A program made the position numbers and the translations under genes. Positions 1-50,238 of a DNA stretch of 50,238 bases are shown here, in pieces. Numbering within the stretch: the stretch's first letter is position 1; the number at the start of each line of letters is the position of its first letter. The notes beneath the pieces are model-generated. The model was given only the letters and a program-made list of their open reading frames with translations. It did no database searches and was not told the origin of the DNA. Source of the DNA: Persicirhabdus sediminis (GTDB lineage Bacteria; Verrucomicrobiota; Verrucomicrobiia; Verrucomicrobiales; Akkermansiaceae); contig NZ_JAENIM010000031.1 in the NCBI RefSeq assembly GCF_016595495.1, forward strand, positions 1 to 50,238, in the 5' to 3' direction.

Positions 1-287
1 ACGGTATTTTCAGAGCACTTCCAGCCTCTGGCCTGTAGCTCTTTAGTCATTCGAGGCGAGCCATAAACCTTAAGGTTGTGGTCTTTATGTATGGCTTTAA
101 TTTCTGCAAGCAATTCTAACTGAGTGCATTTTCTCTGAGTTGACGGCTGGCTAACATAGTACCTATAACCAGCTCTTGAAACGCCGAAAGCTGCGCACAG
201 CTCTAGCTCCGAATAGTTACCCTGATCCTTCATTTTCTGAACTAGCTCATATTGTTGTGAGGATCGTTTCCCAATATGAGCGCAGCC
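1..287 (-). CDS. IS3-family transposase OrfB, 5' part only
   Basis: This is the start of the DDE integrase-type catalytic subunit, open in the -1 frame relative to orfA and cut by the window edge after about 95 codons. The visible part is the N-terminal region (HTH_21 type) with residues such as CAAFGVSRAGYRYY and YGSPRMTKEL, typical of IS3-group OrfB. The D,D,E residues lie beyond the edge. An internal ATG (MKDQG) could also start it, but production as an OrfAB fusion by frameshifting is the family's usual route. Confidence 0.85.
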
Positions 288-577
288 TTTTTTAGGATTT
301 CTTCACGGCGCTGTGACTTGGCTAGCTCTTGGCGCAGCCTCCTAACTTCCTCAGCTAACTCTGCGACCGAAGCCTCCTTGGGGACTTCGTTCATGCCCTC
401 GCCTGAGGCTCGGTCACTCTCTGCGTCCCCAAGGAGCTTCTTTTTCCAGGCATAAAATTGGCTGGGCGAGATTTGGAAGTCTCTACAGATTTGGGTTACG
501 CTTTTTGCACTACTCAGAAAGTAATCGATGACTTCCTGCTTAAATTCTTCGCTATGTCTTCTACGTGGTTGTGTCAT
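242..577 (-). CDS. IS3-family transposase OrfA
   Basis: A 111-aa protein with an N-terminal helix-turn-helix of the HTH_Tnp_1 type (RRRHSEEFKQEVIDYFL, then the QICRDFQISPSQFYAWKKK recognition part) and a C-terminal leucine-zipper-like segment (VAELAEEVRRLRQELAK). It binds the element's ends and, fused to OrfB by frameshifting, forms the transposase. It is identical to the protein at 49662-49997, so the two copies moved or converted recently. The start ATG is preceded by an AAGGA on its strand. Confidence 0.93.
   Translation of the reverse strand: MTQPRRRHSEEFKQEVIDYFLSSAKSVTQICRDFQISPSQFYAWKKKLLGDAESDRASGEGMNEVPKEASVAELAEEVRRLRQELAKSQRREEILKKAALILGNDPHNNMS
287..293 (-). other. Programmed -1 frameshift heptamer A AAA AAG
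   Basis: Near the 3' end of orfA the codons read cta aaa aag. The heptamer A-AAA-AAG is the classical IS3-family slippery site, and orfB is open in the -1 frame through and after it. The mirrored site lies at 49946-49952. Confidence 0.8.
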
Positions 578-639
578 GGTCTCTATGATTCCTTGGTATC
601 AATTAGGAGACCTGCTGGCTAGTATTTTGGGGAAGTTCA

Positions 640-1323
640 CACCTCTTTGACTGTAAGGGCATCATCTTTGTTCTAGCTATCGATAAATCCCACTTAGAGC
701 ATAGCGTTAAAGCTCTGTATGGAGATATTGATTTCCCTGCCTATCTACGAAAATTTGTTCAACGAACAATCAAATTGCCTCCACCAACAGAAGGCAATTA
801 TCGAGATTTAGTATCTCATTACTTCGACAACTACCTGCCCAACTTATTTAAGACTCCAGGTCCTGTTGATCATGCCAGGCGCCTTTTTTTATGCCTAGAA
901 TGCATTCGGATATTTAACGTTAAAAAAGTCAAAGCCAGAGATGCCCAAGAGATCTTTCGTATATTCTCTTACTTGACCTACAAATCAGGCCAAAATTTGA
1001 GCCAAAGTAACGCATATGGAGCTCTAATACTTTCTATTGCTCATGTTCTCGGAGAGCCCCTGAGCTATGACGCACCAGCTCTGAGTCTTAAAAGTATAAT
1101 GGATTTCATCGCCATTCCTTTAAGCGAGAGGAGCCAGCATGTAACAATGCTCCTGAATGGATACGGACCAAATAATGCGGAGAAAACATATCGTGAAGTA
1201 ATGAGCGTCTCAGGACAGACAACTGACCTAGACTATCATCTTTATCGCACAAGCCAATGGGATGGCATCTCTTTTCTGACCCTTGATAAATACCTACATA
1301 GTTTAATTGAGATTGAAAAGTAA
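640..1323 (+). pseudogene. KAP-family P-loop NTPase, 3' fragment truncated by the IS
   Basis: The reading frame is open from the first base after the IS (HLFDCKGIIFVLAIDKSHLE...) to the stop at 1323, about 227 codons. The residues FVLAIDKSHLEHSVKALYG followed by YLRKFVQRTIKLPPP match the segment of KAP NTPases (Pfam KAP_NTPase) that follows Walker B, where a predicted ATPase reports on conformational or membrane signals. KAP proteins often sit in defence or mobile contexts. The Walker A half is missing because the IS ends directly upstream. A TTG at 775 could start a shorter peptide, but that would lack any NTPase core. I see no AGCTGG or CCAGCT in it, unlike the neighbouring core genes. Confidence 0.75.
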
Positions 1324-1350
1324 ACACAATCTGCAGAGGGCTGTGTTTAC
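1320..1350. terminator. Hairpin over the stop codon of the KAP fragment
   Basis: GTAAACACA pairs with TGTGTTTAC across a 13-nt loop, and the TAA stop lies in the left arm. No T-run follows, so its role as a terminator is uncertain. A second small hairpin, GGCAATT/AATTGCC, follows within 30 bp. Confidence 0.4.
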
Positions 1351-1499
1351 CTTAGTTATGGGCAATTTGGCTTAATTGCCGAACTCTACTTTCAAGATAT
1401 CATTGGCTGTGGCCTGGGCTTTAGAGGCGGCATTGATGAGGTAATTTGAATCGCTCTTGAAGGCTTTGATACTGGCGCTGAAGGCGGCCAAGAACAAAG

Positions 1500-1639
1500 C
1501 CCATGGCTTCAGCCATGGGGGGGATATGATTGGGTAACGCGCCCTGAAAGGGAGTTAGAGATTGCCGATGTCGAGCTAGCTGGAGAAAGCGGAGAAGGAT
1601 CTCCGCAGTCCGAAAGCCTTCGGCAGAACTGCTGAGCTG
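1500..1639. repeat. Intergenic hairpin repeat, copy 1
   Basis: The 1324-1685 gap holds no convincing gene. It contains a perfect hairpin CCCATGGCT-tc-AGCCATGGG (1500-1519), then a segment (1529-1639) repeated at 2682-2793. The last 73 bp (1567-1639) are identical to 2721-2793 and hold two tandem mini-hairpins, GGAGA-agga-TCTCC and CCGAA-agcc-TTCGG. Confidence 0.8.
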
Positions 1640-1685
1640 TGGAATTGTTCTGGGCACTTTTCTAGTAAGCTCTATCAGTAGGTGA

Positions 1686-2591
1686 TTATTCTAGTAACTG
1701 CTGTCTGAGCTCGTTGAGTTCGGCGTCTGTGATGCCTAAGCCGTCGCGAATATAGGCCTCCATCGAGCCGTATTTTTCAACAGCAGCTTCCAGCGCGGCG
1801 TCGATGTAGGCTCCTTCTAGCAGGTAGAATGCCTCCATGTTAGTTGAGTCGACGTCTTCAATGGGGATAGATAGATTTTTGGCGTGGAGTGCTTTTAGCT
1901 GGCCAAGGCGTTTTGTGTTTTCTTCAGCTCTGGCTTGGTTAGAGATGAGGTAATCTTTGCGCACGGTTTCCCATGGCACTCCGAGCGCGGAGAGCAGGAT
2001 GGCGGCGCCGGTGCCGGTGCGGTGGATTCCGTGCGAACAATGAAAGACGAGAGGGCGATTTGTTGGGGCGATGGCTTCACGCAAGAGGGCGGCGTATTGC
2101 TGTTTGGCCTCCTCCATCAAGCGGCGGTGCAGGTCTGGGTTGAGCTCCGGTGGAACCGCTGAAAAGTCGCCTGTTGTGCGCGCTTCGAGAACGACGGCAG
2201 CTAGCTCACCGAGGTCGCCAGCTTCCATAGTTAGAGCGACGGTATTTGTGCCATCTGGTAGGCGGTCTTCACCACGCTGGGTGATTTCAGCCTTTGTGAG
2301 GAAATTGATGACGGTGCGGATTTCTAGTTCTTCAAGTTTGGCGACGTCACCATCGCTCAGCTTGGGCAACTCGCCGGAGCGGAAGACTTGCCGCCATTTC
2401 ACGGTTTTGCCGTCGCTAGTTTGATAGCCACCTAAGTCGCGGAAATTCGACTGACCATCTAGCTTGATGATGCGGCTGGGGGAAGGTTTGGTTTCAGCTG
2501 AACTCTCAGCTTTTTTATTGCAGCCAGCGCTAACGAGCGCGATTGCGCTGAGAAGAACGTGCAGGGTGATAGTGATAGCCTGTTTTTTCAT
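1686..2591 (-). CDS. Lipoprotein tyrosine phosphatase (Y_phosphatase3-like)
   Basis: A 301-aa protein with a lipoprotein signal peptide whose lipobox ends at Cys24 (LVSAGC), so it is probably membrane-anchored outside the cytoplasm. The mature part has the NFRDLGGY motif (about residues 49-56) and the signature HCSHGIHRTG with Cys185 and Arg191 spaced CX5R. These are typical of the bacterial tyrosine or dual-specificity phosphatase family that includes secreted MptpB/LipA-like enzymes. Substrate protein or phosphoinositide is unknown. It stands alone between two copies of an intergenic repeat, with no operon partner. Confidence 0.8.
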   Translation of the reverse strand: MKKQAITITLHVLLSAIALVSAGCNKKAESSAETKPSPSRIIKLDGQSNFRDLGGYQTSDGKTVKWRQVFRSGELPKLSDGDVAKLEELEIRTVINFLTKAEITQRGEDRLPDGTNTVALTMEAGDLGELAAVVLEARTTGDFSAVPPELNPDLHRRLMEEAKQQYAALLREAIAPTNRPLVFHCSHGIHRTGTGAAILLSALGVPWETVRKDYLISNQARAEENTKRLGQLKALHAKNLSIPIEDVDSTNMEAFYLLEGAYIDAALEAAVEKYGSMEAYIRDGLGITDAELNELRQQLLE

Positions 2592-2681
2592 GGTAATATT
2601 GGAGTGATGTTAGGATGGTGCGTTGCTGTATTGATAGGTCGATTTTTACAAAGCGCAAGGCTTAGCCATGGGATGGATGAG

Positions 2682-2793
2682 ATTGGGTATCGGGCCCTGA
2701 AAGCGAGCTAGAGATTGTTGATGTCGAGCTAGCTGGAGAAAGCGGAGAAGGATCTCCGCAGTCCGAAAGCCTTCGGCAGAACTGCTGAGCTGG
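2682..2793. repeat. Intergenic hairpin repeat, copy 2
   Basis: Second copy of the repeat at 1529-1639, in the same orientation. Bases 2721-2793 are identical to 1567-1639, while the upstream part carries substitutions and one indel. The two copies flank the phosphatase gene. Confidence 0.8.
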
Positions 2794-2812
2794 CTGGAGG
2801 TGTTTTAGAAAT

Positions 2813-2984
2813 CTGTGTCGCTCTTGCAGAGCTGTATTGTGGCTGGCGCTTTTCCTTGGGTTGCGTTGCCCCTTTGGGGCTGCCTTACCCAAGGCTAGGC
2901 TGTTTCACGCCTTCGGCGTTGGCTGGAAAGATGGCGGACCTTATCCCGCGACTGCGGGAGGACCTTCATCCCGCGACAGCGGGA
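2813..2984. repeat. Hairpin-rich repeat element (type L), copy 1
   Basis: The element begins TGTGTCGCTCTTGCAGAGCT and holds a nested hairpin at 2854-2894 (CCTTGGGT pairing with ACCCAAGG around an inner GCCCC/GGGGC stem), then CGCC-ttc-GGCG. It ends in 24-25 bp units containing CCCGCGAC..GCGGGA. Related copies start at 4887, 5284, 5687 (truncated) and 5951. The paired arms suggest a folded RNA or DNA element rather than a gene. Confidence 0.75.
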
Positions 2985-3164
2985 GGACCTTCAGCTGGCG
3001 GACCTTGAACTGGCGGACCTTGAACTGGCGGACCTTCAGCTGGCGGACCTTGAGCTGGCGAACCTTCAGCTGGCGAACCTTCAGCTGGCGAACCTTCAGC
3101 TGGCGAACCTTCAGCTAGCGAACCTTGAGCTGGTGGACCTTGAGCTGGCGGACCTTGAACTGGC
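2985..3164. repeat. Tandem array, 12 units of 15 bp
   Basis: Twelve head-to-tail 15-bp units of the form G(G/A)ACCTT(C/G)A(G/A)CTGGC fill exactly 180 bp. It continues directly from type-L repeat units that share the GGACCTT start. A period divisible by three leaves all frames open, giving artefactual ORFs (repeating FSWRT on plus, EGSPA on minus). I do not call either a gene. Confidence 0.9.
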
Positions 3165-3342
3165 GAACCTTCATCCAGCGACTGCGGGAGGACCTTGGGA
3201 CTGCGTTTGATGGCGGGAATGGACGTTTTATCTGGCTGGGTGGATGTTAGCCCAGAATGCATCTTGTTTCCTGACTTTCGCGAATTAGTATGAACACTTC
3301 GGTTGTGCGGTATCAGACCACATTTCCTAATAGAAGATAAGA

Positions 3343-4761
3343 ATGATGAATAAGGTAAATGCAGCTAAGTTATTTGGATTGATGATGGGGGCCGCTGTCT
3401 GTGCCGCCAGCGCGGATGAGCGACCGATGAATGTGATCATGATCTATACCGATGATCAGGGGTATAATGATCTGGGTTGTTATGGCTCAGAGATGATTCG
3501 TACGCCAAATATTGACCGCATGGCTGCTGAGGGGGTTCGTTTTACAGATTTTAATGTGATGTCGTCGAAGTGTACGCCATCGCGCGCGGCTTTGATGACG
3601 GGTTGTTATCCGCGTCGTGTTTCTCTGCAGCGAGGTGTAGTGATGGACGGGCATACGCATGGCCTGCATCCAGATGAAATCACCATGGGCGATCAGATGA
3701 AGTCTGGTGGTTATGCCACGGCGCTTTTTGGCAAATGGCACCTGGGTCACGCGGATCGCTCTATGCTGCCGCAGCAGCAGGGGTTTGATGTATTTTTCGG
3801 CCTGCCGTACAGCAATGATATGAAGCTGAGCCCACTGCTGGAGCTGAAGGAGGGGTTTGTGGAGCGCGACCATGCGGCTGGCGGCGTGCATTTTCAGCGT
3901 CGCAGCGGCTTGCCGCAGGGAGTACTGATGGAGGGGGATGTGGTGATTGAATACCCCACGGATCAATCGATGCTGACCCAACGGCTGACTAAGCGAGCGC
4001 AGAGCTTCATTGTGGATCACAAGGACCAGTCATTTTTTATTTACCTAGCTCATCCTATGCCGCATGTGCCAGTGGATGCCAGCCCCGCTTTTGCCGGTAA
4101 ATCTCCATTTGGCCCGTACGGCGATGCAGTGGAGGAGCTCGACTGGAGCGTAGGTGAAATTCTCAATACGCTGAAGGAAGAAGGATTAGATAAAAATACG
4201 CTGGTGGTTTATGCCTCAGATAATGGTCCGTGGGGGTATGGCAAAGCGCCGGATGCAAAAGTTGGCCTAGCGCATCCGCTACGCGGTACGAAAGGGACGG
4301 TTTTTGAAGGTGGCCCGCGTGTGCCATGTATCATGTGGGCGCCTGAGCACCTGCCGGCACGAGTTTACACTGGCTTGGTCTCCAATATGGATTTGTTCCC
4401 AACTTTCAGCGCGCTGGCTGGCATTGAGCTGGCTGACGACCGCGAGATTGATGGTAAAAATATCTGGCCGCTGCTGCGCTCGGAGGTGACTGACGAGGAT
4501 GTGCACGAGCATCTATTTTATTATGAAGACCGCCACGGCAAGATTGCCGGCGCGCGACAGGGCTCATGGAAATACGTGGAATGCGAGGTGAAGCGTAACG
4601 GGCCGGTTGTGCCTCAGCTCTACAACCTAGCCGAGGACATTGGCGAACAACAAAACGTGCTCAAGCAGCATCCGGAAAAAGTACGCCAGCTGCGTGAGGC
4701 GATGGAGAAGTTTGATGCCATCATGGAGGAAGAGGCGCGACCGGTGCTTAGGATTGAATAG
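3343..4761 (+). CDS. Secreted sulfatase (arylsulfatase A-like)
   Basis: A 472-aa alkaline-phosphatase-fold sulfatase with an N-terminal signal peptide (about residues 1-24). The metal site starts with DDQG (37-40), and the formylglycine signature is CTPSR (77-81), where Cys77 would be converted to formylglycine by an FGE enzyme. FGKWHLGH and SDNGPWG are further active-site motifs. It would hydrolyse sulfate esters, probably on sulfated polysaccharide or glycan in the periplasm or outside. Sulfatases are numerous in marine Verrucomicrobiota and Planctomycetota. It is not in an operon: repeats lie on both sides. The exact substrate cannot be read from the sequence. Confidence 0.9.
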   Translation: MMNKVNAAKLFGLMMGAAVCAASADERPMNVIMIYTDDQGYNDLGCYGSEMIRTPNIDRMAAEGVRFTDFNVMSSKCTPSRAALMTGCYPRRVSLQRGVVMDGHTHGLHPDEITMGDQMKSGGYATALFGKWHLGHADRSMLPQQQGFDVFFGLPYSNDMKLSPLLELKEGFVERDHAAGGVHFQRRSGLPQGVLMEGDVVIEYPTDQSMLTQRLTKRAQSFIVDHKDQSFFIYLAHPMPHVPVDASPAFAGKSPFGPYGDAVEELDWSVGEILNTLKEEGLDKNTLVVYASDNGPWGYGKAPDAKVGLAHPLRGTKGTVFEGGPRVPCIMWAPEHLPARVYTGLVSNMDLFPTFSALAGIELADDREIDGKNIWPLLRSEVTDEDVHEHLFYYEDRHGKIAGARQGSWKYVECEVKRNGPVVPQLYNLAEDIGEQQNVLKQHPEKVRQLREAMEKFDAIMEEEARPVLRIE

Positions 4762-5067
4762 AAAAGTGTGAGCTCCTGCGAGATGGAGTCCTGCTTTAGG
4801 GAGAAATTTAATCTCCGCACATACCAGCTGGCTGGGGGTAGCTTATGGCTAACTCGAGTTCAGCTGGTTTTTTGTTGCTCAGTGGTCTGTGTCGCTCTTG
4901 CAGAGCTTTTCTACTGGCTGGCGGTTTCCTTGGGTTGCGTTGCCCCTTCGGGGCTGCCTTACCCAAGGCTAGGCTGTTTTACGCCTTCGGCGTTGGCTGG
5001 AAAGCTGGCGAACCTTCATCCCGCGACTGCGGGAGAACCTTGAGCGTAGCGGACCTTGGGCGTAGCG

Positions 5068-5281
5068 AAAAAAGATGTACGGCATTTTTTAAATGTAAGC
5101 GCATAATTTTGAGCCAGCTAGATGTGTGTGAAACCTCTAGAAGTATTGTAGAATCAACAAAAGTAGGTGAGGTCTGGGTTGTTGACACTGTAGCCGCGGG
5201 TGGATGATAAAGCGGGTTTTTCCGGTGGAGCCGCGGGCATGATATGCAGGCTTCTGAAGAAGGTGGGCTATGAGCGCTGCG
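5068..5281 (+). repeat. RAYT 5'-end remnant (type M), copy 1
   Basis: It aligns over about 180 bp with 25839-26016, which is the hairpin plus the start of the RAYT gene. Shared landmarks are the GATGYACGGCATTTTTT hairpin, AGAATC, the peptide-level match GFSGGAAGMIC and the GCGGGCATGAT segment. Stop codons and loss of the catalytic part make it non-coding. Confidence 0.75.
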
Positions 5282-5470
5282 AGCTGTGTCGCTCTTGCAG
5301 AGCTTTTCTACTGGCTGGCGGTTTCCTTGGGTTGCGTTGCCCCTTTGGGGCTGCCTTACCCAAGGCTAGGCTGTTTCACGCCTTCGGCGTTGGCTGGAAA
5401 GCTGGCGGACCTTCATCCTGCGACTGCGGGAGAACCTTCAGCGTAGCGGACCTTGAGCGTAGCGAACCTT

Positions 5471-5684
5471 AAAAAAGATGTACGGCATTTTTTAAATGTG
5501 TGCGCATAATTTTGAGCCAGCTAGATGTGTGTGAAACCTCTAGAAGTCTTGTAGAATCAACAAAAGTAGGTGAGGTCTGGGTTGTTGACACTGTAGCCGC
5601 GGGTGGATGATAAAGCGGGTTTTTCCGGTGGAGCCGCGGGCATGATATGCAGGCTTCTGAAGAAGGTGGGCTATGAGCGCTACG
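5471..5684 (+). repeat. RAYT 5'-end remnant (type M), copy 2
   Basis: Nearly identical to copy 1, with the same start hairpin and the same end (GAAGAAGGTGGGCTATGAG). It is flanked by type-L elements. Confidence 0.75.
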
Positions 5685-5733
5685 AGCTGTGTCGCTCTTG
5701 CAGAGCTTTTCTACTGGCTGGCGCTTTTCCTTG

Positions 5734-5948
5734 AAAAAAGATGTACGGCATTTTTTAAATGTGTGCGCATAATTTTGAGCCAGCTAGATGTGTGTGAAAC
5801 CTCTAGAAGTCTTGTAGAATCAACAAAAGTAGGTGAGGTCTGGGTTGTTGACACTGTAGCCGCTGGTGGATGATAAAGCGGGTTTTTCCGGTGGTGCGGC
5901 GGGCATGATTGGCAGGCTTCTGAATAAAGGTGGGCCTTGAGCGCTGCG
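5734..5948 (+). repeat. RAYT 5'-end remnant (type M), copy 3
   Basis: Third copy, slightly more diverged (CCGGTGGTGCGGCGGGCATG is closer to the intact RAYT gene here). It begins abruptly inside a type-L element, which is truncated at that point. Confidence 0.75.
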
Positions 5949-6168
5949 AGCTGTGTCGCTCTTGCAGAGCTTTTTCTACTGGCTGGCGGTTTTCCTTGGG
6001 TTGCGTTGCCCCTTCGGGGCTGCCTTACCCAAGGCTAGGCTGTTTTACGCCTTCGGCGTTGGCTGGAAAGGTGGCGGACCTTCATCCTGCGACTGCGGGA
6101 GAACCTTCAGCGCAGCGGACCTTCATCCCGCAACGGCGGGGGGCTGTTTGAGCGAGACGTGTGGGCAC

Positions 6169-6195
6169 AAAAAAACCGCGTGGTTAGCGCGGTTT
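6169..6195 (-). terminator. Rho-independent terminator of tRNA-Tyr
   Basis: On the minus strand a perfect 8-bp stem (AAACCGCG/CGCGGTTT, loop of 7) runs into a T-run. It lies 12 bp downstream of the tRNA-Tyr 3' end. Confidence 0.8.
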
Positions 6196-6207
6196 AGAAG
6201 CAATCGA

Positions 6208-6294
6208 TGGTGGGCAGGGCTGGATTCGAACCAGCGTACACATTACGTGAGCAGATTTACAGTCTGCCGCCTTTAACCACTCGGCCACCTACCC
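6208..6294 (-). tRNA. tRNA-Tyr (anticodon GTA), CCA encoded
   Basis: 87 nt including an encoded CCA. The acceptor stem is GGGTAGG/CCTGCCC with one G-U pair, the anticodon loop reads CTGTAAA with anticodon GTA, and the T-arm is GCTGG-TTCGAAT-CCAGC. It has the long variable arm of class II tRNAs. Confidence 0.95.
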
Positions 6295-6398
6295 TTTATT
6301 CGGTCGATTGCGTTGTCCCTTGCGGGCGGCAGGGAGATACCCCGATTTGCCACCTTTGCGCAAGATTAAAATAGCACTTTTCGTAAAAAAATTACCGA

Positions 6399-6761
6399 TT
6401 ACATTTTTCTGGCGTTACGACCTTCGTCGATGAGCTTCCAAAAATGTTTGGATTGAGATAACGCTTCGTCTTCAGCTAGAGGCATTTTCGAACGGAAGAG
6501 GAAGTCGGCGAGGGTGTTTTTGTGCATCACACGGTGAACGATCACATGTTTGTTTGCGACTTCGAAATAAATGCGGTATTCGTCGGTGCGGAAGCGGTAG
6601 AATGTTTTTCCATCGCGGTCTAGCTTGCCAAATCTCTTATCATCGAGGTTTTCAAGGTCCTCTTCATGGACTTTGAACGAGTCGAATAGGTCGAGCTGGG
6701 TCAAAGTATCGAGGCGAGAGATCTCTGCGGCACTGATTTCGTTGAATACTATCTGGAGCAC
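6399..6761 (-). CDS. RelE/ParE-like toxin-fold protein, no partner
   Basis: A 120-aa protein whose middle (FYRFRTDEYRIYFEVANKHVIVHRVMHKNT split across about residues 55-85) has the central-strand pattern of RelE/ParE-superfamily toxins, which cleave mRNA on the ribosome or poison gyrase. No antitoxin gene adjoins it: the neighbours are tRNA-Tyr and a divergent hydrolase. The start is GTG. It may be a housekeeping-like solitary RelE homologue rather than an active toxin. Confidence 0.55.
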   Translation of the reverse strand: MLQIVFNEISAAEISRLDTLTQLDLFDSFKVHEEDLENLDDKRFGKLDRDGKTFYRFRTDEYRIYFEVANKHVIVHRVMHKNTLADFLFRSKMPLAEDEALSQSKHFWKLIDEGRNARKM

Positions 6762-6842
6762 GAAATGAGCAAAGCACTGCGTGGGAAAGATTCAAGTTTC
6801 AAGTTTCTGACGCTTGACCTATGTTGTATCTCGGAGTCTGAT

Positions 6843-7847
6843 ATGGTTGTGTTAGCGATTACGTTAGTTTGCAGGCAAATGAGGGGCATTGCGCAGGCGC
6901 TGGTGTTTGCCCTGCTGACGATTGCTTGTGCGCCCTTGTCAGTGTCTGAGATTAAAGTAAATAAGGTGATGCCGGAATTATTAGCCGATGAATATGTTTC
7001 GTACGATGGGGATCATTTTCCCTATCACCGCTGGCTGGGCGATGGCAAGGTGGACACAATTGTCATTGGCATGCACGGGATCGATGGCACGGCGCAGGAT
7101 TTTGCCAATCTCGGTGAGTATCTGCAAAAGCACCGCACAGGGGTGGCGCTGTACGCGGCTGATGTGAGAGGGCTGGGCATGGACCCGCTAGTGGAGCGCC
7201 GTGGGGATATTCATTCGGAAAAAGAATGGTTCCGCGATTTGGCGACATTTTCCCAGCTGGTTGCGGCGAAATACCCAGCTGCTAAGGTGGTGTGGTATGG
7301 CGAGAGCATGGGCGGGTTGATTGTCGCTCACGGGTATGATTTCGCCAAAGCGAACAGCTGGCCGCTGCCTGACGCGGTGGTGGTGGCTGCGCCGGTGGTG
7401 AGCCTGGATGATAAGCTGGCTGGCTGGCATTACGGGCTGCTGAAGGTGGGCGCGCTGGCGATGCCGAATATTAAGGTTTCGCTGCAGACTCTGGCTGGCG
7501 GTGAGCCGCTGGAGGTTTTTGAAGGGGTGGACCACCACGATCAGGTGGCGCAGAACCCGTGGCACGTCGAGCGTTACTCGCTGCGCTTGCTGGTGACGCT
7601 GGCTGAGATGGTGCGTGGCATGCCGCAGGCGCTGAGCGAGGCTGCGGCGCCAACATTATTGCTGCAGGGTGGGAAGGATATTTTTTCTACCCGCGAGCAG
7701 CTCCGCCAGCTGGTGGAGCAGGCAAATCGGCCTAGTTTACAGTGGAAATATTACCCAGATAGCTTTCATTTGTTGCTGTATGATCCGGCGCGCGAGGAGA
7801 TTTTTGCTGATCTGGTGACATTTCTAGCAAGTTTGGGCTCGCCTTGA
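6843..7847 (+). CDS. Secreted alpha/beta hydrolase (lysophospholipase-like)
   Basis: Serine hydrolase of the Hydrolase_4/PldB type. Seen: oxyanion region MHGIDG, nucleophile elbow GESMGG at 7299-7316, an acid residue in LLQGGKDIF, and a C-terminal His in SFHLLL. The N-terminus is hydrophobic (ALVFALLTIAC), so it is exported and perhaps a lipoprotein. I prefer the ATG at 6843, six bases after a GGAG. A longer start at 6765 would put charged residues before the signal peptide and overlap the opposite gene's promoter region, and 6879 is also possible. The substrate is likely an acyl glycerol or other ester. Confidence 0.75.
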   Translation: MVVLAITLVCRQMRGIAQALVFALLTIACAPLSVSEIKVNKVMPELLADEYVSYDGDHFPYHRWLGDGKVDTIVIGMHGIDGTAQDFANLGEYLQKHRTGVALYAADVRGLGMDPLVERRGDIHSEKEWFRDLATFSQLVAAKYPAAKVVWYGESMGGLIVAHGYDFAKANSWPLPDAVVVAAPVVSLDDKLAGWHYGLLKVGALAMPNIKVSLQTLAGGEPLEVFEGVDHHDQVAQNPWHVERYSLRLLVTLAEMVRGMPQALSEAAAPTLLLQGGKDIFSTREQLRQLVEQANRPSLQWKYYPDSFHLLLYDPAREEIFADLVTFLASLGSP

Positions 7848-7849
7848 GC

Positions 7850-7873
7850 GCCTTATTAAGAAGAGAATAAGGC
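7850..7873. terminator. Hairpin after the hydrolase gene
   Basis: GCCTTATT pairs with AATAAGGC across an 8-nt loop, starting two bases after the stop codon. There is no clear T-run, so this is a weak terminator candidate. Confidence 0.45.
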
Positions 7874-7908
7874 ATTGCAATTCGTTTGGATAAGGGAAGA
7901 TTAAAGAT

Positions 7909-10761
7909 ATGAGACTAGGCGCAAAGATTTCTGTAATGGTGAGCTCACTTGGAGCTGCTTGTTGTTTTGCGCTGGCGGCTGATTCTCAGGTGGCGGGCGG
8001 CGCGGTGAATGAACTGACCGAGCAAGATGGTGTGGTGGTTGAGGGCGATGGTAGCGGCCAGCCAGCTGAGCCTGAGCTAAGTGCCAAAGAGAAGGCGGAG
8101 AAGCTCATTCCTTTGCTGGCTGGAAACAATTACCAAGAGAGGATCCAGGCGCATATAGATCTGTGGGAATTGGGTATGGATGCCTTGCCTGCCGTTGAGC
8201 AGGCGATGCTTTCTAGTGAGCCAGAGATTCGCCTGCGCGCTACTGAGCTATTTCAGTATATTTCTGCAGGGGTATTAGCGGATTCTGACGATGAGATCAA
8301 AAGCATGGTCATGAGCTATAATAAGGCGAATGTGAGAACCAAGCAGAACTTGCTCAACCAGCTAGCTCAAAAACAAGCCTACTGGCAGATTTTTCACCTC
8401 TACGAGCGCGAGAAAGATGAGTTCGTACGGGCCAATATGAAGGGCTTTGTGCAGCGTATTTCGCTTGTCATGGCACGGCAAGCCGTGGCTGCAGGAGATC
8501 TGGCGCGCGCTAGGATGGTGCTAGAAAAAACTCCAGCTAGTGAGGCGACGTCAATTTCCCTAGCCTGGCTGCTGCGTGAAACTGGTGAGCTGGAATCGGC
8601 TATTGAGGTGGAATTACAAAAACCAGCTGATGCAGATAAGTCATTGCTCAAGGGGCTGTATCGCGTCTCTGGCCAGCTCGAGAAAGTCGCAGAGGTGGCT
8701 GCTGCTGAGAAAAATTTGGAGGATCAGGTGTTGGTATCATTATTGCAAAATGACCCTGAGCCATTGATGGGCTGGCTGCTGCGCGACCACAGAACGCAGA
8801 ATAGTCTAGCTAGTTTGTCGCTGATGATTCAGCGCCTCCGCTGGCAGGGGAAATTTGCCGAAGCCGATGAGCTAGCTGCAGAAATTCAGGATAACGGCGA
8901 GATGATCATGCGCGATAACGATGTGCTCGATCATAGCTATTTCCTGCTAGCCAATGGCTACCTCAAAGAGGCGAAGAAGTTTTTTGGCCTCTATAATACT
9001 TATGCATTGGACAGCTACTACGACGCTACCATGCAGCTGGACCATCAGCTGGACCTGATGGGTATTGAGCCTGACTCACTGGATGCTTGGGTTGAGACAC
9101 AGATGTCGGTGATCAAAGATACAGAGGATAAAGCTGACATCGGTCGTTTGCTGGAGGCAGCTTGTTTTTTTGATTCTATTGGTCAGACTGAAGAAGCGAA
9201 CAGAGTTCTGCAGCCGTATTTGCAATCAACATACAGCAGTGAGGCTAAGGACGCCGAGAACCCAGAGTTGAAGGATTTAGAGGGGTGGCTAGAAATGTTG
9301 AGCGACATGCTCGGTGATGAGTATCGCTTACATGATTATGTTCACAATGAGGTTTTGGCGCGCGGCAATAGCGAAGAATATTTCAGCGCAGTGGTAGCCG
9401 AGCTCTATAGCCGTAGCGCAGATGATTTACTTTGGAGCTATCTACTAAAAAATAGTGAATCGGCTAAAGACGCTTATGAATCCTTAGCAATACTCCGTGG
9501 TTATACTCGCAGTAGTGATGAAAAGGCTAGAGGTCTGCAGGAGAAGTTGCTCGAAGAATTTGCTGATTTGCCAGCTGGCGACCAGGCTGAATACAAATCT
9601 GAGCTGGCTGTTATCGCTCTGTATCGTAGAGATGTGGAGTCGGTGGGGATGCTGCTTGAGGATATTGGCGCTGAGAAGATTACAGCGAGTTGGAATGATA
9701 CTCATGAACTGCTGGAGGCGGAAAAAAATGGGTGGCGGCAAAGTGCGGATGATCTCGCTGAAATGGTTAAAGAATTTGACGGTGCTAGCACAGGACCAGA
9801 TCAACAGGTCAGTACCCTGATCCAGTGGCATATCGCCAGTGCGCTCTGTAAAGATCAGGTAATGGTTGATGAGTCGACTGAGCTTATTAAGCTGTTTATC
9901 TTGGGCGATGTCTCATTGCTGCAGGATATTGCCGTTAAGTGCTATTCTCGCCAGCTATATGATCTGGCTGAGTACTGGTGGCAGCAGGCATTTTTATGTG
10001 CTGGCATATGGGACAATAGTGCCGTTGCTCGCTTGCAGACATTACTCAGGGGGTACGGCAGTTGGGGAAGTGGGCTGGACACCCCTAAAGATTGGCAGAA
10101 AAATGCGGCGATCTCAGAAGCGACTATAAGTTTTCTCTCGCTGAGGGGGAATAATGATGGCGGCATTGTGACGCCGTTATACCTTCGACATTTTGCCGAC
10201 ATGTATCACGGGCTGGCATTAGCTGAAGCTGGCAACATGGACCTGGCTATCAAATACCTCGATGATGCCCATCGCATCTGGGCGACACATGCAGGGATTG
10301 CGGATCATTTTTTCCCACAGGTGATGAAATTTGTTGATGCTGATCAGCTAGACGCGTGGGTGGAGAAAAGTTACCAACCAGTTTTGGCAATGACACAAAA
10401 GTATCCAGACGCACATAATTTACAAAATGGCGCAGCGTGGATCTTGTCCAGAGCTCAGAGCAAACCAGCTGCGGCGATGGCACATGTTGGCCAAGCACTG
10501 CGCATTAGGCCTCGGAATTGCGCCTACTTGGATACTCAGGCTGAAGTTTATTTTGCCCAAGGAAATCGTGATGAAGCGATGCGCTACTCACGCATGGCAA
10601 TGAATAGCTCGATCAGCTACTCGAATGGCCGACCATGGTCGGATGAGGTGATTAATCATAATACCTATTATCAACTAGTTGTAGCTACTTTAAATGAGAG
10701 GTCGGGGCTAGAGCCACAGTATTTGCATTTCCAAAATGACCCTTTGCCTGCGGGCAAATAA
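7909..10761 (+). CDS. Large exported TPR/helical-repeat protein
   Basis: A 950-aa protein with a signal peptide (MRLGAKISVMVSSLGAACCF, cleaved near LAA-DS). A short HEAT-like stretch at about 65-115 (LLAGNNYQERIQAHIDLWEL) is followed by long alpha-helical repeat sequence. Clear TPR-like units occur near the C-terminus (CAYLDTQAEVYFAQGNRDEA). Such proteins are scaffolds, and no catalytic domain is visible. It is followed after 44 bp by a co-directional membrane protein gene, possibly co-transcribed. Verrucomicrobiota and Planctomycetota carry many such exported TPR proteins without assigned function. Confidence 0.7.
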   Translation: MRLGAKISVMVSSLGAACCFALAADSQVAGGAVNELTEQDGVVVEGDGSGQPAEPELSAKEKAEKLIPLLAGNNYQERIQAHIDLWELGMDALPAVEQAMLSSEPEIRLRATELFQYISAGVLADSDDEIKSMVMSYNKANVRTKQNLLNQLAQKQAYWQIFHLYEREKDEFVRANMKGFVQRISLVMARQAVAAGDLARARMVLEKTPASEATSISLAWLLRETGELESAIEVELQKPADADKSLLKGLYRVSGQLEKVAEVAAAEKNLEDQVLVSLLQNDPEPLMGWLLRDHRTQNSLASLSLMIQRLRWQGKFAEADELAAEIQDNGEMIMRDNDVLDHSYFLLANGYLKEAKKFFGLYNTYALDSYYDATMQLDHQLDLMGIEPDSLDAWVETQMSVIKDTEDKADIGRLLEAACFFDSIGQTEEANRVLQPYLQSTYSSEAKDAENPELKDLEGWLEMLSDMLGDEYRLHDYVHNEVLARGNSEEYFSAVVAELYSRSADDLLWSYLLKNSESAKDAYESLAILRGYTRSSDEKARGLQEKLLEEFADLPAGDQAEYKSELAVIALYRRDVESVGMLLEDIGAEKITASWNDTHELLEAEKNGWRQSADDLAEMVKEFDGASTGPDQQVSTLIQWHIASALCKDQVMVDESTELIKLFILGDVSLLQDIAVKCYSRQLYDLAEYWWQQAFLCAGIWDNSAVARLQTLLRGYGSWGSGLDTPKDWQKNAAISEATISFLSLRGNNDGGIVTPLYLRHFADMYHGLALAEAGNMDLAIKYLDDAHRIWATHAGIADHFFPQVMKFVDADQLDAWVEKSYQPVLAMTQKYPDAHNLQNGAAWILSRAQSKPAAAMAHVGQALRIRPRNCAYLDTQAEVYFAQGNRDEAMRYSRMAMNSSISYSNGRPWSDEVINHNTYYQLVVATLNERSGLEPQYLHFQNDPLPAGK

Positions 10762-10805
10762 TGGTGGGTCTTGTATTTTAGGCAAACGATCACTAGTCTG
10801 CCCGT

Positions 10806-11426
10806 GTGTTTGCCCTATTGCTCATTTTATTCTCGCTGCCCGTCGCGCTCGCTTTCTGGCTGAGAAGCCAGTTTGGCGTGAAAAAACTCGAGGCGGTTAG
10901 TGAGGAGAGCCTTGATTGGACCGCTGGCCAGTTGGCTGAAAGTCTATTCGAGCATAGTGGCCGCGCTGAGGCCAAAGTGATGGTGGGGAAACGAGCGAAA
11001 TGGGATGGCTTGCGGGCCGAAGCTGGTACCGTTTACCTGACAGAAAAAATCGCTGAATCAAAGCAGATCGTCGATCTAGCTGCCGCCGCCCAACGCGTTG
11101 GCCTGGCATTACTCGCGGAGAAAAATGCCGCTTCGGTGCGCTGGCGCCAGCGGCTCAGCCTGCAGTCGCGATTGGTATTTTCGCTCGGCTGTGTGTGTGT
11201 GATCTTTTCCATGCTCAGCCTGAAAATCCAGCTGCTTTACGGACTGCTGATTTTGTTAGCTGTGATGGCTGTGTTTGCCATTTTGCGTCTCACTAGCCAG
11301 AGTGTGGAGCGCGATGCAGCTGAGTTGGTAGCCGTCTTGTTAAAAAAGAAGCGTTTCATGCGCCGGCTCGCTGAAGAAGATCGCTTGCTAGAAATGATGC
11401 GCGCGGAGGCGTGGCGTCAGTTGTAG
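10806..11426 (+). CDS. Hypothetical membrane protein
   Basis: 206 aa with an N-terminal hydrophobic segment (ALLLILFSLPVALAFWL) and a strongly hydrophobic pair near residues 120-165 (LVFSLGCVCVIFSML, LLYGLLILLAVMAVFAI), with charged helical stretches between and after. The start is GTG. It lies 44 bp behind the TPR gene on the same strand, and I recognise no family. Confidence 0.55.
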   Translation: MFALLLILFSLPVALAFWLRSQFGVKKLEAVSEESLDWTAGQLAESLFEHSGRAEAKVMVGKRAKWDGLRAEAGTVYLTEKIAESKQIVDLAAAAQRVGLALLAEKNAASVRWRQRLSLQSRLVFSLGCVCVIFSMLSLKIQLLYGLLILLAVMAVFAILRLTSQSVERDAAELVAVLLKKKRFMRRLAEEDRLLEMMRAEAWRQL

Positions 11427-11536
11427 TTTGCCGCGAGAAAACGCTCGGCTGCTGGTCTGCCAATGAAAAAGAATTTTCCAGCTGAGACGGGTGATTTCAC
11501 AGGTCCCGTCGCTTTGAGCCTTTCAGCCTTGAGCCC

Positions 11537-11995
11537 TTAGTATTGCGGTCGCTGGCCAGGTTTCTTTTTCAGATCGTACACGGACCCACAGTGCATGCAG
11601 CGCCATTTGTTGGTGAAGACGATGGAGAGCGCGGTTGTCTGCGCGTAGCTGAGTGGTTTTAGCCGGTACGCCTTTTTATGTTTGCTGGCCTTGCTGCTAG
11701 CTAGGCATTTGCCGCGACAGAGCGGGCAAGTGGCGCTGCGGCTGCTGATGTTGGAGAGCAGCCAGAAGGCGAAGAATAGGACCATGCAGACAAGCGCGAT
11801 GATCGCCGTAGCTGGCGAAGGAAAGGCCAGCGTGTAGACTAGCAAGGTGATCGCAGCTGTGGCAAATAAGTACTGGGTGACACAAAGCCGAGCCGTTTTG
11901 ATAAATGGCTTCGGGCGATGGACAGATCTGTTTTGGCTGACTACGGGCATGTCTAGGTTCAAAAAATATCGCGACCTATTACTAGGCCGCGACAT
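11537..11995 (-). CDS. Hypothetical membrane protein with zinc-ribbon-like cysteines
   Basis: 152 aa. Two membrane segments lie near residues 40-85 (LFATAAITLLVYTLAF and ATAIIALVCMVLFFAFWLL). After them come CPLCRGKC and, closer to the C-terminus, CMHC, two cysteine pairs that could bind one zinc ion in the cytoplasm. The segments suggest a membrane-tethered zinc ribbon of unknown role. It is co-oriented with the downstream end of the kinase-like gene. Confidence 0.55.
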   Translation of the reverse strand: MSRPSNRSRYFLNLDMPVVSQNRSVHRPKPFIKTARLCVTQYLFATAAITLLVYTLAFPSPATAIIALVCMVLFFAFWLLSNISSRSATCPLCRGKCLASSKASKHKKAYRLKPLSYAQTTALSIVFTNKWRCMHCGSVYDLKKKPGQRPQY

Positions 11996-12042
11996 ATATG
12001 AACAAATGTTTCAGAAAAGACAATCTCAATTCCTAGATCGAA

Positions 12043-13866
12043 TTAATTGTCCAAGGAGATGGCATCAAAGGCGATGCTGGCTGGCGCTTGGCTGACTGGC
12101 TTGTTGTAAAGCAATTCGATGTCGTAGCTGGCATCCGCAGTTGGGTTCTCAATAACAAATGAGAATGTGCCGCTGCCGTCTTGTGTTGATCTAGCGATTT
12201 GTGATTTCTGCAGATTGCTAGTGGTCTCTTTGATCACTAACTTGATCTCTGCATTCCACTGAGTGAAGTAGACTGTGCCTTTAAGCGGGCCATTGTGGCC
12301 ATGTGGGGCGCGTAAGGTGACCTTCCAGCCAGATCCAGGTGTGAGTCGCTGGCCAGTGCTCGCTTTACAGCTACCTACAAATTTCTGGCCACCACGTGGG
12401 GCTCTGAACTCGAAGTTAGATGTGAAATAGGCTTTTTGGCCAAATTTACCAATCGCTTGCACATTGCTGAACAGGCTGTTTGGTTTGCGCATCGCCTCGA
12501 TGGTGGAGCCGAGCGGCACACCGGTGAAAATATTGTAGTCGAGGTAAGCGTTGGCATTGAGCGCAACGATTTCCTTCTGGTTGCTCTTGGCGATATTTTT
12601 CGAGCTCAGAGTAATGCTAGTCTGCTTATTTGAGCTGCTCGCAGCTGGGGATGATTTTTCAGCTGGCGCACTTGGTCTGTCCGCTTTTTGTGTATCCTCA
12701 AATGGCTCATCGGCTGGCTCAGGCTCTGCGGTGATGGGCGCGGTAGTGACTTTGATTTCTCCGTCATTTGAGCCACCACCAAAGATCACAGCGATGGCCA
12801 CGATGATGGCGATGCCTGCAATGGATCCACCAATGATGAGGTTGCGGTTACTGTTATTGCCCGCTGCGCTTGCCATTTGTGTGGCAGTATTGATCTGCGC
12901 GACTTGGCTAGCACTCGCTACCATTGGGTCGATAGTCGTGGCTGAGGTCAGTGGATTGACGGCAGCGGTGACGGTCTGCGGCTCAGGTGTGGGCTCAGGC
13001 AGCTCAGGTAAGCTAGAAAGCGCGGCTTCAGCTGAGGTTGGACGTTTTTCTGGATCAGGATCGATCAATGATGTGATCCACTCTTCCATGCCAGGGGCTA
13101 GATTATCAACGTAATCAGCAAGCGGCGGCAGTGATTTGTTTTTGTGATTTTCACAGGCTTCATCAATCGTCAGCCCTGCATACGGGTGACCACCAGCGAG
13201 TAGGCTGTAAAATAGCTGACCAACCATGAACAGATCAGACTGCGGGGTTGGATCTTGTTTCTCCGATAGCTCCGGGGCAGCAAGTGCTGGATCCGTTACC
13301 ATTGGGAACGCGGTTTTTGCGCCGTGAACGAAGTATGCCAGCTTGCGCAGACCATTATCGATAATCAGGTAGCGGTAGCCTCCACGGGTGTTCTGGGCGC
13401 AGAGCAATGACTCTGGGCTCAACATGCCGTGTGTGCTGCCTGTGCCGTGGATGGCGATCAAGGCGTCAAGAATCTGCTCAGCCATGGAGTGAACCTCAGT
13501 TTGGTCCAGCTGGGCGTTTTCCTCAAGGCGCTCCATCATCGGGATTCCTTCGGCAAAAAAGCTGATCATATACGGACCTTCATCATCGATGCCCGCATCA
13601 AAAACTGTTGGGATGTTTGGGTGCTGCAGTGAGGTGAGGCTCTTGGCGAAATCTTTAAATTCCTCGTGCCAGCTTTCAGAGTTTTCAGCGCCTTCAACTT
13701 CTAGAATTTTGCGAATGGCTACCCGGCGGTTTAGTAGGGTGTCGGTGGCTTCGTAAACGCTTCCTGTAGAACCGCTTCCAATTAATCGCACTATGTCATA
13801 TCTGTCGTTCATCGCTATCTGTAATTCGGCTATCTTTACGCTGACTCTCGGTGAGTTCCGCACCAT
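12043..13866 (-). CDS. Membrane-anchored Ser/Thr kinase homologue, probable pseudokinase
   Basis: About 607 aa. The N-terminal kinase fold (about 20-290) has a good glycine loop (GSGSTGSVYEA). However, the VAIK lysine position is Arg (VAIRK), the HRD catalytic loop reads HGMLSPES (no catalytic Asp, Lys or Asn), and DFG is DNG. A Pro/Thr-rich linker and one membrane helix (about 345-368, IIGGSIAGIAIIVAIAVIFGGG is the core) follow, then an extracytoplasmic beta-rich domain. Hanks-type kinases with this layout act as sensors, and here catalysis is probably lost. The ATG at 13866 is chosen because a GAGG lies upstream. The GTG at 13869 or the ATG at 13809-13812 are alternatives. Confidence 0.8.
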   Translation of the reverse strand: MVRNSPRVSVKIAELQIAMNDRYDIVRLIGSGSTGSVYEATDTLLNRRVAIRKILEVEGAENSESWHEEFKDFAKSLTSLQHPNIPTVFDAGIDDEGPYMISFFAEGIPMMERLEENAQLDQTEVHSMAEQILDALIAIHGTGSTHGMLSPESLLCAQNTRGGYRYLIIDNGLRKLAYFVHGAKTAFPMVTDPALAAPELSEKQDPTPQSDLFMVGQLFYSLLAGGHPYAGLTIDEACENHKNKSLPPLADYVDNLAPGMEEWITSLIDPDPEKRPTSAEAALSSLPELPEPTPEPQTVTAAVNPLTSATTIDPMVASASQVAQINTATQMASAAGNNSNRNLIIGGSIAGIAIIVAIAVIFGGGSNDGEIKVTTAPITAEPEPADEPFEDTQKADRPSAPAEKSSPAASSSNKQTSITLSSKNIAKSNQKEIVALNANAYLDYNIFTGVPLGSTIEAMRKPNSLFSNVQAIGKFGQKAYFTSNFEFRAPRGGQKFVGSCKASTGQRLTPGSGWKVTLRAPHGHNGPLKGTVYFTQWNAEIKLVIKETTSNLQKSQIARSTQDGSGTFSFVIENPTADASYDIELLYNKPVSQAPASIAFDAISLDN

Positions 13867-14154
13867 CACAGTGCCTCGTGTCGTGGTCAGCCGAAAAATC
13901 TACCTATAAAATTCGTGACTGTTAAGTTTTTTTAGAGTTCAGATCCGCTAAGTAAAGCCTGTTTTTCGATTCTCAGCCAGTTAACTTGTAAGAACAGGCC
14001 ATTTATTTTTTTCTCCACTAGTCTGAATAATTGACAATCCGTCCGATCTATTCACGCAATCGGTTATAGATTAATGTGTTTGCTTCATCTCAGAGAGTTA
14101 GTTGACTTATTCTAAAATATCGTTTAAACGGGTGTTTGGATGTGTAATTAAACA

Positions 14155-17100
14155 TTGGTGAGATTATCGAATAAGCAAAATCATTTTAGTCAATCTGCGT
14201 TTGCCATGTTGAGTACCTTGCTGCTGACGGTACTTTTGCTGGTTTCAGCAATGCTTTCGCTCTCGCTGATGAGCTCAGATATGCGGCAAACTCATCGCCA
14301 GAATTTGACCCAGAGAGCACGCGAAAATGCCCAACTCGCACTGCATCTAGCTATTGCCGAGTTGCAAGAATCTGCTGGGCCTGATCAGCGGGTTACTGCG
14401 AATGCTCAGCTGGTCAATGATGAGCTGGCCGCCTGTAGCCAGATCTTGGGAGTTTTTCATACCGCAGACACCACCACTGGCCGACCGTTGATTGACCAAA
14501 TTTTCTCTGAGAATCAATACAAAGACGCATATGAGGACAGACGATCTAGTGAAAATTGGCAGCGTTTAGATAGCCTAGATCGGTGGTTAGTGAGCGGTCA
14601 TCCTCAGCATTTAGATCAGCTAAATGAGATGCTGAAGAAAAGTAGTATGACCATTGTGCCAGCAGCAGACGGGCATCAGGAAGTACGAGCGCCATTAGTT
14701 AGGGTGGGCGAAGGTGGCGCCTACGCATGGTGGATTAGTGATTGTCAGCAAAAGGCGAGCCTCGACAACGAGTTGACCCAGCTGGAACGGCAAAACCAGC
14801 TGGCAATGGCTGCAGACCTATCAGTGCTGCCGGCTACTGACGCCGTCATCTCTAGCTGGCAAGTGTCGCTAGATGAGATGGATGCTGCGCGCGAGGGCTC
14901 AGAGAACGGCAGAGCGGCCATGATGTCGTTAGACCGCATTGGAGCAGAAGATCCAGCTGAGGAGCCATTGATGCTGCACGATTTTACCGTCAATGCGCGG
15001 TCATTGTTAGTGAATCCATTGCTAGGTGGATTGAAAAAGGATCTCACCATATTGTTAGCTAGCAAAGATAATGAGCATGAGTTTCAGCTCAACTCTGGTG
15101 ATGTCATCACGCTGGCGGATAGCCTTCTCGCCAGCCAGCGTCACCAACTGGCTGGACCTCATTTCAGCTCATTGTCAGCGTGGGCTCAGACAGCTTCATT
15201 TTTAGCTGACGATGACAAAACCGTAAAGGTGCCCGCTATGCCAGCTGGAAGTCGATTTCGTCCAGCTGAACATTGGCCTCATGGACTCTCTGATGGCTGG
15301 AGTTATTCTTGGTTAGACTGGGCGCAGCCAGAAGTGAACCTTCAGCCAGTCATGGTAGATGCTCGCTGGCATTTCTATTTTTCTTATTTTCAAAATCCAG
15401 CTAGCCAGCTGCGCAGCCACCTTCTCCCGCGCGTTTGCCTGTGGAACCCGCTATCCGTAGATATGCAGTTAGCCGAGATGATTGTTATGATGCCAAACCC
15501 GTTTTGGCAGGGGAATAACTACTTCCATTTTGTGACCGATCCGTCTGAGGTGGCACGGTTGCAGCAGCTAGAAGGATATAAAAACCATTCTGGTGTGCAG
15601 TCGTGGGCTGATGGAAAAATCAGATTTCGCAGCTCGGCTGAAGACCCTGACGACCCATCTAGCAAAGCGGGACTATTTCCTAACTCGAGGTACTTGGTTT
15701 TTGTTCTCCAGCCAGCAGTTCTAGCAGCTGGTGAGTGTTTGGTCTACTCACCACAGATAGACGCAGCTGCAAGTAAGTTGATAGAATCTGCAGGTATTCG
15801 CATCGGCCACTACAGCGTTGATGACCTGAGCTTGAATAAACTCAGCGCTGATGCAGCGCCTAACAGACATCATTTCTATCATGATCGCCAGCGCATCGAA
15901 TGCGAAATGAAACACAGCTATTGGTCAGAGTCAGCTGGGAAAATGAAAGAAGGATGGGTCACCGCGCCTGACGACCTCATGCTCCAGCTGGAAATGTCGC
16001 AAATCCAGTACTACGAACCGTGGGCATTGTTCCGTGATAACTTTCCCTTTGTCCTAAAATCTTGCTCCGCAACTGCACCTGCGGTGTCGGCTCGTCAGTT
16101 AGTAGAAAGCTCTGTCGTCGGCCCAGCATATCCAACAATTCAGCTGCTCAACCACGGTAATGGTGGCGCGGGAACCTATCCATTCTATTATTACGCTCGC
16201 AATTGGGGAGACAGCCGTGAGCTAGGAAACTTACACCGCTTTGCCGACTCGCCAGTAAAACACGCTCCTGTGTTACATCAAATCGGCGCCAAACTACTCA
16301 CCCTGGATGAGTCTAGCAATGAGGCTAACCAGCCACCTCTACGAGTCAATCGTTGGGGGGAAAGTCATTTGGCCTATCAGCCAGCTGTAGTGGCTAACTG
16401 GAACCTTCGACCTGCCATCGCTATGCGTTCGCCAGCGAGCCCGTCAACGGCTGATTGGTACACTCACAGCTCAGGTGGCTGGATCTTACAGTTTGTGCCC
16501 TCAGCAGCTAACGATGCTGGAGATCAGCCAGCGATCTCGTCATCGGGGCAGTCTTTTAACCGCTCAGTTTTTGGTCGCAGTGAAGATTTTGGCAAACTAA
16601 CACAGGCGGTTTTGTTCGACCTGCCAGCGGCTGATTCCCCAGTCGTTTCTCTAGCAGCTTTTCGCCACGCCAAACTGAGCCCGTTTTCGTGGGCGCCTAG
16701 TTATCTGATTGGCAATAGCCTAGCTGATGGGCATGCGCCAGCTAGACAAACAGCGCACGATGCGTGGCTGGACGATTTTTTTCCTAGTAGCTTGCACGAG
16801 TGTCGTTGGGATGCTCTGGTGGGTGGTAATGCGCCGTACAAAAGCGGTTATGGATTGCGTACCAGCACGCTGCATCATGCTTGTTTGCTAGAAAGCGCAA
16901 GCTATGCGCCGACGCCAGCAGGTGGGGAGTTTAGCCTGAATGACGAGATCTATGCATTTGACCTCGCCTACGAAGTCAACCACGCGCTCTGGGATGAGTA
17001 TTTTCTTTCTACAATCCAGCTGGAGAATGGGGTGTTGAAGTTAGAGGATGGTATGCCTAGCTACTTCGTCGACCAGTTCAGCCAGACGGTGGGTTCAGCT

Positions 17101-17985
17101 CAGGTTGACTGGTTAGATAGCTGGGGCGACCATGGAGAAATATTCTGGCATGAACACGCTGGTCACCTCTATCAAAATTGGGCATTTAATGTGAACTCAA
17201 CCTCAGTGAGAGCGTGGGCCAGTTTGTTAGCTGGCTGCCAGCTCGGCCACGACGAAGAAAATACCCGCCATGGAACGAGTTCATTTTCGCGCACGAGTAG
17301 GCCGCTGACTAAAGAGCAAAAGGCATTTGGGGTCGACTGGACTGGCTGTTGGCAGCTTAGTGACGAGCAGATTTACCATCTAGCTGAGTGCATTGTTGAG
17401 CAGGTGAAAGCGCGTGGACCATTCATTTCCATGGCTGATTTTGTGAACCGCCGGCTAGCTAGAGCAGATGATGATTCTAGCAAAATGGGCGCATTGCAGG
17501 CTGCGATTGAGGCGGCTGGACTTAATGATGAAATCAGGAAGTTAGAGCGACTGCAGACCAGTAAGGATCTGTCTAACGATGCCAACCGGGCAGATGTGAG
17601 ATTTGATGTAGATCGGCAGCCAGAGTCAAAAGCGTGGGGCACTCCTGGTTATCTAACTCAGGGCGATTTACTTGAACCGCTAGCGCCATTTTTGACAGCG
17701 CGCGGTGATACTTTTCTGATCCGCGCTTACGGTGAAGCGAGTGATGGAGATGGCGGTAAAGTTAGGGTTTGCTTGGAGGCGGTGGTTCAGCGCACACACG
17801 AATACCTGCAACCGCTTAGTGGCGAAGGTGATCAGCGAGTTGGCAATAGCCCGCTAGATGCTCGCTGGGTGAAACACCCTAAAACTGGTGAGCTGATAGA
17901 TGGAGGACTCAGCGAGCTTAACAAAAAATTTGGCCGCAGGTTCCGTGTGGTCAGACAACGATGGTTACATGATGAGGAATTTTAG
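14155..17985 (+). CDS. Verru_Chthon cassette protein A-like, PilX-type N-terminus
   Basis: A 1276-aa protein. Its N-terminus (AFAMLSTLLLTVLLLVSAMLS within residues 16-38, then a helix ending in ARENAQLALHLAIAELQ and the GPDQRVTANA motif) matches what I know of the Verru_Chthon cassette protein A family (TIGR02600), which looks like the prepilin/PilX type of anchored pseudopilin. The rest is a long extracytoplasmic region with no recognised domain. In the family's usual cassettes, proteins B, C and D (short prepilin-like) sit nearby. None is visible here. The start is TTG (14155) or GTG (14158). The 285-bp gap before it (13870-14154) shows no certain promoter. Confidence 0.7.
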   Translation: MVRLSNKQNHFSQSAFAMLSTLLLTVLLLVSAMLSLSLMSSDMRQTHRQNLTQRARENAQLALHLAIAELQESAGPDQRVTANAQLVNDELAACSQILGVFHTADTTTGRPLIDQIFSENQYKDAYEDRRSSENWQRLDSLDRWLVSGHPQHLDQLNEMLKKSSMTIVPAADGHQEVRAPLVRVGEGGAYAWWISDCQQKASLDNELTQLERQNQLAMAADLSVLPATDAVISSWQVSLDEMDAAREGSENGRAAMMSLDRIGAEDPAEEPLMLHDFTVNARSLLVNPLLGGLKKDLTILLASKDNEHEFQLNSGDVITLADSLLASQRHQLAGPHFSSLSAWAQTASFLADDDKTVKVPAMPAGSRFRPAEHWPHGLSDGWSYSWLDWAQPEVNLQPVMVDARWHFYFSYFQNPASQLRSHLLPRVCLWNPLSVDMQLAEMIVMMPNPFWQGNNYFHFVTDPSEVARLQQLEGYKNHSGVQSWADGKIRFRSSAEDPDDPSSKAGLFPNSRYLVFVLQPAVLAAGECLVYSPQIDAAASKLIESAGIRIGHYSVDDLSLNKLSADAAPNRHHFYHDRQRIECEMKHSYWSESAGKMKEGWVTAPDDLMLQLEMSQIQYYEPWALFRDNFPFVLKSCSATAPAVSARQLVESSVVGPAYPTIQLLNHGNGGAGTYPFYYYARNWGDSRELGNLHRFADSPVKHAPVLHQIGAKLLTLDESSNEANQPPLRVNRWGESHLAYQPAVVANWNLRPAIAMRSPASPSTADWYTHSSGGWILQFVPSAANDAGDQPAISSSGQSFNRSVFGRSEDFGKLTQAVLFDLPAADSPVVSLAAFRHAKLSPFSWAPSYLIGNSLADGHAPARQTAHDAWLDDFFPSSLHECRWDALVGGNAPYKSGYGLRTSTLHHACLLESASYAPTPAGGEFSLNDEIYAFDLAYEVNHALWDEYFLSTIQLENGVLKLEDGMPSYFVDQFSQTVGSAQVDWLDSWGDHGEIFWHEHAGHLYQNWAFNVNSTSVRAWASLLAGCQLGHDEENTRHGTSSFSRTSRPLTKEQKAFGVDWTGCWQLSDEQIYHLAECIVEQVKARGPFISMADFVNRRLARADDDSSKMGALQAAIEAAGLNDEIRKLERLQTSKDLSNDANRADVRFDVDRQPESKAWGTPGYLTQGDLLEPLAPFLTARGDTFLIRAYGEASDGDGGKVRVCLEAVVQRTHEYLQPLSGEGDQRVGNSPLDARWVKHPKTGELIDGGLSELNKKFGRRFRVVRQRWLHDEEF

Positions 17986-18733
17986 AAATGCTAATGTCTT
18001 GGTATTAGTTTGTGCGCTGTTATTTTGGCTGGCCCACTTGGCGAGGGCTGAAATGACCGCTGAACGTGAGTTTGCCCAGCTAGCTGTAGTGGCGGTATGC
18101 GAGCCAGTGAAGCGCAGCTATCAAATGAATAAACAGGGGGAGAGTCAGCTAGTCGTGCGCAAGTTTCCCGATATCCCACCAGCTCAATTATTTCTATCAA
18201 GTGAGGGGACGGGTGAAGAGACCCAAGCGCTAAGAGTTGCGGTGGGCATGAATTCAATGGCTGGGTTTATCCGAGTACCAGCGGGAGAGAAAATCTCGTT
18301 GCGCCTGTCGCCCGCAGCGCAAAGCGGCGAGGCCTACATCCAGCTTGACCCTCTTGATGCTAACGGCAGTTACCTTGTTTTGCTGCAGCCGAAATCTCCA
18401 ACGGCAGTAGTTAGCTGGAAATCATCCAGCTACCAGTTAGTGAAACTTCCGAGAGTTGATCGTACGGCAAGTCAGCGGCAGTTTTGGATTTTTAATGCGG
18501 CGCCGACGCCCATGCCTATTGGCTTTGGTAGTCAGAGCCAGCTGGTTCCAGCTGGGCAGTTAGTTAGCTGCCCATACCGCAATACACGACCATTGCGGTC
18601 GCTTTATTTAGTACGCGATGGCAAAAAGTCCAACCAACGCATAGCCAAGTTAGAACCTCAGCTCAAGCTTTGTTATGTGTTGACGGCGCGTAGTGATGGC
18701 AGCTTCCACTGGCTTGAGCTGGTTCTTCCTTAA
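17969..18733 (+). CDS. Exported protein overlapping the Verru_Chthon-like gene
   Basis: About 254 aa with a signal peptide (NVLVLVCALLFWLAHLARA), then a beta-rich body without recognised family. The chosen ATG lies inside the last six codons of the upstream gene (stop at 17985), so the two are translationally coupled and probably work together at the cell envelope. An earlier in-frame start at 17900 would place polar residues before the signal peptide and is unlikely. Confidence 0.65.
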   Translation: MMRNFRNANVLVLVCALLFWLAHLARAEMTAEREFAQLAVVAVCEPVKRSYQMNKQGESQLVVRKFPDIPPAQLFLSSEGTGEETQALRVAVGMNSMAGFIRVPAGEKISLRLSPAAQSGEAYIQLDPLDANGSYLVLLQPKSPTAVVSWKSSSYQLVKLPRVDRTASQRQFWIFNAAPTPMPIGFGSQSQLVPAGQLVSCPYRNTRPLRSLYLVRDGKKSNQRIAKLEPQLKLCYVLTARSDGSFHWLELVLP

Positions 18734-18734
18734 G

Positions 18735-19130
18735 CTAGTTGGCCTGGCTATTGCGGATGCTAACTTGCTCGTTAAGCGTGCAGAAATCGTACAGCCAGCC
18801 AAAACCAAACAAACCACCTGTTAGCATCCATAGGATGCCGGTGCCAATTTTTCCAAGATAGAAACGGTGAATGCCAAAGAGACCGAGGAATGTCTGGAAA
18901 ATCCACGCCAAGTTGTAGTCATATTTGCCGCCAGTGTAGCGGAAGTCGCATTGTTTATCCATAGATGGAATGAGGAACAGGTCAATCAGCCAGCCGATAC
19001 CTAGCAGGCCAGCTGTCAATAGCCAGATGGTACCTGTGACCGGGCGCCCGTAGTAAAACCGATGCGCGCCAGTGAAGCCAAATATCCATAAGATGTAGCC
19101 AATTGCTTTAGAGTGTGTGTCTGTGGACAT
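18735..19130 (-). CDS. TM2-domain protein with two TM2 units
   Basis: 131 aa built of two tandem TM2-type modules: [10 protein letters not shown]...[11 protein letters not shown] and [10 protein letters not shown]...GFGWLYDF. Each module is a helix pair with a short turn carrying the conserved HRFYxG motif. The function of bacterial TM2 proteins is not established. It ends two bases from the convergent upstream gene, with no room for a separate terminator. Confidence 0.8.
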
Positions 19131-19193
19131 AGTTATAGTTGTGTTGTTAAATTCGACGCACTCTAACCTTATCAGCTAGTTATTACCAGACAC

Positions 19194-19224
19194 AAAAAAA
19201 TCCACGGTGATCTCACCGTGGATT
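19194..19224 (-). terminator. Terminator of the Zn-peptidase gene
   Basis: AATCCACGGTGA/TCACCGTGGATT stem with a short loop; on the minus strand it is followed by a T-run. It lies about 20 bp after the stop codon at 19246. Confidence 0.85.
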
Positions 19225-19245
19225 GAAAATCTCTAGCTGGATATG

Positions 19246-19989
19246 TTATTCGCGGCGACCCAGCAGAATGGATAGATAATAAAGTAGCTGGGCGAGTGAG
19301 GCTAGCGCGGCCACCACATAGGTCATCGCCGCCCAGTGCAGTGCGCTTTTCGCCTGATCTTGATACTGGCTGCTCATCACGCCAGTGCCTTGCATCCATA
19401 CCAATGCGCGTTTGCTAGCATCAAATTCTACCGGGAGCGTGATGAAGGAAAACAAGGTAACCATGCTCAAGCAGGCTACGTAGAGCCACAGCAAGGTGAG
19501 GTTTCCGGTGGCGTAGGCGCCAAAAATGGACATGATCAAAATCACATTCATCATTTTAGAAGACAGTCCAACAATGGGGACGAGCTTCGAGCGCATGCCC
19601 AGCCAGTGGTACGCTTGTGCGTGCTGCACGGCGTGACCACATTCGTGGGCCGCTACCGCTGCTGCTGCCACATTACGCTGCTGGTAAACGCTTTCACTTA
19701 GGTTGACTGTCTTATTAGCTGGATTGTAGTGGTCGGTCAGCTGGCCAGGTGTGCTGATGACTTTCACGTCAGTGATGCCATTTTGGCGTAACATCATCTC
19801 GGCAATCTCACGGCCGCTCTGTGAAATGGGGCTCTGAGAAAATTGCTGAAAGCGTGATTTGAGCATGTGGCTGACCCAAAGGCTAGCGAGCATTGAGATA
19901 CCAACAATGATCCAAATCATAGGGATGCCACCCGGGCGAGGGTGTCCTGATTGGGCTAAGTAATAAAAGTCTGTAATGATAGTTTCCAT
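19246..19989 (-). CDS. Zinc metallopeptidase, YugP family (Zn_peptidase_2)
   Basis: About 247 aa. There is an N-terminal membrane helix, then the HExxH zinc site HECGH followed by AVQHA, then several hydrophobic segments. This is the arrangement of the YugP/DUF-type membrane metallopeptidases. The physiological substrate is unknown. I chose the ATG at 19989 over a TTG nine bases upstream. A clear terminator follows, so it is a single-gene unit. Confidence 0.85.
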   Translation of the reverse strand: METIITDFYYLAQSGHPRPGGIPMIWIIVGISMLASLWVSHMLKSRFQQFSQSPISQSGREIAEMMLRQNGITDVKVISTPGQLTDHYNPANKTVNLSESVYQQRNVAAAAVAAHECGHAVQHAQAYHWLGMRSKLVPIVGLSSKMMNVILIMSIFGAYATGNLTLLWLYVACLSMVTLFSFITLPVEFDASKRALVWMQGTGVMSSQYQDQAKSALHWAAMTYVVAALASLAQLLYYLSILLGRRE

Positions 19990-20174
19990 GGGCGTCAAAT
20001 TAGGTGTGATTGGCTGCTTTGCAAGGGTGGTGAAGTTTACTTTTCCTAAACACTAGTTCTTACATGTTTTTAGCGTCTACAGATGGACAGTTTGCTTATT
20101 CATTTTCTAATTTTTCTCATCCGCCTAGCTGGATTCATCCATTCATCTTCTAGCTAGAATATCGCTACGGGAAC

Positions 20175-20204
20175 AAAAAATCCACTCAGTGCATGCTGAG
20201 TGGA
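20175..20204 (-). terminator. Terminator of the PEP-CTERM gene
   Basis: TCCACTCAG-tgcatg-CTGAGTGGA perfect stem; on the minus strand a T-run follows. It sits about 30 bp after the stop at 20236. Confidence 0.85.
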
Positions 20205-20235
20205 CTTCGTGAGTTATGTAAATGTAGTTACTGAA

Positions 20236-20910
20236 TTAGCAGCGACGGCGTCTCAGCAGTAGGCAGATGCCTGATAGGCCGAGTAGACTTACAGCACTTG
20301 GCTCTGGGATGACGGTGAAATTCACGTCATCAAGCATAAACCCTCCACCAGTGCTGCCGTCTTTTGTTGTTGCGAAATCGAATTCGATTTGTACGTCGCT
20401 TACTCCTTCTGGGGCGGTGGCTGTGAGTTCAAATGTCTCCCACAGTTCATTGCTAGATGTGTAGCTGTCGGACAGACTTAATGTTTCTGCATACATAACC
20501 TCGCCGTCGATATCTAGCCAGATGATAGACATATCTAAGCTAGCACCATCGGCAATGACCGTAGACGTAGCTTTGAAGTCAGCTGATAGGGTGTATGTAG
20601 ATCCCTCTGTGGCAGCAAATTCTTGGCCGAAGGAACTTGCAGTATCTGCTTTGTAGGCTTTCAACCACAAACCAGCCGAGCCTTCTGAGGCCGCCCATGT
20701 TTTGGCTTTAATTTGGCCATCTGCGGCATCTCCTGAAGTGCTGTTGTAGTACCAGTGACCAGAGTAGTCGATAGAGGAGTTATCTGAACCATCGGGGAGC
20801 GCTGCTTCGAAGTTACCATTGCCAATGCTACCTCCAATGAGGGTGGTTGTTGCATGTGCGCTGCCTAATGTGAGGGCAGCACAGCCGATGATTTGGGTGA
20901 GTAGTTTCAT
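20236..20910 (-). CDS. PEP-CTERM sorted secreted protein
   Basis: 224 aa: signal peptide (CAALTLGSAHA), a beta-sandwich body resembling carbohydrate-binding-module or DUF642-like jelly rolls (GNGNFEAALPDGS, LWLKAYKAD, LDDVNF), and a C-terminal PEP-CTERM tail (IPEPS, hydrophobic stretch, RRRR). PEP-CTERM proteins are processed by an exosortase and are usually surface or matrix proteins. No exosortase gene lies in the window. Confidence 0.85.
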   Translation of the reverse strand: MKLLTQIIGCAALTLGSAHATTTLIGGSIGNGNFEAALPDGSDNSSIDYSGHWYYNSTSGDAADGQIKAKTWAASEGSAGLWLKAYKADTASSFGQEFAATEGSTYTLSADFKATSTVIADGASLDMSIIWLDIDGEVMYAETLSLSDSYTSSNELWETFELTATAPEGVSDVQIEFDFATTKDGSTGGGFMLDDVNFTVIPEPSAVSLLGLSGICLLLRRRRC

Positions 20911-21077
20911 GTCTCAGTTAGTATATGTATTCTCTGAAAACTAACTACGTGGGGTGAGTTAGCTCTCACCGGTCTTCTAGTATAACGATTTTCATCATAC
21001 AGCTATTTAAGGTTACAAACGTTTATCGCTGTTGAGTTTTTCGATTTAACTGACTGAGTGATAGAGATGACAGATGC

Positions 21078-21112
21078 AAAAAAAATCCGTCCAGCCTTAG
21101 CTGAACGGATTT
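21078..21112 (-). terminator. Terminator of the BI-1 family gene
   Basis: AATCCGTTCAGC (minus strand) pairs imperfectly with GCTGGACGGATT around a short loop, followed by a T-run of eight. It lies about 25 bp after the stop at 21135. Confidence 0.8.
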
Positions 21113-21134
21113 AATAAAGTTATATGTTAGCGTG

Positions 21135-21842
21135 TTATTCGCGCGACATAAATATGCGCAGCACGTACCAGAAGAGTAGAGCGACGCTGGCAAAGAGTTC
21201 GAGAGAGGCTGCTACGTATTGGTCTGTTCCGTAGTGGTGGATGATGTTGCTAGTACCGTAGAGGATGTAGCCACCTGCCACGAGACACATGATAGCAGAG
21301 AATAGGATACCCAGCTCAAAGCCACCGATGATAGATATGACAATGACACCGATGCCGATGATCACAGCCATTTTCAACATGCCACCTAGGAATGAGAAAT
21401 CTTTGCGCGTGGTGAACGCGATGGCGGTGAGTGCGGCAAATAGGAAGAAGGTTACGCCGCCAGCTTTAACCAATAGATCACCGTCTGGCGCCATACGTAG
21501 AGCCAGTAGAATCATTGGTAAAAAGATCACAGCCTCAAGCGCAATGTAGAAGCCTAAGCCTAGATATTGCATGCCTAAGCTAGTGCTGTTATTTGCCCAT
21601 CTTGTAGCTAGCATCGAGCCTCCCATGAAGGCGCCGAGTACGATAAGCCAGCTGAGGGATGACTTTCCTAGCAGGCCAAAGACGGTTTGTTCAATATTTG
21701 GAATGCTCAGTAACATTGCCTCTAGCACAATGAACGCGAGCACGGAGCCAGCTAGGTGCCAGTAGGTTTTGCGGATGAAAGCTGAGCGGGTGTCGACGTC
21801 AGTTTGGGCGACAGTATATGGGTTTGCGTAGGATCCGTTCAT
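21135..21842 (-). CDS. Bax inhibitor-1/YccA family membrane protein
   Basis: 235 aa with seven predicted hydrophobic helices and an N-terminal cytosolic segment. The pattern FIRKTYWHLAGSVLAF at the first helix, and the late helices ending in a short charged C-terminus, match BI-1-like proteins (TMBIM/YccA), some of which are calcium-leak channels or FtsH modulators. It stands alone with its own terminator, 38 bp upstream of the M48 protease gene's 3' end. Confidence 0.85.
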   Translation of the reverse strand: MNGSYANPYTVAQTDVDTRSAFIRKTYWHLAGSVLAFIVLEAMLLSIPNIEQTVFGLLGKSSLSWLIVLGAFMGGSMLATRWANNSTSLGMQYLGLGFYIALEAVIFLPMILLALRMAPDGDLLVKAGGVTFFLFAALTAIAFTTRKDFSFLGGMLKMAVIIGIGVIVISIIGGFELGILFSAIMCLVAGGYILYGTSNIIHHYGTDQYVAASLELFASVALLFWYVLRIFMSRE

Positions 21843-21879
21843 TGTAGATTAGAGTTTGGGTGCCGTTAGTTTAGAAGAC

Positions 21880-23148
21880 TTAGCTGTCTTGGCGATGATT
21901 TTCTAATTTTTTTAAGGCATCAAGACGGGTGAGCATTGGTGGGTGTGAGTAGTCGAGGAAGACGGGCAGCGGGTGAGGGGTTAGGTTGCTGAGATTATCT
22001 GAGGCGAGTTTTTTCAGCGCGCTGATGAGGTGGGCTGGAGTTTTCTGGATTTCCGCGGCGTAGGCGTCAGCTTCAAATTCGTGTTTGCGGCTAGACATAT
22101 TGCCAATCACTGCAAGTACACGTGACACTGGTGAGAAGAGCAGCGAGAAGAAGATTAAGCCCGCATAGGTAGAGATCTGGCTAACACCAAAGGCGTCAAA
22201 GAGTTCTCTAGCAAAAGCGCCATCTTTGTTGGTCACTAGCCCGAGCAGGAAGAAAATCACAGCGGTCTGCACGATGCCAAAAACGAGGCGCTGGATGATG
22301 TGTTTCTTCTTAAAATGGCCAACTTCGTGGGCTAGAACACCGAGGAGCTCGTCGGTGCTTTGGTTTTCTATCAAGGTGTCAAACAAGGCGATTTTTTTGC
22401 GTTTTCCAAAACCTGTGAAAAATGCGTTAGATTTGGTGGAGCGCTTCGACCCGTCCATCACGTAGATCTCGGTGAGTGGGAAGTCACACTTTTTAGACAT
22501 CTCTTGGATCGCTGATTTCAGCTCGCCGTCTTCCATCGGCTCAAACTTGTTGAACAAGGGGAGTATATAGGTGGGGGCTAAATAAGTCATCAGCAGCTGG
22601 AATGAGGTAAATGCTAACCAAGCCCAGAACCAGGCGTTGTCTACGGATTCAAAGATCCATAAAACCATGGCTAGTAGCGGCAGTCCTAGCAGAGCCATCA
22701 GCACGAGCCCTTTGATGAGATCGGTGATGAAGGTGGCTGGAGTGGTTTTGTTGAAACCAAATTTCTCTTCGATAACAAAGGTGCTGTAGATATCAAATGG
22801 CATGTGGATGATGCCGTTAGCCACCATGAGCACGCCGATGTACACTAGGCCGTTAGTGATTTCGCTGTAACCTAGAGATCTAACCCATACATCTAGCTGG
22901 CCAAATCCATTGGCAAACCAGAAGACTAGCAATACTCCTAAGCTGAAGCTGGCTTTGATGATGCCAAAGCGTTCGCCCACTTTGGTATATTGCTGGGATT
23001 GAGCGTATTTGTCGTCATCGTAGATTCCCTTGAATTCTTCAGGCAGCTCAGGCTGCAGTGATTTCATGTTGAGAATGGCGGCGACGAAGTCGAGGTTCCA
23101 TAGCGCAAAGAGCGCGATGACGATAAAAACAGCGGTGGCGTTGTCCAT
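21880..23148 (-). CDS. M48-family (Ste24-like) CAAX-type membrane protease
   Basis: 422 aa with several membrane helices and the zinc site HEVGH (274-278) followed by KHEFEADAYA, which supplies the third ligand. This is the full Ste24p/CAAX protease 1 domain layout (peptidase M48_N plus M48). In bacteria it removes or quality-controls membrane-protein segments; prenylated substrates are not expected. It is the last gene of a run tatC-yicC-M48 with gaps of 9 and 54 bp. Confidence 0.88.
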   Translation of the reverse strand: MDNATAVFIVIALFALWNLDFVAAILNMKSLQPELPEEFKGIYDDDKYAQSQQYTKVGERFGIIKASFSLGVLLVFWFANGFGQLDVWVRSLGYSEITNGLVYIGVLMVANGIIHMPFDIYSTFVIEEKFGFNKTTPATFITDLIKGLVLMALLGLPLLAMVLWIFESVDNAWFWAWLAFTSFQLLMTYLAPTYILPLFNKFEPMEDGELKSAIQEMSKKCDFPLTEIYVMDGSKRSTKSNAFFTGFGKRKKIALFDTLIENQSTDELLGVLAHEVGHFKKKHIIQRLVFGIVQTAVIFFLLGLVTNKDGAFARELFDAFGVSQISTYAGLIFFSLLFSPVSRVLAVIGNMSSRKHEFEADAYAAEIQKTPAHLISALKKLASDNLSNLTPHPLPVFLDYSHPPMLTRLDALKKLENHRQDS

Positions 23149-23202
23149 GAGTTAGGTGAAAGTTGGTGTGTATCCCAGCTGGCTGGAATGGGTTGAGCGC
23201 GC

Positions 23203-24084
23203 TTATTCGACGTTCTGAATTTGCTCGCGGATTTTTTCCAGCTCGGTTTTGGAAGTAACAATCAGCTGAGCTAGAATGGCATCGTTAGCTTTAGAGCCAA
23301 TGGTATTGAATTCACGGTTGAGCTCCTGACAGAGGAAATCTAATGGTCTGCCAGATGGCTCGTCATTTTGCAAATACTCATGGAAGCGGCGCAGGTGTGA
23401 GCGCAGGCGAGTTGTCTCTTCTGAAATGTCGCAGCGGTCGGCAAACAGGGCGATCTCTTTGACGATGCGTTCGTCTGCTAGATCGACTTCCAGCTCAGCT
23501 TCGCTGAGGCGGCGCTGAAGGTTTTGACGGTAGTTCTCTAGCACACTAGGGGCGTGGGTTTCTATCTGATCAGCCAGCTGGGCGAGTGAGTCGAGCCGCG
23601 CATTGATGTCGGTTTCGAGGTCATCACCTTCGCTAGAACGCATGTCGACAAGGTTTTTCAGAGCGTCTTGCAGTGCTGGCTGGATCACAGTCCAAGCGGC
23701 ATCGGCATCAGCTTCTTCCTGGTCGAAGGTGAAAACCTCAGGGGTGCGTAGAAAATCACTAGCAGCTGGAGTTACCGAGCGTTCTAGTGTTGCTGATAGA
23801 CGAGTGAAGGCTAGTTCAAGAGCTTTTGCCAGCTCAAGGTTGACGTCGACTTGAGCGCCAGCCGAGGCTGATTTCTCTATGGTGATGGCGACGTGAATAC
23901 GACCGCGCGAGACGCAGCTGAGGACAGCCTTACGAATGCGCGCTTCTAGCTCTGAGTAGCTGCGCGGCATCTGCACGACGACTTCCCCTTGCTTGCGATT
24001 GACGGAGCTGATTTCAACTCTAGCGATAAGCTGGTCGCCAGCGTGTTCGGCGCGGCCGAAGCCGGTCATGGAGAAAATGGGCAT
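23203..24084 (-). CDS. yicC: YicC-family protein
   Basis: 293 aa starting MPIFSMTGFGRAE, the family's signature N-terminus, and ending with the DUF1732-type C-terminus (ELNREFNTIGSKAND, then VTSKTELEKIREQIQNVE). In E. coli YicC is an RNase linked to sRNA decay, and the catalytic role is recent knowledge for that protein. It is nine bases after tatC in the same direction, so co-transcription is likely. Confidence 0.9.
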   Translation of the reverse strand: MPIFSMTGFGRAEHAGDQLIARVEISSVNRKQGEVVVQMPRSYSELEARIRKAVLSCVSRGRIHVAITIEKSASAGAQVDVNLELAKALELAFTRLSATLERSVTPAASDFLRTPEVFTFDQEEADADAAWTVIQPALQDALKNLVDMRSSEGDDLETDINARLDSLAQLADQIETHAPSVLENYRQNLQRRLSEAELEVDLADERIVKEIALFADRCDISEETTRLRSHLRRFHEYLQNDEPSGRPLDFLCQELNREFNTIGSKANDAILAQLIVTSKTELEKIREQIQNVE

Positions 24085-24093
24085 ATTGGTAAC

Positions 24094-25614
24094 TTAGGTT
24101 GGTTTGTTAGTTTTGTCGTCGTCAGAGTCATCACTGTCAGCTGAATTTTCCTCAGTTGATGATGATTCTGTTTTTTCCTCGTGATCGTCTGGGAAGTCGA
24201 TGTCGTGGTCGTCATCGATTTCATTACATGATTCATCGGTCTCACCATAGGTGATTTCGGATACAGGTGTTAGTGTTGGGTAGAAGCTGTCGTCATTGCT
24301 ATCTACGCCGATGATTTCACCGTCGTCGCATTCTTCACCTTCTCCGTCAGCGTGCACGTCGTCGCTCCAGTGGTCGTCATCTTCGTCGTGGACGTATTCG
24401 TCCTCGAATGGATCGTGGTAGCTGTCATCGGCTGGATGCGCTTCTAGGCCTGCGGCGGGAACGATGGCGGCACCATATTTCTCGCGATATTCTTGCTCTT
24501 CAGCAGCTTCTTTCTCGCGTTCTTTTTTGTTATGGAAATATGCCAGCCAGATACAGATTTCATAGAGCACGTACATAGGTACAGCTAACAGGCAAAGCGT
24601 GAGGGTATCTGGAGTTGGTGTGATGATGGCTGCTGTGAAGAAGATGGCTAGAATGGCGTAGCGGCGCGTATTAGACATCATCTGGTAGTTCAGCAGGCCA
24701 ATTTTAACCAATGTCATAACCACAACTGGTAGCTCGAAGCCTAGACCAAAGATCAGGGTGAACTGGGTGGCGAAGGTGATGTAGTGGCCAATACGCCACT
24801 CGTTAGATACACCGAGGTTGTTGCTGTAGCTGTAGAAGAAATCTAGCACTTTCGGCAGTACGACAAAGTAGGCGAATAGTACGCCAATGAGAAAGAGTCC
24901 AAAACCGATAGCCATCGCTGGCCACATGGCGCGCTTTTCTTTTTCCTTCAGCCCTGGCAAGATAAACTGCATGATGAAGTACAGCAGCATAGGGAAGGAG
25001 ATGATGAGACCTGAGAAAAATGCTAACTTGAGGGAGAGCATGAAGCCCTCTGTTGGGTTGAGTGCCTGCATGTAGAGCATGCGGTCACCAGCACCTGTGT
25101 CGGCATTAGGTTGTTTGTCCTCGGCTACGAGCTCGAGGACCTGCTTGCGCATTTTGTCATCCATGCCGGGTAATTTTTCGACGTAGGCGAGCCGCTTTTG
25201 TTCATCTTTGATGAGCATGGCTGTGCGGTAGTAGATGACGCACTCGCTGTGAAAGCTGAGCTGCGGGTCGTCGAGGTGTTTGAAGAGTAAGCGGCGCTGT
25301 CCGCTAGTAAGTGGGGCGGCTCGGTCGGCAATTTCTTTTGCCCGTTCCCATGTGTCGACGTCGATTTTGACTCCTGTCTCTTTAACATCTGGCAGTAGTT
25401 GACCTTGGCTAATGTCCCACAGTTTGGCCACCGGTTGGCGGATGATTTTCATCAACGAGTCACTGAACGCCCAGCAAATCACTGTGGCCAGGGCAAGTGT
25501 GATAATCACACGAGTCACCATGATTCTGAGATCGTCGAGGTGATCTAAAAATGGTTTTTCGTGTTCCGGATTCGCTTTTTCGCGAAGGTTGAAAACTTTT
25601 GTGAGCAGAAACAT
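24094..25614 (-). CDS. tatC: Sec-independent translocase TatC, with large loop and acidic tail
   Basis: TatC is the twin-arginine signal receptor in the inner membrane. The core helices are recognisable (FLDHLDDLR near residue 22, ALNPTEGFMLSLKLAFFSG, LIFGLGFELPVVV, AAIITPTPD). The protein is 506 aa, far longer than the roughly 250 aa of typical TatC. The first periplasmic loop is expanded by about 100 residues (about 70-178), and a C-terminal tail (about 363-506) is almost wholly Asp/Glu/Ser. No tatA or tatB lies nearby. The start ATG is at 25614. It heads a probable tatC-yicC-M48 operon. Confidence 0.9.
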   Translation of the reverse strand: MFLLTKVFNLREKANPEHEKPFLDHLDDLRIMVTRVIITLALATVICWAFSDSLMKIIRQPVAKLWDISQGQLLPDVKETGVKIDVDTWERAKEIADRAAPLTSGQRRLLFKHLDDPQLSFHSECVIYYRTAMLIKDEQKRLAYVEKLPGMDDKMRKQVLELVAEDKQPNADTGAGDRMLYMQALNPTEGFMLSLKLAFFSGLIISFPMLLYFIMQFILPGLKEKEKRAMWPAMAIGFGLFLIGVLFAYFVVLPKVLDFFYSYSNNLGVSNEWRIGHYITFATQFTLIFGLGFELPVVVMTLVKIGLLNYQMMSNTRRYAILAIFFTAAIITPTPDTLTLCLLAVPMYVLYEICIWLAYFHNKKEREKEAAEEQEYREKYGAAIVPAAGLEAHPADDSYHDPFEDEYVHDEDDDHWSDDVHADGEGEECDDGEIIGVDSNDDSFYPTLTPVSEITYGETDESCNEIDDDHDIDFPDDHEEKTESSSTEENSADSDDSDDDKTNKPT

Positions 25615-25838
25615 GTGTGGTGACAGCTATTTAAGTCATGAACGCCATACAACAAAGGCGATATTTTCGCAAAGAGGATCTTTTTTCATCTTTGCTTGGA
25701 TATGGCTCCCTATACGGCATGGAGACACCGCATTTTTCGCTCTGTAAGCACAGATAATATCTCGGTGCTTTGGGAGCTTTGGGTGTTTTTTGGCTTACTT
25801 TAGACTGCGAGCAGCTCTGGGAGTTCGTGGTGACTACT

Positions 25839-25859
25839 AAAAGATGCACGGCATTTTTT
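25839..25859. repeat. RAYT-associated hairpin
   Basis: AAAAGATGC-acg-GCATTTTTT lies 30 bp upstream of the RAYT start. The same hairpin heads each type-M repeat (5068, 5471, 5734) and, inverted, appears three times at 33628-34146. The rest of 25615-25838 shows no gene; it holds AT-rich upstream sequence shared with no other locus here. Confidence 0.75.
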
Positions 25860-25888
25860 GAGGTGCAAGCCACTGATCCTGTGCGATA

Positions 25889-27094
25889 TTGGTGATTATG
25901 AAATCTCCAGAACCATTGCAGAATCGTCCAAAACCAGCGGCAAGGAAGCCACTAACGCCGCTGCAGTTGGCGGATTGTAAAACGGGTTTTTCTGGTGGCG
26001 CGGCGGGCATGATTTGTGCGCCGCCGTCTGGCGGGCATGTTCGCATTGTTGGCGATGATCAGCACTCCTACTGTTACCACGTGATGAGCCGCACGGCGGG
26101 AGGAGATTATCTGTTTGGCGACCAGGAAAAAGAAGCGTTTTTGCGCATCATGTGGCGCATGGCGCGCTTCTCAGGCATAAAGATACTGACTTATTGTTTG
26201 ATGGATAACCATTTTCACTTGCTCATTCGCGTGCCTAGCAGGGTGAAATTCAATGCCAAATTTGAAGCCTATGAGTCACAAGGTCGGCCAGACGAAAGAC
26301 CGTCGCAAACCAAGCAGCAAGGGGAAGAGCGGCTGATCGACCACCTGCGAACGCTGTATAGCAAAGCGTACATCAGCCAGCTGCGAGCCGAGCTGGCGCA
26401 CATGCGCGCCCATGGCATGGAGCGCTATGCTGATGAGCAACTAACTAAATACAAAGAGCGATTTTGTAATTTAGAAAAATTCGTCAAAGAACTCAAAGAG
26501 CGCTACAGCCGATGGTATAACAAAACTCACGGTAGGCGCGGTGCGCTGTGGATGGGGCGCTACAAAAGTGTATTGGTAGAGTCGACTAACAAACCAGCCG
26601 AACACGAAACCGGTGAAGATTTCACCGCGCTGCACGCCATCGCCGCCTACATCGATCTTAATCCAGTTAGAGCGGGCATCGTTAGCGATCCAAAAGACTA
26701 CCGCTGGTGTGGATACGCCGCCGCGCTGGCTGGCAGCAAACGCTGTCGCTACGGGCTCTGCGAGGTGATGCGCGTAGCGCAAACTAGCTGGAAGAAAAAC
26801 GCCCATCGATACCGACTCTGGCTGATAGAAGATGCCGCCGTGACTAATGATAATGCCAAATCCCAGCTAGAAAATGAACGTGCTAGAGATGGCAAAATCT
26901 CACCCGCTGAGCTACTACGGCATAAAATAAAATACTTCACCGACGGCGTCGCCATCGGCGGCAAAGCCTTCATCAACAATCAATTCAGAACTCACCGCAA
27001 AAAATTTGGCAAGCAGCGCAAGCAAGGCGCCAAAGCTATGACCTCTGAAAACTCAGCCTGTGTAATCTACTCACTGCGCAAGTTTTCCAGCTAG
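25889..27094 (+). CDS. REP-associated tyrosine transposase (Y1_Tnp, RAYT)
   Basis: A 401-aa single-strand transposase of the HUH/Y1 group. The HUH motif is H108-F-H110 (MDNHFHLLI), and YHVMSRTAGG is the typical start of the fold. The nucleophile Tyr is probably Y206 or Y210 in LKERYSRWYNKTHGRRG. RAYTs act on REP hairpins and appear as single, non-repeating genes. The C-terminal extension (about 290-401) is long and not assigned. The N-terminal 50 residues are what the type-M repeats preserve. The stop TAG lies within CCAGCTAG. It is divergent from tatC. The start ATG at 25889 or one at 25898 (MKSPEP) are alternatives. Confidence 0.9.
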   Translation: MVIMKSPEPLQNRPKPAARKPLTPLQLADCKTGFSGGAAGMICAPPSGGHVRIVGDDQHSYCYHVMSRTAGGDYLFGDQEKEAFLRIMWRMARFSGIKILTYCLMDNHFHLLIRVPSRVKFNAKFEAYESQGRPDERPSQTKQQGEERLIDHLRTLYSKAYISQLRAELAHMRAHGMERYADEQLTKYKERFCNLEKFVKELKERYSRWYNKTHGRRGALWMGRYKSVLVESTNKPAEHETGEDFTALHAIAAYIDLNPVRAGIVSDPKDYRWCGYAAALAGSKRCRYGLCEVMRVAQTSWKKNAHRYRLWLIEDAAVTNDNAKSQLENERARDGKISPAELLRHKIKYFTDGVAIGGKAFINNQFRTHRKKFGKQRKQGAKAMTSENSACVIYSLRKFSS

Positions 27095-27107
27095 AGAAAG
27101 TGTCCTG

Positions 27108-27737
27108 TTAGCCGGCCCACTTGAGTCGTTTACATAGCTGTTTGCATGAAGCACCTACTTTTTTCAACTGCGAGTAGGCGAAGCGCGACAGGAATAGCGC
27201 AAAAATGACGAGGGCGAGGAAGGCAAAAAACGCGATAGCTGGGTTGAGCGCCATGAGCGAAAGCCCGCCGATGACGATGGTATCTTCAGCCACGCTGGCC
27301 CCGACGCTGGTGGCAGTATTAGTCGTCGGTTCAGGGATGAGGTTTGTCACTAGGCGCATGCCGGCTTTTGCCGAATGAGTAAGCAGCGATGTGCCGCCAG
27401 CTAACATCGCCGCGATGACGGTGATGCTAGGGTCCATTTTTCCTAAGGCAGCTAGAGCGAGCATGATGCCGCCAGCTGGACGGATCACAGTGTGAATGCT
27501 ATCCCAGGTGCTGTCGACCCAAGGGACTTTATCGGCAAAAAATTCGATGAGAAAGAGGACGCCAGCAACGCCAAGAACCCAATCGTTGCCCAGCGTGGCA
27601 AGTGCCATATGCTGTTCAGCCAGCTCTACCCACTGGAAACGCACCGCGATTCCAGCTAGGAATACGGTTAGGTAAAGGTTGAGTCCAGCTAGCGAGGCAA
27701 AGCCGAGGGCTAGTCCGAGTTGCTCGATGATTTCCAT
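27108..27737 (-). CDS. DUF4126 membrane protein
   Basis: 209 aa of almost entirely hydrophobic segments. Features are GLALGFASLAGLNLYLTVF at the start, FFADKVPWVDS near residue 67 and SAKAGMRLVTN, which I recognise as the DUF4126 pattern. No function is known. It is co-oriented with tmk (gap 68 bp). Confidence 0.75.
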   Translation of the reverse strand: MEIIEQLGLALGFASLAGLNLYLTVFLAGIAVRFQWVELAEQHMALATLGNDWVLGVAGVLFLIEFFADKVPWVDSTWDSIHTVIRPAGGIMLALAALGKMDPSITVIAAMLAGGTSLLTHSAKAGMRLVTNLIPEPTTNTATSVGASVAEDTIVIGGLSLMALNPAIAFFAFLALVIFALFLSRFAYSQLKKVGASCKQLCKRLKWAG

Positions 27738-27805
27738 AACTTAGGAAGGTAAACCAGATATGATCACTAAGCGATGGTGAAATCCGCTGGATTTTGTAAC
27801 GATGA

Positions 27806-28426
27806 TTATTTGCTGGCTGATTTCAGTTGGCTGCGAGCGAGTTCTAGCAGTTGGCTGTGAATTTCCTCAATGCTGCCTGTACTTGGAACCACTCGGGCAA
27901 ATGGTTCAGGTTTGAGCGATAGGAAAATATCTCGGCAGCGGCGCAAGTTTTCCGCTTTTTCAAAGTCGTTAGTGGTATCACCCCGCAGGCCAATGCGCTG
28001 GTGGGCACTTTCCACATCGAGGTCGAGGATGAGCAACAAATCTGGCTGGGGGGCAAAGGCCTCATTTTTTTCGCGAATCATTGTTGGATCTAGTCCGCGA
28101 GCGCCTTGGTAGGCCATGGTGGAAAAATAGTAGCGATCGAGAATGACAATTTTCCCCTCAGCCAGCGCGGGTAAAATCAGCTGGTCGAGGTGCTCGGCTC
28201 TATCTTTGAGAAAGAGGTCGAGTTCGTCATCTATCGACAGTCTGCCAGTGCTCGCGCTTTCGCGTAATACTTTTCCGTACTGGCCATTCGTCGGTTCAAA
28301 ACTTTGCACCACCTCGTGACCATCGGCTCGCAGAGCCTCGGCTAGCATTCTAACTTGAGTCGATTTTCCCGTTCCATCGATGCCTTCGATGACGATAAAT
28401 GTGCCGCGATTAGGTGAGTCTTGCAT
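27806..28426 (-). CDS. tmk: Thymidylate kinase
   Basis: 206 aa. It phosphorylates dTMP to dTDP with ATP. The Walker A loop is GIDGTGKST (15-23), the DRYYFSTMAYQGARG motif carries the dTMP-binding and LID-type residues, and length fits the family. The 28427-28661 gap upstream is shared with a divergent gene and shows no certain promoter. Confidence 0.95.
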   Translation of the reverse strand: MQDSPNRGTFIVIEGIDGTGKSTQVRMLAEALRADGHEVVQSFEPTNGQYGKVLRESASTGRLSIDDELDLFLKDRAEHLDQLILPALAEGKIVILDRYYFSTMAYQGARGLDPTMIREKNEAFAPQPDLLLILDLDVESAHQRIGLRGDTTNDFEKAENLRRCRDIFLSLKPEPFARVVPSTGSIEEIHSQLLELARSQLKSASK

Positions 28427-28661
28427 AGTTGTTGGCCAACTAGATCACAGCTGGCGTGCATGGAGAATCACAAAGTCAGAATGGGTCATGATTTTTGATC
28501 GTTTGTTCGCTGGCTGGGAGCCCCCCTGATAGGGTAATTATATCACTGAAGAGCAGATGATAGCTTGTCTTATAAGCGGTCAAAGGTGCTAGAATCAATC
28601 AAACAATTCCAGAAAGCTCGCTTGCTTATGGTGGAAATTTGGGGTGTTCTTATATCAGCAA

Positions 28662-29876
28662 ATGAACATGGAAGATCACCCAGCAAATCGGATTAGCGAC
28701 CCAGACGAACTAGCAGCCGCACGCAAACTCGAAGAAGAGCGCGTCAAGGCTATGAGCGCAGCACCACGGCTCGCTGTTGAGCCTAGGCGTCGTGTTAGCA
28801 AAAAAGCGGAAGCACAACTAGATCCCCAAGCTCAACCAGCAGTTGTTCCTGTAGAACCAGCTCCCACTGTGGAGCGTGATGTTGGCATTTCCGAACAGGA
28901 AGTGCGTAGAAAGCAGATTGGCAAAATGCGCCGGGACAACGTCGTTTTTGAAAAACGCCAACGCACCAAGTCACCCGAGCAAAGGGAAGAGGAGCAGTGG
29001 GCGACGGAGCAGAAGCGCACAGACAAAGGCGTTTCTGGAAAATTCGTAAAGTATTCCTTCTTTGCTGTTGTCGGTTTTGCCGTGGTTATTTTGAGCATTG
29101 TGGCCCTGGTGAATAAAAAGGCGCCGGAGGAAGTGGTCGAACAGCCAGAAGTTAGCTACCCATACTCAGAGGAGGCCTTGCTGGAAGATGACAAAGACGA
29201 GCTATGGTTCCATGAAAATTCTAACCGTATCCATGAGTTAGCACTTCAACAGCTCAAGGATTTTTACAAAGCCGAAGATACGGACAACATGCGCAGTGCT
29301 GCTAGACTGCTGCGCTCTGACGACAGCTTTACCTCTTCAGCTGCGCAATATTACTTTTTCCCACGTCTACGATTGGACGACGACCGCAACATCCATTGGG
29401 GGGTAAAAGCAAATGGCGCCAATTCTTACCTCATTCTGAATGGTGTAGAAAAAGATTTCATGCCAGCTAGTGTGTATTTTGTACGAGATGGAGATGGGCT
29501 GAAAATCGACTGGGACGCGTCAGTTTGCTTTAGCGATATTCCATTTTCTGACCTAGAAGAATATCAAGAAAACCGCGCGTTAATTATGCGTGGAATTCTA
29601 GCAAAGCGTGGTGATTTGTACTTAGGGCCATATACAGCAGACGAGTACTCAGCCTATACATTTTCCTCTGTAGATAAGTCAAAATATGTCTGGGTATATG
29701 TGGAGAAAGACTCAGCCGATGACGAGCAGCTCAAGGACATGCTCAACTACGGGCGTTTTGTAATGAACTTACGCAAAGGGACTCAAGCTACATTAAAGCT
29801 GGCAAGAGGCCGAGATTCATTGGATAACCAATACGAGCTGCGCAGCATCGTTAGCGACGGCTGGGTCTGTGAATAA
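28662..29876 (+). CDS. Membrane-anchored protein, related to the next gene (A)
   Basis: About 404 aa: a charged, basic cytosolic N-terminal part (about 1-130), one membrane helix (YSFFAVVGFAVVILSIVALV), then an extracytoplasmic domain. The C-terminal domain has the pattern LRLDDDRNIHWGVKANG...GDGLKIDWDASVCF, which parallels the next gene's DIDGNSGIETRW...EGELKLDWEALVKF. The two therefore look like paralogues or diverged partners. The ATG at 28662 is preferred; a GTG at 28644 is in frame. Function unknown. Confidence 0.6.
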   Translation: MNMEDHPANRISDPDELAAARKLEEERVKAMSAAPRLAVEPRRRVSKKAEAQLDPQAQPAVVPVEPAPTVERDVGISEQEVRRKQIGKMRRDNVVFEKRQRTKSPEQREEEQWATEQKRTDKGVSGKFVKYSFFAVVGFAVVILSIVALVNKKAPEEVVEQPEVSYPYSEEALLEDDKDELWFHENSNRIHELALQQLKDFYKAEDTDNMRSAARLLRSDDSFTSSAAQYYFFPRLRLDDDRNIHWGVKANGANSYLILNGVEKDFMPASVYFVRDGDGLKIDWDASVCFSDIPFSDLEEYQENRALIMRGILAKRGDLYLGPYTADEYSAYTFSSVDKSKYVWVYVEKDSADDEQLKDMLNYGRFVMNLRKGTQATLKLARGRDSLDNQYELRSIVSDGWVCE

Positions 29877-29885
29877 AATCAAATT

Positions 29886-31127
29886 ATGAGTCAAGGGTTC
29901 TATCATTGTCACGTTTGCGGTGAATTTTTCAAATCACCTGTGCCTCGGGCTATCGGCGGATTATGTCCAAATTGCAAACAACCACCGGAGAGCTCACCTG
30001 AGCAAAACGCCGCTAAGGCAGCCGATGAACCCTTTGATGATACCTCATTCCAGAGCGCGGAGAGCTTCGCGCTGACGGAAGAACAAATCGAAAACGCGCG
30101 CCATCACGAGAGCCATGAGCTCAAAAAGAAGCTGAAAAAACAACTGCGGTCGCGGCTGATTTTGTCGGCTTGTTGGGCCAGCATCCTCATCGGCGCGATT
30201 GCCTTTTTTGAAATAACTCGCGATATCGCTGAAGAAGAGGTCGACGAGCGTGATAAACAAGCTGAGCTCGAAGAGGTGCTGGCTGCGCGCAAACGCATGC
30301 GCGAGCAGAACTACGTGCGCAATGTAGCGCCAAAGGCACACAGGATTCTAGCTGGCTACCTGAACAGCCGGGACCAAATCAAACGGACTCAGTTAGTGAT
30401 GGATAGTACGCGGCTGGCTCCTATCATGGTTTCTTATTACGACAGCCATCCGGCGATGAGCGTGAAACCTAAAGACCTTGATCTCAAATACTATCGTTAT
30501 GTTGATATTGACGGCAACTCAGGCATTGAGACTCGCTGGTCAGCTGATGGGGCGGAAGAATTTGAAGCCTTCTTCCTCGATCAAGAAGGTGAGTTGAAGT
30601 TAGATTGGGAAGCTCTGGTGAAATTCAATTCTCGTTCGTGGCCATTGTTTGCCACGGGGAAAGCTGGCGATGAAGGTGAGTTTCGCCTGTACCTGAGAAA
30701 ACACCAATACGAAGGTGCTACGGAGAACTCAGACATCGTGCTCGACCTCTATTCACCTACACTCACGGGCATTGGTTCCATTGGTGGCGTAGAAAAAGTT
30801 TGTCGTGTCTCACGTGATTCAGAGGTTGGCGAGAAGCTTGTCGAGCTGATAGAAGATTACAACAAAGGCAAAGCGGCCTTTGGTTCTGGATTGGTGAAAT
30901 CTGATCCAATCAACTACATGCGCGCGCGGGTGAAGCTTCGCCTCGTTGCAGAAGGCAACTTGATGCGCATTGAGATGGTCGACGTGCTAGCTAACCACTG
31001 GAAGGCAAATAGCCTGCCAGCTGGATTTGGCGATGACGACGGCGTGCTAGAAAGCAAACCACTGAGTGTGGAAGATTTCGAAGAAGGCGCTGATAGTAAG
31101 ATGCCTAACGTCGAGATTTTACAGTAA
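29886..31127 (+). CDS. Zinc-ribbon membrane protein, related to the previous gene (B)
   Basis: 413 aa: N-terminal zinc ribbon (CHVCGEFF...CPNCK), acidic linker, membrane helix near residue 95 (LILSACWASILIGAIAFF) and an extracytoplasmic domain resembling that of the previous gene. It starts nine bases after it, so they are co-transcribed. The combination suggests a sensory or assembly role, but nothing more specific is supported. Confidence 0.6.
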   Translation: MSQGFYHCHVCGEFFKSPVPRAIGGLCPNCKQPPESSPEQNAAKAADEPFDDTSFQSAESFALTEEQIENARHHESHELKKKLKKQLRSRLILSACWASILIGAIAFFEITRDIAEEEVDERDKQAELEEVLAARKRMREQNYVRNVAPKAHRILAGYLNSRDQIKRTQLVMDSTRLAPIMVSYYDSHPAMSVKPKDLDLKYYRYVDIDGNSGIETRWSADGAEEFEAFFLDQEGELKLDWEALVKFNSRSWPLFATGKAGDEGEFRLYLRKHQYEGATENSDIVLDLYSPTLTGIGSIGGVEKVCRVSRDSEVGEKLVELIEDYNKGKAAFGSGLVKSDPINYMRARVKLRLVAEGNLMRIEMVDVLANHWKANSLPAGFGDDDGVLESKPLSVEDFEEGADSKMPNVEILQ

Positions 31128-31130
31128 ACA

Positions 31131-31153
31131 TCAGCTGGATAATTTCCAGCTGA
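31131..31153. terminator. Bidirectional hairpin built from the CAGCTGG motif
   Basis: Perfect inverted repeat TCAGCTGGA-taatt-TCCAGCTGA between two convergent genes (stops at 31127 and 31170). It is placed to terminate both strands, though T-runs are short. Confidence 0.6.
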
Positions 31154-31169
31154 GCTACATTTGCTCCGC

Positions 31170-32072
31170 CTATAAAATGGCGGATTTCATCAGCTTGGTA
31201 TTTGGCTGTTGGCCAAACCAAGTTTCAAAGGCCAGTGCGCCCTGATGAACTAACATTGAAAGCCCGTTGCTAGTTTTGCAGCCGGTTTCAGCCGCAGCAG
31301 CCATCAGGCTGGTTACGGGTGGATTGTAAATCGCATCGTAAACTAGCTGGCTGGCATCGATGAGCTGCGCGTCCATCGGCAGTGGATCATCGCTTTTCAG
31401 CCCAAGTGAGGTTGCATTGATAATCAGCTGGCTAGATTTTACTAGCTCGCCAAATGAACTATCAGTTGGAGCTACGGCATGGATGTTAGCTGGATCTAGC
31501 TGGAGCTGTTGGATGAGCTCGTCTCGTACAGCTTCCACTTTGGCCACCGTGCGGTTAGCAAGCGTGAGCTGCGGGCAGCCAGCGCGAGCGCACTGAGTGG
31601 CGATTGCCTTACCAGCACCACCGCCAGCACCGACAATCAAAACCTTGAGGTCTTTGAGTTCGACGCCAAAATCATCTTTGATGGCATTGAGCAGGCCGGG
31701 GCCGTCGGTATTGTGACCGTGCACGCCATCGTCTGAAAATGTTAGTGTATTACATACGCCAAGCGCACGAGCATCGTCGCTCAGCTGGGTGCAGTTTTCA
31801 AAGGCCTCTTGTTTGTGAGGCACGGTGACATTGCAGCCGATAAATCCCAGCTGGCGCATTCTATCAATCGCCTCGTTGAGCATTCCAGGCTCAACTTCCA
31901 GGCGAATGTATCGGCAGTCGATGTCCAGCTCGTCTAAAGCAGCTTGATGCATCTGCGGCGAAGCAGAGTGCTTGATCGGGTAGCCTAACACAGCCAGCTT
32001 GGCTGGTTTGTCAGCTCCGGCATCGAGTGTTTGGCGATCGCATAGATCAGCTAGCGTATAGACGGCTTTCAT
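31170..32072 (-). CDS. aroE: Shikimate dehydrogenase
   Basis: 300 aa. It reduces 3-dehydroshikimate to shikimate with NADPH. Seen: YPIKHSASPQMHQAA substrate site, NVTVPHKQ with the catalytic Lys, NTDGPGL, and the GAGGGAGKA nucleotide-binding loop. The order gltX-aroE with a 24-bp gap suggests one transcript. Confidence 0.95.
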   Translation of the reverse strand: MKAVYTLADLCDRQTLDAGADKPAKLAVLGYPIKHSASPQMHQAALDELDIDCRYIRLEVEPGMLNEAIDRMRQLGFIGCNVTVPHKQEAFENCTQLSDDARALGVCNTLTFSDDGVHGHNTDGPGLLNAIKDDFGVELKDLKVLIVGAGGGAGKAIATQCARAGCPQLTLANRTVAKVEAVRDELIQQLQLDPANIHAVAPTDSSFGELVKSSQLIINATSLGLKSDDPLPMDAQLIDASQLVYDAIYNPPVTSLMAAAAETGCKTSNGLSMLVHQGALAFETWFGQQPNTKLMKSAIL

Positions 32073-32096
32073 CGTTTGTTAGTGATTGGTGATAGT

Positions 32097-33410
32097 TTAG
32101 CCAAGTAGCTCGAGCGTGCGCTGAACACGACGGATGCTTTCGTCTTTGCCGAGGATATCGAGGATGTCGCCGAGGTCAGGGCCGCCAGCTTTACCGCTGA
32201 GCGCCACACGTGTTGGGAACATCAGTTGGCCAGGTTTGGCGCCTTCTGCTTTAGCGGTTGCGCCGATGGTTGCTTTAGCTTCACTCCAGTCAGTGAGCCC
32301 AGCAAAGGCTTCAGCCAGCTTAGCTAGCAGTGGTTTGGCGAGAGCATTTTTCTCTAACTTAGCCAGCGCGTCTTCAGCAAATACGTAGTCTTCTTTGAGG
32401 AAAAACTCGATGGCTTCAGGGATCTCCTTGAGCAGAGAAACTTTTTCCTGCACAGATGCGGCGATAGTGGTGAAGTTTTCTGGCAGCTCACCAAAGGCCT
32501 CGAGGGCAAATGGTTTTGCGGCTTCGGCAAATTCCTCAGCGCTGAGTTTGAGCAAGTGCTGTTGGTTGACCCACGCACATTTTTCGATATCAAATTTTCC
32601 AGGTGAGCGGTTCACACCTTCCAAGCTGAAGCGCTCGACGATCTCGTTGATAGAGAAAATCTCGCTATCATCTTTAGGCGACCAACCAAGCAGTGAGATG
32701 AAATTGAACACCGCTTCTGGAAGGAATCCTTCTGGCGCGTAGGTTCCAACAGCTGCACCCTGATCGCGCTTGCTCATCTTTGAGCCGTCCATGTTGAGGA
32801 TCAGCGGAAGGTGAGCGTACTTTGGTGGCTCAACGCCAAAGGCCTCAAACAATTGCAGGTGCTTTGGTGTATTCATTAGGTGATCGTCACCGCGGATCAC
32901 GTGGGTGATGCCCATCGTTAGATCGTCTACCACATTTACAAAATGGAATACGTAGGAGCCGTCGGAGCGTTTCACCACCATGTCTGGGGTATTAGATTCG
33001 TCGGTGTAGTCGACGGTCACCTCGCCGCAGATCATGTCCTGCATCACCATTGGCTTGCGCTCAAAGCGGAAACGCCAGGCACCTTCGTCCTCATAGACGC
33101 GGCCAGCTTCTTCCAGCTTGGCAAACCATTCGTTGTAAATTTCATCGCGCTGGCTCTGGTAGTACGGTCCGTGCTCGCCGCCAGTTTCTGGTCCCTCATC
33201 GTCGTTGAGTCCCAGCCAGTTCATGCTGTCAAAGATGGCGCGACGCGCTTCTTCGGTATTGCGTTCTTTATCGGTGTCCTCCACGCGCAGGATAAATTCA
33301 CCACCATGTTTGCGGGCATACAGCCAGTTAAACAATGCGGTGCGGGCGCCACCAATATGTAGGTAGCCAGTCGGCGAAGGAGCAAATCGTGTTCGTACTA
33401 CAGTTTCCAC
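32097..33410 (-). CDS. gltX: Glutamyl-tRNA synthetase
   Basis: 437 aa class I synthetase that charges tRNA-Glu. HIGH is HIGG at 18-21, and KMSKR is at 211-215, with the catalytic domain and the alpha-helical anticodon-binding domain in the usual order. Length is a little shorter than common GltX (about 470). It is followed directly by aroE. Confidence 0.95.
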   Translation of the reverse strand: METVVRTRFAPSPTGYLHIGGARTALFNWLYARKHGGEFILRVEDTDKERNTEEARRAIFDSMNWLGLNDDEGPETGGEHGPYYQSQRDEIYNEWFAKLEEAGRVYEDEGAWRFRFERKPMVMQDMICGEVTVDYTDESNTPDMVVKRSDGSYVFHFVNVVDDLTMGITHVIRGDDHLMNTPKHLQLFEAFGVEPPKYAHLPLILNMDGSKMSKRDQGAAVGTYAPEGFLPEAVFNFISLLGWSPKDDSEIFSINEIVERFSLEGVNRSPGKFDIEKCAWVNQQHLLKLSAEEFAEAAKPFALEAFGELPENFTTIAASVQEKVSLLKEIPEAIEFFLKEDYVFAEDALAKLEKNALAKPLLAKLAEAFAGLTDWSEAKATIGATAKAEGAKPGQLMFPTRVALSGKAGGPDLGDILDILGKDESIRRVQRTLELLG

Positions 33411-33540
33411 CTCGCTGCTTTACTACGTCAAAGGCTAGCTGGCAAGAACCAGCTGTGCGCATTCTCATCTAGCTGGCCAATTCAATGGGGCGAATTTTAT
33501 TCCGCGTGCGATGTCAGCGGGTCGCAGATGCCTCTCGTCA

Positions 33541-34200
33541 GCTGGGAAATCCCCCAGAAAAACCCGAAAATTTTCATGAAAAACGGCTGGAATGCATATA
33601 AATACGATGCACTGAGTATTCTGTGATAAAAAATGCCGTGCATTTTTTTTGCAGCCAAACCCGGAGGGTTTATGGATTTTAGCCGTGGGTCAAGGAGCGC
33701 AGCGAGTGGCACCCACAGGCAGGAGTTCAATCGTTGATCTGCCGAAGGTAGAGTGGAACGGGCTAGCGAGCCAGTCAGCCTGAAGGTGATGCTAGCAGCG
33801 GCTGGGAAATACTCGGGAAAAACCCGAAAATTTTTACGAGAAACGGCTGGAATGCCTATAAATACGATGCACTGAGTATTCTGTGATAAAAAATGCCGTG
33901 CATTTTTTTCACGGATTTTAGCCGTGGGTCAGGGAGCGCAGCGAGTGCCACCCAGGGCAGGAGTTCAATCGTTGATCTGCCGAAGGTAGAATGGAATGGG
34001 CTAGCGAGCCAGTCAGCCTGAAGGTGATGGTTGCAGCGGCTGGGAAATGCTCGGAAAAACCCGAAATTTTTTACGAGAAACGGCTGGAATGCCTATAAAT
34101 ACGATGCACTGAGTATTTTGTGATAAAAAATGCCGTGCATTTTTTTGCAGCCAAACCTTGAAGGTTTACGGATTTTAGCTAGGTGGTGATGGTTTTGTCA
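33541..34200. repeat. Three tandem ~250-bp repeats with RAYT-type hairpin (type N)
   Basis: Units start at 33541, 33801 and 34039 with GCTGGGAAAT. Each continues through AACCCGAAAA, CGGCTGGAATGC, ATACGATGCACTGAGTAT and the hairpin AAAAAATGC-cgt-GCATTTTTT (33628-33649, 33888-33909, 34125-34146). Units 1 and 2 then hold a segment ending in AGCCTGAAGGTGATG. The hairpin is the reverse complement of the one upstream of the RAYT gene, so these are probable RAYT substrates. No gene is supported. Confidence 0.8.
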
Positions 34201-34578
34201 GTGGGCGGAAGCGCGTTGATGGGAATTCCATTTCCCCTTCGGGGGACGCATGGTTTTTTGGGCGAACCACGGGTTGCACTCGCTTGGGCTCGTTGACCCG
34301 CGGCTAAATTCTGTAAGCCCTCCGGGCTAGCGAGTCAGTTGAACCAGCTGGCGATGGTCATTTTTAGTTAACTGCGTGTTAGCTGGCGCCGGTTCTAGCA
34401 CACTTTCAGCGTGCGGGGTGTTGTTGATGCCAAACCCACGGCTGAAGCCGCGGGCTTTGTTCTGCAGCGCTTTCAGCGCGGAATGGTCCTGGGTGGTTCC
34501 AGCTGGGGTGGTTCTTTCTAGCTGATCATGGTCTAGCTAGCGTTTTGATTTCAGTTCTCATGTCAGAGATTTGGGCAC
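34201..34578. other. Intergenic stretch without gene
   Basis: Contains further dispersed-repeat fragments (CCGCGGCTAAATTC, GCCCTCCGGGCT, CCACGGCTGAAGCCGCGG) and several CCAGCTGG/CTAGCTAG motifs. I see no coding signal. Confidence 0.5.
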
Positions 34579-34610
34579 AAAAAAAACAGGCCGCTGGGAT
34601 GGCGGCCTGT
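34579..34610 (-). terminator. Terminator of the nrf operon
   Basis: ACAGGCCGC pairs with GCGGCCTGT across a 7-nt loop and is followed, on the minus strand, by a run of eight T. It is about 100 bp downstream of the nrfA stop at 34711. Confidence 0.85.
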
Positions 34611-34710
34611 TGGAGATTGGTTTTCCAGCTGGCTGGAAATCGACTAGCTGGAGATTGTTTGCTAGAATGTGGCCAGCTAGCAGTCTAGCTGGCTGAGCTA
34701 CTAGTGATGA

Positions 34711-36222
34711 TTAGTAGTCGCTCTTTTTGTCGTCGACGTTTGCTGGCGTGTCCATTTTGCTTTGGCGCTCGGCAGCTTTTTTGTCCCACTCAGGGAAGAT
34801 TTCTTTCTTCGCCTTTTGTTTCATTTCTTCTTCCATGGCCATGTCTAGGCCGATGTAGGCTTGTGCTTTGGCTTTGCTAGAAATGTCAGGAAGTGGCACT
34901 GGATCTGTAACTCCGTGAGTCCAGAGGATCTTGGCGAGCAGGCGGCGTGATTCCTCGGCTTTTTGGATGGATGTGCCGAGTACTTCCAGCGCGGTATTAG
35001 GTGCGTGGAATCCTGATCCGTTAGCAGCAGCTACCCAGTCCCAGCGCCACTGAGCGTGACGGATGAGGGTGAGGGCAGGTTTCATTTCCTCTTCGGTAGC
35101 ACCAGCATCCCAAGCGGCTTTGGCTTCGATGTGGGCGGTGGCCAATGTTTGCTCGACGATCTTTCTCAACCCCATGACTTTTTCTTGGCGTGAGTAGACG
35201 TTTTCTAGCAATGTTTGCTCGCTCTGGCGGTGACAAACTTGGCATGAGTTCGCTACGTTGTTGAGTGGGCTCTGGATTTTGTGGTCGGTGAATTTGACCG
35301 CACCTTCGCTCTTGTAAGGCATGTGACAGTCGGCACATGAAACGCCGCGCTCGGCGTGGATGCCGGTCATGTAGAGCTCGTAATCTGGGTGCTGAGCTTT
35401 CAGCATTGGCGCTTTACTCAGCTTGTGAGTCCAGTCGCTAAACTCGATCTCATCGTAGTATTCTTCCATGGATTCAGCAGAGAAGCCTTTATCCCATGGG
35501 AAGGTGAGGTAGTTCTTTTTGCCGTCGCTTTTATCAAAGTAATATTCCACGTGACACTGGGCACAGACCAATGAACGCATCTCGTTGTGAGTGGCGTCGT
35601 TGATGTCTTCGCCGCGGCGAGCGAGTGCTTCCGCTAGCGCTGGGCGAGAAATGCGCAGGTTCATGTTTTTAGGATCGTGACAGTCTTGGCAACCGATGGT
35701 GTTGACGATCTCGTGGCCGCGGTCAAACCAGCTGCCATCGTAAAATTCAGCCACACCTTGTTCTTCCATCACGCGAGGCACGTCTGTGCTCTTACAGCTC
35801 CAGCATGTGGATGGCATGCCAGCGTTGGTGCGGTAGGTATTGCGAATATCTTCCACGGCGTAGTAGTGGCCGCGTCCTTGTTCGTAATCTTTAGCAAAAC
35901 CGTATCCGGCCCAGAGAACGACGAGGTTTGGATAATCTTCGAGGTAGTCGCGGTGGGCACCGCCGCCATTGAGACTGCGGAATGAGGTGTCCTTAGTATC
36001 CATGTAGGTCTCGTATTGGCGCGGGAAATTGGCGCCCCATACTTCGTTACGTGGTTCCCAATCGGCAATCGGATTGACCATGCCAATTTGTTTTGCCTCA
36101 GATCGGCGTTCCATGATGGAGCTAGCTAGCAGGCCAGCCACAATGACTGCACCTACGGTGGCGCCGAAGACGAGCCAACCGACCCAGGGTTTTTTTTCTA
36201 CTGTATCGCTGATGCTTTTCAT
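34711..36222 (-). CDS. nrfA: Ammonia-forming cytochrome c nitrite reductase NrfA
   Basis: 503 aa pentahaem enzyme that reduces nitrite to ammonium with six electrons outside the cytoplasm. The active-site haem motif is CWSCK (140-144), the rare Lys-ligated motif, and the other four are CQDCH (178-182), CAQCH (220-224), CADCH (296-300) and CQVCH (327-331). NLRISRPALAEAL after haem 2 is also typical. The N-terminus has an uncleaved-looking membrane anchor (about 13-35). It starts three bases after nrfH ends. Confidence 0.97.
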   Translation of the reverse strand: MKSISDTVEKKPWVGWLVFGATVGAVIVAGLLASSIMERRSEAKQIGMVNPIADWEPRNEVWGANFPRQYETYMDTKDTSFRSLNGGGAHRDYLEDYPNLVVLWAGYGFAKDYEQGRGHYYAVEDIRNTYRTNAGMPSTCWSCKSTDVPRVMEEQGVAEFYDGSWFDRGHEIVNTIGCQDCHDPKNMNLRISRPALAEALARRGEDINDATHNEMRSLVCAQCHVEYYFDKSDGKKNYLTFPWDKGFSAESMEEYYDEIEFSDWTHKLSKAPMLKAQHPDYELYMTGIHAERGVSCADCHMPYKSEGAVKFTDHKIQSPLNNVANSCQVCHRQSEQTLLENVYSRQEKVMGLRKIVEQTLATAHIEAKAAWDAGATEEEMKPALTLIRHAQWRWDWVAAANGSGFHAPNTALEVLGTSIQKAEESRRLLAKILWTHGVTDPVPLPDISSKAKAQAYIGLDMAMEEEMKQKAKKEIFPEWDKKAAERQSKMDTPANVDDKKSDY

Positions 36223-36225
36223 TGC

Positions 36226-36855
36226 TTACTCTTGGTTTTTAAATTCGATGCTTTGTTTTTCTTTGAGCTCTTGGCTGAGCCATTTTGGCAATGGATCGCT
36301 AAGCTGGGGAACGCGTGCGTGTGGTACGGACGAGAGGCTGTTGACGCGACCGTGAGGTGTTTGGCGGTGGCAATCCCAGCACAAGGTGCCGTTGCCTGCT
36401 TCTGCGTCGTCAAAGCTGATGGCGAGGTGATTGGTATCGCCAAGAAGGTTTTCGTGGCAGCGGATGCAGTTTTCCTGAATCACACGCATGCCGGGTTCGT
36501 GAACTTGAATCACCTGCGGCTCTAAGCGGAAGGTGAACATGTAGCCGTGACGGGCGCCGTCTTTGGCTTTAAATAAGTACTTGCGTAAATAGTTGTCGTT
36601 AGGAACGTGACAGTCGTTACAAGTGGCTACCTTGGCGTGGCTGCCGCGTTGCCAGGTAGCATACTGCGGAGCCATGATGTGGCAGTTCATGCACGCTTCG
36701 GGCTCGTCGGATAAGTACGAGGTGGCATTAGAGATGTGCAGCACGCTGGCAGCGGTGCCAACAAGAATACCTAGCATGACAATAACTGGGAGCACCCAGC
36801 GCTTAGGAGGTTTGATCCAGTTGACTAACCGGGTGATGGAGTGAAACAGTTTCAT
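36226..36855 (-). CDS. nrfH: Tetrahaem quinol dehydrogenase NrfH
   Basis: About 209 aa membrane-anchored NapC/NirT-type cytochrome that takes electrons from menaquinol and hands them to NrfA. Four CXXCH motifs are visible (CMNCH, CNDCH, CIRCH, CWDCH), after one N-terminal helix (VLPVIVMLGILVGTAASVL). The ATG at 36855 (MKLFHSI) is preferred over a start at 36888 because the extra 11 residues are unlike the family. It is the electron-feeding partner of the adjacent nrfA. Confidence 0.95.
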   Translation of the reverse strand: MKLFHSITRLVNWIKPPKRWVLPVIVMLGILVGTAASVLHISNATSYLSDEPEACMNCHIMAPQYATWQRGSHAKVATCNDCHVPNDNYLRKYLFKAKDGARHGYMFTFRLEPQVIQVHEPGMRVIQENCIRCHENLLGDTNHLAISFDDAEAGNGTLCWDCHRQTPHGRVNSLSSVPHARVPQLSDPLPKWLSQELKEKQSIEFKNQE

Positions 36856-36908
36856 TTTGCAGCGCGATGAGCCACATCGCAAGGTCACAAGTAAACATAG
36901 GTTTGTGT

Positions 36909-36930
36909 ACTTAACAAGTATGAATTAAGT
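36909..36930. promoter_or_regulatory. Inverted repeat upstream of nrfH
   Basis: ACTTAA and TTAAGT separated by 10 bp lie about 54-75 bp before the nrfH start in an AT-rich 146-bp gap. The position suits an operator for nitrite- or oxygen-responsive control, but no known regulator's consensus is matched. Confidence 0.3.
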
Positions 36931-37001
36931 GTTTTACTGAAGTATAGCTCTTTTATTCGTGATAAAATCAAACAAAAACTAAATTTCAGGTGACGTGATT
37001 C

Positions 37002-38777
37002 TCACGACTCTTTGGTCCTGTGTTTCTTAGCAAGCGAGGCGATGGCGATCAATGTGAGCGCCGCACAAACGATGGCAAGTTTCTGCATGGCGCCCTCGCG
37101 GAATCCATAGGAATGCAGGCCGATGCCAAGTAAGTTAGTGCCAAACCACGACCACGAGGTGATCACCATGCTGAAGATGCCCATGGCAATGAATCCACGT
37201 ACGCGGCACAGACCTGATAGGCGAGCGTGCAGCATGATGGTATTCCATAGCACAATCATCAGCGCGCCATTTTCTTTGGGGTCCCAGCCCCAGAAGCGGC
37301 CCCAGCTCTGGTCGGCCCAAATACCGCCAAGGATGGTGCCGATGAATGAGAATAACAGCGCAAAACAGGTGACGCCGTAGATCAGCTGGTAGCTTTGTTT
37401 TACCTGTTTGTTAGTGAAACTCCCACTCAGCCAGCTGCGCAGCGTGTGGGTGATGGCGAGCAGACCTAGCAGGTAGTTAGCCGAGTACCCCAGCGTGATG
37501 ATGATGACGTGGGTGGCTAGCCAGAAATTACTATCCAACACCGCTTGTTTCACCTCCATGGTATCACCGTCAAAGGAGAGCTGATAGGCAATGATGAGCG
37601 TGGCGGTTCCGATCACGCTAGCTATGAATCCGCCAATGCCATTTTTCAATAACTTAGATTCTATCAGTAGAGCAAAACTAATAGCGGCCCAGCCAATGAA
37701 GACCGCTGAGGAATAGAGGTTAGTCACAGGTGGACGACCTGATAGGTAGACGCGCATGGCCAGCCCGCAGGTGTGGATGACCCACAACGTAGTCAGTAGC
37801 GTCATGGCTACCGTTAGCCAGCTAGCGGTGCGCTGGCTGGAAAAACTCCAGCTAGCGAGGATGATGAGGCCAGCTAACAAATACAGCGGTAATGAGCGCT
37901 GAAATGGTGCCAGCTGGTAGAAGGTGAATTCGTGATCCGCCTTGTGCAGACCATCAGGAGTGCTCGTTCTAACTTGCTCAAGGTAGCTGGCGCAGCATTG
38001 CTGGAAGTTTTCATCTGGCTGGCCATTTGCTGCCTGATAGGCGTGGGCTAAAGTAAACCAGTTAGTCTGGCCATCATTTCCAGCTGGCCATGCGACGGCA
38101 GGATTTTTTGCCAAATAGGTGCCGAGGTTTTGCCACTTTGTTAGCGGCTGTTTTTCATCTGCTGGCGGAACTAGCAGCAGCTTGAGACCTTGGTTGGCGG
38201 TGACGATGGTGATGAGCTCTTGCTCGGTGAGCACTTCGCCAGCGGCAATGTGAGCTGGCAGGCATTGGCTGAGTTCACGGAATGTTTTGAGCTTTTTGTG
38301 CAGCTGTGAGATCTGCTGGTCGAATACCGTGAGCTGTGGTTTCTCTTTGGCCTCGGCGCGCTCAGCTAGCTGGGCAATCTTCTCCATGCCCGGCTGGATT
38401 TGCTGGTAGCTGAAGTTCTTTTCCGCGCTCGCTTGCTCGCCAAAAAGCGCTTTCACTTCCTCGTTTTCTACCCGAAAACACGGACGTGTAGATGCTAGCT
38501 CTGGCAGGAAAAGGACCTCGGCAAACCATGCGCGTGGGCCAAGCTTTTCACCCGTTTCCTTTAGCTTGATAGATGACTTGCCGCTGAGCGACATCAGCTG
38601 GTTGCGCGCATAGCTATCAACTGGCTGGATGCGGCCACCTGAGACGATGGGGATGGCGGCAAATTGATCCCAGCTAGATTCTGCTTGGCGTTGGTTTTGC
38701 CAAATAGTTAGAGCGAAGTAGAGCCCGACGATGGCGACGGTCGCCAGCTGGATGATTCTGTGGCGAGATGATTTCAT
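37002..38777 (-). CDS. ccsA: CcsA-type cytochrome c biogenesis protein
   Basis: 591 aa. It is the haem-handling integral membrane partner of ResB in system II. The WWD signature is present near residues 490-505 (WGRFWGWDPKENGAL), with conserved His residues and eight or so helices in the C-terminal half. The N-terminal 300 residues are an extra, partly extracytoplasmic region as seen in NrfI-like or fused CcsA forms. It overlaps resB by 4 bp (ATGA) and precedes nrfH after 147 bp. That arrangement suggests it serves the NrfHA haems. Confidence 0.9.
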   Translation of the reverse strand: MKSSRHRIIQLATVAIVGLYFALTIWQNQRQAESSWDQFAAIPIVSGGRIQPVDSYARNQLMSLSGKSSIKLKETGEKLGPRAWFAEVLFLPELASTRPCFRVENEEVKALFGEQASAEKNFSYQQIQPGMEKIAQLAERAEAKEKPQLTVFDQQISQLHKKLKTFRELSQCLPAHIAAGEVLTEQELITIVTANQGLKLLLVPPADEKQPLTKWQNLGTYLAKNPAVAWPAGNDGQTNWFTLAHAYQAANGQPDENFQQCCASYLEQVRTSTPDGLHKADHEFTFYQLAPFQRSLPLYLLAGLIILASWSFSSQRTASWLTVAMTLLTTLWVIHTCGLAMRVYLSGRPPVTNLYSSAVFIGWAAISFALLIESKLLKNGIGGFIASVIGTATLIIAYQLSFDGDTMEVKQAVLDSNFWLATHVIIITLGYSANYLLGLLAITHTLRSWLSGSFTNKQVKQSYQLIYGVTCFALLFSFIGTILGGIWADQSWGRFWGWDPKENGALMIVLWNTIMLHARLSGLCRVRGFIAMGIFSMVITSWSWFGTNLLGIGLHSYGFREGAMQKLAIVCAALTLIAIASLAKKHRTKES

Positions 38778-40072
38778 GAGGCTTTGTTAGCTGGTGAACT
38801 AGCTGGTTTGAGGAATCTTGTTAGCGAGAAGGAGAACTGGAAAATCAGCCCGAAGGTGACCAGCGCAAAGGCGATGTAGGGCAGCGGCCAGCTAGGGTTT
38901 TTCACCACATTGAGCACGGTGCTGTCCTCCTGACTGCCAAAGCTGTGCTGGAATAATGTGAATCCATCTTTGCGCAGCGGGTGGTTCATCCAGATGCTTA
39001 GTTGGCGCGAGCTAGCGCCATCGGGTTCTATCAGCGTGACCTCAGAGCGGTAATCTTTTGGTGTTTGGGTGCCTGGGTAACGGGTGAAGGTAAAGTCGTC
39101 TAACTGGACTGCAAATGGGAGATGGATGCGCTCTGGTCGCAGCGAGATCTCGTAGTTATGACCATTGTATTCAAAACGATCTGGTGCATGGATGCTAGTG
39201 GTGCAGAAGAATTTGCCAATCGATTCATTAGAGCGAGAATCTCTCACTTCTATCAATGCCGCTGGATGGTTTGGCGGGTTGTTATTTTCCAGATGGTTAT
39301 ACGGCTGTGGCTGGAAGGCAATGTGCAGCCCTGAGCCGCGGTTGCACGGTGGATGGTAGTAGCCGGTTTCCTCGGTGTGCCGTGGAATGATTAAGGCATT
39401 GGGGAAAAAGGTGAGCACCTTGATAGATAGCTGGCTAGATGGATCGACGACTGGCTCGTCGACTAGAAAATCATTCTGCAATACGGCAAATTCTCCATTT
39501 GGTCGGCCAGTGGCTGATGCTGCCGAGCTCATTGAATTAACTGAAGTATCATTAGCTGGCAATTGCTTCAGGCAGATTTCGGTATGCATGGGGGTGACTT
39601 TTTCCGCGTAGTTAGACTGACCTCCCTCGGGAATATTCATTTTCCCTTCCTGGCTGAAGATGCCGGTGAATAGCTCGCTAACAAGCAAGAGCAAAACACC
39701 AATGTGGATGGCCCAAATACCTAGTTTTTTCCACTTCAGCTGGTAGTGGAAAATAGGAGCTAACAGCAAGTTGATGAGCAGCAGTCCGCCAATCAAATAA
39801 CCGCCCGGCAAAAATAGCCGAAATAGTACTTTGGCTGGCTCGGTCGTATCGTCGGCGGAATGGTAAACTGGCGTGGATTTGAAATCGTAATAACACCAAA
39901 AGCTGCGAAAGAAGCGACGCTGGATTTCCCATATCCCTTGGTCTGCCTGCGCAATGGTCGCAAAATAAACCAACACCATCGCCGCTACTAACAATCCAAC
40001 GGTAAGCCGGATTGAGGCCAGCGGAGCCAGCGCTCGCCACAGGGGTGATTTTGTTTGCGTCATATGGCGCAT
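38774..40072 (-). CDS. resB: ResB-type cytochrome c biogenesis protein
   Basis: 432 aa ResB/Ccs1 family protein. N-terminal helices (LASIRLTVGLLVAAMVLVYFATIAQ split), a large extracytoplasmic domain and a final helix (LPYIAFALVTFGLIFQF) match the family. With CcsA it moves and attaches haem to apocytochrome c. The first start (MRHM) or the internal ATG three codons on (MTQTKS) are both possible. It is the first gene of the resB-ccsA-nrfH-nrfA set. Confidence 0.9.
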   Translation of the reverse strand: MRHMTQTKSPLWRALAPLASIRLTVGLLVAAMVLVYFATIAQADQGIWEIQRRFFRSFWCYYDFKSTPVYHSADDTTEPAKVLFRLFLPGGYLIGGLLLINLLLAPIFHYQLKWKKLGIWAIHIGVLLLLVSELFTGIFSQEGKMNIPEGGQSNYAEKVTPMHTEICLKQLPANDTSVNSMSSAASATGRPNGEFAVLQNDFLVDEPVVDPSSQLSIKVLTFFPNALIIPRHTEETGYYHPPCNRGSGLHIAFQPQPYNHLENNNPPNHPAALIEVRDSRSNESIGKFFCTTSIHAPDRFEYNGHNYEISLRPERIHLPFAVQLDDFTFTRYPGTQTPKDYRSEVTLIEPDGASSRQLSIWMNHPLRKDGFTLFQHSFGSQEDSTVLNVVKNPSWPLPYIAFALVTFGLIFQFSFSLTRFLKPASSPANKAS

Positions 40073-40135
40073 TCAATCACCCGCAGCCACTTTTAGCAAA
40101 GCTGAATCTTTTAAGTGTTTGATTGATATCGCTAG

Positions 40136-40288
40136 CTAGCTGGCTTGAGCGTCCACGCTGCAAACGCGCATGGAGACAACTTTGCCATTGTCGAGCACTC
40201 GGGTTGCCAGCTCGACAAAGCCATGACGGTCGTGAAATGCAAGTGAGCTCGGGTTAGCTGGCTGGATATCAATCTCAGCGGCAATCAG
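40136..40288 (-). pseudogene. GNAT acetyltransferase, 3' remnant
   Basis: Reading the minus strand gives EIDIQPANPSSLAFHDRHGF, then VELATRVLDNGKVVSMRVC and a stop in CCAGCTAG. This is the C-terminal acetyl-CoA fold end of a GNAT enzyme (NPxSxxFxxxxGF). An upstream in-frame stop at 40289-40291 and the lack of the N-terminal part make it a remnant of about 51 codons. Confidence 0.65.
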
Positions 40289-40300
40289 CTAGTGGCTCAT

Positions 40301-40322
40301 AGGACTTATAGGACTTATAGGA
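40301..40322. repeat. Short tandem repeat, 9-bp unit
   Basis: AGGACTTAT occurs twice head to tail and starts a third time (AGGA). It is too short to say more. The rest of 40323-40434 shows nothing. Confidence 0.8.
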
Positions 40323-40434
40323 ACGTCCAGCTCGCTGGTCGGTAGGCGGCACCATGGAAATCATTGAAAGTAAGCTGGCTGGTGGGGGATACGCTGGTAT
40401 CTCAAACACGCTGGCGCATTTTTTTTGCGAAAAC

Positions 40435-40463
40435 TTGTTGCAATTTTCCGCCACAAATGATTT
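40435..40463 (+). promoter_or_regulatory. Candidate promoter of tRNA-Leu
   Basis: TTGTTG and TGATTT, with a 17-bp spacer, lie 18 bp upstream of the mature tRNA start. The -35 and -10 matches are only partial, so this is a suggestion. Confidence 0.3.
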
Positions 40464-40480
40464 CTTCCGCCAACTTCAAG

Positions 40481-40567
40481 GCGCGCGTGGCGGAATTGGT
40501 AGACGCGCATGATTCAGGTTCATGTGGGGGCGACCCCGTGGAGGTTCGATTCCTCTCGCGCGCACCA
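40481..40567 (+). tRNA. tRNA-Leu (anticodon CAG), CCA encoded
   Basis: 87 nt. The acceptor stem is GCGCGCG/CGCGCGC, anticodon stem CATGA/TCATG with loop TTCAGGT (anticodon CAG), a long variable arm (TGGGGGCGACCCCG), and T-loop TTCGATT. CCA is encoded. Confidence 0.95.
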
Positions 40568-40588
40568 TTGAAGTATAAGGGATTGAAG

Positions 40589-40617
40589 GCCATCTATAAC
40601 AAATAGATGGCTTTTTT
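40589..40617 (+). terminator. Terminator of tRNA-Leu
   Basis: GCCATCTA-taacaaa-TAGATGGC followed by TTTTTT, 21 bp after the tRNA. Confidence 0.9.
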
Positions 40618-41064
40618 GTGTTTTGGTGGTTGGGATGCCAGCTACTTCAGGACCTCAGCTCATAAGGTCTGCGATCTCGCGTAGCTGGCTGGGTTGGCAG
40701 GTGACATCCAAGATGTTGGGTGAGCGTGAGGGAAATGTTTTCTAAGCACAGATTGCGCAGATTTCGATTTTATGAAACCCACACATGGCTAGCTTGGGAA
40801 GCTAACTAGTGTGATTGACCCGCTAGCTGAGTTTTTTCTACCACGTCGAGAGCCATAGCCAATCTGTGAAATCTGCGGTTAACTTCTATGTTGTTCTGTC
40901 TGTGGTAAGAGCTATTTTGTTGACCTGAGTTAGAGATCTATCATCATGCGACAAGCTGACATTTTCTATCAAGCAAATCGCTAAGCTTATGCTTGGCTAA
41001 TCTCGCCACTGAGAGCATAGAATTTCTAGTCATCAAAGTGCCCCACACATCTTGAATATAAATC
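40618..41064 (+). repeat. Spacer repeat before the DUF2007 gene
   Basis: Contains GCACAGATTGCGCAGATT and its later partner AATCTGTGAAATCTGCGG (40861 on), then the shared TTGAC..TTAGAG core at 40920-40946 and GGCTAATCTCGCC. No gene is visible in this 447-bp stretch. Confidence 0.6.
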
Positions 41065-41391
41065 ATGAAAGAGCTCTACCGCCATAAGGACCATTCAACT
41101 GTAGCCTATTATAAGTCGATTCTAGAAGCCGAGGGGATAGCTGTGATGCTTAGAAATGAACATGCAACAATGTCAGGTCTATCGGACATACCGATTCCAG
41201 AGTTCTATCCTAACATTTGTGTCATGAATGATGAGGATTACCCTCGCGCATGGGAGATTATGAAGCGCACGATGGTGACAAATTCTGAGAAAGCTAATCT
41301 GGAAGTGGCTTGCTCCAGCTGCGGAGAAATCAATCCCGGTAATTTTGATTTGTGTTTTTCGTGTGAAGAACCCTTAGAGTTAGCCAATTAA
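41065..41391 (+). CDS. DUF2007-domain protein with C-terminal zinc ribbon
   Basis: 108 aa. Residues 1-80 have the DUF2007 pattern (KELYRHKDHSTVAYYKSIL, EAEGIAVMLRNEH, IPEFYPNICVMNDEDYPRAW), a small ferredoxin-like fold often called a putative signal-transducing domain. The C-terminus adds a four-cysteine zinc ribbon (CSSCGE...CFSCEE). First gene of the array. It lies 22 bp before the next gene, the tightest spacing in the array. Confidence 0.75.
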   Translation: MKELYRHKDHSTVAYYKSILEAEGIAVMLRNEHATMSGLSDIPIPEFYPNICVMNDEDYPRAWEIMKRTMVTNSEKANLEVACSSCGEINPGNFDLCFSCEEPLELAN

Positions 41392-41413
41392 TTAAAAAGC
41401 TCGATCATTAGAA

Positions 41414-41878
41414 ATGAAGACTAGGCAACTCTACCTCACCCTCATAGCTGCGCTCTGGTGCTCTGCGCTGCATGCGAGTCCGATGCTTCGTCTCGTTGAG
41501 TCTAAGGAGCAACTCACGAAGATTGGCGCCGGTGTAACTAGTCAGATGTTTGATGACTCGGTCTCGTTCGCGGTCGAGTGGAAGCCCGTAGATCGTGAGC
41601 CTGGAGCAGCGCCAGCCCGTTTGGATTTACTCTATGCTGCAGGCCCTGATAGGGAGTGGGCGGAACAGCTACAGGTCAGATTCGAAATACAAGCTGACGG
41701 CGTGATACGAGCTGCATTCTCAGTTCCCCTGGGGGGAATAGACTTCGGGAGCCTGATCTTCAGGGGGCCGACAAATCATGAGGTGTACCGCTTGCCGCTG
41801 CGAACTGTTGTGGATGATTACCCGGATCTTTTCGATGATCCTTTCGCGGAGCCCAAAAAGATTAACAAATCGAACTAA
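41414..41878 (+). CDS. Exported hypothetical protein
   Basis: 154 aa with a signal peptide (LYLTLIAALWCSALHA, cleaved near ASP). The rest is beta-rich (VSFAVEWKPV, LQVRFEIQADGVIRAAFSV, GSLIFRG) with an acidic C-terminus (DDYPDLFDDPFAEP). I do not recognise a family. Likely co-transcribed with the DUF2007 gene. Confidence 0.5.
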   Translation: MKTRQLYLTLIAALWCSALHASPMLRLVESKEQLTKIGAGVTSQMFDDSVSFAVEWKPVDREPGAAPARLDLLYAAGPDREWAEQLQVRFEIQADGVIRAAFSVPLGGIDFGSLIFRGPTNHEVYRLPLRTVVDDYPDLFDDPFAEPKKINKSN

Positions 41879-42464
41879 GTGAGGAAAGTGACAAAGCTCG
41901 TAACAAGCTGCGAATCTTCTCGCTAGTTCACCTTTCCCATTCTGAGAGCTAACAGAAATGTTAAGCTCGTCGCCAGCCAGCTCTGTTGAATCTTTGCCAG
42001 CTTTCCATAATATGAAGCCAGACATGTTGCTCTCTGAGATTAATCGTCCATGCACTCCATCATAGCTCTAGATGCCAAGATATTTAGTCTATCAAACAGC
42101 AAAGGCATTGACGCCATCTTGGAGGCTGTGCCGCAGGGGGCAGTGGGAATGGTGAAACCATTAAGTCTTACAGCCAGCTAGCTATTTCATTGACTCATTA
42201 GAGTTTTCTATCATCCTTCGGTAAATTCAAAGGATGATCTATCAGGCAGTGAACTGTAGCGGGCATTCTCTGAAAACTCAAAACTTCACACGAATAAAAT
42301 TTGCAGGTGATTCGCTAGCATGAACGCTCTCAAGTTAACAAATCAAGATGCCTGTCAGCTGAGCAAAAGCCATGATGGTGATCTTAGTTGGGTTGGGAGC
42401 GGAAATATATAAGCCTCAAATTATTATAACGAATCAATATTGTTATTAACAATCTATATAAGCT
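41879..42464 (+). repeat. Spacer repeat between cassette-like genes 2 and 3
   Basis: 586 bp without a convincing gene. The shared core is at 42190-42216, and AGCCATGATGGTGATC resembles the AGCCATGATCGTAGCC block of later spacers. It ends ACGAATCAATATTGTTATTA (42430-42449) 16 bp before the next start, matching the ACGAATCAATATTGTTAGGC end of the 49.0-kb spacer. Confidence 0.6.
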
Positions 42465-43508
42465 ATGAAAATCATTTTACTCTTACTCTTTATGAGTACA
42501 CTTTGCCACGCGAATAAAGCTGAGTTTAGCATCCTACAATTTAATATATGGAACGAGGCTCATCGTGTGAAAGATGGTATTGATCACATCGCTACAGCCA
42601 TCATAGAATCTGATGCTGACATCATCGCATTTTCAGAAGTCCGTAATAAAAAGGGTGACTGGCATGAAAAAATTATTCAAAAACTAGCTGAGAGTGGAAA
42701 GACCTATCATGGCAAATTTGGAGGTGGTGATGTTGGTCTGATCAGCCGTTTTCCTATCATAAAAACGGAAGTCGTTTTTGATAAAACTAAGATTGATAGA
42801 GGATCTATCATCGCCTACCACTTAGAGCTGACTAACAAACAAGAGCTTGTTGTCTGCAGTGCTCACCTTGATTGGAAATACTATGGGCTGAACCTTGTCC
42901 GTGGGTATAATGGGGGCACTCCTAAATTTAAGCTTATCGATAAAGACAAGGATGGGGTGCCTGACTATGAGCTGGATGTAGATAAAATCATTTCATATAA
43001 CCAGTCTTCTTATAAGGGACCGGCTATCAAAGCTTTTTGTGATTATGCCAAATCACCTCAGCTTAAAGGTAAATCTATCATTTTGGCTGGCGATTTTAAT
43101 GATGGCTCCCACCTCGACTGGATTGAGTCAACCAAAGATCTATATGGTCACGGAGGTCTCGTCATTCCTTGGAAAAATAGTCAGAAACTGAAATCAAATG
43201 GCTTCATCGATGCTTATCGTGAGTTATACCCAGACCCAGTGACCCATCCAGGGATCACCTGGCCAAGCCCGGCATACGAGCAAAAACCAACGACCTGGAC
43301 GCCGCTCTCCGATGAAAGAGACCGCATTGATTATATCTATTATCGAAAGCTCAACCTTCAGGCAAAAGATGCATTTATCGTCGGCCCACAAGAGAGCTAT
43401 CAGTTTAACAAACTCATTAAAAATACCGGCCAAGATCAATTTATTTGTGATGAAATCCATTGGCCATCCGATCACAAAGGCGTGCTGGTTAAATTTAGCT
43501 TCCAGTAA
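42465..43508 (+). CDS. Secreted endonuclease/exonuclease/phosphatase-family enzyme
   Basis: 347 aa with a short signal peptide (ILLLLFMSTLCHA). The EEP fold is marked by ILQFNIWN near the start, AFSEVRN with the metal-binding Glu, CSAHLDW, LAGDFNDGSHLDW and a C-terminal SDHKGVLV with the catalytic His. EEP enzymes cut phosphodiester or phosphate ester bonds. Secretion and the mid-domain insert point to an extracellular nuclease or phosphatase, but the substrate is not known. It has only one AGCTGG motif in about 1 kb, unlike core genes. Confidence 0.8.
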   Translation: MKIILLLLFMSTLCHANKAEFSILQFNIWNEAHRVKDGIDHIATAIIESDADIIAFSEVRNKKGDWHEKIIQKLAESGKTYHGKFGGGDVGLISRFPIIKTEVVFDKTKIDRGSIIAYHLELTNKQELVVCSAHLDWKYYGLNLVRGYNGGTPKFKLIDKDKDGVPDYELDVDKIISYNQSSYKGPAIKAFCDYAKSPQLKGKSIILAGDFNDGSHLDWIESTKDLYGHGGLVIPWKNSQKLKSNGFIDAYRELYPDPVTHPGITWPSPAYEQKPTTWTPLSDERDRIDYIYYRKLNLQAKDAFIVGPQESYQFNKLIKNTGQDQFICDEIHWPSDHKGVLVKFSFQ

Positions 43509-43972
43509 ATCACCACGCGGAGGCTGCTGAGCAATTTTCTAACGTCGCTCTGAGATTCCTCATCGTGGTCGTAAAAATCCTCCCCATCATCCCAGCTCAG
43601 CCACCAGCTCAGCTAGGGGCGAGCGGGGGAATGACTTGAACCTAAGTTAAGGTAGAACGACCTTATCGAAAGCTAGCTAGCGGCTAGCTAACAAACTCAA
43701 ATTGGGCAGCTGCGTTTTGAGTGCGTGTGCTTCAGCACCGCTTTGGACTTCCAGCTAGGGGACCTGAGCCAGCTAGCTCTTTAGCTTCGGGCTGCCAGCC
43801 TGAATTATGGGGGCTGGTGACATCGAGTTGCTATTTTATTGACCCAAGTTAGAGATCTATCATCATAGCGGCGAGCTGAGGTTTCTATCAGCTTAGCGCT
43901 GACCAGCTAATCTGGTGCAGATAGTTTAAGTCAGGAAACCATTACCGCAAACCCATACAGTCATCTCAAAGA
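43509..43972 (+). repeat. Spacer repeat between cassette-like genes 3 and 4
   Basis: 464 bp without a gene. Contains CTAGCTAGC clusters, a hairpin-like GAGTGCGTGTGCTTCAGCAC segment, and the core at 43839-43865. Bases 43765-43889 are nearly identical to 46218-46346 in another spacer. Confidence 0.6.
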
Positions 43973-44524
43973 ATGAAGACCCTAATTCAAGCAATCCTAG
44001 CAACCTTGATCATGCTCTCGCCATGTTACGCATTTGTTGTTCCTCTGAAGTTTGCTGAAAAGTGCGAACGGTCAGATGCCATTATTCGAGGTGTTGTGCT
44101 CGATATTATAACCGTAGCTGGAGAAGTTGAGGACTCAAGTGGTGGCAAGGAGAGTATTCTCGAAGGTGCGTGGACGGGGCCACACTCGATTGCTGTCATT
44201 AGAGTTGTTAGCGTAATCAAGGACGACGAAAATCAAGTTGATTCAGTGATCTTTGTTCCCTGTGGCTACAGCTATGACGAGAGCCCTTGCGAGCTAACTA
44301 AATCTAAAGATTACATTCTATTTCTAGACAGCATGAGCCGGAATTACTTCCATCCGCTCGGCCCATTCTGTATGCATCGTGTCAAAAATGAGCTTGTTGG
44401 TATGAGCGGCTTTGATTGGGACGGAGATTTTGATTCAAGCAATGAGAACCGTGAAACAGTCCCGCTTGAGGAGTTCGTTAAACGCATCAAGGATGATGCG
44501 GCTAGAGCCAAGAACGACGACTAA
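43973..44524 (+). CDS. Exported hypothetical protein
   Basis: 183 aa with a signal peptide (LATLIMLSPCYAF). The body (DAIIRGVVLDI, SIAVIRVVSVIKDD, VDSVIFVPCGY, YILFLD) looks like a netrin/TIMP-type beta-barrel, as many small exported proteins that start with a signal peptide and DxIxxGxV show. No catalytic residues stand out. It may be an inhibitor-like or binding protein; this is an inference from pattern only. Confidence 0.5.
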   Translation: MKTLIQAILATLIMLSPCYAFVVPLKFAEKCERSDAIIRGVVLDIITVAGEVEDSSGGKESILEGAWTGPHSIAVIRVVSVIKDDENQVDSVIFVPCGYSYDESPCELTKSKDYILFLDSMSRNYFHPLGPFCMHRVKNELVGMSGFDWDGDFDSSNENRETVPLEEFVKRIKDDAARAKNDD

Positions 44525-44716
44525 TCTGTGCCCAGCATCGAGAGTAAACCAGCACTGATTTCTAACCACAGACTGCACAGATTCCTATACTATGGAGCTG
44601 GGACTTAGCATGAATACATTTTTGTTAGTATCATTTCTCAGTTAGCTGAGTTTTTTCGCCTTGTCCAGATCGATGGGCTATCTGTGAAATCATTCCACTT
44701 TTACAACAAACCAATA
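44525..44716 (+). repeat. Spacer between cassette-like genes 4 and 5
   Basis: 192 bp with CCACAGACTGCACAGATT and GGGCTATCTGTGAAATC, the dispersed ATCTGTG repeat also found at 40745-40880 and 45207-45235. It lacks the TTGAC core of the other spacers. Confidence 0.5.
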
Positions 44717-45139
44717 ATGTTCTGTTATATTGCCATGCTCTTCCGATCTACAATCATAATTCTATCTGCTAGCTCTCTAGTTTCATGTTCTTGGAATACA
44801 CCTCGTTCTGGGCGTCATACTACTGAAGCTCGTCAGCAGGGATCTAACTCTCAGGCCGATTTTTACTATTTATCATCGGTGGGTAAACTAGATACATGGT
44901 TATCAAATACGAGTGAACCATTTCAAATTACTCATGATAACGCGCTAGAATCTGGTCTGCGCCACTTCATTATTTCGGATGCAGAGCACGAGAATCTACG
45001 ATCTAAACTGCGGACCTCGGGGTCGATGTGGCAATTCGGCCTAGAGCAAAACCCGCAGCATGCAATTGTGACCTTTGATAAGGATGGGAGGCAAACATAT
45101 ATCTATCCTGAAAAATACGCTAATAATCGAGCTGAATAA
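44717..45139 (+). CDS. Small lipoprotein, unknown
   Basis: About 140 aa. The signal peptide ends in a lipobox (SASSLVSC), so it is a lipoprotein. I chose the ATG at 44717; a GTG at 44684 would add 11 residues. The mature part is polar with no recognised domain. Confidence 0.5.
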   Translation: MFCYIAMLFRSTIIILSASSLVSCSWNTPRSGRHTTEARQQGSNSQADFYYLSSVGKLDTWLSNTSEPFQITHDNALESGLRHFIISDAEHENLRSKLRTSGSMWQFGLEQNPQHAIVTFDKDGRQTYIYPEKYANNRAE

Positions 45140-45428
45140 CATTTTTTCGAGTGGGGGAAAACTGTTCTCAGCTAGATATGTGGCACCGTTTTTTACCGCG
45201 TCCAGAGCTGTGGGTAATCTGTGTAATCTGTGGTTAACTATTTTGTCGCTAGCTATTTGATTGACTGATTAGAGCGATCTAGCAAACTTCATTAGGTTCA
45301 CTGAAAAATTTCAGCTACTAACTAAGGGCGCGGCTCGCAACCATCAGCCGAAGCCATGATCGCAGCCTCGGCTAATCCCGCCGCAGATAGGTTAGGCCAC
45401 TCTCGAATTACTACGAACCAAGACTGTT
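45140..45428 (+). repeat. Spacer repeat, with GTTAGGC core-like heptamer
   Basis: Contains ATCTGTGTAATCTGTGG, the shared core at 45261-45285 and CTAACTAAGGGCG pairing loosely with GCAGATAGGTTAG (45381-45395). GTTAGGC lies at 45391-45397 and GTTATGC at 45426-45432, overlapping the next start codon. Confidence 0.6.
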
Positions 45429-45866
45429 ATGCTAAATAATTTCACGACGATGAAGAGAAGCGGAATAATTGCTTTGGGTATAGTAATTGTGATTTCTCTA
45501 CAATCATGTGCTCCAAGTTATCGGCTAAATGAAGATTACTTGATCCGCTCACCTGATGCAGATGGTTATGGTTATACGAAGAAGGAAGTGGATGAACTTC
45601 ATATTAAGTTAATGAACACTGAATTTCCAAAACCTGCTGGATATGTCAGATCAATGCTTTCCAAGGATGCTCATGTTGGCTTGATGGCTTCCATTACTGA
45701 TTTTATCATTAGTGATGATGGTGTTATTTCGGTCTATGTACTGACTCATAAGTTGAACGATAAATATGGCTTGGTGATTTACCAAGAGCATTATGCGGAG
45801 GGTAAATCTCCCGTTGATACTGACGTTGCTGATTCAGATGCAGAGATTGTCAGAATTAGAAGATAA
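45429..45866 (+). CDS. Small lipoprotein, unknown
   Basis: 145 aa with a lipobox (VISLQSC) near residue 27. The mature part is a mixed fold with no family I recognise. The ATG at 45429 or the later ATG at 45450 (MKRSG) are both possible; the later one gives the more usual signal peptide length. Confidence 0.5.
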   Translation: MLNNFTTMKRSGIIALGIVIVISLQSCAPSYRLNEDYLIRSPDADGYGYTKKEVDELHIKLMNTEFPKPAGYVRSMLSKDAHVGLMASITDFIISDDGVISVYVLTHKLNDKYGLVIYQEHYAEGKSPVDTDVADSDAEIVRIRR

Positions 45867-45918
45867 CGCATACTACTAGGTATTTACATATCTATAGAAC
45901 TAACAGATAAGATGTTTT

Positions 45919-46230
45919 GTGAAATTTCTATGCATACCCAAAAAGGAGGAGCGAAAAATATGGGACAAGGAATATGATGACGTGTTCCTCAAGCGATTCT
46001 GTGAATACCTAGTTGTTCATTTCAACGCGGAATACAAAGGCGACAGCTGGGGGCTTTGGGGCGCGCAAGAAGTCACCCGGTATGACTTCTCCATTCCGGA
46101 TAAGAGCATCACAGTAATGACTGAGACATACATGGGCGTTACACTATGCGGAGAGAAGTCACTCGTTGATCAAATCACGGAGAAAGCCTCTACCGATGGT
46201 ATTTTCAGACAGGGAGCCTGTGCCAGCTAG
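45919..46230 (+). CDS. Small hypothetical protein, possibly cytosolic
   Basis: 103 aa, GTG start. Charged N-terminus (KKEERKIWDKEYDDVFLKRF) and a C-terminal beta-rich part. No signal peptide. The stop TAG lies in CCAGCTAG, inside the start of the following spacer repeat, so the 3' end may have been altered by the repeat. Confidence 0.45.
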   Translation: MKFLCIPKKEERKIWDKEYDDVFLKRFCEYLVVHFNAEYKGDSWGLWGAQEVTRYDFSIPDKSITVMTETYMGVTLCGEKSLVDQITEKASTDGIFRQGACAS

Positions 46231-46437
46231 CTCTCTAACTGCCGAGCTGCCAGCCAGACTTGTGTGTGGGCTGGTGACATCGAGTTGCTATTTTATTGAC
46301 CCAAGTTAGAGATCTATCATCATAGCAGCGAGCTGACATTTCTATCACTTCTATCTCTATGAGAACACTCGCAGCGTTCTATGACTGAAATGACTAAGCT
46401 CACCGAGATTACTAAGAACCGATAATTTTCTATCAAA
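46231..46437 (+). repeat. Spacer repeat between cassette-like genes 7 and 8
   Basis: Nearly identical to 43765-43889 over its first 115 bp (from 46218), with the core at 46296-46322. The remaining part is unrelated to the other copy. Confidence 0.6.
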
Positions 46438-46809
46438 ATGAAACCATGCCGAGAATGTAAACATGAGGTCAGCGAACAAGCCAGAGCTTGTCCAAACTGT
46501 GGCGCTCCTGAGCCAGCGAAAGACAAGTTTGATGGTTACGGTTATGAATATAAGTCGGAGGCAAAGTTGATGGGCTTGCCGATTCTGCACATCTCGTTCA
46601 AATATCGAGCTAATGGTAGACCCGTGCCAGCGGTAGGCATTATCGCCATCGGTCAATTTGCTGCAGGGGCAATTTCTATCAGCCAATTTGGTGTTGGTTT
46701 GTTAAGTGTGTCCCAGTTTACCGTGGCTGCTGTTGCCATTGCTCAGTTTGCAGCTGGCTACACAGGCATCGCGCAGATTGGTGCCTTCTTGAAACAAATT
46801 GTTATGTAG
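46438..46809 (+). CDS. Zinc ribbon plus five 10-residue repeats
   Basis: 123 aa. The N-terminus is a zinc ribbon (CRECKHEVSEQARACPNCG). Residues about 72-120 are five decapeptide repeats with the pattern (A/S/G)I(G/S/A)QFxxGxx: AIGQFAAGAI, SISQFGVGLL, SVSQFTVAAV, AIAQFAAGYT, GIAQIGAFLK. A regular beta-type stack or membrane-associated barrel is possible. Function unknown. The stop TAG lies in the AGCTAAC heptamer of the following spacer. Confidence 0.6.
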   Translation: MKPCRECKHEVSEQARACPNCGAPEPAKDKFDGYGYEYKSEAKLMGLPILHISFKYRANGRPVPAVGIIAIGQFAAGAISISQFGVGLLSVSQFTVAAVAIAQFAAGYTGIAQIGAFLKQIVM

Positions 46810-47004
46810 CTAACTATGGGCGCAGCCCACTACCATCATGAAAACTATCCATCTAGCTAAACATGCCGCCCGCCAGCTCAGCCCAAGCCATGATCGTAGC
46901 CTCGGCTAACCACGCCGCTGATAGGCTAAATCACTGAACCATTACAACGAACTAGTACTGTCGGGCAATTAACATCCCTATCTGACAAAATATCCAAAGA
47001 ACTC
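46810..47004 (+). repeat. Spacer repeat, near-copy of the 49.0-kb spacer
   Basis: AGCTAAC at 46808-46814 overlaps the upstream stop codon. CTATGGGCGCAGCCC, the AAACTATCCATCTAGCTAAA block and AGCCATGATCGTAGCC are shared with 48941-49020. It ends ACGAACTAGTACTGTCGGGC (46947-46966). Confidence 0.6.
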
Positions 47005-47586
47005 ATGAAAGCTGCAGGACTGAAGTACTACAAATGCCCAGCTGGCAAGATCCGCGTAAGTAACGACACGTTCTCTATCGGAGCGTTCGAAGTCACAAGT
47101 GTTGTCACGCTTGATTGTATGCGGCGATTCACCTCGGAAACGGGATACAAGACCGTAGCGGAGAGAATGCCAGGGCGAATGAATTACCACACAAATGAAC
47201 TAGTTGCGGACTTGAAGCAACGAGGGGTCTTAGACGGTGAAATTGCTGAAATTCCAGCCCTCAACTTAACACACGAAGATGCCGATGCGTTCGCAGCGTG
47301 GGCTGATCCATCGCTAAGGTTGCTCACTGTTCAAGAGGCAATTTCGCTAACGGTACAATCCATGCAGCAGCGCTTCAACGTGTGCAGTTCGTTGCATAAC
47401 AACTGTCTGATACGATGCGACGATCATGACGTCATTCTCAGGGCATTTCTCTACTGGCGTGGTTTATCTGAGCAGGGGATTGAGCCGGAAGCTGTTGGAG
47501 ATTACTACCTCGAGCGCCTTCTTGTCACTAGCGCCTTGGAGTACCTTGACACAGCACTTCATCTCGCACGTAGTGCATCCTCTTGA
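47005..47586 (+). CDS. FGE-sulfatase (SUMF1)-like domain protein, possibly incomplete
   Basis: 193 aa. FSIGAFEVTSVVTLDCMRRF, then ALNLTHEDADAFAAWADPSLRLLT, follow the formylglycine-generating-enzyme fold (EVT...F...W.DA.aFa.W....RL.T). The usual RLPTEAEWE and C-terminal RGGSW parts are replaced or absent, so catalysis of Cys-to-formylglycine is doubtful. Similar domains also act as binding modules. No signal peptide. Confidence 0.5.
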   Translation: MKAAGLKYYKCPAGKIRVSNDTFSIGAFEVTSVVTLDCMRRFTSETGYKTVAERMPGRMNYHTNELVADLKQRGVLDGEIAEIPALNLTHEDADAFAAWADPSLRLLTVQEAISLTVQSMQQRFNVCSSLHNNCLIRCDDHDVILRAFLYWRGLSEQGIEPEAVGDYYLERLLVTSALEYLDTALHLARSASS

Positions 47587-47716
47587 TTGCCTTCTAGCAC
47601 TATACGACAATACCCAACAAGTTGTGGGAGGTAAGCTCGGCTGTAGCTGATTCTTGTTAGCTACCTCCGGTCGAACGCCCCTCGGTTCGAGACTTGTTTC
47701 CCACACTGCCTCCACT
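47587..47716 (+). other. Hairpin-bearing gap with core-like heptamers
   Basis: ACCCAAC (47612-47618, a match to RYYYAAC) precedes a stem GGAGGTA..TACCTCC (47627-47668) and GTTAGCT (47656-47662, one mismatch to GTTRRRY). A short attC-like site is possible, but it may also be a terminator. Confidence 0.35.
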
Positions 47717-48157
47717 ATGACATTTTCAAAAATGGAAACGCTGAGACGACAATTTAGACCTCGCCTTTCGATAGTGCTGATGAATGCGTTCATCTTACCG
47801 CTGTTTGTAGTCTTTGTTGGTGCACTGCTCCCGTTTGAGTCACTATTATTTGGTAAATTGGTAGTCTTGATTGCCTCTATCACATTACTAGGTGTGCTCT
47901 GTGTGCTGTTCACGCGGCTAGAGCTCAATGCCGAGGATGACCATTTCTCATTGGTCGTTAGTCTGTTCAAGAAGCCGATTATTCAGAGACAGGTTAGAGG
48001 GATCTCATGGCACGCAATTGCCCGATATAGTCCGTCGGTTGATTCATCGCCAAACCAGACCACATTTTACCGAGTGGAAGTTGCTGACTTTGACGGGAAT
48101 CGGAGTGTAGTGATGGGAGAGTTACTAGCCTCTCTATACGGGGTTGACTGTCTCTAG
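47717..48157 (+). CDS. Small membrane protein, unknown
   Basis: About 146 aa with two close membrane helices (LMNAFILPLFVVFVGALL and LVVLIASITLLGVLCVLF) and a C-terminal cytosolic beta-rich domain (FYRVEVADFDGNRSVVMG), a layout like PH-domain or YdbT/bPH2-type small membrane proteins. I prefer the ATG at 47717; 47654 lies in the hairpin region. Confidence 0.5.
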   Translation: MTFSKMETLRRQFRPRLSIVLMNAFILPLFVVFVGALLPFESLLFGKLVVLIASITLLGVLCVLFTRLELNAEDDHFSLVVSLFKKPIIQRQVRGISWHAIARYSPSVDSSPNQTTFYRVEVADFDGNRSVVMGELLASLYGVDCL

Positions 48158-48329
48158 TTAGAGGCTCGTTGTGGACATCTAACCCAAGCTAGTATTTTTT
48201 AGAAGAAATGAAAATGATTCTATTTGGGCAAGGGGCATGCTCGGAAGCAAACAGCGCCCGCAATCGCTGGGCTAACAAGGAAGACATCGAAACCCCGACT
48301 GGTCTTCAACTCTAGAATCTCGATAAGAA
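48158..48329 (+). other. Spacer without gene
   Basis: 172 bp. ATCTAAC at 48178-48184 matches RYYYAAC. GGGCTAACAAGG (48268-48279) matches the CTAACAAGG start of the attC-like site at 49424. No matching GTTRRRY heptamer is visible. Confidence 0.4.
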
Positions 48330-48647
48330 ATGATGAAATTATTTCCACCACTAATCTTAGTAGCATCCATTTTTCTGTTCATGGAATCATTCCTGTCGGG
48401 ACCATTGGTAAAGCTTCCGACTAGAACCGCGCTGGACAACATCGAAAGAGACTTCCTGAACGAAGAGCTGGATGAAGAAGAAAAGAAGAGGTTCGAGTCA
48501 CTCAAAAAAGTGATAAACTGGAATCAGCAAAAAGCCTCTTCTGCTTACTTTAAATCAACGAAGGCGTTACTCTGGATCATCGCACTTTTGAGTATCCATA
48601 ATCTCATTCTCCTATATAAATTTTTAAGAAGAAAACGACCGAACTAG
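48330..48647 (+). CDS. Small membrane protein, unknown
   Basis: 105 aa. An N-terminal helix (LILVASIFLFMESFL), a charged coiled-coil-like middle (IERDFLNEELDEEEKKRFES) and a second helix (LLWIIALLSIHNLILLYKFL). No family recognised. Confidence 0.5.
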   Translation: MMKLFPPLILVASIFLFMESFLSGPLVKLPTRTALDNIERDFLNEELDEEEKKRFESLKKVINWNQQKASSAYFKSTKALLWIIALLSIHNLILLYKFLRRKRPN

Positions 48648-49137
48648 GCAGAGCTCACGACTAGAAACATAGCTCTCGCTATGAAGTTAGTCGGTTCGAG
48701 AATCCGTGAGGAAATCGGTATCAATGAAGAGCTTCGCTTCTGGTGAAATGCCTGTATCTCAGCTGGCTGGGCAATGATCCTTTTTTGCCCGCGTTCTAGC
48801 TAGCTAGACCTCGTCGTTCTGGCTGGAGATCGGTGGATAACTATTTTGTTGCTAGCTATTTCATTGACTGATTAGAGCGTTCTAGCAATCTTCATTAGGT
48901 CCACTGAAAACTGAAAATTTCAGCTACTAACTATGGGCATATCACGCTACCATCATGAAAACTATCCATCTAGCTAAACATGCCGCCCGCCAGCTAAACC
49001 CAAGCCATGATCGTAGCCTCGGCTAATCGCGCTGCAGATAGGTTAGCTCACTCACCAATCACTACGAATCAATATTGTTAGGCTGAAAATTCACCTTATC
49101 ACTCATTCCACCATTCAACTAAAAAGGATACACTATA
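48648..49137 (+). repeat. Long spacer repeat with GTTAGGC before the next gene
   Basis: 490 bp. It holds the core at 48864-48888, the CTAACTATGGGC..GCAGATAGGTTAG inverted ends (from about 48926 to 49055), ACTACGAATCAATATT and GTTAGGC (49077-49083), then 54 bp to the next ATG. An AAGGA lies shortly before that ATG. Confidence 0.65.
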
Positions 49138-49362
49138 ATGGCTTGCTACGAATATAAGCTGCTCCACTTCAAGGCTGGACTAGCTACGGAATCATCACTG
49201 CCAGACGATTTGAATCTTCGCTTTGACCAACTAGGTAAAGAAGGCTGGGAATACGTCGAAATGAAGCCCATCCAAAGTAGTGGGCTATTTTTTGTTTTTA
49301 TTGCAGTTTTCAGTAGAACCAAGAGTTTTGTTGCTATTTTTCGACGAGTAAAACCTAACTAA
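49138..49362 (+). CDS. DUF4177-type small protein
   Basis: 74 aa. YEYKLLHFKA, LNLRFDQLGKEGWEYVEMKP and a C-terminal AIFRRVKP match the DUF4177 pattern (YEY...LN.lG.eGWe.v.......fkr). It has no signal peptide. A clear AAGGA precedes the ATG. DUF4177 proteins are widespread on mobile and cassette-borne DNA; function unknown. Confidence 0.75.
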   Translation: MACYEYKLLHFKAGLATESSLPDDLNLRFDQLGKEGWEYVEMKPIQSSGLFFVFIAVFSRTKSFVAIFRRVKPN

Positions 49363-49423
49363 CAATGACACAGGCCTTTGACTGATTGATATCGCGTCTG
49401 AGATTCATTGAAAGCCATCCAAT

Positions 49424-49540
49424 GGCTAACAAGGCGCAGCTCCCAAGCTCTTCCCGGCCGAATTAATGACCTTTATGATAATTTCAACCCAAAAACGTAG
49501 CGCGCTGAGTGGTCAGCGGTTGGTGTGCTAGACGTTAGGC
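49424..49540 (+). other. attC-like recombination site
   Basis: 117 bp from GGCTAAC (49424-49430; R'' position, one mismatch to RYYYAAC) to GTTAGGC (49534-49540; R', exact match to GTTRRRY). The start CTAACAAGGCGCAGC and the end TGTGCTAGACGTTAGGC are those of typical attC sites. The inner arms pair only partly by eye. The next start codon follows five bases later, as in integron cassettes. The rest of 49363-49423 shows nothing. Confidence 0.55.
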
Positions 49541-49545
49541 GACAA

Positions 49546-49602
49546 ATGCAGAAAGATTACATTCTTACCAGAGACACAGCGATTCAGATGGGGATTGAGT
49601 GA
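49546..49602 (+). pseudogene. Cassette ORF start interrupted by the IS
   Basis: ATG at 49546 opens MQKDYILTRDTAIQMGIE and runs into TGA at the IS boundary (49600-49602), so the IS supplies the stop. The coding start five bases after GTTAGGC suggests a cassette gene cut after 18 codons. Confidence 0.5.
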
Positions 49603-49661
49603 ACTTCCCCAAAATACTAGCCAGCAGGTCTCCTAATTGATACCAAGGAATCATAGAGACC

Positions 49662-49997
49662 ATGACACAACCACGTAGAAGACATAGCGAAGAATTTAAG
49701 CAGGAAGTCATCGATTACTTTCTGAGTAGTGCAAAAAGCGTAACCCAAATCTGTAGAGACTTCCAAATCTCGCCCAGCCAATTTTATGCCTGGAAAAAGA
49801 AGCTCCTTGGGGACGCAGAGAGTGACCGAGCCTCAGGCGAGGGCATGAACGAAGTCCCCAAGGAGGCTTCGGTCGCAGAGTTAGCTGAGGAAGTTAGGAG
49901 GCTGCGCCAAGAGCTAGCCAAGTCACAGCGCCGTGAAGAAATCCTAAAAAAGGCTGCGCTCATATTGGGAAACGATCCTCACAACAATATGAGCTAG
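49662..49997 (+). CDS. IS3-family transposase OrfA
   Basis: 111 aa, identical to the left-copy OrfA: helix-turn-helix followed by a leucine-zipper-like helix. The A-AAA-AAG slippery heptamer lies at 49946-49952 inside its last codons. Confidence 0.93.
   Translation: MTQPRRRHSEEFKQEVIDYFLSSAKSVTQICRDFQISPSQFYAWKKKLLGDAESDRASGEGMNEVPKEASVAELAEEVRRLRQELAKSQRREEILKKAALILGNDPHNNMS
49946..49952 (+). other. Programmed -1 frameshift heptamer A AAA AAG
   Basis: Frameshift site of the right IS copy; orfB is open in the -1 frame from here. Confidence 0.8.
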
Positions 49998-50238
49998 TTC
50001 AGAAAATGAAGGATCAGGGTAACTATTCGGAGCTAGAGCTGTGCGCAGCTTTCGGCGTTTCAAGAGCTGGTTATAGGTACTATGTTAGCCAGCCGTCAAC
50101 TCAGAGAAAATGCACTCAGTTAGAATTGCTTGCAGAAATTAAAGCCATACATAAAGACCACAACCTTAAGGTTTATGGCTCGCCTCGAATGACTAAAGAG
50201 CTACAGGCCAGAGGCTGGAAGTGCTCTGAAAATACCGT
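49952..50238 (+). CDS. IS3-family transposase OrfB, 5' part only
   Basis: Mirror of the left-copy OrfB start: 95 codons open in the -1 frame, with CAAFGVSRAGYRYY and YGSPRMTKEL, cut by the window edge before the catalytic core. An ATG at 50006 is in frame. Confidence 0.85.

Follow-up and report, generated by a model that had tools for sequence, protein, structure and literature searches.

Between positions 33541 and 34200 of the stretch of Persicirhabdus sediminis DNA analysed here (50 238 nt, the window), a small hairpin recurs in tandem repeats, and it is found again, on the other strand, before a gene for a RAYT-like transposase and in a further set of repeats, here called type M. What does this hairpin do, and what are the repeats that carry it? 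The original prediction took it for the recognition site of the RAYT enzyme, on the ground that two unrelated repeat families share it.

The hairpin and its tandem array

The sequence AAAAAATGCCGTGCATTTTTT occurs exactly at 33628–33648, 33888–33908 and 34125–34145, with spacings of 260 and 237 nt, in agreement with the prediction of one hairpin per unit of about 250 bp. Because the three-base loop, ACG or CGT, distinguishes the strands, the array hairpins can all be assigned to the minus strand in RAYT orientation (AAAAAATGCACGGCATTTTTT), which bears out the claim that they are the reverse complement of the RAYT and type-M hairpins; the latter lie on the other strand at 25839, 5070, 5473 and 5736, with one or two mismatches. 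At up to three mismatches the window contains 10 matches (three sites being counted on both strands), compared with 0.01 expected from 100 dinucleotide shuffles, and no site was found beyond the three in the array and these four.

33628–33648, minus strand: hairpin of unit 3, the last in RAYT orientation; exact, 0 mismatches to the genome pattern
33888–33908, minus strand: hairpin of unit 2; exact, 0 mismatches to the genome pattern
34125–34145, minus strand: hairpin of unit 1; exact, 0 mismatches to the genome pattern
33538–33648, minus strand: core unit E, copy 3 (hairpin, mid-box and GGGTTTTTC box); from the alignment, unit model R1 88.8 bits
33798–33908, minus strand: core unit E, copy 2; from the alignment, model R1 86.0 bits
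34035–34145, minus strand: core unit E, copy 1; from the alignment, model R1 86.8 bits
33817–33825, minus strand: GGGTTTTTC box of unit 2, at offset 83 from the hairpin start
33649–34034, no strand assigned: two array bodies, 33649–33797 and 33909–34034 (families D2 and D3), flanking core unit 2

The array core is a 109-nt block present three times, at 33541–33649, 33801–33909 and 34038–34146, with the second and third blocks 93% and 86% identical to the first and the same spacings of 260 and 237 nt. The block at 33541–33649, which comes last along the minus strand, is without the body of about 120 nt that joins the other two. The two array bodies are largely 91% alike and contain a second palindromic repeat type. 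This type, GACCCRCGGCTAAA, also forms a 42-nt inverted repeat (83%) between 33660–33701 and 34285–34326, and by eye it recurs in the bodies of other arrays.

The array is intergenic, with a gltX ORF (32097–33410, minus strand) on one side and a cytochrome c nitrite reductase ORF (34711–36222, minus strand) on the other. An Rfam search of the window at gathering thresholds returned two tRNAs and an Acido-Lenti-1 RNA and left the array without a match, and 33541–34200 had no match in the plasmid collection. The array's first hairpin is about 290 nt away from the Acido-Lenti-1 RNA (34435–34480, plus strand, 42.2 bits against a threshold of 37). Two other features of the window were recorded: the hexamer AGCTGG/CCAGCT occurs 218 times across its whole length, compared with about 25 expected for equal base use, and 2936–3173 holds tandem arrays of 25-bp units and of 15-bp units, the latter being CAGCTGGCGGACCTT.

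The RAYT-like gene

25839–25859, plus strand: hairpin at the 5' boundary of the RAYT element; near-match to AAAAAATGCCGTGCATTTTTT, with one or two mismatches
25889–27094, plus strand: RAYT-like Y1 (HUH, single tyrosine) transposase gene, 401 aa; Pfam Y1_Tnp, fold match to IS608, ISDra2 and TnpA-REP

The hairpin ends 29 nt before the start of the ORF (25889) and 38 nt before its first ATG. The ORF matches Pfam PF01797 (Y1_Tnp) with 44.8 bits (cut-off 23); the curated RAYT model of NCBIfam, NF047646, is matched with 47.1 bits, below its cut-off of 80. We call the product RAYT-like. H108 and H110 (NHFH) and Y254, which from the family motif we take to be the catalytic tyrosine, are invariant in two alignments, of 14 and 25 sequences. 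A search of the PDB by sequence found nothing at E ≤ 1. The structural model of the protein (mean pLDDT 68, pTM 0.63) resembles IS608 (2a6m_B; Z 13.4, rmsd 2.1, 102 residues aligned) and ISDra2 (2xo6_A; Z 12.0, rmsd 2.6, 103 aligned), with TnpA-REP ranking below both (4er8_A; Z 10.4, rmsd 3.6, 137 aligned). Domain, HUH motif with tyrosine, and fold agree, and the protein is a member of the Y1 (HUH) transposase superfamily.

The hairpin is the 5' boundary of a multi-copy element

The genome (4.17 Mb in 47 contigs) contains eight full-length RAYT copies, the other seven having 93–95% amino acid identity to that in the window, together with one further copy interrupted by an N gap and several pieces that stop at the edge of a contig. 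A split RAYT at C41:215858 proved to be apparent only, the interruption being an N gap. In copies with 5' flank, likeness starts at the first As of the hairpin, except that stacked copies have a few flank bases in common; the hairpin marks the 5' limit of the RAYT element.

On the 3' side, the ten aligned copies fall into two groups. Six lose their likeness after about ...TTC, and their stop codons come from different sequence; the other four remain alike for about 14 nt more, up to the stop TTA(G), so that the right end varies. These four copies also have an 8-bp stem, TCAGCTGG-CCAG-CCAGCTGA, near the 3' end; one more copy has a 6-bp form of it, and one other a 12-bp stem. The 8-bp stem includes AGCTGG/CCAGCT, the hexamer abundant in the window. 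The hairpin ATGCNNNGCAT was absent from the 3' ends of all 10 copies checked, and a search for an inverted 3' partner of the hairpin at the window's RAYT gene led to that at 33628, 6.5 kb away, as the next one 3'.

Copies truncated at the 3' end are stacked immediately upstream of the hairpin that follows on C12 (105 nt), C43 (67 and 209 nt) and C45 (267 and 723 nt). Such stacking could come from loose-ended insertion at the hairpin foot or from slippage; some repeats carry flanking bases along, as plain duplications would. The conserved four flanking bases for which a search had been suggested were not found. A fixed GTAG or GTGG at the hairpin foot is not seen, the flanks being variable and GTAGCT present at few copies only; CT precedes six of 15 RAYT-type hairpins (manual tally) and is not general; and no conserved flank was found 5' of the hairpins of array units.

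Two further sets of RAYT genes bear on how closely hairpin and gene belong together. In a 78% subfamily, of which there are one full copy and two truncated ones, the equivalent place is taken by a different hairpin, AAAGATTCCAGGAATCTTT; of its five genomic sites at ≤ 2 mismatches, four fall at copies or fragments of RAYT. Seven loci (L047–L052 and L058, on C41, C47, C43, C8 and C45) form a second multi-copy family, about 43% identical, which has other hairpins upstream or no strong ones. Exact ATGCNNNGCAT was found within 600 nt upstream of the match at 0/7 of these loci, one of which matches only from residue 181; the nearest hairpin-like sites have one mismatch and lie at −383 and −433.

Type-M repeats derive from RAYT 5' ends

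4887–5990 (right limit by eye), plus strand: type-M tandem repeats, three units, with hairpins at 5070–5090, 5473–5493 and 5736–5756

With the hairpins excluded, a type-M unit aligns to the RAYT 5' end with a local score of 86, compared with a shuffle maximum of 30 (0/500 as high). Judged by this homology, the type-M repeats are diverged and decayed RAYT 5' ends. The hairpin is present in them by descent, and is not independent evidence for a recognition site; the supposition of two unrelated repeat families was wrong for type M.

Hairpin-headed units across the genome

The genome has 20 hairpin matches at 0 mismatches and 85 at ≤ 3, with 0 for the reversed pattern; both strands were searched, so that one palindromic site can give two matches. 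Most hairpins away from RAYT genes head units of one plan, the E units, in which the hairpin is followed by a weak dyad box (the mid-box) and by GGGTTTTTC. The distance from hairpin start to GGGTTTTTC box is 83–86 nt in 40 of 42 units at 16 loci and 75 nt in the other two, at a single locus; one further two-unit locus has 107 nt. The alignment comprises 42 of 44 units, the two with a longer spacer at C45:6559 and 6839 being omitted and missed by the model as well. As the units were picked by hairpin and box, the conservation of those two parts is partly built in.

The E units, like the RAYT copies, have a sharp 5' boundary: just outside the hairpin the loci are 30% identical, at its first base 91%, and about 29 nt past the box start identity is back at background. 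Coarse grouping by position bins (18 or 17 groups) gave nearly the same values as the 16 true loci. The mid-box, near offset 47, has a mean of 5.3 of 11 dyad pairs (4 to 9 in single units examined); shuffle maxima averaged 4.3, with 0/300 as high. The unit model finds 71 places in the genome at E ≤ 0.01, RAYT hairpins included, and 52 at ≥ 49 bits (manual count). Ten of the 52 lie outside the training set, all with the box at 83–85, as found by a model that itself contains both hairpin and box. With the two-unit locus added, the total is about 22 loci with hairpin-headed units, the window array included, 18 of them with two or more units (manual count). In the arrays examined the units stand head-to-tail, with one hairpin each and a conserved plan of about 110 nt; unit bodies vary between loci, with parts common to some by eye. 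The tandem arrangement is most simply explained by tandem duplication rather than by unit-by-unit transposition.

A global fold of the units was rejected: apart from the hairpin, RNAalifold gives no more than a single 3-bp stem, located at the box, and single DNA folds are mixed. Covariation in the hairpin stem is weak: five inner pairs are nearly invariant, partly by selection of the units, and two positions covary beyond shuffles. We also considered E units as RAYT 5' ends. Outside the hairpin the E unit compared aligns to the RAYT 5' end with a borderline score of 28 (shuffle maximum 29, 1/500 as high), so that this origin is unsupported beyond the GGGTTTTTC box, through which the similarity probably arises; in the RAYT gene GGGTTTTTC falls within the codons of KTGFSGG.

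Local tandem duplication and gene conversion might be the only copying involved, the hairpin having been carried along with old RAYT fragments and having no present role. The type-M units, as decayed RAYT 5' ends, would fit such a history, as would the several array repeats that carry flank sequence in the manner of plain duplications. It is nevertheless a very improbable account, because E units differ between loci at most other positions while their hairpin is nearly constant, and because the likeness of the RAYT protein copies (93–95%) suggests recent spread.

The hairpin in related genomes

Among 145 genomes of the family, the hairpin is abundant only in its own: AAAARATGYACGGCATTTTT at ≤ 2 mismatches has 71 sites there (reversed control 0), and 13 in total in the 144 others (reversed control 12). 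RAYT relatives (E ≤ 1e-20) are present in 64 of the 145 genomes, own included. Eighty RAYT loci came from named Verrucomicrobiota genomes; nine start at a contig edge, without upstream sequence, so that 71 were used, many of which share genomes. A related hairpin, ATGCCNGGCAT (≤ 1 mismatch), lies in the upstream stretch searched at 55 of these 71 genes (reversed control 0/71), and at −112 to −114 from the match start in 22 of the 23 loci that match from residue 28.

Related hairpins also occur in numbers. In ten relatives' genomes ATGCCAGGCATTYAGT (≤ 1 mismatch) was counted 20, 15, 13, 12, 22, 26, 8, 3, 0 and 1 times, with 0 for the control in each; a palindromic site can count twice, and seven of the ten genomes have 8–26. 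The 13-mer AATGCCAGGCATT is found in 11/63 RAYT-bearing and 5/81 RAYT-lacking other family genomes (19 sites, control 1). This link is weak: the suggested refutation, that the hairpin is equally common in relatives lacking the RAYT, comes out only weakly in favour of a recognition site for this form. G125 belongs to another genus (g9); there one identical hairpin stands upstream of a RAYT fragment and also at a locus that is not RAYT. By eye, likeness among 38 RAYT copies from the genomes of six relatives seems to fade after the stop codon, with several pairs sharing more.

Of the 55 relatives, 10 have a further copy of the hairpin's 5' half immediately before it (≥ 10/11 bases), and L136 has several. 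Ladders of half-hairpins directly 5' of a full hairpin were seen upstream of RAYT at L136, L185, L188, L171 and L180, and at L002 (1480–1510); in the own genome, an AAAAG ladder at C21:277473 resembles them. Polymerase slippage at a hairpin could also produce such ladders.

These data bear on two further readings. With its A6-stem-T6 shape, and with the window array intergenic, the hairpin might be a bidirectional intrinsic terminator (A-tract, stem, T-tract) that merely recurs. This is highly unlikely, since the stem has two G-C pairs only, many relatives' hairpins are without the T run (GGCATTTAGTTG, GGCATACAAA), the hairpin sits upstream of RAYT genes, and it is at control level in the 144 other family genomes.

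The array units might instead be host elements, protein-binding or acting at the RNA level (for example, 3'-end elements), whose hairpin RAYT adopted or targets for insertion. The mid-box and GGGTTTTTC, kept at near-fixed spacing while the rest diverged, look like a selected function, and arrays lie 3' of a co-oriented ORF in 11 of the 15 cases with usable neighbours (16 examined; mechanical ORFs, manual tally), which compared with about 7.5 expected at random is not strong against one half. The unit model gives hits in 12 other genomes at E ≤ 0.1, which are weak and in several cases look like chance; in genus g9, G048 has two sequences like the unit, and G071 and G125 have some that resemble it in part. 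Against host elements stand the related hairpin 5' of RAYT in 55/71 relatives and the different stem at the same place in the diverged 78% subfamily, and the units have no shared fold beyond the hairpin except the 3-bp stem. We consider this reading unlikely.

The hairpin as the probable left end of a mobile RAYT element

Taken together, the comparisons suggest that the hairpin is probably the left end of a mobile RAYT element and hence its recognition site. Of the case originally made for a recognition site, the part built on type M falls away, and the abundance of the hairpin in its own genome only, the sharp 5' boundary, the hairpins of 55/71 relatives and the 0/7 of the second RAYT family now argue for it. 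We favour, with moderate confidence, the joint reading in which the units at 33541–34200 would be REP-like non-autonomous elements that have kept the same end; the array repeats are probably passengers or relics recognized by the RAYT enzyme. The gene encodes a Y1/HUH single-strand transposase and has a single hairpin, some 40 nt before the first ATG. The enzyme would bind this hairpin as folded single-stranded DNA, cut near its 5' foot, and in this way have moved or amplified both the gene and the E units. Counting against the joint reading, movement at one hairpin does not explain why the mid-box and GGGTTTTTC are conserved in the array units. The weak stem covariation, the variable 5' foot and right end, the borderline similarity of RAYT and E unit outside the hairpin and the weak 13-mer link also tell against it.

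Somewhat doubtfully, we also raise a one-hairpin RAYT lineage, in which the left hairpin is the sole fixed end and a loose right end would seed hairpin-headed REP-like arrays. We raise it because six of ten copies take their stops from other sequence, 3'-truncated copies are stacked on C12, C43 and C45, and ladders occur in 10/55 relatives. If true, a RAYT with a loose right end would be a mechanism for the birth and spread of REPs.

Comparison with known systems

The RAYT element proposed here resembles the canonical REPtrons of E. coli, Stenotrophomonas and Pseudomonas in its Y1/HUH protein, in a short hairpin that adjoins the gene and recurs at other places in the genome, and in having separate RAYT families or subfamilies with different hairpins. 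Dispersed hairpin copies that correlate with RAYT, by which REPtrons are recognized, are found here, the correlation being weak for the 13-mer AATGCCAGGCATT. According to the available text of PMC8266576, canonical RAYT proteins bind their hairpin in single-stranded DNA, and that of E. coli, TnpA-REP, cleaves at a CT on the 5' or 3' side of the REP; CT adjoins the hairpin in some copies here, and it is by analogy that we suppose single-strand binding and cutting for the RAYT in the window. The differences are as clear. A REPtron gene is described, in the available part of PMC2817692, as always lying between two inverted REPs, whereas here there is one 5' hairpin with no inverted 3' partner and no GTAG foot. 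The gene is present in many near-identical copies here, whereas RAYT genes are said to be mostly single copy without evidence of mobility (PMC8266576, available text), and the accessible portion of PMC2817692 reports that no IS-like multiple copies were found.

With the IS200/IS605 elements IS608 and ISDra2 the element shares the fold (Z 13.4 and 12.0) and a multi-copy form with a 5' hairpin. IS200/IS605 elements have hairpins near both ends; here the 5' hairpin has no copy at the right end (0/10), and a different 8-bp stem lies near the 3' end in 4/10 copies. The element differs further in a hairpin at the very end rather than subterminal as in those elements (PMC5934647, available text), in its 401-aa protein and in its dispersed REP-like relatives. 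There are also likenesses to TnpA-REP subclasses 2.1 (TIRYT), 2.3 and 2.6, for which the available part of PMC6006769 describes long proteins, several copies per genome (2.3) and atypical hairpins found by eye (2.6); the 2.3 copies, described there as not highly alike and without identifiable hairpins, differ from the RAYT-like protein here. REPINs and BIMEs are likewise small hairpin repeats thought to be moved by RAYTs (PMC2817692, available text), but the array units here are head-to-tail, with one hairpin each and a conserved plan of about 110 nt.

GTAG repeats have been reported in O. terrae (PMC3733652, available text). Among the titles and abstract openings surveyed, neither this hairpin nor a Verrucomicrobiota RAYT is named, although either may be in print elsewhere. 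The available texts of PMC8266576 and PMC2817692 treat the spread of REP repeats as an unresolved question. A multi-copy RAYT with a defined 5' end that is common to about 22 loci makes recognition, cutting and movement directly testable, and makes this genome a place in which to study the spread of a common class of bacterial repeats.
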